From Streptomyces halstedii (lineage in GTDB: Bacteria; Actinomycetota; Actinomycetes; Streptomycetales; Streptomycetaceae): DNA of 64,000 nucleotides. The stretch lies in assembly GCA_000720535.1 (NCBI GenBank), contig JOAZ01000010.1, positions 124,001-188,000 on the forward strand. Direction: 5' to 3'. The notes under the pieces were generated by a model. It saw only the letters and a program-made list of their open reading frames with translations. It was not told the DNA's origin and searched no databases. Below, piece by piece: positions 1 through 64,000 of the stretch. Each line of letters begins with the position of its first letter. Positions within the stretch are counted from its first letter, which is position 1. Position numbers and translations under genes: made by a program.

Positions 1-129
1 GGCGTCGGCACCGTCCTCGATCGCCTTCCGGTAGGCGGCCAGGGTGTGCTCGGGCGCGTCGTCGGAGGCTCCGCGGTGGGCGACGACCTGGATGGGGCGG
101 GGCGTGGAGGGTAGGCGTGCGTGGGTCAC
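1..129 (-). CDS. Glycerophosphodiester phosphodiesterase, N-terminal fragment
   Basis: Only the first 43 codons lie in the window, and the rest runs off the left edge. The reading begins at a GTG and contains VVAHRGASDDAPEHTL. This matches the first GDPD-family block, where the HRG and E-x-T residues sit at the metal-binding and catalytic face. Family members hydrolyse glycerophosphodiesters to glycerol-3-phosphate and an alcohol. No signal peptide precedes the motif, so the protein is probably cytoplasmic. An ATG eight bases upstream is out of frame and stops at once, which is why the GTG was chosen. It diverges from the protease gene to its right. Confidence 0.75.
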   Translation of the reverse strand, partial: MTHARLPSTPRPIQVVAHRGASDDAPEHTLAAYRKAIEDGADA

Positions 130-324
130 GGCGCCATGGTGTCACCGAGACGGCGGCCCCGGAGACCTTCTCGGGGTGGACCGTTTTGCCTGATGTAAAG
201 ATTGGCGTGCGGATGCACAGGTCTTGCTTACAGTGGCCTGACGTGCTGTGGGAAAAGCTGACCGTAGACACGTGCACAGCGGATCTCTTGCCGAATGCCG
301 AGTGGAACCGAGGAGTAAAGAGCT

Positions 325-1821
325 GTGAGCACCGAGAACGAGGGCAACGAGAACGACGCGGTTCCGGCCGCACCGTCTGTTCCGTCCGTACCTCCTGTGC
401 CGGCTGCCGCTCCTGAGGGCACCCCGCCCGGAGGCGACCTGCCCGCGTCCGGCCCCGACTCCCGGGGGGACGAACCGACGGCCCAGGTTCCCGCGGCACA
501 CCAGGAGGGCGGCCCCGCGCCGTCCTTCGACCCGTACGGCCGACCGCAGCAGCCCGGCCAGCCGCCGGCACCGCCCCAGCAGCCCCCGGCCGCGTCGGCC
601 GCCTGGCCGCCTCCGCCGCCCCCGGTTCCGTCGTACGCGGACGCCGGGTCGCAGCCCTGGGGCGCACCGGTTCACCCGGAGCCGAAGGCCCCGCGCAGAT
701 CCCGCGCGAGCGGCCTGGTCGCGGCCGTGGCCGTGGCGGCCCTGGTCGCGGGCGGCATCGGCGGGGCCCTCGGGTACTGGGCGGCCGACAGCAACGGCTC
801 CGGATCCTCCGGTTCGACCACCGTCGCGGCGTCCAACAGTCCCAAGGACCTCAAGCGCGCCGACGGGACGGTCGCGGGGGTCGCGGCGAAGGCGCTGCCC
901 AGCGTGGTCACCATCGACGCCCAGTCGGGCGACGGCGAGGGCGGCACGGGCACGGGCTTCGTCTACGACAAGGAGGGCCACATCCTCACGAACAACCACG
1001 TGGTGGCCTCCGCGGCGAGCAGCGGTCAGCTGACGGCGACGTTCTCCGACGGCAAGAAGTACGGTGCGGAGGTCGTGGGCCGGGCGGAGGGCTACGACGT
1101 GGCGGTGCTGAAGCTGAAGGACGCCCCGGACGGACTGACCCCGCTGCCCCTCGGCGACTCGGACGAGGTCGCGGTGGGCGATTCCACCATCGCGATCGGC
1201 GCGCCGTTCGGCCTCTCCAACACGGTCACCACCGGCATCATCAGCGCGAAGAACCGCCCGGTCGCCTCCGGTGACGGTTCGAGCAGCGCCAACTCGTACA
1301 TGAGCGCCCTCCAGACGGACGCGTCGATCAACCCGGGGAACTCCGGCGGGCCGCTGCTGGACGCGGGCGGCGCGGTGATCGGCATCAACTCGGCCATCCA
1401 GTCCACCAGCGGGGGCGGTGGCATGGGCCAGTCCCAGGCGGGCTCCATCGGCCTGGGCTTCGCCATCCCCGTCAACCAGGCGAAGAACGTCGCCGAGCAA
1501 CTGATCAAGACCGGCCAGCCGGTGTACCCGGTGATCGGTGCGACGGTGACGATGGAGGAGAAGTCCGGCGGCGCCGTCATCTCGGACAAGGGCGCGGGCG
1601 GCACCCCGGCCGTCACCCCGGACGGTCCCGCGGCCAAGGCGGGCCTGAAGGCCGGAGACGTGATCACGAAGTTCAACGACACGGTGGTCGAGAGCGGGCC
1701 GACCCTGATCGGCGAGATCTGGACGCACAAGCCCGGCGACAAGGTCACCCTCACGTACAAGCGCGGCAGCGAGACGTCGACGGTCGACGTCGTCCTGGGC
1801 GAGCGCAAGGGCGACAGCTGA
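325..1821 (+). CDS. Membrane-anchored HtrA/DegP-like serine protease with PDZ domain
   Basis: This 498-residue protein has three parts: a long Pro/Ala/Gly-rich cytoplasmic N-terminus (about 1-128), one membrane span (about 129-151), and an extracytoplasmic trypsin-like domain followed by a PDZ domain (about 400-490). The chymotrypsin-fold triad is visible as His225 in LTNNHVV, Asp258 in GYDVAVLKL and Ser340 in NPGNSGGPLL. HtrA proteases degrade or refold damaged exported proteins, and the PDZ domain usually recognises substrate C-termini. The GTG start follows a good ribosome-binding site (AGGAG at 311). The gene stands alone, with tRNA-Ser directly downstream. The exact substrate is unknown. 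Confidence 0.9.
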   Translation: MSTENEGNENDAVPAAPSVPSVPPVPAAAPEGTPPGGDLPASGPDSRGDEPTAQVPAAHQEGGPAPSFDPYGRPQQPGQPPAPPQQPPAASAAWPPPPPPVPSYADAGSQPWGAPVHPEPKAPRRSRASGLVAAVAVAALVAGGIGGALGYWAADSNGSGSSGSTTVAASNSPKDLKRADGTVAGVAAKALPSVVTIDAQSGDGEGGTGTGFVYDKEGHILTNNHVVASAASSGQLTATFSDGKKYGAEVVGRAEGYDVAVLKLKDAPDGLTPLPLGDSDEVAVGDSTIAIGAPFGLSNTVTTGIISAKNRPVASGDGSSSANSYMSALQTDASINPGNSGGPLLDAGGAVIGINSAIQSTSGGGGMGQSQAGSIGLGFAIPVNQAKNVAEQLIKTGQPVYPVIGATVTMEEKSGGAVISDKGAGGTPAVTPDGPAAKAGLKAGDVITKFNDTVVESGPTLIGEIWTHKPGDKVTLTYKRGSETSTVDVVLGERKGDS

Positions 1822-1881
1822 CCGGCTAGGCTGTCCTTCGCGTCGAGGCGGCCCCGGCCTGCGGGATCGACGGCGACGCGG

Positions 1882-1966
1882 GGTGGGTTGCCCGAGCGGC
1901 CTAAGGGAACGGTCTTGAAAACCGTCGTGGCGCGAGTCACCGTGGGTTCAAATCCCACACCCACCG
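1882..1966 (+). tRNA. tRNA-Ser (anticodon UGA)
   Basis: The 85-nt cloverleaf has acceptor arms GGTGGGT and ACCCACC, a long class II variable arm typical of serine tRNA, and a TTCAAAT T-loop between GTGGG and CCCAC. The anticodon TGA is at 1916-1918. The 3' CCA is not encoded. Confidence 0.96.
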
Positions 1967-1977
1967 CAGTGCGAGAA

Positions 1978-2008
1978 GGCCCCCGACCAGGCGAGACGGT
2001 CGGGGGCC
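1978..2008 (+). terminator. Terminator hairpin after tRNA-Ser(UGA)
   Basis: An 11-bp perfect inverted repeat (GGCCCCCGACC at 1978-1988 with its complement at 1998-2008) encloses a 9-nt loop 11 bases after the tRNA. There is no T-run, which is usual in Streptomyces. Confidence 0.75.
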
Positions 2009-2036
2009 GCTGCGCGTCGTGGTGCGCAAGGGGATA

Positions 2037-2516
2037 TCACCGGACGGAGACACCGCTCGATATCGTCAGATCCGATCGCGCTGCCTCATGGAGCACGTTG
2101 AGGGCCTCCACCAGGGGGATCGGGCGGAGTTCGGCTGTCCCGCTTGAGGGGATGCGGGCCATCCCCAGCAGATCCCAGGTCCGCTGGTTGACTGTGTGAG
2201 CGGCGGTGGCGGCTTTCTCGTTGCTCAGCAGGACGAAGGTCTCGAAGAGGATCGATCTCCTGTTCTCGCTCTCCTCCATCGCTGCCAGCGCTTCAGACGC
2301 GTCCATGCCCTGTTCACGAGCCCGCCCGGCAGCCATGGCCGCCCTCTGGATCTGCTTCACGCACGTCAGGTACTCGATATACGTGTCGAGCTTCCGCTCG
2401 TCCCAGCGCGTGGCCATCGCCCTCCGGAACTTGGCCCGTTCGGCGACCGTCGTGGCGAAGTAGGACGTCAGGGCGCCGATGAGGACGCCGACCAGGGTGA
2501 AGATCTGGGTGGCCAT
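2037..2516 (-). CDS. Small membrane-anchored protein of unknown function
   Basis: This is a protein of about 159 residues with a single hydrophobic segment at the extreme N-terminus (IFTLVGVLIGALTSYFATT) followed by a charged, helical, probably cytoplasmic body rich in Arg, Glu and Ala. I recognise no enzyme motif. The ATG at 2516 was chosen. A TTG nine bases further upstream is closer to the GAAGG ribosome-binding sequence, so the true start may be at 2525. It converges with the tRNA-Ser unit, and the hairpin at 1978-2008 lies between them. The function is unknown. Confidence 0.65.
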   Translation of the reverse strand: MATQIFTLVGVLIGALTSYFATTVAERAKFRRAMATRWDERKLDTYIEYLTCVKQIQRAAMAAGRAREQGMDASEALAAMEESENRRSILFETFVLLSNEKAATAAHTVNQRTWDLLGMARIPSSGTAELRPIPLVEALNVLHEAARSDLTISSGVSVR

Positions 2517-2741
2517 GATGGACAACGTACCTTCGCGGCCGGCTGTGGGCCGGGGCCGCTGACGAGGCGGGCCACCGGCTCAGCGGCACGGCAGTCGGCC
2601 GTCTTGGGCGCTCTGCCCTGATTGGCCATCTGGACCGCCATCTGGACGGGGTGTACGGGCCGTTCGCCGGTTCTGGGCGGATCAGGGTGGCACGCGGGGG
2701 CCTACCCTGAACCACAGCAGCGCAGGGGGAAGGGGAAAGCG

Positions 2742-3107
2742 ATGAACTGGTTCTGGATCGTACTCATCATCTTCTGGACGGGCGGGTTCGCCTGGGTGGC
2801 CGACAACGTCCGTACCGCTCTGCGTAATCGGCACGAGCGGAAGATGGAGTTGCTGGAGGCGGCGAAGCAGGAACGGCTGGCTGTCGAGGCGGCGAACCAG
2901 TCGCCGGAGCCGGTGTGCGGGTGTACGCACCATCTCGCCAAGCACGACAAGCAGGGCCGGTGCCACGAGCAGGTCGAGACGCCGACGGCCTGGGACGAGA
3001 ACAAGAAGCCGCTGCGGTACGAGGCAGCCCGGTGCAACTGCCAGCAGTACGTGGGTCCGCAGCCCCTGTCGCAGGTGTTCGCCGAGGAGCTGACCGACCG
3101 GGCCTGA
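2742..3107 (+). CDS. Small membrane protein with Cys/His-rich tail, unknown function
   Basis: The 121-residue protein starts with a hydrophobic anchor (FWIVLIIFWTGGFAWV). A basic/acidic helix follows (about 25-55), then a Cys/His cluster: CGCTHH, HDKQGRCHEQ and CNCQQYV. The spacing of six Cys/His positions suggests a structural zinc site, but this is inference. The ATG at 2742 follows a purine-rich AGGGGAAAG, which fits better than the longer in-frame reading upstream. Proteins of this shape are common in Streptomyces without assigned function. Upstream, a 12-bp direct repeat (GCCATCTGGACC-like) lies at about 2627-2650. Confidence 0.7.
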   Translation: MNWFWIVLIIFWTGGFAWVADNVRTALRNRHERKMELLEAAKQERLAVEAANQSPEPVCGCTHHLAKHDKQGRCHEQVETPTAWDENKKPLRYEAARCNCQQYVGPQPLSQVFAEELTDRA

Positions 3108-3355
3108 CCGAGCTTGTGCACCTGGTGACCGAGGGTGTGTGGTCGCCGAGTTCGGGGCGGGTGTGAAGTTTATCGGGTGTTCGTCACGCTTGCGGGGGAA
3201 TCGGGGGCCCCGCACGGTTCGCCGGGAGGCTCTTGGGCACTTCTGGTTGCGCGACGTCGTGACCAGAAGGGCCCAACCGGCCCGACCACTCGGACCAGTC
3301 GGATCACGCGGTATCCACAGCCAAGCCAACTTCTCGTTTCTCGGAGGACATTGAT

Positions 3356-3670
3356 ATGGCCCATACCCGTACTGCCCGCACCCTCGCCGCCGTTGCCGCC
3401 CTGCCTCTCGCTGTCGCCCTGTTCGGCGGTGTCGCGGTGGCCGACAACGGCTCGTTCGCGAACGACGGGTCGAACGCCGGGGTGGCGACGATCGGGGGCG
3501 GTGGCGTCGACGGGAACAACAACACGGGCAACTCCTCCACCTCGCTCCAGCAGGCGACCGGCGCCGGCGCGTCGAACCACAGCAACACCGCCCAGGTGAC
3601 GGGCTCCGCCCTCACGGCGATCGACCAGTCCACGACCGTCGTCGCGGTGCTCTTCTCGCCACTCTGGTGA
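3356..3670 (+). CDS. Small secreted protein of unknown function
   Basis: The 104-residue protein has a clear Sec signal peptide (MAHTRTARTLAAVAALPLAVALFGGVAVA, cleavage likely after AVA). A mature part of about 75 residues follows, rich in Gly, Asn, Ser and Thr, and ends with the hydrophobic TTVVAVLFSPLW. A strong ribosome-binding site (GGAGGACATTGAT) precedes the ATG. It contains no cysteines and lacks the chaplin or rodlin signature, so I do not call it a chaplin. The Asn/Gly-rich composition is compatible with a surface-exposed or self-associating peptide, but that is speculation. Confidence 0.75.
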   Translation: MAHTRTARTLAAVAALPLAVALFGGVAVADNGSFANDGSNAGVATIGGGGVDGNNNTGNSSTSLQQATGAGASNHSNTAQVTGSALTAIDQSTTVVAVLFSPLW

Positions 3671-3781
3671 GACCCGGCGGGAGGGGGGCCGGGCCTGGGG
3701 GAGGCGCCCCGTCCGCGTACCGGCGGCGGGTGAGGCCTGGGGACGGCCCGCCGCCGGTCCGCCTCGGCGGGGCTTGAGGCC

Positions 3782-3821
3782 GATGGGCCGTCTCAGGGGT
3801 GAGGCCCTGAGACGGCCCATC
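3782..3821 (+). terminator. 17-bp perfect hairpin
   Basis: GATGGGCCGTCTCAGGG (3782-3798) is repeated in inverted form at 3805-3821 with a 6-nt loop. It lies about 110 bases after the secreted-protein gene and is the only strong terminator candidate between that gene and the sigma factor. Confidence 0.7.
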
Positions 3822-3834
3822 CACCGTGGAGCGG

Positions 3835-3926
3835 TTCCTGGGTCCGGGGCCACGGAGGGCCGGGGTTCCTGGGTCCGGGGCCACGGAGGGCCGGGGCTCC
3901 TGCGGCCAGGGCCACGGAGGGCTGGG
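3835..3926. repeat. 31-bp tandem repeat, two perfect copies plus one degenerate
   Basis: Copies at 3835-3865 and 3866-3896 are identical; a third, diverged copy is at 3897-3926. The unit contains TCCGGGGCCACGGAGGGC. It lies in the 436-bp non-coding stretch 3671-4106, which otherwise holds only the hairpin at 3782-3821 and GC-rich sequence. I see no gene there. Confidence 0.8.
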
Positions 3927-4106
3927 ACCCCGAGTCCAGGGCCTGTACTCCCAGGGGCCCGATGGAGGGCCCCGGACCCTGAGACCGCTCGGTCGTCCTC
4001 CACCTTCAGGAGGTGGGGCCTGCCCCACCCCTACACCCTGAGGCGGACGACGCTTCGGGACCTGGGGCCGATCCCCTCGCTGCCGCCCGCTCCTAGCGTG
4101 GGGGAC

Positions 4107-4661
4107 ATGACCACGCCAGTCTGCACCGGCGCCTCCACGGCTTACGCCGCTCCCGCCGGACACCGCCGCTATGCGTCGTTCTCGTCGTACGTACGGGCGC
4201 GGGGGCCCGTACTGCTGCGCACCGCGCGCTCCCTCACCGCGAACCCGAGCGACGCCGAGGATCTGCTGCAGACCGCGCTGACCAAGACGTACGTCGCCTG
4301 GGAGCGGATCGAGGACCACCGGGCCCTCGACGGGTACGTCCGCCGTGCCCTCGTCAACACCCGCACCTCCCAGTGGCGCAAGCGCAAGGTCGACGAGTAC
4401 GCCTGCGAGGAGGTGCCCGAGAAGGAGGCCGCCCCGGCGCCCGACCCCGCCGAGCAGCAGTCGCTCCACGACGCGATGTGGCGTGCCGTCCTCAGGCTGC
4501 CGGACCGGCAGCGGGCCATGGTCGTCCTGCGGTACTACGAGGACCTGAGCGAGGCCCAGACGGCCGAGATCCTTGGGGTGTCCGTGGGTACGGTCAAGAG
4601 TGCCGTCTCCCGGGCGCTCGGGAAGCTCCGAGAGGACCCCGAGCTCTCACCGGTGCGGTGA
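4107..4661 (+). CDS. SigE-family ECF RNA polymerase sigma factor
   Basis: The 184-residue protein has the two-domain ECF plan. Region 2 (about 25-95) contains ARSLTANPSDAEDLLQTAL and the WRKRK element. Region 4 (about 125-178) contains LPDRQRAMVVLRYYEDLSE and the helix-turn-helix TAEILGVSVGTVKSAVSRAL. Sigma factors of this family direct core polymerase to specific promoters, often in envelope or metabolic stress. The ATG at 4107 was chosen because upstream codons in this frame cross the repeat-rich non-coding stretch. No anti-sigma factor gene is adjacent, so its control is not visible here. Confidence 0.88.
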   Translation: MTTPVCTGASTAYAAPAGHRRYASFSSYVRARGPVLLRTARSLTANPSDAEDLLQTALTKTYVAWERIEDHRALDGYVRRALVNTRTSQWRKRKVDEYACEEVPEKEAAPAPDPAEQQSLHDAMWRAVLRLPDRQRAMVVLRYYEDLSEAQTAEILGVSVGTVKSAVSRALGKLREDPELSPVR

Positions 4662-4837
4662 CAGGGGGGAAGAGATTCCCGGTCGCCGGCACGGAGAGGG
4701 CCGGCCGGCAGGCGCCGCCCTCGGCCCGCCCCGCGTATCCGGCTCGCGCATCCCGCCCGCGCATCCGCCCGGGCGCATCCCGCGCGGCGGCGTTCCGAAT
4801 TCGCCCGTTTCATCGATTCGTACGCCCGGAAGTAGTG

Positions 4838-4855
4838 ACATACCGAGTGGTATGT
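4838..4855. promoter_or_regulatory. Palindromic operator upstream of acyl-CoA ligase
   Basis: ACATACC-GAGT-GGTATGT is a perfect 7-bp inverted repeat 53 bases before the ligase start. The size and symmetry fit a TetR-family (FadR/AcrR-like) site. The regulator gene is not adjacent. Confidence 0.55.
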
Positions 4856-4907
4856 GAGCAGAATCAGCGGAACCTTACTGCCGCGTAGCGCCCACCGGGA
4901 GGACGCC

Positions 4908-6554
<1,647 letters not shown>

Positions 6555-6585
6555 ACCGTTCCGGCCGGAGGGCCGGGGCGGTACA

Positions 6586-6620
6586 GCGAGGGCGGTACGG
6601 GTCTCCCGTACCGCCCTCGC
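6586..6620. terminator. Bidirectional terminator between convergent genes
   Basis: A 16-bp perfect stem (GCGAGGGCGGTACGGG, 6586-6601, with its complement at 6605-6620) has a TCT loop and lies between the ends of the acyl-CoA ligase and the PAS protein. Confidence 0.88.
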
Positions 6621-6643
6621 CGCGTGCTCCGGGCGGTGGTGCC

Positions 6644-9600
6644 TCAGTTCGTCCCTATCTTCGCCAGCAGGTCGACGATCCGGGCCTGCACCTCGTCGCT
6701 CGTCGAGCGTTCGGCCAGGAAGAGGACGGTCTCGCCGGACGCCAGCCGTCCCAGCTCCGCCTCGTCCATCCCGGCCGAGGTGTAGACGACGAGGGGGGTG
6801 CGGTTCAGCGCCCCGTTCGCGCGCAGCCAGTCGATGATCCCGGCGCGTCGGCGGCGTACCTGCATCAGGTCCATCACGACCAGGTTCGGCCGTATCCGGG
6901 AGGCGAGGTCCACCGCCTCGCTGTCGCCGGACGCCCGCACCACCTGCATGCCCCGGCGTTCCAGCGTCTCGGTGAGCGCGAGCGCGATCTCCTCGTGCTC
7001 CTCGATCACCAGGACCCGCGGCGGGTGCTGGTCGCTGTCGCGTGGCGCGAGCGCCTTGAGGAGTACGGCGGGGTCGGCACCGTACGCGGCCTCCCGGGTC
7101 GCCTGCCCCAGACCGGCCGTCACCAGTACGGGCACCTCGGCGGCCACGGCCGCCTGACGGAGCGACTGCAACGCGGTACGCGTGATCGGGCCGGTCAGCG
7201 GGTCGACGAAGAGCGCGGCGGGGAACGCCGCGATCTGGGCGTCCACCTCCTCGCGGGAGTGGACGATCACCGGGCGGTAGCCGCGATCGCTGAGCGCCTG
7301 CTGGGTGGAGACGTCCGGCGCGGGCCAGACGAGCAGCCGGCGCGGGTTGTCCAACGGCTCCGGGGGCAGCTCGTCGTCCACGGGCAGCGGCTGCGGGCGG
7401 TTGTCCACCTCGACCGCGCCTCCCGGCCCGTCCAGCGGCTCGGGGCCCTCGGCACCCTCGTCCGGCGCGCCTATCGCGTACGCGCGCCCCTCGAAGGCCG
7501 GAGCGGACAGCAACTGCCCGGACCCCGGTGCCTGCGCCGTACCACCCGGAGCGGGGCTCGCGGGCCCCGGCTGCGGCGGTACGGGCGCGGGGCCCTGCGG
7601 TACGGGCTGGGGCGGGCCGGACTGCGCGGTCGGTGCCACGGGCTCGGCGGCGGGCGGGGCGGCGAGCTTGCGGCGCCGGCCCGCACCGGCGGGCGTCTGG
7701 TTCTGCTGCTGCGCGAGGTGCTGCGCGAACGGCACCCCCTGCCCCAGCGTCCGCACGCTGAAGGCGCGGCCCTGCGTCGAGTCCGGTGACGCGGACATCG
7801 GAGCCTCGGCGGGCAGCGGCTGGCGTCGCGCGTCCGGTACGGGAGCGGCGTCGTCCGGACGCGGCGCCGTGCCGGGCCCGGCCGCCGGGGGAGCCGCGAT
7901 GCTGCCCGTGGTGTGCGTGGTGCTGTCGGGAACCGCCCACGGCGTGTCGGCCGCCGGAGCGGGCGTACCGGGCACGTCGTCGGGGACCGGGACCGCGGCC
8001 GGTCCCTGCCCCGACGCGCCGGGCTGCGCCCAGTCGGGCTGCGGCGGGACCTCCGGCAGGGGCGCCCCCGGTACGGGGTGACCGGGCCGCGCTGCGGCGG
8101 GCTGGTCGGCCGCGTCCACGGGGCGCGCCCTGCGGCGGCCGGACGGTACGGGGTGCGCGTGCGGCGGGGTGTGGTCCGCGGCCGGCATCGTGTGTACGGC
8201 GTCGTGGCGCTCGGCGGGAACACCGGCGGGCGCACCCGCCACGGCCGGTCCGTTCTGCTCACCGGCCCGGACGGGCGCGTGGACCGGGGTACGGTTTGGA
8301 ACACCGGCCTGAGCGGGAGCGCCGGTGTGTACCGGTGCACCAGCTTGTACCGGAGCACCTGCCTGAGTCTGGATCCCAGGAGCCCCAGGAGCCCCAGGAG
8401 CCCCAAGAGTCCCAGGAGGCACGGGAGCCCCGGGAGGCACGGGAACGCCCGGTGCGCCGGGAAGCCCGGGGGCCGCCCCGCCAGGCGCTGTCGGTGGCAC
8501 CCGGTCGGCGTCGGCGGGCGGCAGCGCGAAGGCCGTACGCGGTCCCGCCGACTCGGGCGCGGGACGCTCCTGGGACACCGTGAGGGCTCTGCGTGCCCGT
8601 CGGCCGCCCGTCTGCCGCCCCGGCTGACCGGGCTGGCCGGGCTGTGCCGCGGGGTCGGGTGAGGCGACGGAGGGAAGGGCGGGCTGGTTCTCGCCACCCG
8701 GGGCGATCTGCCGGGCGGCCGCCTCGGGCGGGACACCCTGGGGCGGTACGGTCTGCCCGCGCTGCGGACGGCCGCCGCTGCCCTGCGCGCCCTCGGCCGC
8801 CGTCACCACGGACCCCTCCGACGGTGCGGCGGAAGGACCCGGGGACGGCGAGGGGGGCGGGCCCGGGGGCGGCGATGCGGGCGGTGCGGGCAACTCCAGT
8901 GCCTGCCGGGGCTGTTCACCCGGCGCCCCGGTCGCCGCGTCCGCCTCGGCCGGGCTCGGCCGGCCGCGCCTGCGGCCGGAACCCTCGCTCTGCGGGGACG
9001 GTACGGCACCCGCGCCCTGCGTCTCCTCGGCCACCGGGGCACGACGTGCCCTGCGCCGTCCGGTCGGCTCGGCCGCCGGGACGTCCGCCGGGTCGGCGGG
9101 CCCGTCCACCGGGCTCTCCAGGAACGCGTCCGTGGACGACCTGCGTGCCCTGCGCCGACCGCCCGCCGCGGGCTGCGCGGCGGCCTCCGGCCCCGCGGCG
9201 TCGGCGGTCACGGCAGGCGGTACGACGGCTTCCGGTACGGGGCCACCAGGCGCCTCGGCCGCGGCAGGAGCCCCGGCCACCGGGACGGACACCTCTGCGG
9301 GCGCCTGAGACGCCTCCGGGAGGGGCCCCGGAGCGGTCCCGGGAACGGGCCCGGGAGCACTCCCCGGGACCGGCCCGGACGCGGAAGCCGGAACAGGCCC
9401 CGGCTCGGGCGCCGCGACGGGCGCCGGCTCGGCCGGAGGCGCGATCGTCCCCGCCCCGGCGCCGATCGGCACCTCCAGGACGTACGCGCTGCCGCTCATC
9501 CCCGGCATCTCGTGCGTCTGGAGCACCCCACCGTGGGCCCGTACGATCCCGCGCACGATCGGCTCGTGCACCGGGTCTCCCCCGGCGAACGGGCCACGCA

Positions 9601-11101
9601 CCTCGATCCGGACCACGTCACCGCGCTGGGCCGCCGCCACGACGACGGTGGAGTCGACGTATCCGCCGCCCGGCACGGGCCTCGCCCGGCCCGTCGAGTC
9701 GACCCCGGCCACGTCCGCCACGAGGTGGGCGAGCGCCGTGACCAGCCGGCCCGCGTCGACCTCGGCCTCGATCGGCGGCGCGTGCACCGCGAACTGTGCC
9801 CGGCCCGGACCGATCAGCTCGACCGCGCCGTCGATACCGGCGGTCACCACCGAGTCGAGCAGGACCGGCCGCTTGACGAGGTCCTCGGTGCCGCTGTCCA
9901 GACGCTGGTAGCCGAGGACGTTGTCGACGAGTGTCGCCATCCGGGCGTAGCCGGCGGCGAGGTGGTGCAGGATCTGGTTGGCCTCGGGCCAGAGCTGACC
10001 GGCCGGGTCGGCGGCGAGCGCCGAGAGTTCGCCGCGCAACTCCTCCAGCGGCCCGCGCAGCGATTCACCCAGGACGGCGGTCAGCTGGGTGTGCCGTGCC
10101 CCCAGGCCGGTGAGCCGCTCGGTCTTCTCCTCCAGCTCGGCGGTGTACCGCTCGGTCCGGTCGGCCAGTTCGGCCGTGTGCGCCTCGGTGAGCGCGGTGG
10201 TCTCGGCCTGGTGGCGCTCGGTGAGCCGGGTGATCTCCGCGGCATGCTGTTCGGTGAGCTGTTCGAGCTCGGCGGTGTGCTGCTCGACCTGTTCCTCGTA
10301 CGGCCTGCGATCGGTGAACGTCATCACCGCGCCGACCAGTTGGTCGCCGTCGCGCACCGGAGCGGTGGTCAGGTCGACCGGCACCGCGGCGCCGCTCTTG
10401 GCCCAGAGCACCTGGCCGCGTACCCGGTGCTTGCGGCCCGACTTCAGCGTGTCGGCCAGCGGGGAACCGTCGTACGGGAAGGGCTCGCCGTCCGCCTTCG
10501 AATGCAGGACCAGGGTGTGCAGTTCCTTGCCGCCCAGGTCGCTGGCCCGGAAGCCGAGGATCTGCGCGGCGGCGGGGTTGACCAGGACGACCCTGCCGTC
10601 CATGTCTGTACCGACGACGCCCTCGGAGGCGGCCCGCAGGATCATCTCGGTCTGGCGCTGCGAACGCGCCAGCTCCGCCTCGGTGTCGACGGTGCCGGTG
10701 AGGTCCCGGACGACGAGCATGAGGAGTTCGTCGCCGGTGTAGCTGGAGTGGATGTCGTTGTACGCGGCCTGGCCGCTGTCCAGGCTCGCGCTGGTGACCT
10801 CGACGGGGTACTCGGTGCCGTCGGTCCGGCGCGCGGTCATGCGCGTGGGCTTGGTCCTGCCCTGCTCGTCCGCAGCGTCCGGCCTGCGCATCGACCCCGG
10901 GATCAGCCTGGAGTCGAACTCCGGCAGCAGATCCAGCAGTCCGCGCCCCACGAGTGCGGTGCCCGGAGTCTCGAACATTTCGAGGGCGATGGTGTTGGCG
11001 TTGACGACCGTGCCGTTGCAGTTGACGAGCAGGAGCCCGTCCGGGAGGGCGTCGAGTATGGCTGCGAGGCGAGCAGCGCCTCGGGATGGCCTGCTGCTCA
11101 C
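6644..11101 (-). CDS. Giant PAS / kinase-like / Pro-rich / double receiver-like signalling protein
   Basis: The 1485-residue protein has, in order: two PAS domains (about 8-130 and 145-260), a coiled coil (about 264-334, repeated TAEL/TERH heptads), a histidine-kinase-like dimerisation and ATPase-like region (about 340-545), a Pro/Ala/Gly-rich linker of more than 600 residues, and two receiver-like domains (about 1247-1355 and 1357-1485). The phosphoacceptor position of the usual SHELRTPL box reads GESLRGPLEEL and has no His. The last receiver keeps the Asp (LVVMDL) and Thr (VVYTSA), but the conserved Lys is replaced (FLAERS). It is therefore probably a sensory scaffold rather than an active phosphorelay enzyme. 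No membrane span is seen. Confidence 0.8.
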   Translation of the reverse strand: MSSRPSRGAARLAAILDALPDGLLLVNCNGTVVNANTIALEMFETPGTALVGRGLLDLLPEFDSRLIPGSMRRPDAADEQGRTKPTRMTARRTDGTEYPVEVTSASLDSGQAAYNDIHSSYTGDELLMLVVRDLTGTVDTEAELARSQRQTEMILRAASEGVVGTDMDGRVVLVNPAAAQILGFRASDLGGKELHTLVLHSKADGEPFPYDGSPLADTLKSGRKHRVRGQVLWAKSGAAVPVDLTTAPVRDGDQLVGAVMTFTDRRPYEEQVEQHTAELEQLTEQHAAEITRLTERHQAETTALTEAHTAELADRTERYTAELEEKTERLTGLGARHTQLTAVLGESLRGPLEELRGELSALAADPAGQLWPEANQILHHLAAGYARMATLVDNVLGYQRLDSGTEDLVKRPVLLDSVVTAGIDGAVELIGPGRAQFAVHAPPIEAEVDAGRLVTALAHLVADVAGVDSTGRARPVPGGGYVDSTVVVAAAQRGDVVRIEVRGPFAGGDPVHEPIVRGIVRAHGGVLQTHEMPGMSGSAYVLEVPIGAGAGTIAPPAEPAPVAAPEPGPVPASASGPVPGSAPGPVPGTAPGPLPEASQAPAEVSVPVAGAPAAAEAPGGPVPEAVVPPAVTADAAGPEAAAQPAAGGRRRARRSSTDAFLESPVDGPADPADVPAAEPTGRRRARRAPVAEETQGAGAVPSPQSEGSGRRRGRPSPAEADAATGAPGEQPRQALELPAPPASPPPGPPPSPSPGPSAAPSEGSVVTAAEGAQGSGGRPQRGQTVPPQGVPPEAAARQIAPGGENQPALPSVASPDPAAQPGQPGQPGRQTGGRRARRALTVSQERPAPESAGPRTAFALPPADADRVPPTAPGGAAPGLPGAPGVPVPPGAPVPPGTLGAPGAPGAPGIQTQAGAPVQAGAPVHTGAPAQAGVPNRTPVHAPVRAGEQNGPAVAGAPAGVPAERHDAVHTMPAADHTPPHAHPVPSGRRRARPVDAADQPAAARPGHPVPGAPLPEVPPQPDWAQPGASGQGPAAVPVPDDVPGTPAPAADTPWAVPDSTTHTTGSIAAPPAAGPGTAPRPDDAAPVPDARRQPLPAEAPMSASPDSTQGRAFSVRTLGQGVPFAQHLAQQQNQTPAGAGRRRKLAAPPAAEPVAPTAQSGPPQPVPQGPAPVPPQPGPASPAPGGTAQAPGSGQLLSAPAFEGRAYAIGAPDEGAEGPEPLDGPGGAVEVDNRPQPLPVDDELPPEPLDNPRRLLVWPAPDVSTQQALSDRGYRPVIVHSREEVDAQIAAFPAALFVDPLTGPITRTALQSLRQAAVAAEVPVLVTAGLGQATREAAYGADPAVLLKALAPRDSDQHPPRVLVIEEHEEIALALTETLERRGMQVVRASGDSEAVDLASRIRPNLVVMDLMQVRRRRAGIIDWLRANGALNRTPLVVYTSAGMDEAELGRLASGETVLFLAERSTSDEVQARIVDLLAKIGTN

Positions 11102-11329
11102 GAGACGCTTCCTCCCTGATTACCGCACCGTGCTGACAGCTGGCGCCATTTTGTCTCTGGAACCTCGGACTGTCACGGAAGGAGTCTAAAGGCAGGGAGC
11201 GGCGGCCGGGCGGCGGATGAGGGGGAGCTCTCACCAAGGTTCTGTGCACACGGTGTACGCCGGTGGCTCATGACAGACGCCGCGCGCTCCCTGTGGCGCG
11301 CGCGGACGCCCCCCGGTCGGCTCTCGGTA

Positions 11330-11359
11330 CGCCCCTCGGACGGGCCCGTCCGAGGGGCG
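11330..11359 (-). terminator. Perfect 30-bp palindrome after the subtilisin-inhibitor gene
   Basis: CGCCCCTCGGACGGG followed directly by its complement (11330-11359) lies 7 bases beyond the stop of the inhibitor gene. Confidence 0.75.
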
Positions 11360-11366
11360 GCGCCGG

Positions 11367-11843
11367 CTACCGGGCGGAGGGGAGTACGGGCACGAGGTTG
11401 TTCCAGCGCGAGATCTCGCAGCCGTTGGCGCGGCTGAACCGGGCGTCGACCGGCTGTCCCTCCCACGTGCCCTCGACCCGGGCGACGGCCGGGCCGCCGG
11501 CCTGCATGGTGCACATGGCGTTGCGGTCGGTCGGTACGAACGGGTTCTTGCCCGTCTCCACCGCCTCGTCCAACAGATCGCAGGCGCGCCGGGCCTCCGG
11601 GTGGCTGCCACCGGCGGGCGCGCACTCCAGATCGAAGACCCCGTCGGCCGTGGGGTTGCCGGAGTCCGAGACGGTGACCGTGAGCCGGGTCTGCTCGGTC
11701 GGCTCGGCGCGGGCGAGGAGGCGGTCGTGCTGGAGCACCGGGAGCGGAGGCAGCGGCAGCAGGGAGTCGGCGGTGGCGGCGGGCGCGGTGGCGGACAGCG
11801 CGGCGAGGGACGCCACGGCGGTGAGGGTGAGGCGGCGCAGCAT
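11367..11843 (-). CDS. Subtilisin inhibitor (SSI family, I16)
   Basis: The 158-residue precursor has a Sec signal peptide (MLRRLTLTAVASLAALSATAPAATA) and a mature domain of about 130 residues, as usual for the family. It has the four family cysteines: LECAP, RRACDLL, AMCTMQ and NGCEIS. By analogy with the CPMV site of Streptomyces SSI, the reactive bond should be Met-Gln in CTMQ, predicting inhibition of subtilisin-like proteases. The domain ends with the typical ISRWNNLVPVLPSAR. AGGAGCCCCAC precedes the ATG. No protease gene is next to it, so the natural target may be unlinked or foreign. Confidence 0.93.
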   Translation of the reverse strand: MLRRLTLTAVASLAALSATAPAATADSLLPLPPLPVLQHDRLLARAEPTEQTRLTVTVSDSGNPTADGVFDLECAPAGGSHPEARRACDLLDEAVETGKNPFVPTDRNAMCTMQAGGPAVARVEGTWEGQPVDARFSRANGCEISRWNNLVPVLPSAR

Positions 11844-12143
11844 GTGGGGCTCCTGATGGTTCTGGCGCGCTGTCGGCGCGCCGGTACCGCTCCGGCGTGC
11901 GCCGCGTGGGCGGACGCGCGGGCGGGTGGGCGGTGTCGGACAGAGGGCGGAGCCCTCGCCTTCTCTAACGCTCCGCACGCCCGCACGTTGCGCAACTCAT
12001 GGTGGGCCGACCGGAGACGCACCCGTCCGCCGGATGCTTTGCCTCTCCGCCGGTCCGCCTAGTACCGTAGGCAGCGATTGGTGACAGCACGCTCAACTGT
12101 GTCATCATCTGCACGCACCACTCGCGTCCGCGCGAGGTGTGCT

Positions 12144-12234
12144 GGAGGCGTCGCCTAGTCCGGTCTATGGCGCCGCACTGCTAATGCGGTTTGGGTCTTA
12201 AAGCCCATCGAGGGTTCAAATCCCTCCGCCTCCG
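12144..12234 (+). tRNA. tRNA-Ser (anticodon GCU)
   Basis: The 91-nt class II tRNA has acceptor arms GGAGGCG and CGCCTCC, a long variable arm and a TTCAAAT T-loop. The anticodon GCT is at 12180-12182. Confidence 0.96.
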
Positions 12235-12241
12235 CAAGATC

Positions 12242-12274
12242 CCGAAGCCCCGTGCCCCAGGCACGGGGCTTCGG
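12242..12274 (+). terminator. Terminator after tRNA-Ser(GCU)
   Basis: A 15-bp perfect stem (CCGAAGCCCCGTGCC, 12242-12256, with its complement at 12260-12274) has a CCA loop, 7 bases after the tRNA. Confidence 0.85.
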
Positions 12275-12440
12275 TCGTCCCAGCCCTCCGGAGAGCGTCA
12301 CTGTCCGGCGTTTTCGCAGGTCAGGCGTGGTGCGGCCAATGGATTTCGCGTCACGGCGCAGGTCATGTAATGTTGTTCCCGCAACGCCGACCAGGCAGAA
12401 AAGCCCAGGGAGCGAAGCCGCCGGGTAAGACCGACGACAG

Positions 12441-12513
12441 GCACTCGTAGCTTAACGGATAGAGCATCTGACTACGGATCAGAAGGTTGCAGGTTCGAAT
12501 CCTGCCGAGTGCA
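12441..12513 (+). tRNA. tRNA-Arg (anticodon ACG), integration target
   Basis: The 73-nt tRNA has acceptor arms GCACTCG and CGAGTGC, discriminator A, a TTCGAAT T-loop, and anticodon ACG at 12474-12476. From the anticodon loop onward its sequence is repeated at 19289. The 3' part of this gene was therefore supplied by an integrated element, and the gene stays functional. Confidence 0.96.
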
Positions 12514-12521
12514 CAGCAAGC
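12472..12521 (+). repeat. attL: 50-bp attachment-site duplication at tRNA-Arg
   Basis: The 50 bases from the anticodon loop through the tRNA 3' end plus CAGCAAGC are identical to 19289-19338. After one mismatch a further nine bases (AGAGGCCCT) also match. This is the hallmark of site-specific integration into a tRNA 3' end. Confidence 0.93.
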
Positions 12522-12561
12522 AAGAGGCCCTGTGGAGTGATCCACAGGGCCTCTTGCTTTT
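12521..12561 (+). terminator. Element-encoded terminator for tRNA-Arg
   Basis: A 16-bp perfect stem (CAAGAGGCCCTGTGGA at 12521-12536 with its complement at 12541-12556) has a GTGA loop and is followed by CTTTT. It replaces the original tRNA terminator, now stranded at attR. Confidence 0.88.
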
Positions 12562-13029
12562 GCCTTGACGGCAGTGTCTGACGGCAACCGCTCCTGTCCC
12601 GATAGGCGAGGGCGTCTGTCGATGCGAACCGCGGCCCCACGCGCAAGCATCGCGGGGCCGACGCCTGGCACCCGGTGACGACGTTGAGGTGGAGGTTGGC
12701 ACGACTGCCCATCCCTTCGTTCCCTTCAAGCCCTCTGGGGTGTGAGTGGGTGCCGGTAACTTGCTGTCGTGCTGCGTCGCGAACACTAGATGTTGTGGTG
12801 TGCCTATTGCTTCATGGCGCATGTTGGGGGTGTCTTGCTTGCTGCCGGGCCGTTCGGGGTGCTTCACTTGATCCGCTACAAACCAAGGCGGCCCGCCTAC
12901 GGCGGTCCGCGCGCTGGCGGCCGACCAGCCACGCTCTGCAGCCGAACCGACCGCATAGGCGCAAGCAGAGCTCAGCCGTCCGGCCGCTCCCCGGTGCCAT
13001 CGGCACCGGGTTCCTGATTGGAATTCCAC
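12562..13029. other. Non-coding stretch at the left end of the island
   Basis: Apart from the TGACGGCA pair I see no gene with convincing codon structure. Open readings here are chance extensions through the tRNA. GC-rich inverted segments such as GCGGCCCGCCTACGGCGG at about 12888-12905 resemble sequence often found in actinomycete integrative elements, but I cannot assign a role. Confidence 0.55.
12566..12586 (+). repeat. Two TGACGGCA repeats near attL (possible integrase arm sites)
   Basis: TGACGGCA occurs at 12566-12573 and 12579-12586, about 50 bases inside the left end. The same octamer recurs inside the right end at 19183 and 19195, each set associated with CCTTGACGGCA. Confidence 0.5.
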
Positions 13030-13075
13030 GACCGGACCACCCGGGATGCTGTCCAGGCTGAGGGGTGGTCCGGTC
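13030..13075 (-). terminator. Terminator of the kinase-like gene
   Basis: GACCGGACCACCC at 13030-13042 pairs with GGGTGGTCCGGTC at 13063-13075 (13 bp, 20-nt loop), just beyond the stop of the leftward gene. Confidence 0.75.
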
Positions 13076-13090
13076 TTTGGCTGTGGGGAG

Positions 13091-13927
13091 TCAGCTCAGG
13101 GCTTTGCCCACCTCGTAGATGGTCGGCCGATCCTCCGGGGCATGGCTGAGCATCGCGTCGATCAGCTCGCCCAGCGGACCGGGAGCCTTCACAGGCCGGC
13201 GCTTGCCGTTCGCCACTGCCTCTCTCTGGACGGGGCGCGGAGCGTCGTCCGGATACTCCATGGCTCGCCACCCAGTGGCGGAGATGAGGAGAGACGCGCC
13301 GAGTCCGTAGACGTCGGCTTCCTGTGTGGGTTCGGCCTCTCCGGTCGCGAGCACGCTGCGCGCGATCTCCGGCGCCTCGTAGTGGACGAGGCAGCCGCGG
13401 AACGGGAAGTCGTACCCCTCGGGTATGTGCCCGCCCCGGGCAAGAGCGAGGTCGATGAGGTGCGTCTGCTCCGGCCCGATGATGAAGTGGGCGGGCTGTA
13501 CGTCACCGTGTGCCCAGCCCTTGGCGTGGAGTTCGGCCAGCGCCTCGACACAGCCCAGGGCGACGCTGGTGTGTGGTTCGGTGGGTGAGTCCTTCGCACG
13601 GCAAGGCTCCCACAGTCGGTAGAGATCCGGCCCTTCGTGCCACGGCTGGAGGTTCCACGTTCCGCGCTCCCACTCGCCGTACGCCAAGTCATCCAAGCCG
13701 AGGCGATGCAGCACGGCCCCCTCGCGTGCGGGTGCGAGCGCGGTCCAGGGCTGGGCGGGCCAGTCGGCTGTGGCCTCGATCGGATGACCGAGCTTCACGG
13801 CGTAGTGACCCCGATGGCTCTCCACGTCCCAGACCCTGGAGCCCCGGCGGTCCACCACCAGGCGCTGAGCCGTAGGCATGAGGGCGTCGAGCACCACGAT
13901 CGGCAGTTCAGGGGATGACCCGGACAA
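13091..13927 (-). CDS. Protein-kinase-fold protein (Ser/Thr or small-molecule kinase-like)
   Basis: The 278-residue protein contains a putative ATP-lysine (HYAVKLGHP), a catalytic loop HAKGWAHGDVQPAHFII with the HGD-x-Q-P-x-H pattern, and LIDLALAR where kinases usually have D-F-G. It then has YEAPEIARS (APE-like) and ADVYGLGASLL, as in the C-lobe of eukaryotic-like kinases. The HGDxxxxH pattern is also shared with aminoglycoside-phosphotransferase-type enzymes, so the substrate could be a protein or a small molecule. The TTG start is placed by GGAGAAGAGACG upstream. It is the last gene of the island's leftward group, set off from the gene before it by a 15-bp hairpin. No membrane span is seen. 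Confidence 0.72.
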   Translation of the reverse strand: MSGSSPELPIVVLDALMPTAQRLVVDRRGSRVWDVESHRGHYAVKLGHPIEATADWPAQPWTALAPAREGAVLHRLGLDDLAYGEWERGTWNLQPWHEGPDLYRLWEPCRAKDSPTEPHTSVALGCVEALAELHAKGWAHGDVQPAHFIIGPEQTHLIDLALARGGHIPEGYDFPFRGCLVHYEAPEIARSVLATGEAEPTQEADVYGLGASLLISATGWRAMEYPDDAPRPVQREAVANGKRRPVKAPGPLGELIDAMLSHAPEDRPTIYEVGKALS

Positions 13928-13953
13928 CGTCTCTTCTCCTTCCGGTTCCGGCG

Positions 13954-13988
13954 AACGCGGCCGGCCACGACTCGTGGCCGGCCGCGTT
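13954..13988 (-). terminator. Strong intergenic hairpin (attenuator or terminator)
   Basis: AACGCGGCCGGCCAC (13954-13968) and its perfect complement (13974-13988) sit between the leftward genes ending at 14003 and starting at 13927. It may reduce or end transcription into the kinase-like gene. Confidence 0.7.
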
Positions 13989-14002
13989 GCTGTTGTCGTG
14001 TG

Positions 14003-14446
14003 CTACGCCTGACCGTACGGCCGGCCGCAGTCCGAGTCGCACTGCGCGAGGTTGGTGCCGTCCACGGTCCACAACTCGTCGAAGACCATGAACCCGGCCG
14101 CCTTCATGGCACGCGCGGAGGCGGCGACCTTCTCCGAATCACGGGCTCCGCCGCCCGGCGCCGGGTTGTGGTGCAGGAAGCGGCCCGCGTACCGCTCGCA
14201 CAGGGCCGCGTACTCCTTCGTGTGCAGGATGAGCGCGTGCAGCCCGAGGTCCACGTCGTCCGACGGGACCATGGGAACGGTGGCGGTGGCAGCGGTGACC
14301 AAGAAGGCCACGGCCTGGTCCGCGATCTGCTGGGCACGCTCGGGCGACTGCCCGTTGTGGACGACCACGAAGTGGGCGAGGCTTTCGAACAACTCCTCAC
14401 CAGCTACCGCGCGACCGGTCCTCTGATCGTTCGCCGTTGTCGTCAT
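14003..14446 (-). CDS. Conserved protein with His/Cys residues, unknown function
   Basis: This is a protein of 147 residues. Visible features are an acidic N-terminal helix, LGLHALILHTKEYAALCERYAGRFLHHNP in the centre, and a Cys-containing tail CDSDCGRPYG. The LHALILHTKEYAALC segment resembles glycine-rich-domain-type proteins in which a His, Tyr and Cys cluster could bind metal; that resemblance is from memory and the role is not known. AAGGAG lies seven bases before the ATG at 14446. It belongs to the leftward group that starts next to the XRE regulator, and similar proteins often sit near XRE/NUDIX/kinase-like loci in Streptomyces. Confidence 0.65.
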   Translation of the reverse strand: MTTTANDQRTGRAVAGEELFESLAHFVVVHNGQSPERAQQIADQAVAFLVTAATATVPMVPSDDVDLGLHALILHTKEYAALCERYAGRFLHHNPAPGGGARDSEKVAASARAMKAAGFMVFDELWTVDGTNLAQCDSDCGRPYGQA

Positions 14447-14599
14447 GCGACTACTCCTTGTGTGTGGCGGTGCGTGGCACTTACCTCCCGCCTCGGTCGC
14501 TGAGCCACGGCTCAAGGGCGACCAGAAGGCGGGCTTGGAGGGCTGGCCCCGAACGGGGACGGGGAGCCGGGAAACTGGCACCCGTTCGGGGCGGCCGGT

Positions 14600-14698
14600 C
14601 TACTGGCCGACGGCGAGAGCCATGCCGATCACCAGGCCGTACGACCTGCTGATCATGACGATGAACAGGACTCCCGCATATCGGCCGATGGTGCGCAT
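14600..14698 (-). CDS. 32-residue membrane peptide
   Basis: MRTIGRYAGVLFIVMISRSY begins a peptide of 32 residues that is mostly one hydrophobic helix with two basic residues at its start and Arg-Ser-Tyr in the middle. Its ATG overlaps the stop of the preceding gene (TGATG), so translation is probably coupled. Peptides of this size in such loci can be inhibitors, anchors or toxins. No homology is claimed. It is not a classical RiPP precursor: it has no Cys and no leader/core boundary that I can see. Confidence 0.55.
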   Translation of the reverse strand: MRTIGRYAGVLFIVMISRSYGLVIGMALAVGQ

Positions 14699-14952
14699 CA
14701 CAGCCCATCCCGGGTGTTGGCGTTCCGGATGGCCAGACGTGCGCTCAGTTCCTCCCGCGCACTCGGCGGCACGACTTTGTCCGGCATGGCATCCCACTCC
14801 GTGCCGCCGCGGATCGGCCGTATCTGCACATGGCCGCCGACCTCGCCCATGACGATGCCGATACGTCCCCAGGTGGTGTCCTTCGCCAGTTCACCGATGC
14901 CTGGTCTGGTCTGCTGGTTGCTCGCCATGCGGATGAGGATCCTGCCGCTCAT
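14698..14952 (-). CDS. Small conserved protein, unknown function
   Basis: The protein is about 84 residues long with a compact centre reading TTWGRIGIVMGEVGGHVQIRPIRGGTEWDAMP, as in a small beta-barrel. Comparable short proteins with the pattern D-x-x-x-x-R-x-G-x-V-M-G occur widely in Streptomyces regulatory loci without a known function. The start is uncertain: ATG at 14952 is used, with GGAGG 13 bases upstream; GTG at 14982 and ATG at 14928 are in frame. It is first in the leftward group and diverges from the XRE gene, sharing the palindromic region 14959-14995. Confidence 0.6.
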   Translation of the reverse strand: MSGRILIRMASNQQTRPGIGELAKDTTWGRIGIVMGEVGGHVQIRPIRGGTEWDAMPDKVVPPSAREELSARLAIRNANTRDGL

Positions 14953-14958
14953 CAGGAC

Positions 14959-14995
14959 GTCGGAACCTCCGACAAACCCCACTTCGGGACGTCCC
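14959..14995. promoter_or_regulatory. Candidate operator between divergent island genes
   Basis: Two palindromes lie between the leftward group and the XRE gene: GTCGGA-ACC-TCCGAC (14959-14973) and GGGACGTCCC (14986-14995). A half site AACGTCCC follows at about 15007-15014. The neighbouring XRE protein is the obvious candidate ligand. Confidence 0.5.
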
Positions 14996-15047
14996 GCGTC
15001 GGGTAGAACGTCCCTAGTGCCGTCCCCGGGCGTGAGGAGAGATTGAG

Positions 15048-15791
15048 ATGCCGAACGAGAGGTTACGTGCTGCCATGGCAGCCGGCGGCTGGACCTGTGC
15101 CGCCCTTGCGGACAAGGTCGAAGTCGATCCCAAGTCCGTCGAAAGATGGGTCAATCTAGGGCGTACGCCGCGCCGGACCACGGCCATGCTGGCAGCGGAA
15201 ATACTAGGAGAAGACGTGCACGCTCTATGGCCCGCGCTCCGGCAGGCACGCCCTGCCCGCGCTGTCAGTCCGGAACTTGTGGCTCTCTACGACCAGCGGG
15301 CGGACGTCCCCGTGTCCACCTTCGTGGACATGCTGACTCAGGCGCGCGAGCACATCGACGTGCTGGTGTACGCCGCCGTCTTCCTGCACGAGGCGTACCC
15401 ACGGCTCAACGACTTGTTGCGAGAGCGAGCGGACGACGGGTGTGCGGTCCGTATCGCGATCGGCGACCCGGACAGTGCGAATGTCCAACAGCGCGGCGCG
15501 GAGGAGAGGTTCGGCCACGGAATCGAGTCCCGTTGCCGACTTGCCCTCATGCACTACCGCCCCCTTACTGGGGTACCTGGCATCGAGGTACGGACCCATG
15601 CCACCACGCTCTACAACTCGATCTACCGTGCGGATGACCAGGCAATGGTCAATGCCCATGTCTGGGGCGTGAACGCCTACGGCGCTCCCGTATGGCATCT
15701 GCGGCGCAGCGGAGAGGGCGGCATGTTCGACACCTACGCCAGCAGCTTCGATGCGGTCTGGGAGACCGCGACGCCGGTAAGCGAAGGGTGA
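15048..15791 (+). CDS. XRE-type regulator with C-terminal DUF5919
   Basis: The 247-residue protein has an N-terminal helix-turn-helix (about 3-60; CAALADKVEVDPKSVERWVN). A larger C-terminal domain carries VLVYAAVFLHEAYPRLNDLL and RTHATTLYNSIYRADDQAMVNAHVWG, matching the DUF5919 type often fused to XRE domains. That domain has a phospholipase-D-like flavour, but I see no full HxK(x)4D motif, so catalysis is doubtful. AGGAGAG lies before the ATG. Codon 6 is TTA (15063-15065), so translation should depend on the bldA tRNA. The NUDIX gene follows two bases after the stop. It probably regulates the divergent genes. Confidence 0.82.
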   Translation: MPNERLRAAMAAGGWTCAALADKVEVDPKSVERWVNLGRTPRRTTAMLAAEILGEDVHALWPALRQARPARAVSPELVALYDQRADVPVSTFVDMLTQAREHIDVLVYAAVFLHEAYPRLNDLLRERADDGCAVRIAIGDPDSANVQQRGAEERFGHGIESRCRLALMHYRPLTGVPGIEVRTHATTLYNSIYRADDQAMVNAHVWGVNAYGAPVWHLRRSGEGGMFDTYASSFDAVWETATPVSEG

Positions 15792-15793
15792 TC

Positions 15794-16264
15794 ATGGCAC
15801 GGACCGAGTACTACGACGATCCGGCGGCACCTGAGCCGAACAGCTTGGTGGTTGCCGCATCCGCCGTGGTTACCGACGACGAAGGGCGTGTGCTCCTCCA
15901 GCACCGACGGGATAACGATCTTTGGGCGCTCCCTGGTGGCGGCATGGAGATGACCGACTCACTCCCGGGAACGGCTGTCCGCGAGGTGAAGGAGGAAACG
16001 GGCTTGGACGTAGAGATCACCGGGCTCGTGGGCACGTACACCGACCCTCGCCACATCATCGCCTACTCGGACGGTGAGGTGCGCAGACAGTTCAACGTCT
16101 GCTTCACCGCCCGTGTGGTCGGGGGCCGGCTTGCCCTCTCGGACGAGTCCACGGAACTGCAGTTCGTCCAGCCGGAGGAGATCGATCAACTACCGATGCA
16201 CCACACGCAGCGGCTCCGGATCCGTCACTTCCTGGAGCACCGTGATCGGCCCTATCTTGGCTGA
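15794..16264 (+). CDS. NUDIX hydrolase
   Basis: The 156-residue protein has a Nudix box reading GGGMEMTDSLPGTAVREV then KEETGLDV, which keeps the catalytic R-E-x-x-E-E core. NUDIX enzymes hydrolyse nucleoside diphosphates linked to another group. The gene starts two bases after the XRE stop, so the two are co-transcribed. In the Streptomyces element pSAM2 a Nudix protein (Pif) provides immunity against redundant transfer. This is known of that system; whether the present gene acts likewise is only a possibility. The substrate is unknown. Confidence 0.86.
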   Translation: MARTEYYDDPAAPEPNSLVVAASAVVTDDEGRVLLQHRRDNDLWALPGGGMEMTDSLPGTAVREVKEETGLDVEITGLVGTYTDPRHIIAYSDGEVRRQFNVCFTARVVGGRLALSDESTELQFVQPEEIDQLPMHHTQRLRIRHFLEHRDRPYLG

Positions 16265-16389
16265 TCCCGTAGACCACGGTGAACGGCAACTCTGGTGGAG
16301 GCGACTCAAAACTCACCCTCCAAGTCGTTGGGAGGGCACCTTGACAGCTGTTCAACCCGACAGCCACTCTGCTCAACCTGACCTGATAG

Positions 16390-16671
16390 GTGTCTAACTT
16401 GGGCACTCGTGCTATTTTGAGGCGTCGTCAGTTGAGGTCAGGGGTATGTGGGGCGGGTCCGACTCCCGTAGCGCTGATCTTGGTGCTCGTTTTGGTCGCG
16501 GTTGGTCTGAATTACGGAATCCAGTCCCTGAAGAGAAACAAGCCGGAGTCCGAGTCCATCTTCGAACGAAAGGAGTGCATCATGACACAAATCAGGATGA
16601 CATTGATCGCGGGCATGGAAGTGGCCGAAGCGATCGCCACGAACAGCGTTGCCGGCGCACTCCTTACCTGA
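16390..16671 (+). CDS. Small membrane peptide, start uncertain (16390 or 16582)
   Basis: Two readings share one frame. The long one (93 residues, GTG at 16390) contains a clear membrane helix VALILVLVLVAVGLNYGI followed by LKRNKPESESIFERKEC. The short one is a 29-residue peptide beginning MTQIRMTLIAGMEVAEAIAT at ATG 16582, which has the better ribosome-binding site (AAAGGAG, six bases upstream). A textbook terminator follows the stop, arguing that some gene is expressed here. If the long form is right it could be a Spd-like or small anchor protein; if the short one, a peptide effector or truncated remnant. I cannot decide between them. Confidence 0.45.
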   Translation: MSNLGTRAILRRRQLRSGVCGAGPTPVALILVLVLVAVGLNYGIQSLKRNKPESESIFERKECIMTQIRMTLIAGMEVAEAIATNSVAGALLT

Positions 16672-16680
16672 GCTGACGAA

Positions 16681-16724
16681 CAAGAGCCCCGCATGTGCAA
16701 GCGCGGGGCTCTTGCTGTTTTTTT
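16681..16724 (+). terminator. Rho-independent terminator with T-run
   Basis: CAAGAGCCCCGC (16681-16692) pairs perfectly with 16703-16714, followed by CTG and seven T (16718-16724). This canonical form is rare in Streptomyces and fits foreign DNA. Confidence 0.92.
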
Positions 16725-16738
16725 CGCTAATCTCCAGC

Positions 16739-16951
16739 TTAGGCAACCTTCGAGATTGAGTACCGGTCCTTGATTGTGCGAGCGAAGTAGCGGCCGTGGC
16801 TTGAAGCCGACATCAGGCCGCTATGGACACTCTCCGGGACGGAAAAATACCTGTAGATCCCAGAGCGAAATTCGATCTCTAGCACCATCTCTGCCGGTAC
16901 GTAGCCGACCGATATGATGTTGGAAGAGGTAACTGGAAGTCTCTCCGTCAC
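16739..16951 (-). CDS. KTSC-domain protein
   Basis: This 70-residue protein is a single KTSC domain. It has VTSSNIISVGYVPAEMVLEI, then FRSGIYRYFSVPESV and SSHGRYFARTIKDRYSISKV, which cover the Tyr-x-Tyr, VPE and GRYF-x-x-x-IK-x-x-Y conserved positions. KTSC was named from lysyl-tRNA synthetase C-termini and is thought to bind nucleic acid, but its role as a free-standing protein is not established. Its ATG overlaps the OLD stop (ATGA), so both are made from one mRNA, with OLD first. The tight coupling suggests the two proteins act together or in fixed ratio. The gene is visibly more AT-rich than the chromosome. Confidence 0.82.
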   Translation of the reverse strand: MTERLPVTSSNIISVGYVPAEMVLEIEFRSGIYRYFSVPESVHSGLMSASSHGRYFARTIKDRYSISKVA

Positions 16952-18849
16952 TGCCCCTGTCTCGCCATGGCTTTTACATTCTGGATGATCTGCTTAATGA
17001 CGAACGGCGGTTCTCCACTTGCCTCGAATGCTGCTCGTGCGTAGGTGTAGGTGTTCTTCTCGCTGTACCCGATGCCGGATTGAATCAGTTCCTCCACCTT
17101 CTCTCCCCACTCGGGCCAATCGGATTTAAGCGTCGCCTCCAGGCAGTCTGCGAATACTGCGTAGCCAATATCTGCGTGAGTGGGAGGCAGATCTGAAATT
17201 CTCGATTGTCCGAGATACATGAGAAGGCGGTGATTCTCCGCACGCTCATTCAGTTCTGCATTGCGGATATCTCGCGATTTCCTTCCATTCTTTTCCATTC
17301 GGGCGCCAACCCCGGAATCGGCGTCAAATACTGCGAAACATGGAATTCCGAGCAGCGTAAGGACGGCGTGGCTTAGGTAGATAGCTGTCTTGTGGCCGGC
17401 CTCGGCAACATGAACGCCTTCCACCGCCAACGGAGCTCCATCGCGTGTAGCGGCTCCTTCCAGGACCGCCTTATCAGTTTCCCCCTCCACTAGGACAACG
17501 GAAGAGGCGAAGAGGGCCTCAGGTAGCCTGTTTAGAATCGCCGCCCCAATTTGCTTGCGAACTCGCTCCTCAGGCACGAAACCTGACAACTTCTCGATCA
17601 CGTCATCAACTCGCACATGGGCAATGGAAATGGCCCTGTGGCTGGAACTGTTCCGCACACGGCTGATTCGGCGGATTTCGTGAAAGTGATGCGGGTCAAC
17701 GAAGATCGGATTATGGGTGGCGTATGCCACTTGGGCCATTTGGTTCGGATCTTCAGCGATCTTACGTAGCACCTGAGAGAAGGCTCGGGCCTGTACGGGA
17801 TGCTGGTATAGCTCTGGCTCCTCGATGGCCAAGCACACAGCCTTGGATCGCGATCCTTCGCCGCCACGATCCGAAAGAAGTTTTAGTGCGGCAATAATCA
17901 TGGCACGCTGAAATCCGTGCCCTTGACGCTCGACGGTTGTTTCGACAGGGCCATCAATAATATTCACCTTGAAGGATGCCCTGACGGGCTTGTAAGGGTT
18001 GTCGACTGGCGAAATCGTCACGCTTCTACCTGCCGAGAAAACCTCGACTGCCTTGGTTAGTTCTTTGGAGATTAGATCCAACTGCGGGGCAAAGTTTTTG
18101 GTTGAAATGCGCGCCCGTTCCAGATTCAATCGTGCATCGAGATCCGCCAATTCGGCATCAGCGATCTTTCTGTCCACGGCGCGTTCGATGATTCGCCCGA
18201 AAATCGCAGATCGGGCGTCAGTGGATTCCTCAAGCGCGCGCAGGTCTGCGCTCACGAGGATGAATTCGAATAGGCTTGCGAGCTTCCCCTTTCCGGCAAA
18301 GCCGAAGAAGTTATTTGCCTGGATGTCGGACTCTACGAGCCTGTCGGGGTGATTTCTTTCCCAAGCGATCATTGCCTCTTCCACCAGTGCTTCACTGCCA
18401 GCTGATGGAAGTTCAAGATCGGGCCGTTCCTCGCGTAGCGAATTGTAAGCTTTTCGCTTGGAGGTAGCGTTTGGCTGACTGCGGACCGCTTCGAATGGCG
18501 GGAAGGTCATCCCTTTTCCGGTGATCTTGTCATCGCCATTATCCCATGTGCGCCAAATGATGAGACGGTCCACCCCGTCGGGGGTGTAGTGGCCTAGCTC
18601 TTCCCGATCTTGCGTGGTGAGTGAGTCGAACTCAACTTCCACACGGATGCGACTGCTGCCTGCCTCAACGCACAGATCGTCGAGATCTAGGGATGTTCCC
18701 TTTTCTCCGTTGAAGAACCAATCGAGCGCGCGCAAGATAGTTGATTTGCCAACTCCGTTGGGGCCGATGATGGAAGTGACACCATCAAACCGTACTTCGG
18801 CCAACTGAAGGCAGCGGAAATTCTCAATCCGCGCTCGGATCATCCTCAT
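16948..18849 (-). CDS. OLD-family ATP-dependent endonuclease (ATPase plus TOPRIM)
   Basis: The 633-residue protein has an ABC/SMC-like ATPase split around a helical insertion, then a TOPRIM nuclease. Visible are Walker A GPNGVGKST (29-37), a signature-like VERQGHGFQRAMI, Walker B VCLAIEEPELYQHP and the switch His in YATHNP. TOPRIM residues are Glu in VVLVEGETDKAV and the DxD of FAVFDADSG, so both active sites look intact. OLD proteins cleave or nick DNA and many, including phage P2 Old and GajA of Gabija, act in phage exclusion. No GajB-like UvrD helicase or reverse transcriptase is adjacent, so it is not Gabija. It is coupled to the KTSC gene. A GAAC-N4-GTTC box lies 90 bases upstream. Confidence 0.9.
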   Translation of the reverse strand: MRMIRARIENFRCLQLAEVRFDGVTSIIGPNGVGKSTILRALDWFFNGEKGTSLDLDDLCVEAGSSRIRVEVEFDSLTTQDREELGHYTPDGVDRLIIWRTWDNGDDKITGKGMTFPPFEAVRSQPNATSKRKAYNSLREERPDLELPSAGSEALVEEAMIAWERNHPDRLVESDIQANNFFGFAGKGKLASLFEFILVSADLRALEESTDARSAIFGRIIERAVDRKIADAELADLDARLNLERARISTKNFAPQLDLISKELTKAVEVFSAGRSVTISPVDNPYKPVRASFKVNIIDGPVETTVERQGHGFQRAMIIAALKLLSDRGGEGSRSKAVCLAIEEPELYQHPVQARAFSQVLRKIAEDPNQMAQVAYATHNPIFVDPHHFHEIRRISRVRNSSSHRAISIAHVRVDDVIEKLSGFVPEERVRKQIGAAILNRLPEALFASSVVLVEGETDKAVLEGAATRDGAPLAVEGVHVAEAGHKTAIYLSHAVLTLLGIPCFAVFDADSGVGARMEKNGRKSRDIRNAELNERAENHRLLMYLGQSRISDLPPTHADIGYAVFADCLEATLKSDWPEWGEKVEELIQSGIGYSEKNTYTYARAAFEASGEPPFVIKQIIQNVKAMARQGQ

Positions 18850-18938
18850 GCCAACTAATCATGGAGCCGGTCTCTGGCCACAGGCAACCCATTTCTCCAT
18901 ATCGGCAACTTTGACAACTTTAGTCTGACTAGTTACAA

Positions 18939-18950
18939 GAACCTGTGTTC
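18939..18950 (-). promoter_or_regulatory. LexA-like core upstream of OLD-KTSC
   Basis: GAAC-CTGT-GTTC is a perfect inverted repeat matching the GAAC-N4-GTTC core of actinobacterial SOS boxes. The flanks (AA and TA) differ from the usual TC and GA. It is 90 bases before the OLD start, in an AT-rich stretch that probably holds the promoter. Confidence 0.42.
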
Positions 18951-19288
18951 TAATATGCTGCCAGTCTGGGCGGTAGGAGCAGACCGGTTGCGACGTGCCC
19001 CAACTCGGATTCAAGCGGTTGACTGCTCTGCATATGCTTCTGGGCAGCAAGACTGGTGCGGAGGCGGGAAGCCGGGTCGGCCTGGTGTGGTGGAAGTCTG
19101 CATCCGACTCGTCCTGGTCGCTGCGAGTCCGCCCCTGATGCGCGAGGCCAGGTCGAACCGCCGTTACACCATCGCTCGGAGGTGACGGCAGCCTTGACGG
19201 CAACGACGGCACATGGGCGCACATGATCGCCAATCTGTGCAAACGGAGTGAGGGGCCGCAGACAGTCTTCACAGTGCGGTGCCCGATC
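18951..19288. other. Non-coding right end of the island
   Basis: I see no convincing gene in these 338 bases. The stretch holds the repeated TGACGGCA motifs (19183-19211) and runs into attR. Confidence 0.55.
19183..19211 (+). repeat. TGACGGCA repeats near attR (possible integrase arm sites)
   Basis: TGACGGCA occurs at 19183-19190 and 19195-19202, with a one-mismatch copy CGACGGCA at 19204-19211. They mirror the pair near attL and lie about 80 bases inside the right end. Confidence 0.5.
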
Positions 19289-19338
19289 CTACGGATCAGA
19301 AGGTTGCAGGTTCGAATCCTGCCGAGTGCACAGCAAGC
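19289..19338 (+). repeat. attR: displaced 3' end of the original tRNA-Arg
   Basis: This is identical over 50 bases to 12472-12521. It lacks the tRNA 5' half, so it is not a tRNA gene. Confidence 0.93.
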
Positions 19339-19372
19339 CAGAGGCCCTCAGGAGAAATCCTGGGGGCCTCTG
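19339..19372 (+). terminator. Original tRNA-Arg terminator, stranded at attR
   Basis: CAGAGGCCCTCAGGA (19339-19353) pairs with 19358-19372 (15 bp, one G-T pair, 4-nt loop). It shares its first bases with the element-borne terminator at attL. Confidence 0.82.
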
Positions 19373-19474
19373 TCGTGTGGCGTGACGGACAGCGGTTGAC
19401 GACGACCTCTTCCGGGGCGGCCATCGAATCGCTGGGCGTCGTCGGCCGCCTCCGGGAACCATCGCCCCGCCAGA

Positions 19475-20008
19475 TCAGCGGATCGCCTCGTCCATGAGGA
19501 CGTAGAGCAGTCCGACCAGGGAGCCGCTGCTGATGATCTCGCGGCGGTCGATCATGCCCCGTACGTCGGCCAGCGGGATCCACTCGATCCGGTCCGACTC
19601 GTTCTTCTCGGTCGGCGGTCCCTTGTACGTCGCGCCGTCCGCCCGGAAGACGTGGTGCTGGGAGTCGGTGATGCCGTTGGCGGGCTCGGCGTAGATCAGC
19701 GGCTTGACGGGGCCGGGCCGCCAGCCGGTTTCCTCCAGAACCTCACGGGCCGCCGCGTCGGCCGGCGTCTCGCCTTCCTCGACCAGGCCCATGGGCAGCT
19801 CCCACGCCCAGGCGTCCGTGATGAAGCGGTGGCGCCACATCATCAGGACCTCACGCCGCTCGTTGACCACGGCCGCCACCGCCAGGTGCCGGAGCTTGAC
19901 GACGTGGTGCTCCCAGCGGTTGCCGTCCGGCGTCTCGACGTCGGTGAGCCAGAGGTTCACCCAGTCGTTCTCGTAGATCGGACGTTCCCCGTGGATCTTC
20001 CACCGCAT
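19475..20008 (-). CDS. NUDIX hydrolase (ADP-ribose pyrophosphatase-like)
   Basis: The 177-residue protein contains a full Nudix box: GLVEEGETPADAAAREVL followed by EETGW. Upstream strands read HHVVKLRHLAVAAVVNERRE and WRHRFITDAWAWELP. The ELP before the Nudix box and the overall length fit ADP-ribose/GDP-mannose pyrophosphatase-like enzymes that clear nucleoside-diphosphate sugars. The ATG start is used. It is chromosomal, about 135 bases outside attR, and unrelated in sequence to the NUDIX gene on the island. The substrate cannot be fixed from sequence alone. Confidence 0.86.
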   Translation of the reverse strand: MRWKIHGERPIYENDWVNLWLTDVETPDGNRWEHHVVKLRHLAVAAVVNERREVLMMWRHRFITDAWAWELPMGLVEEGETPADAAAREVLEETGWRPGPVKPLIYAEPANGITDSQHHVFRADGATYKGPPTEKNESDRIEWIPLADVRGMIDRREIISSGSLVGLLYVLMDEAIR

Positions 20009-20088
20009 CCTGCGGCCCCTCTCGATCGGCCTCCAGGGTCTCAGGCCGAGTCGGCGGGGGCGCGCAGGTCCAGGCCCTTGGGGTCCGT

Positions 20089-20757
20089 TCAGTTGAAGGG
20101 GACGGCGTCCGTCGGGACGGTGTGCCAGTTGGTGACGATCGGGTCCTCGACGGTGATGGTGCCGACCCGCAGCGAAACCGGGTCGGGGTCGTCGTTGGTG
20201 ACGGAGACGATGATGCTGTCCAGTTCCTTGCCACCGTCCGAGTTGGTGGTCTTCGGGTTCACCCCGGCGTACGCGGTGGTGCCCCCGCTCAGCGTGATCT
20301 GCTGGCCGACCGACTGCTCCGCGGGGCCCGCCTCGGTGCCGTCGGAGCCGAACGCCACGACCGGAAGCGCGGCCGGCAGGACACAGGTGATCCCCGGCTT
20401 CGCCTTCGCCATGACCAGGATGTAGCCGCCGGCCTGGGTCTCGGACCTGCTGCTCCAGGAGATGTCGTTGGAGCCGCAGCTCTGCCCGACCGGCTCCCGC
20501 TTGCCGTTGCCGGTGTCGGCGCCTGAGCCCGCTCCGTCCTCGGTTCCCTTGCCCGTCGTGTCGGAGCCCTTGTCGGAGCCCTCACCGCTGCCCGAACTCG
20601 ACGGGCTGGCCGCGTCGGCGGCCGGAGCGGCGGACGGGGAGCCCTGGGCGGCGCCGGTGTCCGTCGCCGTGTCCCCGTCCTCGCACGCCGTCATCAGCAG
20701 CATGCCGCCCACGAGGGCTGCGGAGACGAGAAAGGCCTTGCGACGGTTGCCGGACAT
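20089..20757 (-). CDS. Secreted lipoprotein with DUF4232-like domain
   Basis: The 222-residue precursor has a lipobox LLMTAC (Cys25) after a basic and hydrophobic signal, so it should be anchored in the outer leaflet of the membrane. A low-complexity Ser/Gly/Asp/Thr linker (about 27-85) leads to a beta-rich domain with SCGSNDISWSSRSE, GGYILVMAKAK, ITLSGGTTAYAGVNP and a second Cys (GITCVLP). This matches the DUF4232 type common in Streptomyces lipoproteins, whose function is unknown. Two cysteines in the domain may form a disulfide. The ATG start is preceded by a purine-rich stretch. It stands alone. Confidence 0.82.
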   Translation of the reverse strand: MSGNRRKAFLVSAALVGGMLLMTACEDGDTATDTGAAQGSPSAAPAADAASPSSSGSGEGSDKGSDTTGKGTEDGAGSGADTGNGKREPVGQSCGSNDISWSSRSETQAGGYILVMAKAKPGITCVLPAALPVVAFGSDGTEAGPAEQSVGQQITLSGGTTAYAGVNPKTTNSDGGKELDSIIVSVTNDDPDPVSLRVGTITVEDPIVTNWHTVPTDAVPFN

Positions 20758-21012
20758 GAAATCCCCTTGGTCATCAGTGGTTGAGGCCGACGCGGTCTCG
20801 GCTGCTCGGTGCTCGTTCGATCACTATGAGGGGGCGGGGGACCTAGGGGATACCGTCGCCGTCGTTCCAGGACAACGCTGTCGCAGACTGGTGACACGGT
20901 CACCGAGCGAGTGGCCCGGCCCCGCCGGGCCCGGCCTGCTCGGCGACGCCGGCAAGGGCGGCAAGGACAGTGAGGACGGCGCGCTGTCAGTCCTGTGGTG
21001 AAGCCTGGGCGC

Positions 21013-21561
21013 ATGGAGTTCTTCTGCTACCACCGTGACCGCCCTGACTCGATGAAGCGGCGCGACGAGCTGCTGGAGGAGCACTGGGCCTATATGGACC
21101 GGTACGCCGAGCAGTTGATCGCCCGTGGGCCGACCTTCGTCGGCGAGATAGCCACCGGCAGCGTGCACATGGTGGACCTCCCGGACGCCGCCGCCGCCCG
21201 TGCGTTCGCCTTCGACGAGCCCAACTACCAGGACGGCGTGTACCGGGACGTGCTGCTCCGCAGGTGGCACAACGCGCTGGGGCGCACCATGTGGGACTTC
21301 CCCGGCGGACGGAGCGGCGGCAACCGCTATCTGGTGCTCGGGCTCGGGCTGGGGTCGGGGGAGGCGGCCGACCTGTCGGTGCCGGAGGACCGGGAGAGGC
21401 TGATCGCGTACGGGCCGCTGCTGTCGGACGACGGTGACCGCTGGCTGGGGACGGTGGCACTGCTGTGCGCGCCGGACCCGGACGCGGCACGCGCCGTCCT
21501 GACCTCGGACCGGTACGCCGACATCGAGGTCCACGACTGGGAGTTCGGCGGCCGGCGGTGA
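21013..21561 (+). CDS. YCII-domain protein
   Basis: The protein is about 182 residues. The N-terminal part reads MEFFCYHRDRPDSMKRRDEL and LLEEHWAYMDRYAEQLIARG, then GSVHMVDLPDAAAARAFAFDEPNYQDGVY. That is the ferredoxin-like YCII fold with the usual H-x-x-Y and D-P-like positions. A second, similar half follows with HWEF-type ending, so the protein may be a fused double domain. YCII proteins are thought to bind small ligands or act as isomerase/dehalogenase-like enzymes; nothing more precise is supported. ATG at 21013 was chosen because it begins the conserved block. GTG at 20995 and 20998 are in frame alternatives. Confidence 0.72.
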   Translation: MEFFCYHRDRPDSMKRRDELLEEHWAYMDRYAEQLIARGPTFVGEIATGSVHMVDLPDAAAARAFAFDEPNYQDGVYRDVLLRRWHNALGRTMWDFPGGRSGGNRYLVLGLGLGSGEAADLSVPEDRERLIAYGPLLSDDGDRWLGTVALLCAPDPDAARAVLTSDRYADIEVHDWEFGGRR

Positions 21562-21582
21562 GGAACCGCTGACGGTGGTGGG

Positions 21583-21622
21583 CGTGCGCCCGTGGTGGCC
21601 GTGCGCCCGTGGTGGCCGTGCG
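21583..21622. repeat. Short tandem repeat upstream of DUF2797 gene
   Basis: GTGCGCCCGTGGTGGCC is repeated back to back, with a third partial copy, in the 150-bp gap between the YCII and DUF2797 genes. Confidence 0.6.
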
Positions 21623-21712
21623 TCGGTTGGTCGTGAACGGGGGGGCGTGGACGGGCAATTGCGAACGGGGTGGTCGTGAACGGCGGCCGTGGTGGATGGA
21701 AGGGCGGTACGC

Positions 21713-22624
21713 GTGGGCTGGCACTGCACCGGGATGAGCTGGCCCCGGGGCGGCCCTGACGGCGGCCCCGTGCTGGGCTGGCGGCGGGACGAGAAGGCCG
21801 TCGGCACGCGGGAGCGGGTCAGCGTCCTGGGGTACGGGAAAGAGCTCGGGTTCCGGGCCGAGGGGGAGCGGCGCTGTGTGGGGGCGCGCGGCAACCCGTG
21901 CCCGGTCGTGGCCGTGGTGCCGGTACGGAGCACGGGGGCCAGGTGCCCCGAGTGCGCGCGGCTGGACCGGGCGCACTCCGTGGCCGCCGACACGCTCGCC
22001 GACGACCCGCGCCCGTACCGCGTCTACCTCGCCTGGTTCGGGCCCGGGATGGTGAAGGTCGGGATCACCCGGGAGTCCCGGGGCGGGGCGCGGCTGCGGG
22101 AGCAGGGGGCGGTGGTGTTCGGGTGGCTGGGGCGCGGGCCGTTGATGGCCGCCCGCCGCACGGAGGAGCTGCTGCGCGCCGCTCTCGGCGTGCCCGACCG
22201 GATCCCGTACGCGGGCAAACGGGCGGTACGGGGCGGGCTGCCGGGGCCGGTGGAGCGGGCCGCCGAGGTCGAGGACCTGTACCGGCGGGCGGTGGCGCTG
22301 GAGGGGGCCGGGTGGCCGGAGGCCCTGGAGCGGTTGCCGTTCGAGGCGGTGGACCACGGCGGCGTGTTCGGGCTGGAGGGCCTCGACGTGGCGGCGGCCC
22401 CGGTACGGGCCGTGACCGGCCTTGTGGGCGGCGGTGTCGTGGCCGGGCGCCTGGTGGCGGCGGCCGGGCCCGATCTGTACCTGGAGACCCCGTCCGACGG
22501 GACCGTCGTCCTGGACACCCGGCTGATCACCGGCTGGGAGCTCGCCGGTGCCGACGCGCGCGCCGGGGTGGGCGTGCCGCTCGTCGCCGTGGGGGCCGGT
22601 GGGGTGCAGGACGGGCTGTTCTGA
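21713..22624 (+). CDS. DUF2797 protein
   Basis: The protein is about 303 residues. It starts GWHCTGMSWPRGGP and has paired cysteine motifs RRCVGARGNPCP and ARCPECARLD, which could form a zinc site. A GIY-YIG-like strand pattern follows, YRVYLAWFGPGMVKVGITRE, and then a long C-terminal region ending in a compact beta domain. This order is that of DUF2797, a widespread family of unknown role in which a nuclease-like activity has been suspected from the GIY-YIG similarity. GTG at 21713 has GGAAGGG upstream and begins the conserved block; GTG at 21689 is in frame. The downstream amidohydrolase is 40 bases away. Confidence 0.78.
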   Translation: MGWHCTGMSWPRGGPDGGPVLGWRRDEKAVGTRERVSVLGYGKELGFRAEGERRCVGARGNPCPVVAVVPVRSTGARCPECARLDRAHSVAADTLADDPRPYRVYLAWFGPGMVKVGITRESRGGARLREQGAVVFGWLGRGPLMAARRTEELLRAALGVPDRIPYAGKRAVRGGLPGPVERAAEVEDLYRRAVALEGAGWPEALERLPFEAVDHGGVFGLEGLDVAAAPVRAVTGLVGGGVVAGRLVAAAGPDLYLETPSDGTVVLDTRLITGWELAGADARAGVGVPLVAVGAGGVQDGLF

Positions 22625-22664
22625 GATCGTCGCGGGCAGGCGAGGAGAGCGGAGGGCGGGACGG

Positions 22665-23540
22665 ATGGACAAGGACGACCGTGACGACGTCGTGCGGTTC
22701 TGGGAGCGGCTCGGGCTGCCCGGGATCATCGACGTCCATACGCACTTCATGCCGGAGCGGGTGCTCAGCAAGGTGTGGGCGTACTTCGACTCGGCCGGGC
22801 CGCTGACCGGCATGGAGTGGCCCATCACCTACCGGCAGGACGAGGACGAACGCCTCGCCCTGCTGCGTTCGTTCGGGGTGCTGCGGTTCACCTCCATGCT
22901 CTACCCGCACAAGGCGGGGATGGCCTCCTGGCTGAACGACTGGGCGGCCGGGTTCGCCGCGCGCGTGCCGGACTGCCTGCACACCGCGACGTTCTTCCCG
23001 GAGGAGGGCGTGGACCGCTATGCGCGCCAGGCGGTCGAGGCGGGGGCGCGGGTCTTCAAGTCGCACCTCCAGGTCGGCGCGTACGACGCGAACGACCCGC
23101 TGCTGGAGCCCGTGTGGGGCCTGCTCGCCGAGGCCGGGATCCCGGTGGTCACGCACTGCGGGTCCGGGCCCGCCCCGGGGAAGTACACCGGTCCCGAACC
23201 CATAGGGCGGCTGTTGTCCCGCCATCCGCGGCTGCGGCTGGTGGTGGCGCACATGGGGATGCCGGAGTACGCGGAGTTCCTGGCGCTGGCGGCGGCGTAC
23301 CCCGAGGTGCGGCTGGACACGACGATGGCGTTCACCGACTTCACCGAGGAGTTCACGCCGTTCCCGGCGGACCGGCTCGGCCGGCTCGCGGACCTCGGGG
23401 ACCGGATCCTGCTCGGCACGGACTTCCCCAACATCCCGTATCCGTACGCCCACCAGCTGCACGCCCTGGAGCGGCTGGGGCTGGGTGACGACTGGCTGCG
23501 GGCCGTGTGCCACGGGAACGCGAGCGCGCTGTTCGCCTGA
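22665..23540 (+). CDS. Amidohydrolase family protein
   Basis: The 291-residue protein has the amidohydrolase-2 type TIM barrel. The metal-binding DVHTHFMP is near the N-terminus. HCGSG, RLVVAHMGMPEYAEFL and LLGTDFPNIPYPY carry the remaining metal/catalytic residues. Family members hydrolyse or decarboxylate small cyclic or carboxylated substrates; this one cannot be assigned more precisely. The ATG at 22665 follows GGAGGGCGGG. It lies 40 bases after the DUF2797 gene and is probably co-transcribed with it. No signal peptide is seen, so it acts in the cytoplasm. Confidence 0.85.
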   Translation: MDKDDRDDVVRFWERLGLPGIIDVHTHFMPERVLSKVWAYFDSAGPLTGMEWPITYRQDEDERLALLRSFGVLRFTSMLYPHKAGMASWLNDWAAGFAARVPDCLHTATFFPEEGVDRYARQAVEAGARVFKSHLQVGAYDANDPLLEPVWGLLAEAGIPVVTHCGSGPAPGKYTGPEPIGRLLSRHPRLRLVVAHMGMPEYAEFLALAAAYPEVRLDTTMAFTDFTEEFTPFPADRLGRLADLGDRILLGTDFPNIPYPYAHQLHALERLGLGDDWLRAVCHGNASALFA

Positions 23541-23730
23541 GCCCCCACGCTTCAGCGCCCTTGACTCCCGAACCCCTGGAGCCGCGACCCCCGATCGCCG
23601 TCACCCCGAGCCCGTGGGTCCCCGGTCCCGAACCCCGTTCCGGCCCGAGCGGAAGGCGGCGCACCGGATTCTCAGGAAATTCACAGGTGGGCCCAAGGTC
23701 TCTCTCACCGCCGTCTCACAGCCTTGAGGC

Positions 23731-24471
23731 ATGACGACGACGACCTCGCCCCAGGGGCGTACCGAAATGCTCAGGCCGGACCGTATCCCCGTACGCGTCC
23801 TCATCGTGGACGACGAGGCGTCTCTCGCCGAGCTGCTCTCCATGGCCCTGCGCTACGAGGGGTGGGAGGTGCGCAGCGCCGGGGACGGGGCAGGTGCCCT
23901 GAGTACGGCGCGTGACTTCCGCCCCGACGCGGTGATCCTCGACGTGATGCTGCCCGACATGGACGGGCTCACCGTGCTGGGCCGGCTGCGGCGGGAGCTG
24001 CCGGACGTGCCGGTGCTGTTCCTGACCGCCCGGGACGCGGTGGAGGACCGTATCGCCGGGCTCACGGCGGGCGGCGACGACTACGTCACCAAGCCGTTCA
24101 GCCTGGAGGAGGTGGTGGCCCGGCTGCGCGGGCTGATCCGCCGCTCGGGGACGGCCACCGCCCGCAGCGAGTCGACCCTCGTCGTCGGCGACCTGGTCCT
24201 GGACGAGGACAGCCATGACGTCAGCCGCGACGGCGACTCGATCCACCTCACGGCGACCGAGTTCGAGCTGCTGCGCTTCCTGATGCGCAATCCGCGCCGG
24301 GTGCTCAGCAAGGCGCAGATCCTGGACCGGGTGTGGAACTACGACTTCGGCGGGCAGGCGAACGTCGTCGAGCTGTACATCTCGTATCTGCGCAAGAAGA
24401 TCGACGCGGGGCGCAGCCCCATGATCCACACCCGGCGCGGGGCGGGGTACCTGATCAAGCCCGGTGAGTGA
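23731..24471 (+). CDS. OmpR-family response regulator
   Basis: The 246-residue protein has an N-terminal receiver domain with acidic pair Asp27-Asp28, phosphoacceptor Asp71 in VILDVMLPD, a Thr in FLTARD and Lys in VTKPF. A winged-helix DNA-binding domain (about 150-246) has ATEFELLRFLMRNPRRVLSK and YISYLRKKID. It should bind promoter DNA as a phosphorylated dimer. The sensor kinase gene overlaps its end by eight bases. Upstream, TTCACAGG, TCTCACC and TCTCACAG (about 23679-23722) could be direct-repeat sites for autoregulation. Confidence 0.95.
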   Translation: MTTTTSPQGRTEMLRPDRIPVRVLIVDDEASLAELLSMALRYEGWEVRSAGDGAGALSTARDFRPDAVILDVMLPDMDGLTVLGRLRRELPDVPVLFLTARDAVEDRIAGLTAGGDDYVTKPFSLEEVVARLRGLIRRSGTATARSESTLVVGDLVLDEDSHDVSRDGDSIHLTATEFELLRFLMRNPRRVLSKAQILDRVWNYDFGGQANVVELYISYLRKKIDAGRSPMIHTRRGAGYLIKPGE

Positions 24472-26137
24472 CCCCATGGCCGGTACACAGGCGCGGGGCC
24501 GGAGGCCGTGGACGCTGCGGACCCGGCTGGTCGTGTACGCGGTCACGCTCATCGCGGTCGTCGCCACCGTGATCGGTTCGGTCACCACGATCGCCTTCCA
24601 GAGCTACATGTACGGCAAGCTGGACAGCCAGCTGCACGACATCGTCGTACGCACCCAGGTGCACCCGCCGGGCAGCGGCAGCGGCAAGCCCGCACCCGGC
24701 GGGGCCGGTAACGGCGGGGACCCGTTGGACCTCATCGGCACGGGCGGCCAGCCGTTCAAGACGTTCGGCGCCGTCTTTGTGGACGGTTCCGTCACCGAGT
24801 CGAAGGTGATGAAGGCGGGCAGCTCACCGGCGCAGGACCGCACCGTACCGCTGACCGACGCGCAGCAGAGCGCCTTGGAGGCGGCCGGGCTCTCCCCGGA
24901 CGGCGAGGTGCGGGGCGTTGACCTCCCCGGACTCGGCGGGTACCGCGTGGAGGCCGTCCGGGCGAGCAGCGGTACGACCGTCCTCGTCGGCATCCCCACC
25001 GACGAGGTGAGCCGGGCCCTCACCACCCTGATCCTGGTCGAGGTCTGTGTCACCGGCGCCGGGCTGATCGCGGCCGGGATCGCGGGCGCCGCCATGGTCG
25101 GTGTCGCCCTGCGTCCGTTGCGCCGGGTGGCCGCCACCGCGACCCGGGTGTCCCAACTCCCCCTGCACAGCGGCGAGGTCGCCCTCCTGGAACGGGTCCC
25201 CGACGCCGAGGCCGATCCGCGTACCGAGGTCGGGCAGGTCGGCGCGGCCCTCAACCGGATGCTGGGGCACGTCGGTTCGGCCCTGGACGTCCGGCAGAAG
25301 AGCGAGACGCGGGTGCGGCAGTTCGTCGCCGACGCCAGTCATGAACTGCGGACACCGCTCGCCTCGATCCGCGGGTACGCCGAACTGACGCGGCGCGGCC
25401 GGGAGGACCCCGGGCCGGACACCCGGCACGCGCTGGGGCGGATCGAGTCCGAGGCGGAGCGGATGACCGGCATGGTCGAGGACCTGTTGCTCCTGGCCAG
25501 ACTCGACGCCGGTCGGCCGCTCTCCTACGAGAGCACTGATCTCTCACCGCTGGTCGTCGACGCGGTGAGCGACGCCCGCGTGGCCGGCGGCGCGCTGTCG
25601 GTCCGGGAGCCCAGGTCCGAAGGGGCGGAGCCCGGGTCCGAAGGGGCGGAGCCCGGGTCCGGAGGGGCGGAGCCCGCGCACCGCTGGCGGCTGGAGCTGC
25701 CCGAGGTGCCGGCGACCGTACGCGCCGATCCGGCCCGGATCCAGCAGGTCCTCGTCAACCTGCTGGCGAACGCCCGGACGCACACCCCGCCCGGGACGAC
25801 GGTCACCGTCCGGGTGCGGGCGGCGCGCGCCGGCCGGCCCTGGGTGACCCTGGAGGTCCAGGACGACGGGCCGGGTATCCCCGGCGGGCTGCTGCCGCAC
25901 GTCTTCGAGCGGTTCGCACGCGGCGACGCCTCCCGCTCCCGGCAGGCCGGTTCGACCGGCCTCGGGCTGGCCATCGTGCGGGCCGTCGCCGCCGCGCACG
26001 GGGGGCGCGTGGAGGTGCGTTCGGTGCCCGGCGACACGGTGTTCGCGGTCCACCTGCCGGCGGACGCGGTGTACGAGGGCGGCCCCGCGGCCGGACCGGT
26101 CCGCGTTCCGGCCCCGGCGGCGGGCCCGGCCCGGTGA
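24464..26137 (+). CDS. Membrane sensor histidine kinase
   Basis: The 557-residue protein has two membrane spans (about 24-48 and 183-210) enclosing an extracellular sensor of about 130 residues with a Gly/Pro-rich start. HAMP, HisKA (DASHELRTPLASIRG, His293) and HATPase motifs follow (NLLANARTHTPPG, DDGPGIP, GLGLAIV). The H and N boxes are intact. GTG at 24464 overlaps the regulator stop; ATG at 24476 is the alternative start. Between the kinase boxes is a 7-residue repeat, PGSEGAE three times, encoded by a 21-bp tandem repeat. The glycosyltransferase genes downstream are candidate targets. Confidence 0.93.
   Translation: MSDPMAGTQARGRRPWTLRTRLVVYAVTLIAVVATVIGSVTTIAFQSYMYGKLDSQLHDIVVRTQVHPPGSGSGKPAPGGAGNGGDPLDLIGTGGQPFKTFGAVFVDGSVTESKVMKAGSSPAQDRTVPLTDAQQSALEAAGLSPDGEVRGVDLPGLGGYRVEAVRASSGTTVLVGIPTDEVSRALTTLILVEVCVTGAGLIAAGIAGAAMVGVALRPLRRVAATATRVSQLPLHSGEVALLERVPDAEADPRTEVGQVGAALNRMLGHVGSALDVRQKSETRVRQFVADASHELRTPLASIRGYAELTRRGREDPGPDTRHALGRIESEAERMTGMVEDLLLLARLDAGRPLSYESTDLSPLVVDAVSDARVAGGALSVREPRSEGAEPGSEGAEPGSGGAEPAHRWRLELPEVPATVRADPARIQQVLVNLLANARTHTPPGTTVTVRVRAARAGRPWVTLEVQDDGPGIPGGLLPHVFERFARGDASRSRQAGSTGLGLAIVRAVAAAHGGRVEVRSVPGDTVFAVHLPADAVYEGGPAAGPVRVPAPAAGPAR
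25610..25672. repeat. 21-bp in-frame tandem repeat (three copies) in the sensor kinase
   Basis: Copies begin at 25610, 25631 and 25652, differing at one or two bases. They encode PRSEGAE, PGSEGAE and PGSGGAE, a short flexible insert likely to vary in number between strains. Confidence 0.85.
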
Positions 26138-26349
26138 CGCTCCGGCCCGGTGACCCCGCCCACCCCCGATGACGCGCACACCCAGCCCGGCGGCGGCGCC
26201 CAGCCCGGTGGCGCCCACCCCGGCCGCGGGCCCGGCTCCGGGGACGCTCCCGCCCCACTGACCGGCACAACAGCCGCCGCGGCGTACTCACAGCACGGCC
26301 ACAGGCACAGCACACGGGCATGACAGCGGGGTTGGCGAGTGTCGGTGTC

Positions 26350-27654
26350 ATGCAAACCGACACCCCTTGGAGCACCTTGCCGGCCCGGGAACACCTCCTG
26401 GCCGCGGCGGTCGACACGGCCGGTGCTCCCGTACTCGACGTGGTCGTCCCCGTCTACAACGAGGAGAAGGACCTCGAACCCTGCGTGCTCCGCCTGCACG
26501 ACCATCTGTCCCGCACCTTCCCCTACCGCTTCCGGATCACCGTCGCGGACAACGCGAGCACCGACCGCACGCCCCAGGTGGCGGCCCGGCTGGCGGCGGT
26601 GATCCCCGAGGTGCGGTCCTACCGGCTGGAGGAGAAGGGCCGGGGGCGGGCCCTGCGCACGGTCTGGTCGCACTCCGACGCCCCGGTCCTCGCCTACATG
26701 GACGTCGATCTCTCGACCGACCTCAACGCGCTCCTGCCACTGGTCGCACCGCTGATCTCCGGCCACTCGGACCTCGCCATCGGCTCGCGGCTGGCCCGTA
26801 GTTCGCGGGTGGTGCGGGGGTCGAAGCGGGAGTTCATCTCGCGGTCGTACAACCTCATCCTGCGCTCCTCGCTGGCCGCCCGGTTCAGCGACGCCCAGTG
26901 CGGGTTCAAGGCGATACGGCGTGAGGTCGCCGAGCGGCTGCTGCCGATGGTCGAGGACACCGGCTGGTTCTTCGACACCGAGATGCTGGTGCTCGCGGAG
27001 CGGGCCGGGCTGCGCATCCACGAGGTGCCGGTCGACTGGGTCGACGACCCCGACTCCACCGTGCACCTCGTGCGGACCGCCACGGACGACCTCAAGGGCG
27101 TGTGGCGGGTCGGCCGGGCGCTGGCCACCGGCGCGCTGCCGCTGGACCGGCTGGCGCGGCCCTTCGGTGACGACCCGCGCGACCGCGCCGTACCGGGGGT
27201 GCCGGGCGGACTGGCCCGGCAGGTGGTCGGCTTCTGCGTGGTGGGTGTGCTCTCCACGCTGGTCTACCTCGCCCTGTACTCCCTCTTCCGGCTGGGCGCC
27301 GGTCCGCAGATCGCCAACGGCGCGGCCCTGCTGGTCTCCGCCGTCGCCAACACGGCGGCCAACCGGAGGCTCACCTTCGGCGTACGCGGGAGGGGCGGGT
27401 CCGTACGCCACCAGGCGCAGGGGCTCGTCGTCTTCGCCATCGGTCTCGCGCTCACCAGCGGTTCGCTCGCGGCCCTGGGGGCGGCCTCCGGGTCGCCGTC
27501 GCACGGGACGGAACTGGCCGTGCTGATCGCGGCGAACCTCGCGGCGACGGTGCTGCGGTTCCTGCTCTTCCGCGCCTGGGTCTTCCCCGACCGGCGTACC
27601 GACCCGACCGGCGCCCGGCCGGGTGCCGCCACCGAACCGAGGGACGTGCGATGA
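26350..27654 (+). CDS. Bifunctional GT2 glycosyltransferase / GtrA membrane protein
   Basis: The protein is about 434 residues. The N-terminal GT2 domain (about 30-255) has DVVVPVYNEEKDLEPCV, the substrate DXD in YMDVDLS and a C-terminal VEDTGWFFDTEMLVLAERAG block. It resembles dolichyl/polyprenyl-phosphate sugar synthases. The C-terminal part (about 295-420) has about four membrane helices of the GtrA type (RQVVGFCVVGVLSTLVYLAL). The fusion would make a polyprenyl-phosphate sugar and move it across the membrane. Its stop overlaps the start of the next gene (ATGA). ATG at 26350 was chosen over ATG at 26320; neither has a strong ribosome-binding site. Confidence 0.88.
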   Translation: MQTDTPWSTLPAREHLLAAAVDTAGAPVLDVVVPVYNEEKDLEPCVLRLHDHLSRTFPYRFRITVADNASTDRTPQVAARLAAVIPEVRSYRLEEKGRGRALRTVWSHSDAPVLAYMDVDLSTDLNALLPLVAPLISGHSDLAIGSRLARSSRVVRGSKREFISRSYNLILRSSLAARFSDAQCGFKAIRREVAERLLPMVEDTGWFFDTEMLVLAERAGLRIHEVPVDWVDDPDSTVHLVRTATDDLKGVWRVGRALATGALPLDRLARPFGDDPRDRAVPGVPGGLARQVVGFCVVGVLSTLVYLALYSLFRLGAGPQIANGAALLVSAVANTAANRRLTFGVRGRGGSVRHQAQGLVVFAIGLALTSGSLAALGAASGSPSHGTELAVLIAANLAATVLRFLLFRAWVFPDRRTDPTGARPGAATEPRDVR

Positions 27655-29861
27655 CCGCCGCCACCCACTCCGACCCGCTCGCGGCACCACGGGCGAGGCA
27701 CGGGCACGGCCGTCCCGCGCGGTCGCTGCCGCGACGCGTCTGGCGCGGCAGGCCCGAGGACCCGCGCTGGGCGCGACCCGCGTTCCTCGCCCTGCTGCTG
27801 GTCATCGGACTCGCCTACCTGTGGAACCTCGGTGCCTCGGGGTACGCGAACTCCTTCTACTCCGCCGCCGTCCAGGCGGGCAGCCAGAGCTGGAAGGCCT
27901 TCTTCTTCGGCTCGCTGGACGCCGCGAACGCCATCACCGTCGACAAGCCCCCGGCCACGCTCTGGCCGATGGCCCTCTCGGTACGGGTCTTCGGGCTGAG
28001 CTCCTGGGCGATCCTGGCCCCGCAGGTGGTCATGGGGGTCGCCACGGCCGGGGTCCTGTACGGAGCCGTACGCCGCCGCTTCGGCGCGGGTGCCGGGCTG
28101 ATCGCCATGTCGGTCTTCGCGCTGACGCCGGTCGCCGCGCTGATGTTCCGGTTCAACAACCCGGACGCGCTCCTCGCCCTGCTGATGACGGTGACCGTCT
28201 ACTGCGTGCTGCGGGCCCTGGAGGGCGGCCGGACGGCGTGGCTGGTGTGGGCGGGTGTCGCGGTGGGGCTCGCGTTCCTGTCGAAGACCTTGCAGGCGTT
28301 CCTGATCCTGCCGCCGCTGGCCCTGCTGTACGCGCTGTGCGCCCCGGTGTCCGTGCGGAAGCGTTTCGGGCAACTCGGTCTGTCCGCGCTGGCCGTGGTC
28401 GTCTCCGGCGGCTGGTGGGTGGCGCTCGTGGAGCTGTGGCCCGCGTCCTCCCGCCCGTACATCGGCGGCTCGCAGAACAACTCCTTCCTGGAACTCACCT
28501 TCGGCTACAACGGACTCGGCCGGATCAACGGTGAGGAGACCGGAAGCGTCGGTGGCGGTGGAGGCCAGGGGGGCGGCTGGGGCGAGACCGGCGTCGGCCG
28601 GATGTTCAACTCCGAGATCGGCGGCCAGATCTCCTGGCTGCTGCCCGCCGCGCTGCTGCTGCTCGTGGCCGGAACCGTCCTGACCTGGCGGGCGAAGCGG
28701 ACCGACACCGCGCGGGCCGCGTTCCTCGCCTGGGGCGGTTCGCTGCTGATGACGGCCTTCGTCTTCAGTTTCATGGCGGGGATCTTCCACCAGTACTACA
28801 CGGTGGCCCTGGCGCCCTACATCGCGGCGCTGACCGGCATGGGAGCCGCGGTCCTGTGGGAGGAGCGGTCCCGGTGGTGGGCGGGGGCCGTCCTCGGCGG
28901 GACGGTCGCGGTGACGGCCGTGTGGGCGTACGTCCTGCTGGGGCGCACCCCGGACCACCTCCCCTGGCTGCGCTGGGCCGTGCTGATCGGCGGAGCGGTG
29001 GCCGCGGTGGGGCTGCTGCTCGCCGCACGGCTGGGGCGGACGTCGCTGCTGGGCGTGGTGGGGCTGGGGCTGGCGGCGTCGCTGGCCGGGCCGACGGCGT
29101 ACACGCTCAGCACGCTGAACACCGGGCACCAGGGCTCCATCGTCACCGCCGGACCGTCCGGCGCGAGCATGGGCGGACCCGGCGGCGGCCGGGGCGGCGG
29201 GCCCGGTGGGGGAGGCGGGCAGCCGCCCGGCCAGGGCACCGGACAGGGCACCGGACAGGGCGGTCCGGGCCAGGCGACGGGCAACACCCAGGGCGCCCCG
29301 CCCGGCGGCCAGGGCCAGGACGGCCAGGGCCAGGACGGGCAGAGTCAGGACGGCCAGGGTCAGAACCAGCAGGGCCAGAACCAGCAGGGCCAGGCGCCCG
29401 GGGGTGGCACGCCGGGGACCGGTGGCATGCCCGGCGGTGGCATGGGCGAAGGCGGCCCCGGCGGGGGAGGCGGCGGTATGGGCGGCCTGCTCGGCGGTTC
29501 GTCCGTCAGCTCCGAGGCCACGACGCTGCTCGGCCAGGACTCCGACGCCTACACCTGGGTCGCCGCGGCCATCGGCTCGCAGAACGCCGCGAGCTACCAA
29601 CTCGCCACCGGCGACCCCGTGATGGCGATCGGCGGCTTCAACGGCAGCGACCCGTCACCCACGCTCGCCCAGTTCAAGCGGTACGTGACGGACGGGAAGA
29701 TCCACTACTTCGTGTCGGGAGGAGGCATGGGCGGCGGTGGCGGCATGGGCTCCGAGGGCACCTCGTCCCAGATCTCGGCCTGGGTGGAGGAGAACTTCAC
29801 GGAGGTCACCGCCGGAAGCGCGACCTTCTACGACCTCACCCGGCCGGTGACCGACTCCTGA
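27651..29861 (+). CDS. ArnT/PMT-like polyprenyl-sugar glycosyltransferase (GT39/83 type)
   Basis: The 736-residue integral membrane protein has about 10-12 spans. The early luminal loop GYANSFYSAAVQAGSQSW and the lipid-proximal VDKPPATLWPMALSVRVFG match ArnT/PMT_2-type transferases that use polyprenyl-phosphate sugars. A Gly/Gln-rich insertion (about 500-620, repeated GQDGQ and NQQGQ units) separates the membrane part from a C-terminal extracellular domain (VSSEATTLLGQDSDAYTWV to the end). It is coupled to the GT2-GtrA gene that probably makes its donor. The acceptor, a wall polymer or a protein, is unknown. The Gly-rich NGEETGSVGGGGGQGGGWGE loop is also odd. Confidence 0.88.
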   Translation: MTAATHSDPLAAPRARHGHGRPARSLPRRVWRGRPEDPRWARPAFLALLLVIGLAYLWNLGASGYANSFYSAAVQAGSQSWKAFFFGSLDAANAITVDKPPATLWPMALSVRVFGLSSWAILAPQVVMGVATAGVLYGAVRRRFGAGAGLIAMSVFALTPVAALMFRFNNPDALLALLMTVTVYCVLRALEGGRTAWLVWAGVAVGLAFLSKTLQAFLILPPLALLYALCAPVSVRKRFGQLGLSALAVVVSGGWWVALVELWPASSRPYIGGSQNNSFLELTFGYNGLGRINGEETGSVGGGGGQGGGWGETGVGRMFNSEIGGQISWLLPAALLLLVAGTVLTWRAKRTDTARAAFLAWGGSLLMTAFVFSFMAGIFHQYYTVALAPYIAALTGMGAAVLWEERSRWWAGAVLGGTVAVTAVWAYVLLGRTPDHLPWLRWAVLIGGAVAAVGLLLAARLGRTSLLGVVGLGLAASLAGPTAYTLSTLNTGHQGSIVTAGPSGASMGGPGGGRGGGPGGGGGQPPGQGTGQGTGQGGPGQATGNTQGAPPGGQGQDGQGQDGQSQDGQGQNQQGQNQQGQAPGGGTPGTGGMPGGGMGEGGPGGGGGGMGGLLGGSSVSSEATTLLGQDSDAYTWVAAAIGSQNAASYQLATGDPVMAIGGFNGSDPSPTLAQFKRYVTDGKIHYFVSGGGMGGGGGMGSEGTSSQISAWVEENFTEVTAGSATFYDLTRPVTDS

Positions 29862-29890
29862 GGGCCGGACCGCCCGGGAGGTGACCGCCC

Positions 29891-30781
29891 TCAGGCGGCA
29901 CCGACGGCACCGTTCCCACGCAACAGTTCCAGATCGGCGACGAGCGGGCGGTGGTCCGAGGCGAGGGTCTCGGCCACCGCCGCTCCGCGTACCCGCACGG
30001 CCCTGGCCCCCGGCCCGCCCGCCTTCGACACCGCGACGAAGTCGATCCGGTTCACCGGGTCCTGCGCGGGGAACGTCGGCGCTCCGGGGTCGGCATCCGT
30101 CAGCTCCCGCCAGAGCGGGGCCAGTTCGGGCGCGTCGGGCGTCGCGTTGAAGTCGCCCAGCAGGATCTTGTGCCCCCGGTCCTCCCCCATGATCCGCCGG
30201 GTCTCGGCGACCTGGGTGATCCGTACGGACGGGTCGGCGCGGTAGTCCAGATGCGTCACATACACGTGCACCGGCAGTCCCCGCACCCGCAGCAGGACCT
30301 CTCCGAAGCCCGGAGCGGGCGCCGGCACCGGGTCCGGGTCCTGGGTGGACAGCCGGGTGATCTCGTGGTTCTCGGCGGCCAGGATCCGGTGGCGGGACAG
30401 CACCGCGACGCCGAACTCGCGCCGGGGCTCGCCCACCGCCACCGGGTCCAGGCTGTAGATCGGCGCGAACGACACCCGCATGTGCAGCCGTTCGGCGAGC
30501 TCGGTGGCCAGGGCGCGCCATTCGCTGCGCGCGCCCCAGTGCGCGTCCACCTCCTGAAGGCCGATCACATCCGGGTCCAGCGCGCGGAGTTGCGCCACCT
30601 GTCGGTCCAGGTCGAAGACGTTGTCCATGCCCGCCCCGGCGTGGATGTTGTACGTGGCGACCCGGAGCGGCACGGAACGGCCCCGGCCCGCGCCCTCCAC
30701 GGCCCCCGCCGGCGGCCCGAACGCCGTCGCTGTGAGACCCGCCGCGATCAGTACGCCCACCGTGCGACGCCGCAGAGACAT
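29891..30781 (-). CDS. Secreted endonuclease/exonuclease/phosphatase-family protein
   Basis: The 296-residue precursor has a signal peptide (MSLRRRTVGVLIAAGLTATA, then FGPPAGAVEG). Family motifs are RVATYNIHAG, LQEVDAH (metal Glu), YVTHLDYR, LLGDFNATPD (Asp/Asn pair), NRIDFVAVS and the catalytic His in SDHRPLVADL. All residues of the DNase I-like active site are present. Substrates in this fold range from DNA to phosphoinositides; an extracellular phosphodiesterase is the safe description. GGAGTGAC precedes the ATG. It is divergent from the DHA2 pump, with palindromic operator sequence between them. Confidence 0.88.
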   Translation of the reverse strand: MSLRRRTVGVLIAAGLTATAFGPPAGAVEGAGRGRSVPLRVATYNIHAGAGMDNVFDLDRQVAQLRALDPDVIGLQEVDAHWGARSEWRALATELAERLHMRVSFAPIYSLDPVAVGEPRREFGVAVLSRHRILAAENHEITRLSTQDPDPVPAPAPGFGEVLLRVRGLPVHVYVTHLDYRADPSVRITQVAETRRIMGEDRGHKILLGDFNATPDAPELAPLWRELTDADPGAPTFPAQDPVNRIDFVAVSKAGGPGARAVRVRGAAVAETLASDHRPLVADLELLRGNGAVGAA

Positions 30782-30875
30782 GTCACTCCACTCATCCGCC
30801 CACCGCCGGGCGGCCGCCCGGCGCGCGCCGGGAGAGCTACCCGCGACGGCCTCGCCGGTAAACGAGTAAACGAGT

Positions 30876-30928
30876 TGTACGGCGTAGAGGGTTGCCATAC
30901 GCTGTACAGGAATTTTCCCGTACAGCGT
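30876..30928. promoter_or_regulatory. Operator cluster between endonuclease and efflux genes
   Basis: ACGCTGTAC (30899-30907) is repeated in inverted form as GTACAGCGT (30920-30928) across a 12-bp spacer. A further related half site, TGTACGGCGTA, lies at about 30876-30886 in opposite orientation. The arrangement suits a TetR-type dimer, and the tetR gene downstream of the pump is the likely source. Confidence 0.6.
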
Positions 30929-31070
30929 ACAAGGGTCGGTGCCCGGGGTGTCCGGGGCGTACAAGAGCGTCCGGAGCACCCAGGGCGGACAAGAGCACCC
31001 GGGGCGTCCGGAACGCCTTGGGTGCCCGGAGTGTCGAAAGCGCCCAGCGCGCCCGTGATCAGGAGCCCCT

Positions 31071-32720
31071 ATGACAGCCACCGCCGCCGAGCGGCACGAC
31101 CTCGCCCCTGGGGGCGGCCATCCCCAGCGCTGGCTGATCCTCGGTGTCATCTGCCTCGCCCAGCTCACCGTGCTGCTGGACAACACCGTCCTCAACGTCG
31201 CGATCCCCTCCCTCACCAGGGAGTTGGGCGCCTCCACCGCCGACGTGCAGTGGATGATCAACGCCTACTCGCTCGTCCAGTCGGGCCTGCTGCTCACGGC
31301 GGGCAGCGCCTCCGACCGCTACGGCCGCAAGAAGATGCTGGTGACCGGCCTCGTCCTGTTCGGCATCGGTTCGCTGGCGGCCGGACTCGCCCAGTCCTCC
31401 GGGCAGTTGATCGCCGCCCGCGCCGGCATGGGGGTCGGTGGCGCGCTGCTGCTGACGACGACCCTCGCCGTCGTCGTCCAGATCTTCGACGCCGCCGAAC
31501 GCGTCAAGGCGATCGGCATCTGGTCCACCGTCAGCTCGCTCGGGTTCGCGGCGGGCCCGCTGCTCGGCGGGGTGATGCTCGACCACTTCTGGTGGGGCGC
31601 GATCTTCCTGGTCAACATCCCCGTGGCGGTGATCGGGCTCGTCGCCGTGGCCCGCCTCGTCCCGGAGTTCAAGAACCCCCGGGGCGACCGGCCCGACCTG
31701 GTGGGTGCCCTGCTCTCCACCGTGGGGATGGCCGCGCTCGTCTACGCGATCATCTCCGGCCCCGGGCACGGCTGGACCTCCGTACACGTCCTGCTGACCG
31801 CCTTCACGGGGGTCGCCGTCCTGGCCGGATTCGTCCTGTGGGAGCTGCACATCCCGTACCCGATGCTGGACATGCGCTTCTTCCGGAACCAGACGTTCGT
31901 CGGCGCGGTCGCGGGCTCCGTCCTCGTCGCCTTCGGCATGGGCGGCTCGCTCTTCCTGCTCACCCAGCACCTCCAGTTCGTGCTGGCGTACGGGCCGCTG
32001 GAGGCCGGGCTGCGTACCGCCCCGCTGGCGCTCACCGTGATCGTGCTCAACCTCGCCGGGCTCGGTGCCCGCCTGGTACCGAAGCTGGGGACGCCCGTCA
32101 CCATCGCCGCCGGGATGAGCCTGCTGGCCGCCGGACTCGCGGCCATCGCGCTGCTCGGGCGGCACACGTACGGCGGCATGGTGGTGGGCCTGGTCGTCAT
32201 GGGGGCGGGCATCGCCCTCGCCATGCCCGCCATGGCCAACGCGATCATGAGCGCCATTCCGCCGGAGCGGGCGGGCACCGGCGCCGGGGTCAACGGCACG
32301 CTGGCCGAGTTCGGCAACGGCCTAGGCGTCGCCGTGCTCGGCGCCGTACTGAACTCACGGTTCGCCACCCTCGTCCCGGCCGCCGTCGGAGCGGCCTCGC
32401 TGCCCGCCGCGCTCGCCGCCGCGCGGGGTGAGGGGGAGCGCCGGCGGATCACGGACGCCTTCGCCGACGGGCTGGCGGCCAGTCAGCTGGTGGGGGCGGC
32501 GGCCGTCCTGGCGGGCGGACTGACGGCGGCCGTGCTGCTGCGCCGGGCGGAGCGCGCCCGAGCGGCCGCGGCACCGGCCCCGGCAACGGACCCGGCACCG
32601 GCCCCGGCACCGGACCCGGCACCGGCACCGGACCTGGCACCGGACCCGGCATCGGCACCGGACCCGGCAACGGACCCGGCACCGGCTCCGGCGGACCCGG
32701 GGTCTGAGCAGCGGGCATAG
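31071..32720 (+). CDS. DHA2-family MFS drug:H+ antiporter (EmrB/QacA type)
   Basis: The 549-residue protein has about 14 membrane spans. Motif D1 is LDNTVLNVAIPSLTRELGAS, motif A is GSASDRYGRKKML and motif C is GPLLGGVMLD. Such antiporters export lipophilic drugs using the proton gradient. A Pro/Ala/Asp repeat tail (about 500-549, PAPAPDPA-like) is encoded by a simple GC-rich repeat and is probably disordered in the cytoplasm. The operator cluster at 30876-30928 precedes it, and a TetR gene follows about 107 bases later, a standard efflux/repressor pairing. The drug is not known. Confidence 0.92.
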   Translation: MTATAAERHDLAPGGGHPQRWLILGVICLAQLTVLLDNTVLNVAIPSLTRELGASTADVQWMINAYSLVQSGLLLTAGSASDRYGRKKMLVTGLVLFGIGSLAAGLAQSSGQLIAARAGMGVGGALLLTTTLAVVVQIFDAAERVKAIGIWSTVSSLGFAAGPLLGGVMLDHFWWGAIFLVNIPVAVIGLVAVARLVPEFKNPRGDRPDLVGALLSTVGMAALVYAIISGPGHGWTSVHVLLTAFTGVAVLAGFVLWELHIPYPMLDMRFFRNQTFVGAVAGSVLVAFGMGGSLFLLTQHLQFVLAYGPLEAGLRTAPLALTVIVLNLAGLGARLVPKLGTPVTIAAGMSLLAAGLAAIALLGRHTYGGMVVGLVVMGAGIALAMPAMANAIMSAIPPERAGTGAGVNGTLAEFGNGLGVAVLGAVLNSRFATLVPAAVGAASLPAALAAARGEGERRRITDAFADGLAASQLVGAAAVLAGGLTAAVLLRRAERARAAAAPAPATDPAPAPAPDPAPAPDLAPDPASAPDPATDPAPAPADPGSEQRA

Positions 32721-32738
32721 CATCGGAGCCGGCACAGG

Positions 32739-32771
32739 GCCGTACGCCGGGTGCCCACCACGGCGTACGGC
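32739..32771. promoter_or_regulatory. Palindrome upstream of tetR (operator and/or hairpin)
   Basis: GCCGTACGCCG (32739-32749) and CGGCGTACGGC (32761-32771) form a perfect 11-bp inverted repeat with 11-bp spacer. The arms share CGGCGTA with the sites near 30880, suggesting autoregulation. It could also act as a terminator for the pump gene. Confidence 0.55.
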
Positions 32772-32827
32772 ACCCGTGGAGACGGACGCCCGACATGTCC
32801 GTACCGTCGGCAGGAGGAGAGCACGCC

Positions 32828-33601
32828 ATGGGATCCGCGGCAGACCGTGCGAAGGGCCCCGGGCGGGTCAGCGTGTGGCTGGACCGGCGCACACCGACGC
32901 GTCACCGCAAGGCCGACCAGCCGGCCGGCCTCGACCGGGACAGGATCACCGCGGCGACCGTCCGGCTGCTGGACGCCGAGGGGCTCACGAAGTTCTCCAT
33001 GCGCCGCCTCGCCGCGGAGCTGGACGTCACGGCGATGTCCCTCTACTGGTACGTGGACACCAAGGACGACCTGCTGGAACTGGCCCTCGACACGGTCTAC
33101 GGCGAGATCCCGCCGCCCCGCGAGGACGCCGACTGGCGCGACCGGCTGCGCGAACTGGCCACCAGCTACCGCACCATGCTGGTCGCGCACGTCTGGGCGT
33201 CCGCGCTCGCCGGGAGATACCTCAACGTCGGCCCCCACGCGATGCTGTTCTCCTACGCGGTCCAGGACGTCGTCCGGGCCACCGGACTGCCCCTGGCGAG
33301 CCAGACGGGCGCGATGTCCGCCGTCCTTCAGTTCGTGTACGGGTTCGGCACCCAGGAAGGCCACCTCGTGCGGCGCTCCAAGGACGCCGGTCTCAGCCAG
33401 GACGCGTTCTACCGGCAGGCGATCGACGCGGTCAGGGCGGATCCGCGGCTCAGGCGGATCGTCGAGCCCTCCGAGGCCATCATGGACGCCCGGGGCGGCA
33501 CCACCGTGGAGGAGATGCGGGAGCGGGACTTCCTGTTCGCCCTCGACCTCCTCATCGCCGGCATCGAGGCCATGTGCGCCCGCGAGGCGGGCCGCCGGTA
33601 G
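32828..33601 (+). CDS. TetR-family regulator of the adjacent efflux pump
   Basis: This is a protein of about 257 residues. The helix-turn-helix (about 37-80) reads TAATVRLLDAEGLTKFSMRR and LAAELDVTAMSLYWYVDTKD, closest to the TetR(Tet-class) type, with a TetR_C-like ligand domain behind. ATG at 32828 is preceded by AGGAGGAGAG; the upstream ATG at 32795 would add 11 residues. Its position behind a DHA2 pump, and similar palindromes before both genes, point to a drug-responsive repressor. The inducer is unknown. Confidence 0.88.
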   Translation: MGSAADRAKGPGRVSVWLDRRTPTRHRKADQPAGLDRDRITAATVRLLDAEGLTKFSMRRLAAELDVTAMSLYWYVDTKDDLLELALDTVYGEIPPPREDADWRDRLRELATSYRTMLVAHVWASALAGRYLNVGPHAMLFSYAVQDVVRATGLPLASQTGAMSAVLQFVYGFGTQEGHLVRRSKDAGLSQDAFYRQAIDAVRADPRLRRIVEPSEAIMDARGGTTVEEMRERDFLFALDLLIAGIEAMCAREAGRR

Positions 33602-33671
33602 GGGCGTACGGCGTGTGGAACCCGTGCGCCGGAGCGTCCGCGAGAGGCCGACCGCCCGCCGCGTCCCCCCT

Positions 33672-34622
33672 TCAGTAACCGCGCCCGGTGTCCACCGCCA
33701 GCGCCGGCGTACGGCCCCGCGCCACCGCCTCCCAGCAGGCCTCGAAGTCCGTGACGACGTCCTCGTCGGCGGTGATGCCGGCGGAGTGCGACGTGACGAC
33801 CGTGCGCGGCAGCCGCCAGACGCGGTCCCCGGGGCCCGGCGGCTCCTCGGGCAGTACGTCCAGGACGGCCCGGCGCACCCTTCCGTCGCGCAGCGCGGCC
33901 TCCAGCGCGTCCAGGTCCACCGAGGCGCCCCGGCCGACGTTGACGAACGAGGCGCCCCGCAGCGCGGCGAAGCGCTCGGCGCCGAAGAACCCCTCGGTGG
34001 CCCCGGTCAGCGGCAGCGTGGAGACCACCCAGCGCGCGGCGGCCAGTTCCTCCGCCTCCTGGGCGCTCCCGGCCGCCACGACCCGGTCGAAGCCGGGCGC
34101 GTCCCCCGGGGTGCGGCGGACCCCCACCGTGCGCACCGAGCAGGCCCGCAGCAGCGCGGCGACCGCGGAGCCGATCCGTCCGGTGCCGTGGACGACGGCG
34201 GTCTGCCCGGCGACGAGTGAGGACGGGAGGCGCTGCCACTCGGCGCGGGCGTGCTGCGCGGTGTGCTCCGGGACCGACTGGCACTCGGCGAGCATCCAGC
34301 CCAGCACGTACTGCGCGATGCGCTCACCCATCCGGCCCACGGTCCGTGTCAGCAGGGCCCCTTCGGGCCAGGGACCGGCGGCGAGGAGGGCGTCCGTGCC
34401 CGCGTTGACGCTGTGGAACCAGACGAGCCGCCCGGCCCGCGGCGCGTCGGGCAGGGCGCCCCCGACGTACACGAAGGGCCCGTCCGGCGCGGTGCCGGAC
34501 GCCCGCTCCACCGGACGCCCGGTGAACCCCTCCAGCGCGCGGACCACGGACGCCTCGACGTCCGGGGCGGCCAGGACCCGGGCGCGGGCGAGCACATCGG
34601 GCCCCGGTACCGCCCCGGTCAC
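33672..34622 (-). CDS. D-2-hydroxyacid dehydrogenase
   Basis: The 316-residue protein has the NAD-binding core QTAVVHGTGRIGSAVAALL (GxGxxG). Catalytic residues are visible as Arg in SFVNVGRGASVD, Glu in VLDVLPEEPP and His in TVVTSHSAG. These are the Arg-Glu-His triad of the family, which reduces 2-keto acids to D-2-hydroxy acids or the reverse. The N-terminal substrate domain is short and diverged, so the specific acid is not clear. GTG at 34622 lies one base after the PPOX gene stop, so the two genes are translationally linked. Confidence 0.87.
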   Translation of the reverse strand: MTGAVPGPDVLARARVLAAPDVEASVVRALEGFTGRPVERASGTAPDGPFVYVGGALPDAPRAGRLVWFHSVNAGTDALLAAGPWPEGALLTRTVGRMGERIAQYVLGWMLAECQSVPEHTAQHARAEWQRLPSSLVAGQTAVVHGTGRIGSAVAALLRACSVRTVGVRRTPGDAPGFDRVVAAGSAQEAEELAAARWVVSTLPLTGATEGFFGAERFAALRGASFVNVGRGASVDLDALEAALRDGRVRRAVLDVLPEEPPGPGDRVWRLPRTVVTSHSAGITADEDVVTDFEACWEAVARGRTPALAVDTGRGY

Positions 34623-34623
34623 C

Positions 34624-35094
34624 TCAGCCGCCGTCGGTCAGCCGGGCGGGGAAGCCGCCGGTGGCGATCGGGCCCCAGCGTTCCGGGGTGACGCGGATGA
34701 TCGACTTCCCCTGCTTCAGCATGGCCGCCCGGTACTCGTCCCAGTCCGGGTGTTCCCCCGAGATGTTCCGGAAGTACGTGACGAGCGGCTCGACCGAGTC
34801 CGGTGCGTCGAGCACCTCGGCCGAGCCGTCGATCTGGACCCAGGGGCCGTCCCACTCGTCCGACAGGACGATCACGCTGACCCGCTCGTCCCGCTTGGCG
34901 TTGCGGGTCTTGGCGCGTTCCGGGTACGTGGACACGACGATCCGGCCCTCGTCGTCCACGCCGCAGGTCAGCGGGGACCCCTGGGGCCGTCCGTCGGACC
35001 GGGTGGTCAGCAGGATCGCGCGGTGCCGGGGACGGACGAAGTCCAGCAGTTCCCCGAGCTCGACGGTGGTGTTGGTCGCGATGTTCGGTGCCAT
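34624..35094 (-). CDS. PPOX-class F420/flavin-dependent oxidoreductase
   Basis: The 156-residue split beta-barrel protein shows LLDFVRPRHRAILLTTRSDG, GSPLTCGVDDEGRIVVSTYP and KTRNAKRDERVSVIVLSDEW. This is typical of pyridoxamine-phosphate-oxidase-like proteins that use F420 or flavin in actinomycetes. The C-terminal KSIIRVTPERWGPIATGGFP is common in this group. ATG at 35094 is used. It is the first gene of a two-gene unit with the 2-hydroxyacid dehydrogenase, and a MITE sits 13 bases upstream. The substrate is unknown. Confidence 0.84.
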   Translation of the reverse strand: MAPNIATNTTVELGELLDFVRPRHRAILLTTRSDGRPQGSPLTCGVDDEGRIVVSTYPERAKTRNAKRDERVSVIVLSDEWDGPWVQIDGSAEVLDAPDSVEPLVTYFRNISGEHPDWDEYRAAMLKQGKSIIRVTPERWGPIATGGFPARLTDGG

Positions 35095-35107
35095 GGGGCT
35101 CACCCTA

Positions 35108-35269
35108 GGGGCTGCCCCGTCATCCCTGGCGGGCGCGCGACGACAGCTACGGCACCTCGCCGCGTTGTCGGAACGCCCGAATACATCCAGTACGCGGACG
35201 TCCCTCCGCCTTGCGATGCACCGCATCTGACGCCGCGCGCTGATCCACCAGGGATCACGGGGCAGCCCC
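35108..35269. mobile_element. 162-bp MITE-like element with 22-bp terminal inverted repeats
   Basis: The left end GGGGCTGCCCCGTCATCC (35108 onward) recurs inverted at 35248-35269 with one mismatch over 22 bp. The interior contains no gene. I recall closely similar sequence scattered through Streptomyces genomes, and a partial copy occurs at 58927-58964 here. It lies in the promoter region of the PPOX gene and next to the end of the YceI gene. Confidence 0.78.
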
Positions 35270-35284
35270 TGGGGCTGCCCCGGA
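35259..35284 (-). terminator. Hairpin at the end of the YceI gene
   Basis: GGGGCAGCCCC overlaps the MITE end and is followed by TGGGGCTGCCCCGG, giving a self-complementary block of about 24 bases directly beyond the YceI stop. Confidence 0.5.
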
Positions 35285-35287
35285 CGG

Positions 35288-36103
35288 TCAGGCCGGGAAC
35301 GAATCCCCCTGCACGGCCTGGATGTCCAGCTCCACCCGCAGCGTCGTGCCGATCGCGGAGATGCCCGCCTGCACGACCTGGTTGTAGTTCATGGCGAAGT
35401 CGTCCCGGCGCAGTTCGGCGGTGGCGTGGAAGGCCGCCCGCACACCGCCCCAGGGGTCCGGGCCGGTGCCCAGGTAGGTGAGGTCGAGATCGATGTCCCG
35501 GGCCACTCCGCGCATGGTGAGGACGCCGTGCACCGTCCAGCGGTCGGGCCCGGCCGGGGTCAGGGCGCGGGAGACGTAGGTGATCTCCGGGTGCCGCTCC
35601 GCGTCCAGGAAGTCCGCCGACCGCAGGTGCTTGTCCCGCATCCCGTTGCCGGTGTCGATGCTGTCCGCGGCGATGGAGGCCTCCACCCGCGACCGCTGGA
35701 CGTCCTCGGAGACGTCGATCCGGCCGCTGAACTCGGTGAACCGGCCGTGCACGCTGGAGATCCCCAGGTGCCGCGCGACCGCGGCCACCGTGGAGTGCGC
35801 CGGGTCCAGCGACCAGGCGCCCGGCGGCGGCAGCTCCACCCCGCCCTGCCGGGCCAGCACCACGGTGCCGGCCTCGACGCGGCCACTGGCCGTGACGAGG
35901 GCGGTGGAGGCGACGGGGGCGTACCCGACCGCCGTGACGATCACCGTGTACGCGCCGGCCGGCAGGAGAGCGTCGGTACGCACGGCCCCGTCCTCGTCGG
36001 CGGCGGCCCGGACCACCTGGGTGCCCGTCATGTCGGTCACCGTCACGACCGCGTGCTGGACGGCCCAGCCGTCCCGCGTGCGTACGTGTGCTCGAAGTCC
36101 CAT
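35288..36103 (-). CDS. YceI-family protein with N-terminal carboxypeptidase-regulatory-like domain
   Basis: The protein is 271 residues. Residues about 1-85 form a beta-sandwich of the carboxypeptidase-regulatory/CnaB-like type (VVTVTDMTGTQVVRAAADED, PAGAYTVIVTAVGYAPV). The YceI lipocalin-like domain then runs from GAWSLDPAHSTVAAVARHLG to the C-terminus. YceI proteins bind isoprenoid lipids in a hydrophobic cavity. There is no signal peptide, which is unlike many Gram-negative YceI proteins. The gene upstream, a transporter, carries related regulatory-like repeats, suggesting the two work together. Start ATG at 36103. Confidence 0.87.
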   Translation of the reverse strand: MGLRAHVRTRDGWAVQHAVVTVTDMTGTQVVRAAADEDGAVRTDALLPAGAYTVIVTAVGYAPVASTALVTASGRVEAGTVVLARQGGVELPPPGAWSLDPAHSTVAAVARHLGISSVHGRFTEFSGRIDVSEDVQRSRVEASIAADSIDTGNGMRDKHLRSADFLDAERHPEITYVSRALTPAGPDRWTVHGVLTMRGVARDIDLDLTYLGTGPDPWGGVRAAFHATAELRRDDFAMNYNQVVQAGISAIGTTLRVELDIQAVQGDSFPA

Positions 36104-36284
36104 CCCGATCCTTCTCCTTGCTCACTCACTCGGTGACTCAACGGCTCCATGAGCCGGGCCCCGGGCGGGGACGGCAGGCCGTCCCCTGCCTGCCGTTCCC
36201 GCCACGGGGCCCGTTTCCACCGGCGGACACAGCCTCTCCGCTCGAAGCGCTGTGCCGCCAGGGGTCTGTGTGGACGTTCCGTGC

Positions 36285-38801
36285 CTACTCGCCCGGGTGG
36301 GCGAGCTCGATGTCGTGGCCGTCGATCCCGCCGCCGGTCACGGTCAGCGAGCCGGCCACCGGCGGATAGCCGGTCGCGAGCAGCGAGTACTCGCCGGCGT
36401 CCAGGTCGGTGAAGGCGTAGACGCCGTCCTCCCCGGTCGTCGAGGTGGCGACCACGTTGCCCGCCGCGTCGATCAGCGTGACGCGGGCGTCGGACAGCGG
36501 AGCCGGGTCGGAACCGGCCCGGACGACACCGCGCACCAGCGCACCGGCCCGCAGGGCCGCGTCGGCCCGGGTGACACCCTGGCCGCCGATCTCCACGGGC
36601 AGCGCCAGCGGGCGGAAACCGGCGGCGGTCACGGCGACCGTCACCGCGCCGGGGACCAGCTCGCCGAAGGCGAACTCGCCCGCTCCGTCCGAGACGCCGG
36701 TGGCCAGGACGTCACCGCGCACGTCGGTCACCACGACCATCGCGCCCCCGACCGGCACCCCGCCCTCGGCGGTCCGTACGGTCCCGGCGAGACCGCTCGT
36801 ACCGGCGAGCAGGATGTCGTAGGCCAGCGGCTCCTCGCCGACGACCACGGTGGACGCCTGGGGCTGGAAGCCGTCCGCGGAGGCGATCAGGACGTAGCTG
36901 CCGGCGCCGGGGGCGTCCAGCAGGTACGTGCCGTCGGCCTGGGCGACGGACCGCCCCAGCTGCCGGCCGTCCAGCGAGATCAGGGTGACGGCGGCCCGGG
37001 CGACGGCCGCGCCCTCAGCGCCGCGCACCACACCGCGCACCGGGGTGCCGCCCTGGAGTGCGGCGGGCGCGTCCGGGACCGGCAGGGGCCGCGGGGCGTC
37101 CTGGACGGCGGCCGAGGGGAGCCCGGCCGACGCCTCGGCGAAGGCGGGAGCGGGAGCGCCGACGGTGACCTCGACCGGCTGGTCGGCGGGCAGCTCGGAG
37201 GTGACCGCGGCCTTGTCGTTCCCGGCGCTCGTCCTCAGGGCGACCTCCTTGATGAAGAGGGTCAGCAGGAAGGCGAGCAGCGCGGCCGGTGCGGCGTACA
37301 GGAAGACGTCGGCGACACCGTGGCCGTACGCCGCCTCCATGACCGTGCGGAACGGTGCCGGGAGCTTGTCCAGGTCGGGGATGCCCCCGCCACCGGTACC
37401 GCCGTGGCCGAAGGCCGCGCCCTCGGGACCGAGGTCGGCGAGGCCGTCCTTGACGTACTGGGTGACGCGGTTGCCCAGGACGGCGCCCAGCGCCGAGACG
37501 CCGATCGCACCACCGAGGGAACGGAAGAACGTGACGACCGAACTGGCGGCGCCGAGGTCGGCCGGGGCCACCTGGTTCTGCGTGGCGAGGACCAGGTTCT
37601 GCATCATCATGCCGATACCGAGACCCATCACGAACATGAAGACCGCGATGTGCCAGTACTCGGTGTCGTACCGGATGGTGCCGAGCATCCCGAGCCCCGC
37701 GGTGAGCAGGAAACCACCGCTGACCAGCCAGGCCTTCCAGCGGCCCGTCTTGGTGATGATCTGGCCCGAGAGGGTCGAGGAGAGGAACAGCCCGGCGATC
37801 ATCGGGATGGTCATGACGCCGGACATCGTCGGCGACTTGCCCCGTGCCAGCTGGAAGTACTGGCTGAAGAAGACGGTGCCGGCGAACATCCCGATCCCGA
37901 CGAACAGCGAGGCCGCCGAGGCCAGCGTGATGGTTCGGTTCCGGAAGAGGCGCAGCGGGATGATCGGCTCGCTGGCCCGGGACTCGACGAGGACGAAGAT
38001 CAGCGCGAGCAGTGCGGCGCCCGCGACCATGACGACCGTCTGCCAGGACATCCAGTCGTACTTGTCGCCCGCGAAGGTCACCCACAGGAGCAGCAGGGAG
38101 ACGGCGGCGCTGATGAAGAACGCGCCCCACCAGTCGACCTTGACCTCGCGCTTGACGACCGGGAGCTTCAGGGTCTTCTGGAGCACGATCAGGGCGATGA
38201 CCGCGAACGGCACACCCACGTAGAAGCACCAGCGCCAGCCCATCCAGCTGGTGTCGGTGATGACGCCGCCGAGCAGCGGACCGCCGACGGTGGCGACGGC
38301 GAAGACCGCGCCGAGGTAACCGCTGTAGCGCCCGCGCTCGCGCGGGGAGATTATCGCGGCCATCACGATCTGGGCGAGGGCGGAGAGACCGCCGACGCCG
38401 ACGCCCTGCACGACACGGCAGATGATGAGCATGCCGCTGCTGGTGGAGAGGCCGGCCACTATCGAGCCGGCCACGTAGATGATCAGGGCTATCTGGACCA
38501 GCAGCTTCTTGCTGAACAGGTCGGCGAGCTTGCCCCACAGGGGGGTGGTGGCGGTCATGGCCAGCAGCGAGGCCGTGACGACCCAGGTGTACGCGCTCTG
38601 GCCGCCGCCGAGGTCGGAGATGATCTCCGGCAGGGCGTTGGAAACGACCGTCGACGACAGGATCGCGACGAACATGCCGAGCAGCAGCCCGGTCAGTGCT
38701 TCCATGATCTGCCGGTGTGTCATCGGCGTGCCTGCGGGGGCTTCGGGGGCCCCGTGCTTGGCGTGGCCGCCCCGCACACCGGATGGTGTGGTCGTAGCCA
38801 T
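36285..38801 (-). CDS. DHA2 MFS transporter fused to carboxypeptidase-regulatory-like repeats
   Basis: The protein is about 838 residues. Residues about 30-545 are a 14-span DHA2 transporter with motif D1 (LSSTVVSNALPEIISDLGG), motif A-like (GKLADLFSKKLLV) and motif C (GGPLLGGVITD). The C-terminal part (about 590-838) holds three or four carboxypeptidase-regulatory-like domains, each with G-x-V-R/x-A-x-V-x-L-x-D and a GTYLLDAPGAGSYVL- or YAFTDLDAGEYSLL-type end. AAGGAACTCC precedes the ATG. The MarR gene is immediately upstream and probably controls it. What the repeats bind is not known. Confidence 0.88.
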   Translation of the reverse strand: MATTTPSGVRGGHAKHGAPEAPAGTPMTHRQIMEALTGLLLGMFVAILSSTVVSNALPEIISDLGGGQSAYTWVVTASLLAMTATTPLWGKLADLFSKKLLVQIALIIYVAGSIVAGLSTSSGMLIICRVVQGVGVGGLSALAQIVMAAIISPRERGRYSGYLGAVFAVATVGGPLLGGVITDTSWMGWRWCFYVGVPFAVIALIVLQKTLKLPVVKREVKVDWWGAFFISAAVSLLLLWVTFAGDKYDWMSWQTVVMVAGAALLALIFVLVESRASEPIIPLRLFRNRTITLASAASLFVGIGMFAGTVFFSQYFQLARGKSPTMSGVMTIPMIAGLFLSSTLSGQIITKTGRWKAWLVSGGFLLTAGLGMLGTIRYDTEYWHIAVFMFVMGLGIGMMMQNLVLATQNQVAPADLGAASSVVTFFRSLGGAIGVSALGAVLGNRVTQYVKDGLADLGPEGAAFGHGGTGGGGIPDLDKLPAPFRTVMEAAYGHGVADVFLYAAPAALLAFLLTLFIKEVALRTSAGNDKAAVTSELPADQPVEVTVGAPAPAFAEASAGLPSAAVQDAPRPLPVPDAPAALQGGTPVRGVVRGAEGAAVARAAVTLISLDGRQLGRSVAQADGTYLLDAPGAGSYVLIASADGFQPQASTVVVGEEPLAYDILLAGTSGLAGTVRTAEGGVPVGGAMVVVTDVRGDVLATGVSDGAGEFAFGELVPGAVTVAVTAAGFRPLALPVEIGGQGVTRADAALRAGALVRGVVRAGSDPAPLSDARVTLIDAAGNVVATSTTGEDGVYAFTDLDAGEYSLLATGYPPVAGSLTVTGGGIDGHDIELAHPGE

Positions 38802-38824
38802 GGAGTTCCTTGTCTTTGCTTCTG

Positions 38825-39364
38825 TTACACGGGTGTACGGGTGTACGAGTCGTCGGAGTGCCCGGCGCGGCAGTCGCCGCTGTGCCTCCCGGGGGCGCAT
38901 CCACCGGGGCCTCGGCAGGCGAAACTGTCACGCAGCCGGGACAGCAACGAGTTGAGCTGTCCCACTTCTTCGTCGGACCAGTCGTTGAGGTTGTGGGCGA
39001 ACATCTCGGTCGTCCGCCGGCTCAGGTCGTCGAGGAGGTCCTCGCCCGCGGGGGTCAGTCGCAGGATGCGGGACCGTCTGTCACTCGGGTCCGCGAGCCG
39101 TTCCACCCAGCCGTTCTCCACGGCGTGAGCCACATGACGGCTGGTCACGGACATGTCCACGGCCAGGAGTTCGGCCAGTCGCGTGATGCGCATCTCGCCG
39201 TACCGGCTCAGGAGCGTCAGCACGGATGCCGAGCCCCCGGGGCATTCGGCGGGCAGGATGCGGGCGAGTCCCCGCTTGACGGCTCCGACGGCGCTGAGCT
39301 GCCGGGCCAGTTCCTCGTACTGGCTCCGCGCGGCCACCGGCCCTCCAGAGATCTCACAGGTCAT
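38825..39364 (-). CDS. MarR-family transcriptional regulator
   Basis: The 179-residue protein has a winged helix-turn-helix reading LTLLSRYGEMRITRLAELLA, then VDMSVTSRHVAHAVENGWVE and DRRSRILRLTPAGEDLLDDL. Its stop is 23 bases before the DHA2 transporter start, so the two form one transcription unit and the regulator should control it. Two palindromes upstream (39368-39382 and 39397-39412) are probably its autoregulatory sites. ATG at 39364 is used. The C-terminal tail is Cys-rich (FACRGPGGCAPG, then HSGDCRAGHSDD), unusual for MarR and possibly redox- or metal-responsive. Confidence 0.88.
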   Translation of the reverse strand: MTCEISGGPVAARSQYEELARQLSAVGAVKRGLARILPAECPGGSASVLTLLSRYGEMRITRLAELLAVDMSVTSRHVAHAVENGWVERLADPSDRRSRILRLTPAGEDLLDDLSRRTTEMFAHNLNDWSDEEVGQLNSLLSRLRDSFACRGPGGCAPGRHSGDCRAGHSDDSYTRTPV

Positions 39365-39367
39365 CTT

Positions 39368-39412
39368 GTTGCTTAGGGCAACGATAGAAGCCGTTGGTTG
39401 CCCCAGGCAAAC
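39368..39412. promoter_or_regulatory. Two palindromic MarR operators
   Basis: GTTGCTTAGGGCAAC (39368-39382) and GTTGCCCCAGGCAAAC (39397-39412) are inverted repeats about 30 bp centre to centre, three helical turns apart. The first begins four bases upstream of the MarR start. Confidence 0.65.
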
Positions 39413-40039
39413 GGAATGGGCCTTGCAGAAGTAAAGGAACGCAAAAGCCTCCGTAGGGTCCCGGTCAAGCCCCCAGCGCACAGCGGGCGCGTGCGCGTAC
39501 GTGTGTTCCTCGGCACACGCGGGGCGCCCGCGCGGGGCGCGCCCGGCGCGCGATCGATGCCCGCCGGACGGGTGGCTCAGGCGCTCGGCGAGCACACGGT
39601 CCGGCGTGCGCCGGGGTGGCCCGCCGTCTGCCCGGGACCGGGGCCCGTCGTCCACCGGGCACGCGGTTCGCCGGCGCCGGGGACGCGGTCTGCCGCCCGC
39701 CGCGTACCGGTCGGCCCGGCGCCGGCGCGTACTTCGGTCCGGTCGGACGCCCGTCGGACACGGGGTGCGGCCCGGCGCCCGTCAACACGAGGTTCCGCAT
39801 CCGCCTGTACGCACGCCGGGGACGCGGTCCGGTTCCTCCGGGCGGGCAGTTCGGTAGGGGGCTCGACTGGCCGCCCGGATCCCCGGCCCGACCACCGGTC
39901 CCGGAGCCCGGGAGCCCCGCCGGAGGCCCCGCCCGGCGTACCCCTGGCATCCGGGGAGGGCCGTCCGCCGCGTCGGGCCATCGCCCGGCGGAGACCCGGG
40001 GGTTGGGCGGTACCGCCGAGTTCGCTAGGGTCCTGGGCC
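39413..40039. other. Gene-free GC-rich stretch
   Basis: Over about 630 bases I see no gene with Streptomyces codon pattern. Readings in all frames are Arg/Pro-rich shadows. Only simple repeats such as GGCGCGCCCGGCGCGC stand out. Confidence 0.55.
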
Positions 40040-40255
40040 ATGGCACACAACCCCCACGCCCCGCAGCCGGGCCCCGAGGGCACTCCCGACCCGGCGGGCA
40101 GCACGCAGATGTTCCGCGCGTTCGTCGACGAGGGCGAGCCGCAGCGCAGGCAGGAGACGGCCGCGGCCCCGTCAGGGCCGAAGACCGGCGTGATCGTGGC
40201 CGTCGTCGCGGTCATCGTCGTCCTCGGCGCGGTCGCCTGGCTCGCGCTCGGCTGA
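40040..40255 (+). CDS. Small single-span membrane protein, unknown function
   Basis: The protein is 71 residues. A polar N-terminus (HNPHAPQPGPEGTPDPAGST) is followed by MFRAFVDEGEPQRRQE and a C-terminal membrane helix GVIVAVVAVIVVLGAVAWLALG ending at the stop. It is therefore a tail-anchored type protein. ATG at 40040 was chosen because the frame upstream runs through the gene-free stretch. It is convergent with sigN. No motif links it to a known function. Confidence 0.65.
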   Translation: MAHNPHAPQPGPEGTPDPAGSTQMFRAFVDEGEPQRRQETAAAPSGPKTGVIVAVVAVIVVLGAVAWLALG

Positions 40256-40466
40256 CCGAGAGCACGTCCCCGTCACCCACCATCTACCGCGGTGGCGCCC
40301 CGGGTCGCGGCTCTCCCGCCGCCGGCCCCGGGGCCCCGCAGCACACAGCACGGCCCGCACAGCGCGGTACGGCCGCCCAGGCGCCCGTACCGGTGCCCGG
40401 GCGACCCGCGGAGCCGTACGCCCGGCGCGAGGCCCCTCGCAGGGCCCCGGCACCGGCCGGCGCGCG

Positions 40467-41333
40467 TCAGTCGGCGATGAGCCCTTCCCTGAGCTGGGTG
40501 AGGGTGCGGGTCAGCAGCCGCGAGACGTGCATCTGCGAGATGCCGACCTCCTCGCCGATCTGCGACTGGGTCATGTTGGCGAAGAAGCGCAGCATGATGA
40601 TCTGCCGCTCACGGGGCGGCAGCTTGGCCAGCAGCGGCTTCAGCGACTCGCGGTACTCGACGCCCTCCAGGGCCGCGTCCTCGTACCCCAGGCGGTCCGC
40701 CAGCGAGCCCTCACCGCCGTCGTCCTCGGCGGACGGGGAGTCCAGCGAGGAGGCCGTGTAGGCGTTGCCCACGGCCAGCCCGTCGACCACGTCCTCCTCA
40801 GAGACCCCCAGCGCCTTGGCCAGCTCCGGCACCGTGGGCGAACGGTCGAGCTTCTGGGCGAGCTCGTCGCTCGCCTTGGTGAGCGCCAGGCGCAGCTCCT
40901 GGAGCCGGCGCGGCACCCGGACCGACCACGAGGTGTCCCGGAAGAAGCGTTTGATCTCGCCCACGACGGTCGGCATCGCGAAGGTGGGGAACTCCACGCC
41001 CCGCTCGCAGTCGAAGCGGTCGATCGCCTTGATCAGGCCGATCGTGCCGACCTGGACGATGTCCTCCATCGGTTCGTTACGGCTGCGGAAACGTGCCGCC
41101 GCGTAGCGGACGAGCGGGAGGTTGAGCTCGATGAGTGTGTCCCGGACATAGGCCCGCTCCGGGCTGTCCGTTCCGTCGGGTCCCGATGCGGGTCCCAGCG
41201 CGGCGAGCCGCAGGAACAGGGAGCGGGACAGCGTGCGGGTGTCGATGGCTTCCGGCGAGCTGGTGAGCACGGCAGGCGCGGGCACACTCTTCGTGAGCGT
41301 GAGCACCTTCGAGCTGCCCTGGTCTACGGACAT
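40467..41333 (-). CDS. sigN: SigB/SigF-type RNA polymerase sigma factor (SigN)
   Basis: The protein is 288 residues. It has sigma regions 2 ([40 protein letters not shown]), 3 (GEIKRFFRDTSWSVRVPRRL) and 4 ([40 protein letters not shown]). It is a close relative of the neighbouring sigF product. In S. coelicolor the pair is annotated SigN (SCO4034) and SigF (SCO4035), both expressed during aerial growth and sporulation. I use that order and the N-terminal MSVDQGSSKVLTLTK to assign this copy as sigN. No anti-sigma gene is adjacent. The sister sigma gene lies 234 bases upstream. Confidence 0.86.
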   Translation of the reverse strand: MSVDQGSSKVLTLTKSVPAPAVLTSSPEAIDTRTLSRSLFLRLAALGPASGPDGTDSPERAYVRDTLIELNLPLVRYAAARFRSRNEPMEDIVQVGTIGLIKAIDRFDCERGVEFPTFAMPTVVGEIKRFFRDTSWSVRVPRRLQELRLALTKASDELAQKLDRSPTVPELAKALGVSEEDVVDGLAVGNAYTASSLDSPSAEDDGGEGSLADRLGYEDAALEGVEYRESLKPLLAKLPPRERQIIMLRFFANMTQSQIGEEVGISQMHVSRLLTRTLTQLREGLIAD

Positions 41334-41567
41334 GCCACCCCCTTGAGGTCGCGGACGGTCGCGGTGGCCACGACCATCGGAGGAACGCAGCCTCCACCTG
41401 AATACCGGAGGTAGGGCTGCGGCAAACGCGGTTCCAGCAGAATGTCACATGTCGGCAACACGCTGTAGTGACAAGTCGACAAGTCAGCGGTGGAACCGCG
41501 CAGGAAACAGGGGGTGTGCGGCATTTACGCCCCGGAAGACGGCTCCGGGACGGTCTACCCGTTCCGG

Positions 41568-42425
41568 CTACGCCTCGATCCTGTTTGCGGATCTCAGACG
41601 GGCAAAACTTCTGGCCAAGAGCCTTGACACATGCATCTGGGAGACGCCGAGTTCGGCGCTGATCTGTGACTGCGTCAGGTTGTTGTAGTAGCGCAGCAGC
41701 AGGATCCGCTGCTCCCGCTCGGGGAGCTGGACGAGCAGATGCCGTACCAGGTCGCGGTGTTCGACCCCGGCCAGTGCCGGGTCCTCGTAGCCGAGCCGGT
41801 CCAGCAGGCCGGGCAGACCGTCGCCCTCCTGGGCCGCCTCCAGGGAAGTCGCGTGGTACGAGCGCCCCGCCTCGATGCAGGCGAGCACCTCGTCCTCGGA
41901 GATCTTCAGGCGCTGGGCGATCTCGGCGGTCGTGGGGGAGCGCCCGTGAGCGGTCGTCAGGTCCTCGGTGGCGCCGGTGACCTGGACCCACAGCTCGTGC
42001 AGGCGGCGGGGGACGTGCACGGTGCGCACGTTGTCCCGGAAGTATCGTTTGATCTCGCCGACCACGGTGGGCATGGCGAACGTCGGGAACTGGACGCCGC
42101 GTTCCGGGTCGAACCGGTCGATGGCGTTGATCAGCCCGATGGTGCCGACCTGGACGACGTCCTCCATCGGCTCGTTGCGGCTGCGGAAACGTGCCGCCGC
42201 GTAGCGCACCAGGGGCAGGTTCGCCTCGATCAGGGCGGTACGCACCCGGTCGTGTTCCGGGGTGCCGGGTTCGAGGTCCTTGAGGCGGCCGAAGAGCACC
42301 TGGGTGAGCGCCCGGGTGTCCGCACCCCGGCTTCTGCCGGGCTGGGGCGGTTCGGGCGTCTCGGTCTGGATGTCGTCCGTCTGGACGTTCTGGGGCGGGA
42401 CTTGAGGCGCTGTACTGGCCGGCAC
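41568..42425 (-). CDS. sigF: Sporulation sigma factor SigF
   Basis: The protein is 285 residues. Region 2 reads [20 protein letters not shown] and [20 protein letters not shown], region 3 [20 protein letters not shown] and region 4 [20 protein letters not shown] with [20 protein letters not shown]. The N-terminus [12 protein letters not shown] and the position next to sigN and upstream of tadA/upp match what I recall for S. coelicolor SigF, needed for spore maturation and pigment. The upstream region has an AT-rich ATATGGTTTAAAAATG at about 42540-42555 that may hold a promoter. GTG/ATG alternatives at the N-terminus are not ruled out. Confidence 0.88.
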
Positions 42426-42611
42426 GGTGTCGCCACCCCTTTGCGGTCAACTACGGTCAACTCATCCGTCAAAAGCGGTCATAGCATCACAAGACATGTC
42501 CGCTCTGTGCAAGCACCGCATAGGGTCGTGTTGGGCCGAATATGGTTTAAAAATGCCGAAAAGCCCCTCTCCTGATCGGATGAGGGACCTGGGGGCCGAC
42601 GCGCGGGTACG

Positions 42612-42905
42612 TCAGAACGGGTAGTCGGCGATCACCCAAGTGGCGAACTCGCGCCACAGGCCGGCGGCGGCCTGGTGGTCCGGGTGCCCGATGTAGCGCT
42701 TGAGGGACTCCTCGTCCGCCACCGCGGAGTTGATGGCGAAGTCGTAGGCGATCGGCCGGTCGGTGATGTTCCAGGCGCACTCCCAGAACTCCAGCTCGGG
42801 GATCTTCCCGCCGAGCACCCGGAAGGCCTCCGCCCCGGCGACGACCCGGGGGTCGTCCCGCTCGACGCCGTCGTTCAGCTTGAACAGGACCAGGTGGCGG
42901 ATCAT
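42612..42905 (-). CDS. Dabb (stress-responsive A/B barrel) protein
   Basis: The 97-residue single-domain dimeric alpha/beta barrel protein begins MIRHLVLFKLNDGVERDDPR, where the HxVxFK strand is the family hallmark. AYDFAINSAVADEESLKRYI and HPDHQAA complete the pattern. Roles known in the family range from cyclases to stress-induced proteins; nothing more precise is supported. ATG at 42905 begins the conserved strand. The neighbouring small membrane protein gene starts upstream on the same strand, 11 bases away. Confidence 0.86.
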   Translation of the reverse strand: MIRHLVLFKLNDGVERDDPRVVAGAEAFRVLGGKIPELEFWECAWNITDRPIAYDFAINSAVADEESLKRYIGHPDHQAAAGLWREFATWVIADYPF

Positions 42906-42916
42906 GGGGGCCACTC

Positions 42917-43078
42917 CTACTTCACGAGCTCGGACATGAAGTCCCCGACGCCCTGGGCGGCGCTCGATATGCCTTCGAAGCCCACCTGGACGAGGTCCGC
43001 GGCGCGTTCGGGGGACGTGATGATCGTGTACAGCACGAAGACCACAATCAAGTAGAGCGCGATCTTCTTCGCTTGCAC
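42917..43078 (-). CDS. Small conserved membrane protein
   Basis: The protein is about 53 residues. VQAKKIALYLIVVFVLYTIITSP provides an N-terminal membrane anchor, then an amphipathic helix AADLVQVGFEGISSAAQGVG ending FMSELVK. GTG at 43078 is used; GTG at 43081 is directly before it. It precedes the Dabb gene by 11 bases and is probably co-transcribed with it. Small proteins of this sequence type are conserved next to sigF in Streptomyces as far as I recall, but no function is known. Confidence 0.72.
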   Translation of the reverse strand: MQAKKIALYLIVVFVLYTIITSPERAADLVQVGFEGISSAAQGVGDFMSELVK

Positions 43079-43081
43079 CAC

Positions 43082-43596
43082 AGCCCGCCCCCGCCTCTCC
43101 CCGTCGATCACGTGTGCAGTCGGGTGATTCTAGCCGCACGTATGGCCGGTTCCGGGGGCCGTCTCCGATCACTGACGCGGCTTTTAGGGACCAAGGACCC
43201 GTGGTTCCGGGTCCTTTGCCCCCGGTCGTGGCTTCTGTCGGGGGGCACCATGGAAGACAGCCCGCTCATGGCATCCATGCGGCGGGCGGAGGGACGGGGC
43301 CCATGAGGCCACGCCGCGCGACTTCCCCCTGACCGCGGCGAGGACCGGACCCGTTCTCATCGGGGGAAGCGGCTTGTCCCCCCGATGCCGCTTCCTCCGA
43401 CCTCCGCGACGACGGCCCCGGCCCCCGGTTCCCCGACCGGCGGCCGGGGCCGTCTCCGTATCCCCGAAGCCCGCTCGGTGTCCCCCGAGGCCGTTACGGC
43501 GCGCCCCGGGCCGTTTCCGTACCGCCCCCGGGCCGTTCCGTACGCCCGGAGGCACACGGGACACTCTGGAGACGCTCGGGACGTTCTGGAGACGCT
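43082..43596. other. Gene-free stretch upstream of tRNA-Ser(CGA) terminator
   Basis: I see no convincing gene. Two direct copies of CTGGAGACGCTCG (about 43566-43598) and CCGGGCCGTT-type repeats occur. The rest is GC-rich filler. Confidence 0.5.
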
Positions 43597-43631
43597 CGAA
43601 GGGCCCCGACGCACTGCGTCGGGGCCCTTCG
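43597..43631 (-). terminator. Terminator after tRNA-Ser(CGA)
   Basis: CGAAGGGCCCCGACGC (43597-43612) pairs perfectly with 43616-43631 around an ACT loop, seven bases beyond the tRNA 3' end. Confidence 0.85.
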
Positions 43632-43637
43632 TCAGAG

Positions 43638-43722
43638 CGGTAGCGGTGGGATTTGAACCCACGGTGAGTTTCCCCACACTCGCTTTCGAGGCGAGCTCCT
43701 TCGGCCGCTCGGACACGCTACC
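43638..43722 (-). tRNA. tRNA-Ser (anticodon CGA)
   Basis: The 85-nt class II tRNA on the minus strand has acceptor arms GGTAGCG and CGCTACC, a long variable arm and TTCAAAT T-loop. The anticodon CGA corresponds to TCG at 43686-43688 on the plus strand. Confidence 0.96.
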
Positions 43723-43800
43723 GAGAGAGAGCTTAGACCATCCCGGGCGATGGTCGAAATCCGATTCCCGGGCCGGTGGCCGAGGCCGCCGGGGGCGCCG

Positions 43801-44310
<510 letters not shown>

Positions 44311-44895
44311 CTAGCGGACGGCCTCCAGGACATCGGCCGCGCCCAGCGCGTCGGCGATCTCCGCCAGCGCGTCGGTGCGCAGGGTCAGCAGGTCCTTCTC
44401 GGACACCCCGAGGTCCGACAGCAGCCCCAGGTCGCCCAGCGGACCCGCCGGAACGGTGTCGGGGTCCTGGTCCGGGTCGAGGCCCGCGGTACCGGCGCGG
44501 GCGTCGCCGGTGTCCTCGGCCTCGTCCGGGTCGCCGTCCTCGTCGAGGCCGACGAGTTCCTCCAGGGCCGCGATCTCGTCCTCGGCCCCGGGTTCGCGGC
44601 CGAGCAGTTCGTCGGTGAGCAGGATCTCCCCGTACGAGGAGCGGGCGGCGGCGGACGCGTCCGAGACGTAGATACGCGGGTCCTCCTCACCGTCCACCCG
44701 GACGACGCCGAACCAGGCGTCCTCCTGCTCGATGTAGACCAGGACCGTGTCCTCGTCCACCGAGGCATCCCGGGCCAGATCCGTCAGGTCGGACAGGGTT
44801 TCCACATCGTCGAGCTCCGTGTCGCTCGCTTCCCACCCGTCTTCGGTGCGCGCGAGCAGTGCGGCGAAGTACACCGTGACTCTCCCACTGTTCAT
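44311..44895 (-). CDS. tRNA adenosine deaminase-associated protein
   Basis: The protein is 194 residues. A folded N-terminal half reads [20 protein letters not shown] and [20 protein letters not shown]. An acidic low-complexity centre ([16 protein letters not shown]) follows, then a C-terminal helical segment [20 protein letters not shown]. This is the family found directly upstream of tadA in actinobacteria and named for that position. A direct biochemical role is not established. ATG at 44895 is the start; tadA begins nine bases after its stop. Confidence 0.84.
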
Positions 44896-45091
44896 AGGTG
44901 AATCGGTCCGACGGGAGGGCGGCCGGTCTTCCGGCCGCTCTGGACCCCGCCCAATCGGCATCGTGGCAGAAACGAGCGCGAAGCGAGAGGTCTTCGGCCG
45001 TTGCGTCGTCCATCAGTTCCGGGAGTCCGGGTGCCCGGCCGTCCCCGTACCGGGCGGACCGGGGGCGCCGCCGCCCTCCGGCACCCGCGGT

Positions 45092-45340
45092 TCACCAGCG
45101 GAACGTCCGCATGCGCATCTGTTGCCGCATACGGGCCGCGCGGGCGCGCCGCGGCTGCACCCGGTCGCGGAGCTGCTTCGCTTCGTGGAGCTCGCGGAGG
45201 AACTGCGCCCGCCGCCTCCGGCGCGCGGCTTCACTCTCCTGCGCCTCTTCCGCGTCCTCCGGCGCGTCGGGCAGGTCGCGCGCGTCGCGCGTGCTCCGGC
45301 GCTCTCTCGGCTGCTCCCGGTCGGGCAATCGACACACCAC
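45092..45340 (-). CDS. Small Arg/Glu-rich protein, unknown function
   Basis: This is a protein of about 82 residues. Its charged helical sequence includes [20 protein letters not shown] and [20 protein letters not shown], and ends [14 protein letters not shown]. The C-terminal MRMRTFRW is a tag I recall from short Streptomyces proteins adjacent to upp. GTG at 45340 is used, with GTG at 45337 next to it and no obvious ribosome-binding site. The gene diverges from upp with about 105 bases between starts. Expression and function are uncertain. Confidence 0.55.
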
Positions 45341-45445
45341 CCCACGGCCTGGGTCACGTATGTCCCCACCTTCCCTCCGAACAGGTGCTTGATGCCAGCG
45401 CAGGCTTGCGAGGAGGTGGTCCTTGGCCCCGCTACTGTTGACGGC

Positions 45446-46081
45446 ATGCGGATCCACGTCGTCGACCACCCGCTGGTGGCGCACAAACTCACCACGCTGC
45501 GCGACAAGCGCACCGATTCCCCTACCTTCCGGCGGCTCGCCGACGAGCTGGTCACCCTTCTCGCGTACGAGGCCACCCGGGACGTGCGCACCGAGCAGGT
45601 CGACATCGAGACCCCGGTGACGAGCACGACCGGGGTGAAGCTGTCCCACCCGCGTCCGCTGGTCGTGCCGATCCTGCGCGCGGGCCTGGGCATGCTGGAC
45701 GGCATGGTCCGGCTGCTCCCGACCGCCGAGGTCGGCTTCCTGGGCATGATCCGCAACGAGGAGACGCTCCAGGCGGAGACGTACGCGACGCGGATGCCCG
45801 AGGACCTCTCGGGCCGCCAGGTCTACGTCCTCGACCCGATGCTGGCCACCGGCGGCACGCTGGTCGCGGCCATCCGGGAGCTGATCAAGCGGGGCGCCGA
45901 CGACGTCACCGCGGTGGTGCTGCTGGCGGCGCCCGAGGGCGTCGAGGTGATGGAGCGGGACCTGGCCGGCACCCCGGTCACCGTGGTCACGGCCTCGGTC
46001 GACGAGCGGCTCAACGAGAACGGCTACATCGTGCCCGGACTCGGTGACGCCGGTGACCGGATGTACGGCACCGCGGAGTGA
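45446..46081 (+). CDS. upp: Uracil phosphoribosyltransferase
   Basis: The 211-residue protein converts uracil and PRPP to UMP in pyrimidine salvage. It has [20 protein letters not shown], the PRPP loop [16 protein letters not shown] and the uracil-binding C-terminus [14 protein letters not shown]. The length fits the family. ATG at 45446 was chosen because the protein aligns from [15 protein letters not shown]; upstream codons in frame belong to the neighbouring gene's strand. It is a single gene, convergent with the LytR_C protein. Confidence 0.95.
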
Positions 46082-46110
46082 GACGGGCCGGGGCCCGCGC
46101 CCCGGCCGTC
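46082..46110. terminator. Bidirectional terminator between upp and the LytR_C gene
   Basis: GCCGGGGC (46087-46094) pairs with GCCCCGGC (46099-46106) with a CCGC loop, extended by a bulged GAC/GTC arm. Confidence 0.75.
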
Positions 46111-46151
46111 GGGTCCGCCCGGCTTCGGCGGCCCGGGGAGGTCCGCCCGGC

Positions 46152-46775
46152 TCAGCAGCCGGGCGAGGGGGACGGCGCCGGCTTCGCCAGGGCGCCGAGG
46201 GCGGACGCCGCCGCGGCCGGTGTGCTGAACGCCTTGAACTTCGTCCCGATGATCAGATCGATGTCCGCCGTCTTGCGGGCGTCCGTCTTCTGCTCCGTCC
46301 CCGGAAGCTGGGTGGCGAGCACCGGGAACGCCCCGTCGGCCGCCGTGGGCGCGCCGAGCAGCAGCCCGGGGCCGGGCACCTTCTTGTCGTAGGCGGCCGG
46401 GGCGTTGTCCACCTCGCCGATGACGAAGCCGCGCTTCTTCAGCTCGTCCGCCGCCGACTTGGCGAGTCCGCTGCGGGGCGTCGCGTTGTAGACGTTGACC
46501 TTGATGGCGCCCGGCTTCGGCAGTGCCTTCGCGGGCGGGGCGGGCGCCGGGGAGGGGCAGGTCTTCGGCCGGCCGGCCGCGCTCGCCTGTTTGTCGCTCC
46601 CGGTGAAGACGTCGACGAGCTGGAGGGTGCCCCACCCGGCCATGCCGAGGGCCACCACGGCGGCGACCGCCGAAAGGACCAGTCGTCCGCGCCGGCGCGG
46701 ACGGCGCATGCGCGGGTACGCCTTACCCGTGACGCGGTACTTTCCGCCCATGCCGGGAGGGGTCAACATGCTCAT
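46152..46775 (-). CDS. LytR C-terminal domain protein (membrane-anchored)
   Basis: The 207-residue protein has a basic cytoplasmic N-terminus (YPRMRRPRRRGR), one span (LVLSAVAAVVALGMAGW), a Pro/Ala linker and an extracellular LytR_C domain. That domain has AIKVNVYNATPRSGLAKSAA, DELKKRGFVIGEVDNAP and DIDLIIGTKFKAF. LytR_C domains occur at the end of LCP wall-polymer ligases and as free proteins; here it is free-standing. The mature domain has Cys in PKTCPSP and at the very end (SPGC). ATG at 46775 starts MSMLTPPGMGG. Confidence 0.86.
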   Translation of the reverse strand: MSMLTPPGMGGKYRVTGKAYPRMRRPRRRGRLVLSAVAAVVALGMAGWGTLQLVDVFTGSDKQASAAGRPKTCPSPAPAPPAKALPKPGAIKVNVYNATPRSGLAKSAADELKKRGFVIGEVDNAPAAYDKKVPGPGLLLGAPTAADGAFPVLATQLPGTEQKTDARKTADIDLIIGTKFKAFSTPAAAASALGALAKPAPSPSPGC

Positions 46776-46893
46776 GGCCGAAGCGTAGTGCCGCTCGGAG
46801 ACGATGCCTACTAAACGATCAACAGATGGCACCCGTATGAGCATAAAAGCACCCGAAAGGCCCGAAATGCTCCAAGGGTGGGAGTGGCGCGGC

Positions 46894-47190
46894 TCAGCCG
46901 AGTTCGAGGACCCGGGCGTGGAGCACCTGGCGCTGTTGCAGGGCGGCGCGCACGGCGCGGTGCAGTCCGTCCTCCAGATAGAGGTCGCCCTGCCACTTCA
47001 CGACGTGGGCGAACAGGTCGCCGTAGAACGTGGAGTCCTCGGCGAGCAGGGTCTCCAGGTCCAGCTGGCCCTTGGTGGTCACCAGCTGGTCGAGGCGGAC
47101 CGGGCGCGGCGCGACGTCCGCCCACTGTCGGGTGCTTTCCCGGCCGTGGTCGGGGTATGGCCGCCCATTTCCGATGCGCTTGAAGATCAC
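46894..47190 (-). CDS. Conserved actinobacterial protein (VapB-like annotation class)
   Basis: The 98-residue protein begins MIFKRIGNGRPYPDHGRES and contains DLETLLAEDSTFYGDLFAHV, then VKWQGDLYLEDGLHRAVRAA and LQQRQVLHARVLELG. Proteins of this sequence type are found next to LytR_C and upp in Streptomyces and are sometimes annotated as VapB-type antitoxins, but no PIN toxin gene is adjacent. I leave the function open. The ATG start is clear. Confidence 0.72.
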   Translation of the reverse strand: MIFKRIGNGRPYPDHGRESTRQWADVAPRPVRLDQLVTTKGQLDLETLLAEDSTFYGDLFAHVVKWQGDLYLEDGLHRAVRAALQQRQVLHARVLELG

Positions 47191-47360
47191 ACGGAAAGCC
47201 TACCGGGCAAGGGCCTCCGGGCGCAGCCATGGGCGCCACCGCGATCCCGGGTGAAAGCGGGGCGAACCAGGAGGGAACTCCCGGGGCGGGCCGGGAGGCC
47301 GGGCGGAAGGTGCCCGAAGTGCCGTTCTGCCGTGGGCGGAAGGCCCCCGAGGCGCCGCTT

Positions 47361-47399
47361 CGCCGCGGGCGGAAGAGCCGGGCTCCTCCGCCCGCGGCG
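47361..47399 (-). terminator. Terminator of the M28 peptidase gene
   Basis: CGCCGCGGGCGGA (47361-47373) pairs perfectly with 47387-47399, 13-nt loop, just beyond the peptidase stop. Confidence 0.78.
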
Positions 47400-47416
47400 C
47401 GGGGCCGGGGGCCTCG

Positions 47417-48964
47417 TCAGCGGGTGATGCCGTGCGCGTGCCCCTCGCGCGGTCCGCTGCCGGCGCTCCGCTCGGCGGTGGCCGCCGCGGCGGGGACCGG
47501 CCGGGTCAGCGAGCGGAGGTCGTAGGCGTAGGTGCCCACCGCGTGGGCGATCACGTCGATGTTGGTGTCGAAGTGCGCCATGTCGATGTTCTTCAGGTCG
47601 TCGCAGGCCGCGTGGTAGCAGGGGTCGTACGCGACCCCGGCCGTACCGCCGAAGAGCTCGGCCTCGGCGGCTGTCTTGATGCCCTCGGCGCCGGTGTCCG
47701 TCCCGCCGGAGGGGATGCCGACCTCGATGAACGGTCCGTAGTCCGAGCGTCCGGTGAAGTCCGCGCCGATGTGCGGGGTGCCCCGGGAGTCCAGGAACGC
47801 GGTGATGTCGTGCTCCAGTTGGGCGGAGCCCTCCGGGCCGGGGCCCTCGCCGACCCCGTCGGAGTCGTCGCCGTCGAAGACGAACTGCGCGCCGTTCGGT
47901 GAGGCGATCATGTCGAAGTTCAGATAGAGCGCGATCTTGTCGCGCTGGGCCTGGGACAGCTTCGCGACGTACGCCTCCGAGCCCAGCAGGCCGTTCTCCT
48001 CGGCCGACCACCAGGCGAACCGGATCTTGTTGGCGGGCGTCTTGTGGGTCCTGGCCAGTTCCAGGGCGACTTCGAGGAGGCCGGCCGAGCCCGAGCCGTT
48101 GTCGTTGATGCCGGGGCCGTCGGTGACCGAGTCGAGGTGGGCGCCGAGCATGACCGTCCGGGACGCGTTCCCGCCACGGGTCTCGGCGAGGACGTTGCGG
48201 GTGGTGCGCTCCTCCTGGAGCTCGCGGATCTCCAGGGAGACCGTCACCTCGCCCCGGGCCAGGTCCGCGACGAGCTTCTCGCCCTCCTCCTGGACGAGTC
48301 CTCCGGTGGGGATCCGGCCCGAGTCGACGTCGCCGAGGGTTCCGGACAGGACGCCCTCGGTGTTGTTGTAGATGACGGCGCCGACCGCTCCCGCGGCCCC
48401 GGCGGCCGCCTGCTTCTCGGCGAAGGAGCAGCCGCCGCGCTTGATCAGCGCGATCTTGCCTGTGAAGGTCCCGGAGGCGTAGTCGGACGCCGCGCAGCCC
48501 GCCGCGTCGCTGTCGGGAACGGCGGCGAGGGCCGCCCGCACCCCGCCGGGCGCGGTGGACTTCGTGTACGTCATCGCCTTGACGGGCACCTCGCGCGGGG
48601 TGGGCGAGACGACGGAGAGCTTCTCGGCGAGGGTCTCGGTGTAGACGAAGTCGAAGGACTGGTAGGAGACCTTGTAGCCGGCCTTGCGGAGCAGTTGGTG
48701 CACATAGGCGGCGGAGGCCTCGTGGCCGGGCGACCCGGCCGCCCGGTGGCCTCCCGACGCGTCGGCTATCGCCTGGAACGCCCGCAGGTGCCGGAAGGCG
48801 TCCTTCGCGGACGCCTCCCTGACCAACTGCCGCGACAGCTTGGCCGCCTCCTTGGCGGGGTCGTGCGGCGGGTGGCCGTGGTGCGGTGCCGCGCCGAGGA
48901 GCAGCGGTGCGGCCAGGGTGGTGGCGGCCACAACCGCGAGGGATCTGCGACGAGTCGCGTGCAC
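47417..48964 (-). CDS. Secreted M28 family zinc aminopeptidase with PA domain
   Basis: The precursor is about 515 residues with a signal peptide (ATRRRSLAVVAATTLAAPLL then LGAAPHHGH). A protease-associated domain (about 150-260, including FTGKIALIKRGGCSFAEK) is inserted before the catalytic core. Metal-binding and catalytic residues appear in GAHLDSVTDGPGINDNGSG, WWSAEENGLLGSEAYV, NFDMIASPNG and DPCYHAACDD. It should remove N-terminal residues from extracellular peptides. GTG at 48964 has AAGGACTCCT upstream. The C-terminal tail is Ala/His-rich without a second domain. Confidence 0.9.
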   Translation of the reverse strand: MHATRRRSLAVVAATTLAAPLLLGAAPHHGHPPHDPAKEAAKLSRQLVREASAKDAFRHLRAFQAIADASGGHRAAGSPGHEASAAYVHQLLRKAGYKVSYQSFDFVYTETLAEKLSVVSPTPREVPVKAMTYTKSTAPGGVRAALAAVPDSDAAGCAASDYASGTFTGKIALIKRGGCSFAEKQAAAGAAGAVGAVIYNNTEGVLSGTLGDVDSGRIPTGGLVQEEGEKLVADLARGEVTVSLEIRELQEERTTRNVLAETRGGNASRTVMLGAHLDSVTDGPGINDNGSGSAGLLEVALELARTHKTPANKIRFAWWSAEENGLLGSEAYVAKLSQAQRDKIALYLNFDMIASPNGAQFVFDGDDSDGVGEGPGPEGSAQLEHDITAFLDSRGTPHIGADFTGRSDYGPFIEVGIPSGGTDTGAEGIKTAAEAELFGGTAGVAYDPCYHAACDDLKNIDMAHFDTNIDVIAHAVGTYAYDLRSLTRPVPAAAATAERSAGSGPREGHAHGITR

Positions 48965-49077
48965 AGGAGTCCTTCCGAAGCGGATCGATGCGAACGGATG
49001 TGCAGGAAGGTAGCGAGGGGGCCGCCGTCCTGGAACAGGTGTGGCGGGTTGTGGCCGGTTGTGTGGCGCGTTCCCGG

Positions 49078-49689
49078 TCACGTGGCGCGTCGTGCCGCCT
49101 TGGCCGCCGCCTTGATCCGCTGCTTGACGGCCCGTACCTCGGCGAGCGATTCGGGTCCGGTGATGTCCGCCACCGACCGGTACGAGCCCTCCTCGCCGTA
49201 CGGGCCGGCCGCCTCGCGCCATCCCGGCGGGCGGACCCCGAACCGCTTGCCCAGCAGGGCCAGGAAGATCTGGGCCTTCTGGGTGCCGAACCCGGGGAGC
49301 GCCCTGAGCCGCTTCAGCAGCTCGGCGCCGGTCGTGGCGTCCGCCCAGACCGCGCTCGCCTCCCCGTCGTACTCCTCCACCAGGAACCGGCAGAGCTGCC
49401 GCACCCTGGTGGCCATGGCCCCCGGGTAGCGGTGCAGGGCCGGTTTGGCGGTGAACAGTTCCGTGAACGCCTCCGGGTCGTACGCGGCGATCTCCCGGGC
49501 GTCCAGATCGTCCCCGCCCATCCGTCCGGCCAGCGTGTAGGGGCCGGTGAACGCCCACTCCATCGGTACCTGCTGGTCCAGCAGCATGCCGACGAGGGCG
49601 GCCAGCGGGCTGCGGCCGAGGAGGGCGTCCGCCTCGGGCTGCTGGGCGATCCGCAGCGTGATGTCCTTGCCCGTGCTGTTCTCGGTCAT
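49078..49689 (-). CDS. HhH-GPD base-excision DNA repair protein
   Basis: The 203-residue protein has the helix-hairpin-helix signature LRALPGFGTQKAQIFLALLG and the preceding DQQVPMEWAFTGPYTLAGRM block of the EndoIII/AlkA superfamily. No C-terminal Fe-S cysteines are present, so it is closer to AlkA/small HhH-GPD types. It probably excises damaged bases, but substrate range is unknown. ATG at 49689 is the start. The catalytic Asp cannot be assigned with certainty. Confidence 0.85.
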   Translation of the reverse strand: MTENSTGKDITLRIAQQPEADALLGRSPLAALVGMLLDQQVPMEWAFTGPYTLAGRMGGDDLDAREIAAYDPEAFTELFTAKPALHRYPGAMATRVRQLCRFLVEEYDGEASAVWADATTGAELLKRLRALPGFGTQKAQIFLALLGKRFGVRPPGWREAAGPYGEEGSYRSVADITGPESLAEVRAVKQRIKAAAKAARRAT

Positions 49690-49954
49690 GCCTTCGATGA
49701 TCGCCAGGGCGGCGGGCTCCGGCGAGTCCAGCGGTGCGGGCGGGGGCGGCCTTCGGTATCGGCCTGCCCCGGTTCGCCCTGCGCCAGGGCAGCTTGCACG
49801 CGGCGTGGGGGCCCTCGTGGATCAGGCCGCCGGGGCCGGGCGAACCGGTCCTCACCTTCGTCCGGCGGCGCTCGGCGGGATGACAGGGGCCGCGCGCCCC
49901 AGGCCCGGGCGCGGTGATGTCACATCCATGTCCTCGTGATCCGTCCAGGGGCAC

Positions 49955-50716
49955 ATGGACGCACAAAGGAATCTGACCGTGGCCGTCGCCGGTGGCACCG
50001 GCACCCTGGGCAGCGCCGTCGCCGGGGAACTGCGGGGGCGCGGCCACCGGGTACGGGTGCTGAGCCGTCACTCCCCCGACCATCCGGTGGACCTGACGAC
50101 CGGACAGGGCCTGGCCGAGGCGCTGGCCGGATGCGACGTGGTGGTGGACGCCAGCAACAGCACCTCCCCGAAGACGGCGAGGACCACCCTGGTCGACGGA
50201 TCGCGGCTGCTGCTCGCGGCGGAGGAGAGGGCCGGGGTGGGCCACCACGTGGGCATCTCGATCGTCGGCTGCGAGAAGGTGCCGATCGGCTACTACCGCA
50301 CGAAGGTGGCCCAGGAGCGGGTGGTGGCGTCCGGGCCGGTCGGCTGGTCGATGGTGCGGGCGACGCAGTTCCACGAGCTGGTGGCCGGAGTGCTCGCGCC
50401 ACTGGCCCGGTGCGGTGTGCATCCGTTGCCGAAGGCGCGGCTCCAGACCGTCGCGGCGGTGGAGGTGGCGCACGCCGTCGCCGATGTCGCCGAGCGGCCC
50501 GCGCTGCGGGGGCGGGTGGAGGTGGCGGGGCCCGAGATCACGGACCTGCGCGACCTGGGCCTCCAGTGGCGCGCCGCCCACCGCAGCCGGGTGCTGCCGG
50601 TGCCCCTGCCACTGCCGGGCACGGTGGGCCGGGCCCTGCGGGCGGGGGCGCTCACCACCGACCGGCCGGACGTACGGGGCACCACGACCTTCGCGCAGTG
50701 GCTGGCCGGGCGGTAG
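49955..50716 (+). CDS. NmrA-like NAD(P)-binding SDR-family protein
   Basis: The 253-residue protein has a Rossmann core with TVAVAGGTGTLGSAVAGEL (atypical SDR GxxGxxG). Absence of the classic YxxxK catalytic pair in the usual place, together with VGISIVGCEKVPIGYYRTKV and RATQFHELVAGVLAPL, fits the NmrA/atypical-SDR group that senses or reduces NAD(P)-linked substrates. The start ATG at 49955 follows a purine-rich region. A 13-bp direct repeat (GGTAGGACCGGGC) lies just after the stop. No partner is adjacent. Confidence 0.85.
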   Translation: MDAQRNLTVAVAGGTGTLGSAVAGELRGRGHRVRVLSRHSPDHPVDLTTGQGLAEALAGCDVVVDASNSTSPKTARTTLVDGSRLLLAAEERAGVGHHVGISIVGCEKVPIGYYRTKVAQERVVASGPVGWSMVRATQFHELVAGVLAPLARCGVHPLPKARLQTVAAVEVAHAVADVAERPALRGRVEVAGPEITDLRDLGLQWRAAHRSRVLPVPLPLPGTVGRALRAGALTTDRPDVRGTTTFAQWLAGR

Positions 50717-50946
50717 GACCGGGCGGTAGGACCGGGCGGGTGGCGCGGCCGGTCCCAGGCGGGGCGGGCGCGTGGGGCCGGTCGCTCGCGGGGCCGGGGA
50801 GCGGAGTTCGGGGGCCCCGGAGCCGGTCCCGGGCCCCCGGCCCCCACCCGGGGCCCCGGTCCGCGTGACTCCGCCGCGCGGGTGCGCGTGTACCGCCCAG
50901 TAGAGTGCGGCTGCGTCGTCCACCGAACACCCGAGGTACCCGGCCC

Positions 50947-52218
50947 GTGTCCCCCGCATCGCCCCCGCCCCCCGTCCCGCCGCCCGCCGCCCCCGTGAGC
51001 GTGGTCGGCATCGGGGCCGACGGATGGGCCGGACTGACCGGGCCCGCGCGTTCCGCGCTGCTGGGCGCCGAGGTCCTGATCGGCGCGGAGCGCCAGCTGC
51101 GGCTGCTGCCTGCCGGGTGCGAGGGCCGGCGCGTGCCGTGGCCGTCACCCCTGCGGCCCGCCGTACGCGGTCTGCTCACCGCCCACGCCGGACGCCGGAT
51201 CGCCGTCCTGGCCAGCGGTGACCCGATGTTCTACGGGATCGGCCGGGCCCTCACCGAGGAGCTGGGCGCCGGGGCGCTGCACGTGGTGCCGCATCCGTCC
51301 TCGGTGTCGTACGCCTGCGCGCGGCTCGGCTGGCCGCTGGAGGACACCGGCACGGTCACCCTGGTCGGCCGCCCGCCGGCCCGGCTGGCCGCCGCGCTGC
51401 ACCACGGGCGGCGGCTGCTGGTGCTGAGCGCGGACGCCACCACGCCCGCCGCCGTGGCCGCCCTGCTGCGGGACCGGGGCTTCGGGCCCAGCCGGATGCG
51501 GGTGCTCGAACAGCTCGGCGGCACGGACGAGGACTGCCTGGACGGGACCGCCGCCACCTGGGCGCACCCGCCCGGTGACCCGCTCAACATCGTCGCGGTG
51601 GACTGCCGGAGCGCCCCGGACACGCCACGCCTCGGCGCCGTACCGGGGCTGCCGGACACCGCGTACGAGCACGACGGGCAACTCACCAAGCGCCATGTGC
51701 GGGCCGCCACGCTCGGCGTCCTGGCTCCCGCGCCCGGTGAGCTGCTGTGGGACGTCGGCGGCGGTTCCGGTTCGATCGCCGTCGAGTGGCTGCGGACCCA
51801 TCCGTCCTGCCGCGCGATCACCGTGGAACGCGACCCGGAGCGTGCGGAGCGCATCGCCCGCAACGCGGACCGGCTGGGGGTGCCCTCACTGCGGGTCGTC
51901 ACCGGCACGGCGCCGGACGCGCTGGCCGGACTGCCCGTACCCGACGCGGTGTTCATCGGCGGCGGCCTCACCGCCCCCGGTCTGCTGGACGCCTGCTGGG
52001 ACGCGCTGCCCGCCGGGGGCCGGCTGGTCGCCAACACCGTCACGCTGGAGTCCGAGGCGCTGCTGGCCGACCGCTACCGGACGTTCGGCGGCGACCTGGT
52101 GCGCCTCGCGGTGGCCCACGCCGTTCCCGTCGGCGGATTCACGGGCTGGCGCCAGGCCATGCCCGTCACCCAGTGGTCCGTGCGCAAGCCGTTCCCGACC
52201 CACCCAGGAGACAACTGA
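50947..52218 (+). CDS. cobL: Precorrin-6Y C5,15-methyltransferase (decarboxylating), CobL
   Basis: The protein is 423 residues and joins a CbiE-type methyltransferase domain (about 1-225: VSVVGIGADGWAGLT, LASGDPMFYG, PHPSSVSYACARLG) to a CbiT-type one (about 230-423: LLWDVGGGSGSIAVEWLR, the SAM-binding glycine loop). It methylates C-5 and C-15 and decarboxylates the C-12 acetate of precorrin-6B. GTG at 50947 is used. Its stop overlaps the cobM start (TGATG), so the two are coupled. The N-terminal 15 residues are Pro-rich. Confidence 0.92.
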   Translation: MSPASPPPPVPPPAAPVSVVGIGADGWAGLTGPARSALLGAEVLIGAERQLRLLPAGCEGRRVPWPSPLRPAVRGLLTAHAGRRIAVLASGDPMFYGIGRALTEELGAGALHVVPHPSSVSYACARLGWPLEDTGTVTLVGRPPARLAAALHHGRRLLVLSADATTPAAVAALLRDRGFGPSRMRVLEQLGGTDEDCLDGTAATWAHPPGDPLNIVAVDCRSAPDTPRLGAVPGLPDTAYEHDGQLTKRHVRAATLGVLAPAPGELLWDVGGGSGSIAVEWLRTHPSCRAITVERDPERAERIARNADRLGVPSLRVVTGTAPDALAGLPVPDAVFIGGGLTAPGLLDACWDALPAGGRLVANTVTLESEALLADRYRTFGGDLVRLAVAHAVPVGGFTGWRQAMPVTQWSVRKPFPTHPGDN

Positions 52219-52967
52219 TGACCGTGTACTTCATCGGCGCGGGCCCCGGTGCCGCCGACCTGATCACGGTGCGCGGCGCCCGGATCCTCGCCGCCAGTCC
52301 GGTCTGCCTGTACGCGGGCAGCCTGGTGCCGAGGGAACTCCTCGCCGAGTGCCCGCCGGACGCCCGGCTGATCGACACCGCCCAGCTCGACATCGACCGG
52401 ATCACCGCCGAACTGGTCGCCGCCCACCGGAACGGCCACGACGTGGCCCGGCTGCACTCCGGGGACCCCTCGGTGTTCAGCGCGGTCAACGAGCAGATGC
52501 GGCGGCTCGACGAGGCGGGCGTGCCGTACGAGGTCGTGCCCGGGGTGCCCGCGTTCGCCGCCGCCGCCGCGTCGTTGAAGCGGGAGCTGACGGTGCCCAC
52601 GGTGGGCCAGACGGTGATCCTCACCCGGATCGCCCAGCAGGCCACCGCGATGCCCGAGGGCGAGGACCTGGCCACGCTGGGCCGCAGCGGCGCGCTGATC
52701 GTGCTGCACCTCGCGGCGCGGTACGTGGACCGGGTGGTCGCCGAACTCCTGCCGCACTACGGGGCCGCGTGCCCGGCCGCGGTGGTGGCGATGGCGTCCC
52801 GGCCGGACGAGATCGTGCTGCGCGGGACGCTGGACTCGATCGCGGAGCAGGTGAGGGCGGCCGGGGTGACCCGGACCGCGGTGATCATGGTGGGCCGGAC
52901 CCTGGGCGCGGAGCAGTTCCACGACAGCCACCTCTACTCCCCGGCCCGCGACCGCCACACGTGCTGA
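52218..52967 (+). CDS. cobM: Precorrin-4 C11-methyltransferase, CobM
   Basis: The 249-residue protein is a typical tetrapyrrole methyltransferase: TVYFIGAGPGAADLITVRGA, HSGDPSVFSAVNEQM, VPGVPAFAAAAASLKREL and the ending YVDRVVAELL. It adds a methyl group at C-11 of precorrin-4. The ATG overlaps the cobL stop by one base. The next gene, cbiD, converges with it. The specific assignment rests on the cluster context and on EVVPGVPAFAAAAA, the CobM/CbiF pattern. Confidence 0.92.
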   Translation: MTVYFIGAGPGAADLITVRGARILAASPVCLYAGSLVPRELLAECPPDARLIDTAQLDIDRITAELVAAHRNGHDVARLHSGDPSVFSAVNEQMRRLDEAGVPYEVVPGVPAFAAAAASLKRELTVPTVGQTVILTRIAQQATAMPEGEDLATLGRSGALIVLHLAARYVDRVVAELLPHYGAACPAAVVAMASRPDEIVLRGTLDSIAEQVRAAGVTRTAVIMVGRTLGAEQFHDSHLYSPARDRHTC

Positions 52968-53087
52968 CCGGCTGATCGGCTGACCTGAGGGCCACGCGTC
53001 TCACCGCGACCGGGCACGCCCGCCCCGCGTCCACTTACGGGCAGGCACGCCCTCCCCGCGTCCACCCACGTGCCGGGTGCGGTGGGC

Positions 53088-54209
53088 TCACCGCACCGCA
53101 CTTCGCCCCACCACCGTCCCCGCGCGATCGACGCAGATCACGTCCACCGCGACCGGGGCCCCGCGCAGCACCGAGAGCGCCTGGTCCCTGGCGGCCACCG
53201 CCACCAGGTCACCCAGCGGCACAGCGGCCGCCGCGCACAACTGGAGGGCCGCCAGGCCCGTGTTGGCGACCTCGATCTCCGCCGCCAGCTCCTCGCTCGC
53301 CCCGCCCTGCCGCGCCAGCCGTGCCAGGTACGGCTTGTCGACCTGGGAGCGGCCCGAGTGCAGATCCAGATGGCCCGCGGCGAGCTTGGACAGCTTGGCG
53401 AACCCGCCGCAGATCGTCAGCCGCTCCACCGGGTGGCGGCGTACGTACTTCAGGACGGCGCCCGCGAAGTCGCCCATGTCCAGCAGGGCGATCTCCGGCA
53501 GCCCGTACTCGGCGACCACCGTCTTCTCCGAGGTCGAGCCCGTGCACCCGGCCACATGCCGGTGCCCGGCCGCCAGGGCGACGTCCACGCCCCGGCGGAT
53601 CGAGTCGATCCACGCCGAGCAGGAGTAGGGCACCACGACCCCGGTGGTGCCGAGGATCGACAGCCCGCCCAGGATGCCCAGACGAATGTTCCACGTGAAA
53701 CGTGCGATCTCCTCGCCGTCGTCCACCGCGACCGTGATCTCGACATCGCCGGTGCCCCCGTGCTCGGCCGCCACCCGCGCCATGTGCTCCCGCATCATCT
53801 GGCGGGGTACCGGGTTGATCGCCGGTTCCCCGACATCGAGCGGCAGACCGGGCAGCGTCACCGTCCCCACGCCGGGGCCGGCCCGGAAGACCACACCGGA
53901 CCCCGGCGGGAGCCGCCGTACCGTGGCCCGCACCAGCGCCCCGTGCGTCACATCGGGGTCGTCCCCCGCGTCCTTGACCACTCCGGCCGTGGCGCGGCCG
54001 TCGGCCAGCTCCTCCACCGCCAGGGCGAAGGCCGGGGTCTGGCCCCGGGGCAGGGTGATGGTCACCGGGTCGGGGAACTCACCGGTCAGCAGCGCGGTGT
54101 ACGCGGCCGTGGCGGCGGCCGTGGCGCAGGCCCCGGTCGTCCAGCCCGGCCGCAGACCGGTGTGCTTGAGTTGGGCGTCGCGCCCGCCCTGGGCCTGCTC
54201 ACCGCTCAT
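53088..54209 (-). CDS. cbiD: Cobalt-precorrin-5B (C1)-methyltransferase, CbiD
   Basis: The 373-residue protein has the CbiD N-terminus LKHTGLRPGWTTGACATAAA followed by TAAYTALLTGE and later GILGGLSILGTTGVVVPYSC. It adds the C-1 methyl in the route lacking CobF. Its start is 14 bases from the divergent cobK start, so the two must share a short promoter region or be transcribed from within each other. A parS-like sequence at 53687-53702 lies inside. ATG at 54209. Confidence 0.9.
   Translation of the reverse strand: MSGEQAQGGRDAQLKHTGLRPGWTTGACATAAATAAYTALLTGEFPDPVTITLPRGQTPAFALAVEELADGRATAGVVKDAGDDPDVTHGALVRATVRRLPPGSGVVFRAGPGVGTVTLPGLPLDVGEPAINPVPRQMMREHMARVAAEHGGTGDVEITVAVDDGEEIARFTWNIRLGILGGLSILGTTGVVVPYSCSAWIDSIRRGVDVALAAGHRHVAGCTGSTSEKTVVAEYGLPEIALLDMGDFAGAVLKYVRRHPVERLTICGGFAKLSKLAAGHLDLHSGRSQVDKPYLARLARQGGASEELAAEIEVANTGLAALQLCAAAAVPLGDLVAVAARDQALSVLRGAPVAVDVICVDRAGTVVGRSAVR
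53687..53702. promoter_or_regulatory. parS-like sequence inside cbiD
   Basis: GTTCCACGTGAAAC (53688-53701) differs at one of 14 positions from the Streptomyces ParB site GTTTCACGTGAAAC. It may be a chance match in coding DNA. Confidence 0.4.
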
Positions 54210-54223
54210 GGACGGACCGATCG

Positions 54224-54970
54224 ATGACCCTGCACGTACTCGTCCTCGGCGGCACGACGGAGGCCCGCCGCCTGGCGGAAACCCTGTCCACCGCGGACGG
54301 GCCGCGGGTGACCAGCTCACTCGCCGGGCGGGTGACCCACCCGAGACTGCCCCCGGGCGAGGTGCGCGTCGGCGGCTTCGGCGGAGTGGACGGCATGGCG
54401 GAGTGGATCCGCGCACACCGAGTGAGTGCGGTCATCGACGCCACCCATCCCTTTGCCCGAACGATCAGTTTCCACGCGGCCTCGGCGGCCCGCGCCACCC
54501 ATGTTCCTCTGCTGGCGCTGCGCAGGCCCGGCTGGGTGCCCATGGCGGGCGACCGATGGCACCCGGCCGACTCCCTGGAGGAAGCCGCCCGGCTGCTTCC
54601 CGAGCTGGGGCGGCGCGTCTTCCTCACGACCGGCCGCATGGGGCTGGCCGCGTTCGCCGGTCTGGACGCGCTGTGGTTCCTGGCGCGTTCGGTGGACGCC
54701 CCCGAGCCCCCGCTCCCGGCGCACACGGAGGTCCTGCTGGACCGGGGACCGTTCTCGCTGGAGGGCGAGCGGGCGCTGATCCACCGGCACCGCGTCGACG
54801 TCCTCGTCACCAAGGACAGCGGCGGCGAGGCGACCGCGCCGAAGCTCACCGCCGCCCGAGAGGCGGGCATCCCGGTGGTCGTGGTCAGGCGGCCGCCGGT
54901 CCCGGACGGCGTCCCGGTGGCCGCGACCCCCGAGGAGGCCGTCGCCTGGCTGAGCGCCCTGGAGGGGTGA
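54224..54970 (+). CDS. cobK: Precorrin-6A reductase, CobK
   Basis: The 248-residue protein contains HVLVLGGTTEARRLAETLST at the N-terminus, AVIDATHPFARTISF, FLTTGRMGLAAF and VLVTKDSGG, the CobK/CbiJ pattern. It reduces precorrin-6A using NADPH. It is divergent from cbiD (starts 14 bases apart) and converges with cobIJ (7 bases between stops), so it is a single-gene unit squeezed between two leftward units. No signal peptide. The ATG start is clear. Confidence 0.92.
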   Translation: MTLHVLVLGGTTEARRLAETLSTADGPRVTSSLAGRVTHPRLPPGEVRVGGFGGVDGMAEWIRAHRVSAVIDATHPFARTISFHAASAARATHVPLLALRRPGWVPMAGDRWHPADSLEEAARLLPELGRRVFLTTGRMGLAAFAGLDALWFLARSVDAPEPPLPAHTEVLLDRGPFSLEGERALIHRHRVDVLVTKDSGGEATAPKLTAAREAGIPVVVVRRPPVPDGVPVAATPEEAVAWLSALEG

Positions 54971-54976
54971 CGCGGA

Positions 54977-56614
54977 TCAGGCCTCCGGGTAGCGGCGCGG
55001 CGTCCAGACGATCTCCTCGCCGCCGCCCCGGCGTACCCACCGGGTCTGCGAGGACCCCACGATGAGCATGGTCCGCATGTCCACCTCCGCCGGGTCCAGA
55101 TCGGCGAGCCGCACGGTGCGCACACTCTCCGCCGGGCCGCCGACGTCCCGGCCGAGCACCACGGGCGTGTCCGGCGAGCGGTGCTCCAGCAGCAGGTCGC
55201 GGGCCTTGCCGACCTGCCAGGTCCGGCTGCGGGAGCCGGGGTTGTAGAGGGCGATCACCAGGTCCGCCGAGGCCGCCGCGCGCAGCCGCTCCGCGATGAC
55301 CTCCCACGGCTTGAGCCGGTCGGAGAGCGAGAGGGTGGCGTAGTCGTGCCCCAGCGGGGCGCCCGCCCGCGCGGCGGCCGCGTTCGCCGCGGTCACCCCG
55401 GGCAGCACCCGGACCGGCACGTCGGCGTACGCGTCCTGCGAGGCCACCTCCAGCACGGCCGTGGCCATGGCGAAGACCCCGGGGTCGCCGCCGGACACCA
55501 CGGCCACCCGGTGTCCCCGGCGTGCCAGGTCGAGCGCGAACTCGGCGCGTTCGGACTCGACCTTGTTGTCCGAGCCGTGGCGTCGCTGGCCCGGCCGGAC
55601 GGGCACCCGGTCCAGATAGGTGGTGTAGCCGACCAGGTCGTCGGCGGCGGCCAGCGCCCCGCGCGTCTCGGGCGTCAGCCAGAGCGGTCCGGCGGGACCG
55701 GTGCCGACCACGACGACCTCGCCGGAGCCCGTCTCCGCGTCAGGAGCGGAGGCGTCAGGAGCCGGTGACGCAGGGGCCGATGAGCCAGGAGCCGGTGAGT
55801 CAGGGGCCGATGAGCCGAGGGCCGGTGAGTCAGGGTGGGCCGGCGATCCGGGGGCCGGTGAGGGGCGGGGCGCGTCGATCCGGCTCGGCAGCACCGCGAC
55901 CGCGAAGTACGGCACCGAGCCGGGGTCCGTCCCGGCGAGGTCCCCGGTGCGCTCCCCGGCCATCGTGGCGCGTTCGACGTACCGTGCCTCGGGCAGCCGC
56001 CCCGACGCCTCGAACGCACGGCGCACGGCCGGGAACGTACGGCCCAGCTTCATCACCACCGCGGAGTCCGTGGCGGCGAGACGGGCCGTCAGCTCCTCCT
56101 CGGGCAGGGTGCCGGGCAGGATCGTCAGCACCTCCTCGCCCTCGACGAGCGGGGTGCCCAGCCGGGCGGCGGCGGCGCTGACCGAGGTGACGCCGGGGAC
56201 GACCTCGGTGGGGTACCGGTCCGCGAGCCGCTTGTGCATGTGCATGTACGAGCCGTAGAAGAGCGGGTCGCCCTCGGCCAGGACGGCGACGGTGCGCCCG
56301 GCGTCGAGATGTGCCGCGAGACGGGCGGCGGCCTCGGCGTAGAACTCCTCCAGCGCTCCCCGGTAGCCGCCAGGGTGGTCGGTGGTCTCCGTCGTGACCG
56401 GGTAGACCAGCGCCTCCTCGACGTGGTCGGGGCGGATGTGCGCGGCCGCGATGGACCGGGCGATGGAACGGCCGTGCCGGGCGGAGTGGTAGGCGACGAC
56501 ATCGGCCTCGGCGATGACCTCGACGGCCCGCACCGTCATCAGGGACGGGTCGCCGGGGCCCAGCCCGACCCCGTAGAGCCGTCCGGGGGCCCCGGCCCGC
56601 TGCTGTTCGCTCAC
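54977..56614 (-). CDS. cobIJ: Fused precorrin-2 C20- / precorrin-3B C17-methyltransferase, CobI-CobJ
   Basis: The protein is about 545 residues and joins two tetrapyrrole methyltransferases. The first (about 10-245, RLYGVGLGPGDPSLMTVRAV, LAEGDPLFYGSYMHMHKRLA) is the CobI/CbiL type. The second (about 300-545, EVVVVGTGPAGPLWLTPETR, SGGDPGVFAMATAVLE) is the CobJ/CbiH type. A Ser/Pro/Ala-rich linker (about 252-295) separates them and is encoded by imperfect tandem repeats (55745-55860). GTG at 56614 has GGAG eight bases upstream; GTG at 56623 would overlap the cobH stop. The fused form is common in actinomycetes. Confidence 0.9.
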   Translation of the reverse strand: MSEQQRAGAPGRLYGVGLGPGDPSLMTVRAVEVIAEADVVAYHSARHGRSIARSIAAAHIRPDHVEEALVYPVTTETTDHPGGYRGALEEFYAEAAARLAAHLDAGRTVAVLAEGDPLFYGSYMHMHKRLADRYPTEVVPGVTSVSAAAARLGTPLVEGEEVLTILPGTLPEEELTARLAATDSAVVMKLGRTFPAVRRAFEASGRLPEARYVERATMAGERTGDLAGTDPGSVPYFAVAVLPSRIDAPRPSPAPGSPAHPDSPALGSSAPDSPAPGSSAPASPAPDASAPDAETGSGEVVVVGTGPAGPLWLTPETRGALAAADDLVGYTTYLDRVPVRPGQRRHGSDNKVESERAEFALDLARRGHRVAVVSGGDPGVFAMATAVLEVASQDAYADVPVRVLPGVTAANAAAARAGAPLGHDYATLSLSDRLKPWEVIAERLRAAASADLVIALYNPGSRSRTWQVGKARDLLLEHRSPDTPVVLGRDVGGPAESVRTVRLADLDPAEVDMRTMLIVGSSQTRWVRRGGGEEIVWTPRRYPEA

Positions 56615-56619
56615 GGCGC

Positions 56620-57246
56620 TCACTCCTGCTCGCTGGCGATCGCGTTGAGGGCGGCCGCGGCGATGGCGCTGCCGCCCCGCCGACCGCGTACGACGAGGTG
56701 TTCGAGCCCGGAGGGGTGGGCGGCCAGGGCGTCCTTGGACTCGGCGGCCCCGACGAAGCCGACCGGCACACCGATGACGGCGGCGGGGCGGGGAGCGCCC
56801 TCCTCGATCATCTCCAGCAGCCGGAAGAGCGCGGTGGGCGCGTTGCCGACGGCGACGACGGCCCCTTCCATGCGGTCGCGCCACAGCTCCAGCGCGGCGG
56901 CGCTGCGCGTGGTGCCGAGCCGCGCGGCCAGCTCGGGGACGGCCGGATCGGACAGGGTGCACACCACGTCGTTGTCCGCGGGCAGCCGCTTGCGGGTGAC
57001 ACCGCTGGCGACCATGGCCACGTCGCACAGGATGGGCGCCCCGGAGCGCAGCGCCGCGCGGGCGTCGGCCACCACGTTCGGCGAGAAGCCCAGGTCACGT
57101 ACGAGGTCGACCATGCCGCAGGCGTGGATCATGCGGACGGCGACCTGGCTCACGTCGGCGGGCAGCCCGGCCAGATCCGCCTCCGCGCGGATGGTGGCGA
57201 AGGACTGGCGGTAGATCGCCGGTCCGTCCTTCTCGTACTGGTGCAC
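56620..57246 (-). CDS. cobH: Precorrin-8X methylmutase, CobH
   Basis: The 208-residue protein is the CobH/CbiC type: [40 protein letters not shown] (catalytic His) and [15 protein letters not shown]. It shifts the methyl group from C-11 to C-12, giving hydrogenobyrinate. GTG at 57246 is the start. The cobG gene lies upstream, separated by 74 bases containing two perfect copies of a 21-bp repeat (57259-57300). cobIJ follows almost directly. The unit is cobG-cobH-cobIJ. Confidence 0.92.
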
Positions 57247-57258
57247 AGTGCTGTCGCT

Positions 57259-57300
57259 TTCTTCCTGGGGTGGTGCGGATTCTTCCTGGGGTGGTGCGGA
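57259..57300. repeat. 21-bp perfect tandem repeat upstream of cobH
   Basis: Two identical 21-bp copies (57259-57279 and 57280-57300), beginning TTCTTCCTGGGGTGG, sit between the cobG stop and cobH start. The minus-strand version contains CCAGGAAG, a ribosome-binding-site-like sequence, but not at ideal distance. Confidence 0.9.
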
Positions 57301-57320
57301 CGCCGGTTGCCGACGTCCGG

Positions 57321-58613
57321 TCAGGCGGTACGGGTGCCGCGCGCGGACGCCACCGCCGAGGCGAGCGCGGCCGGATCGTCCCCGACCGCCGTGAGGACCT
57401 TTGAACGGTCCCCGTGGACGCGGGAGACCCGGTGGCCGCCGCCCGGCGCGGCGACCACGTCGATCCACTCCCCGTGCGGGCGGCCGCAACGGCGCTCGCA
57501 CCCGGACCAGTAGACGGGGAGCCGTCCGGGCTCCCCGACGGCGGCCGCCGCGTGGGCCCGTACGTCGGCCAGGGACTTGGCGCAGCCGGGCCGGCCGATA
57601 CAGGCGCCGACCCCGGCCCACCCGGAGCCGGGCCCGGTGATCAGACCGGCCGCCGCGAGCGAGGCGAGGTGTCCGGGCGCCTGGCCGGCCGGGACCCCGG
57701 TGACGACGGCGCCGCGCCAGGGGGTGAGCCGGAGCCCGCCGCCCCCGGACAGCAGCCGCCACTGCGCAGCGCTCATCCGTCCGAGCGGTACGCCGACGGC
57801 GAGCGCGGTGGAGCCACGGCCGCCGGGAACCGGCCCCGGGGCGGGCGGCCGGGCCTCCGGCGGACGCGGGTGCCGGTGGGTCACGGCGTCGGTTCCGGCC
57901 CGGCGCAGCCGCCGCAGCACCGTGCCGGGCAGGGCGGCGGCCTCGGTACCGGCCAGATCCGCCACCCGCCAGGCGCCGGTGTCACGGGCCGCGTCCAGGA
58001 ACACCTCGGCGGCGAGCAGGGCGGCACGGGGGGCCTCGGCGGCCGGAACGGCGAGGACGGTGTCCGTCGCGCCGACGCGGAGCAGGGCGCCACCGGCGCG
58101 GGCGATCAGGGTGACGTCGGCGCCGAGGGCGTCCACGTCCCCCCGGCCGTCGTCCAGCGCGAACAGGAAGCGGCCGGAGAGCGCCGTGGCCGCCTCGCTC
58201 GCGCAGACCAGCCGGTCCAGGGCGGTCAGCCAGGGCCCGACGTCCCCGTCACCGAGACCGTCGAGCCCGGAGAGGGGGGAGGCGACGACGTTGCGTACCC
58301 GTTCATGGCGTGCGGAGGGCAGCAGGCCCGCCCCGGCCAGCAGCTCCGCCAGCCGTGGTCCGGCGTCTTCGGCGAGACCGCGCAGCTGTACGTTCCCCCG
58401 GGACGTGAGATGCAACTCACCGTCACCGAGCCGCTCGGCCGCACGGCCCAGCACGTCCGCCTGAGGGGGTGTCAGCACCCCGCCGGGTATGCGGATCCGC
58501 GCCAGCGCGCCGTCGTCGGCCCGGTGCAGGCGCAGGGTCCCGGGGCAGGCGTCGCCGCTGCTCCGGGCACATGCGGCACCCGGGGACGGGGGCGGCGGAG
58601 GGGATGCGGACAT
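57321..58613 (-). CDS. cobG: Precorrin-3B synthase, CobG
   Basis: The protein is about 430 residues. It is related to nitrite/sulfite reductases, with a 4Fe-4S site: Cys pair in [11 protein letters not shown] and second pair in [14 protein letters not shown]. The N-terminal half-domain carries [20 protein letters not shown] and [14 protein letters not shown]. CobG is an oxygen-using monooxygenase that allows ring contraction in the aerobic route. ATG at 58613 begins [10 protein letters not shown]; an in-frame ATG nine codons upstream is possible. It is the first gene of the cobG-cobH-cobIJ unit. Confidence 0.9.
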
Positions 58614-58667
58614 GGCGGCGAGCATACCGACCGTGACCATCGCGCACCCTGGCCGTCACTGTGACGT

Positions 58668-58928
58668 ACCGGACATCCGTACCCCGGGCGTCACCACGGC
58701 CCACCGGACATCCCGCACCCCGGGCGCCGCTGTGACCCACCGGACATCGCGCACCCCGGGCGTCACCACGACCTACCGGACATCCCGCACCCCGGGCGCC
58801 GCTGTGACCCACCGGACATCGCGCACCCCGGGCGTCACCACGGCCCACCGGACATCCCACACCCCGGGCGCCACTGTGACCCACCGGACATCCGTACCCC
58901 CAGGCGTCACCACGGTCCACCGGACATC
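58668..58928. repeat. 36-bp minisatellite, seven units plus partial
   Basis: Units begin ACCGGACATC and are 36 bp (one is 35). Two alternating subtypes occur, ending GTCACCACGG or GCCGCTGTGA. It lies between the start of cobG and the cobN riboswitch. Because 36 is a multiple of three, both strands stay open in most units and read as 12-residue repeats, but no gene with a ribosome-binding site is evident. Confidence 0.9.
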
Positions 58929-58964
58929 GTCGTGCGCCCGCCAGGGATGACGGGGCAGCCCTTA
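58927..58964. mobile_element. MITE remnant next to the cobN riboswitch
   Basis: TCGTCGTGCGCCCGCC and AGGGATGACGGGGCAGCCC match, with two mismatches, one end of the 162-bp MITE at 35108-35269 in reverse orientation. The rest of the element is missing. Confidence 0.65.
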
Positions 58965-58974
58965 GTATGCCTAG

Positions 58975-59155
58975 CGGCGGTCCGCTCGGGCCGCCACCGC
59001 CAGACGGCGACATGGGAGGAAGCCCGGTGAGAATCCGGCGCGGTCCCGCCACTGTGAACCCGGCCCGAACCGGGTGAGCCAGGAACTCCCTTCCCCGAGC
59101 GCTCGGTCCCACCGGGCCGGGGAGACCCGCATTCGACACCGCCCGGGGCGTGGAC
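58975..59155 (+). promoter_or_regulatory. Cobalamin riboswitch upstream of cobN
   Basis: Recognisable elements are AAGCCCGGTGAGAATCC (the conserved AGCC-GGTGAGAATCC box), CCCGCCACTGTGA, and GGTGAGCCAGGAACTC (B12-box-like). A hairpin GGGGCGTGGACACCCC precedes the ribosome-binding region GAGGAAGGG of cobN, suggesting translational control. Adenosylcobalamin binding would repress cobalt chelatase synthesis. Confidence 0.92.
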
Positions 59156-59179
59156 ACCCCGAGGAAGGGCTGACGCCGC

Positions 59180-62100
59180 ATGATCCTGCTCCTGTCGACG
59201 TCCGACACCGATCTGCTGAGTGCCCGCGCCTGTGGCGGCCCGGTCGGCTTCCGCTACGCCAACCCCTCCCGGCTCCCGCTCCAGGACCTCCCGGACCTGC
59301 TGGAGGGCACCGACCTCGTCGTCGTACGGCTCCTCGGCGGTGTCCGCGCCTGGCAGGAGGGCCTCGACCAGGTGCTGGCCACCGGCCGCCCCGTCGTCGT
59401 ACTCACCGGTGAACAGGCCCCCGACGCCCAGCTGATGGCCGCCTCCACGGTCCCCATAGGCATCGCCGCCGAGGCGCACGCCTACCTCGCGCACGGCGGC
59501 CCCGCCAACCTGGAGCAGCTGGCCCGGTTCCTCTCGGACACGGTGCTGCTCACCGGGCACGGCTTCGAGCCGCCCGCCCCGGCCCCCGCCTGGGGCCCGC
59601 TGGAGCGCACCGCCCGCGAGGTCACCGGCCCGACCGTCGCCGTGCTCTACTACCGCGCCCACCACATGAGCGGCAACACCGCGTTCGTCGAGGCGCTCTG
59701 CACCGCCGTCGAGGACGCGGGCGCCCGCCCCCTCCCGCTGTACGTCGCCTCGCTGCGCACCCCCGAACCCGAACTGATCGACGAACTGCGGTCCGCCGAC
59801 GCCATCGTGACGACCGTCCTCGCGGCGGGCGGCACCAAGCCGGCCACGGCCTCGGCGGGCGGCGACGACGAGTCCTGGGACGCGGGAGCCCTCACCGGCC
59901 TCGACGTACCCGTCCTCCAGGCGCTCTGCCTCACCAGCCCGCGCGCCGCCTGGCAGGAGAACGACGAGGGCGTCTCGCCGCTGGACGCCGCGACCCAGAT
60001 CGCCGTCCCCGAGTTCGACGGCCGCCTGATCACCGTCCCGTTCTCCTTCAAGGAGATCGACGAGGACGGCCTGCCCGCGTACGTCGCCGACCCCGAGCGG
60101 GCCGCCCGGGTCGCCGGGATCGCCGTACGCCACGCCCGGCTGCGCCACATCCCGGCCGCCGAGAAGCGGATCGCGCTCGTCCTGTCCGCGTACCCGACCA
60201 AGCACTCCCGCATCGGCAACGCGGTCGGCCTCGACACCCCCGCCAGCGCCGTCGCCCTGTTGCGCCGACTGCGCGCCGAGGGATACGACTTCGGGCCCGA
60301 GGACGAGATCCCCGGCCTGGTCTCCGGCGACGGCGACGAGCTGATCTACGCGCTGATCGAGGCGGGCGGCCACGACCAGGAGTGGCTGACCGAGGAGCAG
60401 CTGGCCCGCAACCCGGTCCGCATCCCCGCCGCCGACTACCGGCGCTGGTTCGCCACCCTGCCCTCCGAGCTGCGTGAGGCCGTCGAGGAGCACTGGGGCC
60501 CGGCGCCCGGCGAGATGTTCCTCGACCGGTCCCGCAACCCGGAGGGCGACATCGTGCTGGCCGCCCTGCGCCGCGGCAACCTGCTGATCCTCATCCAGCC
60601 GCCGCGCGGCTTCGGCGAGAACCCGATCGCGATCTACCACGACCCGGATCTGCCGCCCTCGCACCACTACCTGGCCGCCTACCGCTGGATCGCCGCCCCG
60701 GCCGAGGACAACGGCTTCGGCGCCGACGCGATGATCCACCTCGGCAAGCACGGCAACCTGGAGTGGCTGCCCGGCAAGAACGCCGGACTGTCCGCCGCCT
60801 GCGGCCCCGACGCGGCCCTGGGCGACCTGCCGCTGGTCTACCCGTTCCTGGTGAACGACCCGGGCGAGGGCACCCAGGCCAAGCGCCGGGTGCACGCCAC
60901 CCTGGTCGACCACCTGGTGCCGCCGATGGCCCGCGCCGACAGCTACGGCGACATCGCCCGCCTCGAACAACTCCTCGACGAGCACGCCCAGATCGCCGCG
61001 ATGGACCCGGCGAAGCTGCCCGCGATCCGCGCCCAGATCTGGACGCTCATCCAGGCCGCGAAGCTCGACCACGACCTCGGACTCGAAGACCGGCCCGAGG
61101 ACGAGGGCTTCGACGAGTTCATCATGCATCTCGACGGCTGGCTCTGTGAGATCAAGGACGTCCAGATCCGCGACGGCCTGCACGTCCTGGGCGGCGCCCC
61201 GGCCGGGAAGGACCGCGTCAACCTGGTCCTGGCCGTGCTGCGCGCCCGCCAGATCTGGGGCGGGACGGCGTCGCTGCCCGGACTGCGCGAGGCGCTCGGC
61301 CTCGACGAGTCCGCGGCCACCCGCACCGCCGCCGACACCGTCGAGGAGCAGGCCCGCGCCCTGGTCCAGGCGATGGAGGACGCCGGCTGGGACCCGGCCG
61401 CCGTCGCCGCCGTCGCCGGGGGACACCCCTCGGCCGTCGCGGACATCCTCGACTTCGCCGCCCGCGAGGTCGTGCCCCGCCTCGCCGCGACCACGGACGA
61501 ACTCGCCCACACCGTCCACGCGCTGAACGGCGGCTTCGTCCCGGCGGGTCCGTCCGGATCGCCGCTGCGCGGCCTGGTCAACGTGCTGCCGACCGGCCGT
61601 AACTTCTACTCCGTGGACCCCAAGGCCGTCCCCTCCCGGCTCGCCTGGGAGACCGGCCAGGCGCTGGCCGACTCGCTGCTGGAGCGCTACCGCGCCGACA
61701 ACGGCGAGTGGCCCACCTCCGTCGGCCTGTCCCTGTGGGGCACCAGCGCCATGCGCACGGCGGGCGACGACATCGCCGAGGCCTTCGCCCTGCTCGGCGT
61801 CCGCCCCGTCTGGGACGACGCCTCGCGCCGCGTCACCGGCCTGGAGCCCATCCCGTACGAGGAACTGGGGCGGCCCAGGATCGACGTCACCCTGCGGATC
61901 TCCGGCTTCTTCCGGGACGCGTTCCCGCACACGGTGGGTCTGCTGGACGACGCCGTACGGCTGGCCGCCTCCCTCGACGAGCCCGCCGAGCGGAACTTCG
62001 TACGCGCCCACACCCAGGCCGACCTGGCCGAACACGGCGACGAACGGCGCGCCACCACCCGCATCTTCGGCTCCCGGCCGGGGACCTACGGGGCGGGGCT

Positions 62101-62779
62101 GCTCCAGCTCATCGACTCCCGCGACTGGCGCACGGACGCCGACCTCGCCGAGGTGTACACGGTGTGGGGCGGCTACGCCTACGGCCGCGAGCTCGACGGG
62201 CGCCCGGCCCGGGAGGAGATGGAGAGCGCGTACAAGCGCATCGCCGTCGCCGCGAAGAACACCGACACCCGCGAGCACGACATCGCGGACTCGGACGACT
62301 ACTTCCAGTACCACGGCGGCATGGTCGCGACCGTACGGGCGCTGAAGGGCACCGCCCCCGAGGCGTACATCGGGGACTCCACCCGCCCCGAGACGGTCCG
62401 TACCCGCACCCTGGTCGAGGAGACGTCCCGGGTCTTCCGCGCCCGCGTCGTCAACCCGAAGTGGATCGAGGCGATGCGGCGCCACGGCTACAAGGGCGCC
62501 TTCGAGCTGGCCGCCACCGTCGACTACCTCTTCGGGTACGACGCGACGACGGGCGTGGTCGCGGACTGGATGTACGACAAGCTCACCGAGACGTACGTCC
62601 TGGACCCGACGAACCGCGAGTTCCTCCAGCAGGCCAACCCCTGGGCGCTGCACGGCATCGCGGAACGCCTCCTGGAGGCGGAGTCCCGGGGCATGTGGGA
62701 GAAGCCCGACCCGGCGGTCCTCGACGCGCTGCGCCAGGTCTTCCTGGAGACCGAGGGCGATCTGGAGGGCGAGGACTGA
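59180..62779 (+). CDS. cobN: Cobaltochelatase subunit CobN
   Basis: The protein is 1199 residues, near the usual size of CobN. It is the large subunit of the ATP-dependent aerobic cobalt chelatase that inserts Co(II) into hydrogenobyrinate diamide. Typical segments are RIALVLSAYPTKHSRIGNAV, HLGKHGNLEWLPGKNAGLSA and PEAYIGDSTRPETVRTRTLV. The partner ATPase and VWA subunits (CobS/CobT or ChlI/ChlD types) are not in this window. ATG at 59180 is preceded by the riboswitch. Codon use is ordinary for the chromosome. Confidence 0.95.
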   Translation: MILLLSTSDTDLLSARACGGPVGFRYANPSRLPLQDLPDLLEGTDLVVVRLLGGVRAWQEGLDQVLATGRPVVVLTGEQAPDAQLMAASTVPIGIAAEAHAYLAHGGPANLEQLARFLSDTVLLTGHGFEPPAPAPAWGPLERTAREVTGPTVAVLYYRAHHMSGNTAFVEALCTAVEDAGARPLPLYVASLRTPEPELIDELRSADAIVTTVLAAGGTKPATASAGGDDESWDAGALTGLDVPVLQALCLTSPRAAWQENDEGVSPLDAATQIAVPEFDGRLITVPFSFKEIDEDGLPAYVADPERAARVAGIAVRHARLRHIPAAEKRIALVLSAYPTKHSRIGNAVGLDTPASAVALLRRLRAEGYDFGPEDEIPGLVSGDGDELIYALIEAGGHDQEWLTEEQLARNPVRIPAADYRRWFATLPSELREAVEEHWGPAPGEMFLDRSRNPEGDIVLAALRRGNLLILIQPPRGFGENPIAIYHDPDLPPSHHYLAAYRWIAAPAEDNGFGADAMIHLGKHGNLEWLPGKNAGLSAACGPDAALGDLPLVYPFLVNDPGEGTQAKRRVHATLVDHLVPPMARADSYGDIARLEQLLDEHAQIAAMDPAKLPAIRAQIWTLIQAAKLDHDLGLEDRPEDEGFDEFIMHLDGWLCEIKDVQIRDGLHVLGGAPAGKDRVNLVLAVLRARQIWGGTASLPGLREALGLDESAATRTAADTVEEQARALVQAMEDAGWDPAAVAAVAGGHPSAVADILDFAAREVVPRLAATTDELAHTVHALNGGFVPAGPSGSPLRGLVNVLPTGRNFYSVDPKAVPSRLAWETGQALADSLLERYRADNGEWPTSVGLSLWGTSAMRTAGDDIAEAFALLGVRPVWDDASRRVTGLEPIPYEELGRPRIDVTLRISGFFRDAFPHTVGLLDDAVRLAASLDEPAERNFVRAHTQADLAEHGDERRATTRIFGSRPGTYGAGLLQLIDSRDWRTDADLAEVYTVWGGYAYGRELDGRPAREEMESAYKRIAVAAKNTDTREHDIADSDDYFQYHGGMVATVRALKGTAPEAYIGDSTRPETVRTRTLVEETSRVFRARVVNPKWIEAMRRHGYKGAFELAATVDYLFGYDATTGVVADWMYDKLTETYVLDPTNREFLQQANPWALHGIAERLLEAESRGMWEKPDPAVLDALRQVFLETEGDLEGED

Positions 62780-62854
62780 GCGGCGCGGACTGAGCGGCGC
62801 GGAGGGGACGGGCCCCGTGGCCCCGTCCCCTCCCGCCTCCCGCGCCTCCCCTTC

Positions 62855-63118
62855 TCAGCCGGCCGACGAACCCCCGGCTCCGCCGAACAGCTTGTACAGC
62901 AGGTAGAGCACCGCCACCGCCGGGATGACGAAGATGTAGACGGGGAACTCGAAGGTGCCGGACGTCTGGTTGGCGACGTAGAAGCCGTACCCGGTGAAGA
63001 ACGCGCCGCCGAGCAGGGCGTAGGCGCGGTCCTTCAGGGAGAGACCGGGGGCGAAGGTGACCCCGATCAGGATCAGTCCGGAGATCACGGAGAAGATCTC
63101 GTACGCGGTCCACTGCAT
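62855..63118 (-). CDS. Small three-span membrane protein, unknown function
   Basis: The 87-residue protein has about three hydrophobic segments: EIFSVISGLILIGVTFAPGL, AYALLGGAFFTGYGFYVA and FPVYIFVIPAVAVLYLLYKL. GGAAGGACTTCACC precedes the ATG at 63118. It ends GGAGGSSAG. It converges with cobN and has no recognised domain. The gap upstream (63119-63359) has many GTGCCGGGTGGTG repeats and no gene. Confidence 0.75.
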   Translation of the reverse strand: MQWTAYEIFSVISGLILIGVTFAPGLSLKDRAYALLGGAFFTGYGFYVANQTSGTFEFPVYIFVIPAVAVLYLLYKLFGGAGGSSAG

Positions 63119-63169
63119 GGTGAAGTCCTTCCGAGGCGGTAGGGACGGGGCGGGCGCCGTGACGAGGCG

Positions 63170-63345
63170 CGTGTGCCGGCGGCCGGAGCGGCCGCGGGCG
63201 GCCGTGGTGGGCGGCGGGCGGGTGTGCCGGTGGTGCGGGGTGTGCCGGGTGGTGTGGGGCGTGCTGGCAGTGCCGGGTGGTGTGGGTGCGCCGGGTGGTG
63301 CGGGCGGTGCGAGGCGTGCCGGGTGGTGCCGGATGTACGTGTGTG
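63170..63345. repeat. GTGCCGGGTGGTG simple-repeat stretch
   Basis: At least five imperfect copies of GTGCCGGGTGGTG or close variants occur between the small membrane protein gene and the cyclase-like gene. Confidence 0.6.
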
Positions 63346-63359
63346 AGGCGGGAGCCCGC

Positions 63360-64000
63360 TCAGGGGCGCCACCAGCGCCGGGGGCGGGGGTGTTCACCCA
63401 CGCGCACGTCGCGGCCGGCGAAGTTGTTGCCGGGGCCGACGCGCAGATCGCCGCCCGCCGAGAACGAGAGCCCGCCCTCGCGAGGCGCCTCCCGGTCGGC
63501 GGCGGTGGCGGCCGGGCCGGGGGACGTCCCGGCGGCGACCCGGCGGGCCGCGTCCTCGTCCCCCGGGACGTGCAGCCAGGCCCGTACAGCCGTCTCCTTG
63601 ACACGTACGTCCACCGCGTGGAACGCCTGCGGGGCGATGCCCGGGTAGCCGCCGCGCACCACGTCCTCGTGGATGGTCTCGGAGACCAGTACCGCGAGAT
63701 CACCGCGGGCCGCCGCGACGGCCTTCCGCAACGGCTCGCTGTCGCACAGCCGGAACGCCCGGATCACCGCGTGGCCGCCGATGCCGTGCGCGTCGAGGTG
63801 GACGTCGCCCGCGTGGACGGCGACCCGCAGCCTCAGCAGCGGATCCCCGCGCCGCCGGCGTCCCAGCGCCGCGTCGAGGCGCGGCAGGACATCGCCGAGG
63901 ACCACCGACTTGGGGACCTGCCCCGGGACGACCACCAACAGGCCGTCGCCACGGTCCTCGTGTGCGCAGGAGGACCAGAGGGGCTCGGTGAACGCGGCGC
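63360..64000 (-). CDS. Cyclase-fold-like protein, C-terminal part (start beyond window)
   Basis: The frame stays open to the right edge, so at least 210 residues are visible and the start lies outside. DGLLVVVPGQVPKSVVLGDV, LRLRVAVHAGDVHLDAHGIG and HAVIRAFRLCDSEPLRKAVA resemble the nucleotide-cyclase-like fold found in Streptomyces effector-associated regulators. Obvious metal-binding Asp pairs of a true cyclase are not clear here. The C-terminus GGDLRVGPGNNFAGRDVRVG is a Gly/Asn-rich tail seen in such proteins. The role is unknown. Confidence 0.65.
   Translation of the reverse strand, partial: AAFTEPLWSSCAHEDRGDGLLVVVPGQVPKSVVLGDVLPRLDAALGRRRRGDPLLRLRVAVHAGDVHLDAHGIGGHAVIRAFRLCDSEPLRKAVAAARGDLAVLVSETIHEDVVRGGYPGIAPQAFHAVDVRVKETAVRAWLHVPGDEDAARRVAAGTSPGPAATAADREAPREGGLSFSAGGDLRVGPGNNFAGRDVRVGEHPRPRRWWRP

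Follow-up and report, generated by a model that had tools for sequence, protein, structure and literature searches.

Proteins of the OLD family, which combine an ABC-ATPase with a TOPRIM nuclease domain, have been divided into class 1, which includes P2 Old and the OLD of Thermus scotoductus (6p74), class 2 of the Gabija system, class 3 of retrons, and class 4 of PARIS, a scheme laid out in the available portions of PMC10568477 and PMC12796447. The first of these, a 2023 review, lists in its accessible text as open whether class 1 OLDs alone defend broadly. A 2026 report, as far as its available text goes, begins to answer this for Escherichia coli ybjD, a class 1 OLD that gives anti-phage phenotypes when induced; its TOPRIM domain is reported there to be dispensable (PMC13261556), so that nuclease action is not assured. 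Other activities described are the killing of recBC cells by P2 Old (accessible part of PMC10568477) and a cell-cycle role, apparently not a defensive one, for the archaeal OLD Cran1 (accessible part of PMC12796447).

The KTSC domain is called DNA-binding in the available text of PMC9503650 and RNA-binding in that of PMC7824862. The former also mentions HerA-KTSC-endoDNase systems as unpublished observations, the nearest prior statement to the pairing of OLD and KTSC described here. In the open-access literature on KTSC, OLD, HerA and SIR2-HerA, no OLD-KTSC system is named among the matches listed; none of the OLD papers examined is among the matches listed for the word KTSC, and the available portions of PMC11291478 and PMC11559045 do not mention it.

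The OLD and KTSC genes and their island

The pair lies in a 64,000-nucleotide stretch of a Streptomyces halstedii contig (JOAZ01000010.1), hereafter the window (Table 1). The frame of its OLD gene opens with ATG and runs through 633 codons with zero internal stops, and its product matches the Pfam profiles AAA_15 (E 3.6e-36) and OLD-like_TOPRIM (E 6.3e-14), each above its cut-off, bearing out the intact ATPase-TOPRIM gene of the initial annotation. The top PADLOC match of the protein is Old (E 1.1e-45), and its AlphaFold model (pLDDT 81.7) finds 6p74 as the top fold match (E 1.6e-17), followed by GajA and the retron Eco8 OLD. Across 26 aligned OLDs, the window's own included, K35, E343, E344, H350, H379, E455, D509 and D511 are invariant. 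The Walker A lysine, Walker B glutamate, D-loop histidine and H-loop histidine (K35, E343, H350 and H379) correspond to K34, E276, H283 and H310 of the Thermus scotoductus OLD, and the TOPRIM ligands of the ExxxD and DxD motifs (E455, D459, D509 and D511) to its E377, D381, D431 and D433; D459 is absent from some of the 26 sequences, and the placement of the further ligands S478/E480 in the alignment with the Thermus protein is uncertain. The catalytic residues of the latter have been tested experimentally, according to the accessible part of PMC7049728. A search for an OLDa-specific docking patch, comparing 4 with 22 sequences, returned 33 positions scattered through all domains with no clear site.

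Table 1. Features of the OLD-KTSC island in window coordinates
Feature	Position	Strand	Remarks
Left boundary repeat, over tRNA-Arg 3' end	12472..12521	+	50 nt, identical to right copy
14-bp hairpin	16680..16715	-	~23 nt past KTSC stop; z -4.28
Free-standing KTSC-domain gene	16739..16951	-	70 aa; GTG start overlapping OLD stop
OLD-family ABC-ATPase/TOPRIM nuclease gene	16948..18849	-	633 aa; from translation, profiles, alignment and model
Upstream stretch, probable promoter/leader (inferred)	18850..18930	-	~20 nt alike by eye in five loci
Right boundary repeat, putative att site	19289..19338	+	50 nt, identical to left copy

The downstream protein is a complete member of the KTSC family (PF13619, E 7.9e-22, all 58 model positions covered), in agreement with the free-standing 70-residue gene first proposed. 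Its model (pLDDT 94.9) superposes on 4rgi and 7x8c with TM scores of 0.94–0.97, and the predicted order of three strands, two helices and one strand is the same in both structures. In PADLOC, neither P0002 (E up to 0.1) nor either of two SIR2-HerA KTSCs that were tried had a match.

At the junction, which reads CAGTGACGG, the KTSC start is a GTG and the 4-nt overlap is therefore GTGA; the overlap itself had been correctly recognized in the initial annotation, the ATGA given for it being wrong for this strain, though found in the nearest relative (L050). An overlap of 1 or 4 nt is present in each of the five OLD-KTSC loci. The hairpin 3' of the KTSC stop, the T run of which lies on the plus-strand side only, is probably a terminator shared by the two genes, and its position agrees with an OLD-KTSC message terminating there. 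A scan for a sigma-70 consensus upstream of OLD found none, and in an Rfam search over 12000–20200 for a retron-like ncRNA only tRNAs reached gathering scores.

The surroundings are those of a mobile island, as had been proposed: an exact repeat, the left copy of which covers the last 43 nt of a tRNA-Arg (12441–12514), bounds 6.8 kb, and G+C falls to 54–57% across 16–19 kb, against 64–80% in the remaining 1-kb windows. The eight island ORFs profiled, OLD and KTSC included and a few short ORFs lying outside the scan, contain no integrase or relaxase; the others include a kinase-like and an HTH/DUF5919-like protein, both weak matches at or below curated Pfam cut-offs, and a NUDIX protein. The product of the kinase-like gene (13091–13927) weakly matches LanL and MAD6 kinases. 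The defense-island enrichment suggested as a check did not emerge: among eight neighbors of OLD-KTSC loci, PADLOC matched one, the AAA ATPase of L051 (mad3, E 3.2e-14). Apart from this gene and the kinase and NUDIX genes of the window, which match PADLOC weakly, no clear defense gene was recognised beside the pair, which counts against a defensive role.

Conservation and spread of the pair

OLD matches were found in 20 of 392 genomes of the genus, comprising the window's own, G222 (83% identical), G379 (81%) and 17 others at no more than 50%; KTSC sits at the OLD stop in the first three, and the loci of the remaining 17 yielded none. A collection of 84,980 species, scanned with two short peptide patterns in a manner biased to close relatives and not exhaustive, yielded 36 OLD loci, with KTSC present in all 3 at 83–92% identity and absent from all 33 at 41–51%. 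As the OLD DNA of L052 is identical to that of G222, five distinct genomes have the pair, which is thus kept in every genome found with an OLD more than 80% identical (5/5, the window's own included), so that the adjacency proposed for checking extends beyond one strain. Nine lower-identity loci are common to the two sets, leaving 41 distinct relatives at 41–51%, none of which has KTSC beside OLD; downstream coverage is as short as 232 nt in L075 and 388 nt in L062, and the OLD of G261 is split over two contigs, its C-terminal piece being followed by 1.5 kb free of KTSC. Four phage or prophage OLDs (L178–L181, ~41% identical) likewise have no KTSC. Together with the 41 relatives, they indicate that KTSC is not needed for an OLD to persist. 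The OLD of Burkholderia phage KS5 (23227–25086) is 43% identical to the window's over 98% of its length. No conserved small partner was found in the other relatives, where neighbors mostly vary, although an upstream gene of 720–829 aa is common to five of them and a downstream one of 434–437 aa to three.

The pair itself is found in differing surroundings. L050 has about 5 kb of island in common with the window and L051 a part of it, whereas alignment of G222 and G379 to the 12–20 kb region is limited to OLD and KTSC, save that in G222 it takes in 63 nt upstream and in G379 there is also a tRNA-like match of 35 nt; one viral contig holds the G379 version of the pair letter for letter. Where dN/dS could be measured, it shows purifying selection on OLD (0.04–0.06; 4 of 10 pairs) and on the faster-changing KTSC (0.07–0.14; 3 of 10), the other pairs being saturated. 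OLD-KTSC is thus a genuine, mobile and conserved two-gene variant of OLD, which in its exact form occurs in five genomes of one genus, Streptomyces.

KTSC beside other effectors

KTSC (PF13619) occurs in 10 of the 392 genus genomes, and four of the ten genes adjoin an OLD gene. With 13 OLD-TOPRIM matches across those ten genomes, and each genome assumed to have 8,500 genes, the chance of four such adjacencies is ~2e-12; if the three homologous pairs are counted as one event, two adjacencies in ten have a chance of ~4e-6. The fourth case, G019, reverses the order of the window, with KTSC preceding, by 52 nt, a different OLD, which has an OLD-like TOPRIM above cut-off and matches the window's OLD only marginally. 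The same arrangement, with a gap of 51–52 nt, is seen on plasmids of Streptomyces NBC_00503, NBC_00727 and S. globisporus and on one Haloferax plasmid. All three plasmid homologues of this second OLD type at 87% identity or more have KTSC, eight at 36–43% lie outside the 52 plasmid records with KTSC, and relatives of the G019 OLD are present in 20 other genus genomes, none among the ten with KTSC. By these homology counts, the KTSC-bearing members of the second type form a narrow group, as in the window's type. Another OLD gene lies ~7 kb from the G019 pair (L182; G019:C1:8211744-8213606), 41% identical to the KTSC-linked one. Independent recruitment was not established by the KTSC tree: the two Streptomyces OLD-linked groups are separate, yet a single clade is not rejected (p-AU 0.175, or 0.098 with Haloferax added, in a re-run that left out five long rows).

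The remaining genus KTSCs, judged by eye, lie beside a possible metallo-hydrolase (G080), near a beta-lactamase-like gene (G323, G333) or, as longer frames, in phage-like surroundings (G048, G091, G224). In L183 (7731–8961), KTSC directly follows the gene of a 324-aa protein, judged by eye to resemble a metallo-beta-lactamase, with zero Pfam matches.

More widely, KTSC recurs beside or joined to defense effectors, namely SIR2-HerA, an E1-like protein and the second OLD type. Among 27 plasmid KTSC loci, a non-random choice made for variety from 52 records, 8 are SIR2-HerA-KTSC, 4 KTSC-OLD, 1 E2-E1(ThiF)-KTSC and 1 behind a 186-aa ATP-binding protein, while in 13 no effector was recognised in contact with KTSC. 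Profiles confirm HerA and SIR2 in the Sulfitobacter locus and HerA in that of Pseudoalteromonas, the E. coli plasmid HerA is confirmed through a PDB match, and the other loci rest on annotation. In Pseudoalteromonas a SLATT-domain gene comes after KTSC, which is thus not always the last gene. In a phylum sample, KTSC is found in 12 of 296 genomes (the window's own included); nine neighborhoods read from the other 11 (G546 and G672 left out) include SIR2-HerA-KTSC in G528 and G393, HerA-KTSC in G468, and six without a clear partner. KTSC follows HerA directly in the SIR2-HerA operons of L200, L204–L209, L212, L187 and L188, and, by eye, on the viral contig L176. The E1-linked case, on a Halorubrum plasmid (L198:678–3710), has an E2/UBC protein, a ThiF-type E1 and an overlapping KTSC gene. 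Elsewhere KTSC overlaps a membrane-bound-looking protein of 136–151 aa in haloarchaea (L194:3504–4110, L197:1175–1826) and a 309-aa protein of no recognised kind on a Deinococcus plasmid (L196:3495–7198), where a pair of UvrD helicase and AAA ATPase genes, Gabija-like by annotation, is nearby.

A physical connection is suggested by structures. In 8wiv and six sister PDB entries, HerA (residues 11–624) and KTSC (631–696) are in one chain, the HerA part of which matches the E. coli plasmid HerA at E 8e-171, a protein whose KTSC is a separate gene; 8wld is titled a SIR2/HerA antiphage complex. These titles come from structure-match records alone, and for the 8wiv and sister codes no relevant paper is among the matches listed. 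As KTSC is split from HerA in some systems and joined to it in the 8wiv chain, it would be physically part of the SIR2-HerA complex, if the chain is natural.

This bears on the idea that KTSC is an antitoxin-like inhibitor that restrains a toxic OLD and is itself removed upon infection. Such a role would suit a small translationally coupled partner and the toxicity of P2 Old to recBC cells noted above, and phage KTSCs could then displace the host's: the best 80 of 110 viral-contig KTSCs are 38–63% identical to the query KTSC, one of them belonging to the OLD-KTSC pair itself. Nevertheless, a domain that can share a chain with HerA is unlikely to be a labile antitoxin, and relatives of OLD live without KTSC, so that this reading seems to us quite improbable. 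Many viral contigs (among L100–L175, e.g., L107) have, by eye, a small KTSC gene between lysis-like and packaging-like genes.

Composition bears on a second idea, in which KTSC, as a subunit that binds DNA or RNA, gives OLD its specificity by delivering it to a particular nucleic-acid structure. The two published descriptions of the domain speak for it, as do the basic KTSC of the window (pI 9.2) and the basic proteins found in phages (8/9), in the second Streptomyces OLD type (4/4), in the E1-linked case, in the one beside the hydrolase and among most unlinked KTSCs. However, charge is mixed in the five-member clade of the window's OLD (pI 9.2, 8.1, 5.1, 6.0 and 6.0), so that conserved nucleic-acid binding is unsupported there, and the SIR2-HerA KTSCs range from acidic to neutral in each of 11 cases examined (pI 4.5–6.7), which is better suited to docking on a protein. 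Judged from composition, protein docking fits the KTSC of the window's clade better; basic KTSCs linked to OLD elsewhere may still bind nucleic acids, though as an account of this pair such a subunit appears unlikely.

Likewise improbable is a service in element maintenance or DNA repair, e.g., on integration or replication intermediates, rather than in defense. The loci in the window, G222 and G379 look like mobile elements, there is a phage-type integrase gene near that of G019, and the cell-cycle role of Cran1 offers a precedent. Against this stand the patchy distribution of the pair in differing surroundings, the partnership of KTSC with SIR2-HerA, and the defensive roles of P2 Old, Gabija and retron OLDs. 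Some KTSC genes of prophages and haloarchaea have no effector recognised beside them, so that the domain may have uses outside defense, a point against the defensive reading.

A predicted adaptor role and comparison with known systems

These patterns partly support the two-gene system of the initial annotation and suggest a module in which OLD would be the effector, acting as an ABC-ATPase and TOPRIM DNA nuclease, and KTSC, translated from the same message probably through stop/start coupling, would bind OLD as a small docking or adaptor subunit and set when, or on what, the nuclease fires, protecting the host or host element. That the two proteins work together is highly probable, and that their role is defensive is likely; the full mechanism, with KTSC bound to OLD as predicted, we regard as evenly balanced. 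Judging from SIR2-HerA systems, in which KTSC is encoded by a third gene or lies within the HerA chain, the most likely targets are phages or competing mobile DNA. More tentatively, KTSC might be an exchangeable trigger or docking module across two kinds of OLD, SIR2-HerA and E1-like systems, with phage KTSCs being sensed or competing, a generalization that for now we consider doubtful.

In domain order and catalytic residues the window's OLD is like class 1. However, class 1 OLDs are single genes in the available account of PMC10568477, whereas here an overlapping KTSC partner is kept in 5/5 genomes, the more distant kin mostly looking stand-alone. With a small partner coupled to this class-1-like OLD and lacking from its kin, the two states can be compared directly. 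Gabija is likewise made up of an OLD nuclease and a downstream partner gene (GajA-GajB), but its partner is a UvrD/PcrA/Rep-like helicase, of which none is present among the eight island ORFs scanned, and not a 70-aa KTSC. The retron Eco8-type OLD and PARIS AriAB are alike in their OLD-type ATPase and TOPRIM parts; the island ORFs scanned include no reverse transcriptase and no known ncRNA was detected, the absence of both this enzyme and GajB having been rightly called in the initial annotation, and PARIS has the ATPase and TOPRIM in separate genes rather than in one chain as here. SIR2-HerA (Nezha) differs in its effector, a SIR2 NADase with a HerA motor, neither being found among the island ORFs scanned; in it KTSC is directly 3' of the effector ATPase gene, as in OLD-KTSC, or else joined to it (8wiv/8wld), a link that makes this unexplained domain testable as a common part of several defense machines.
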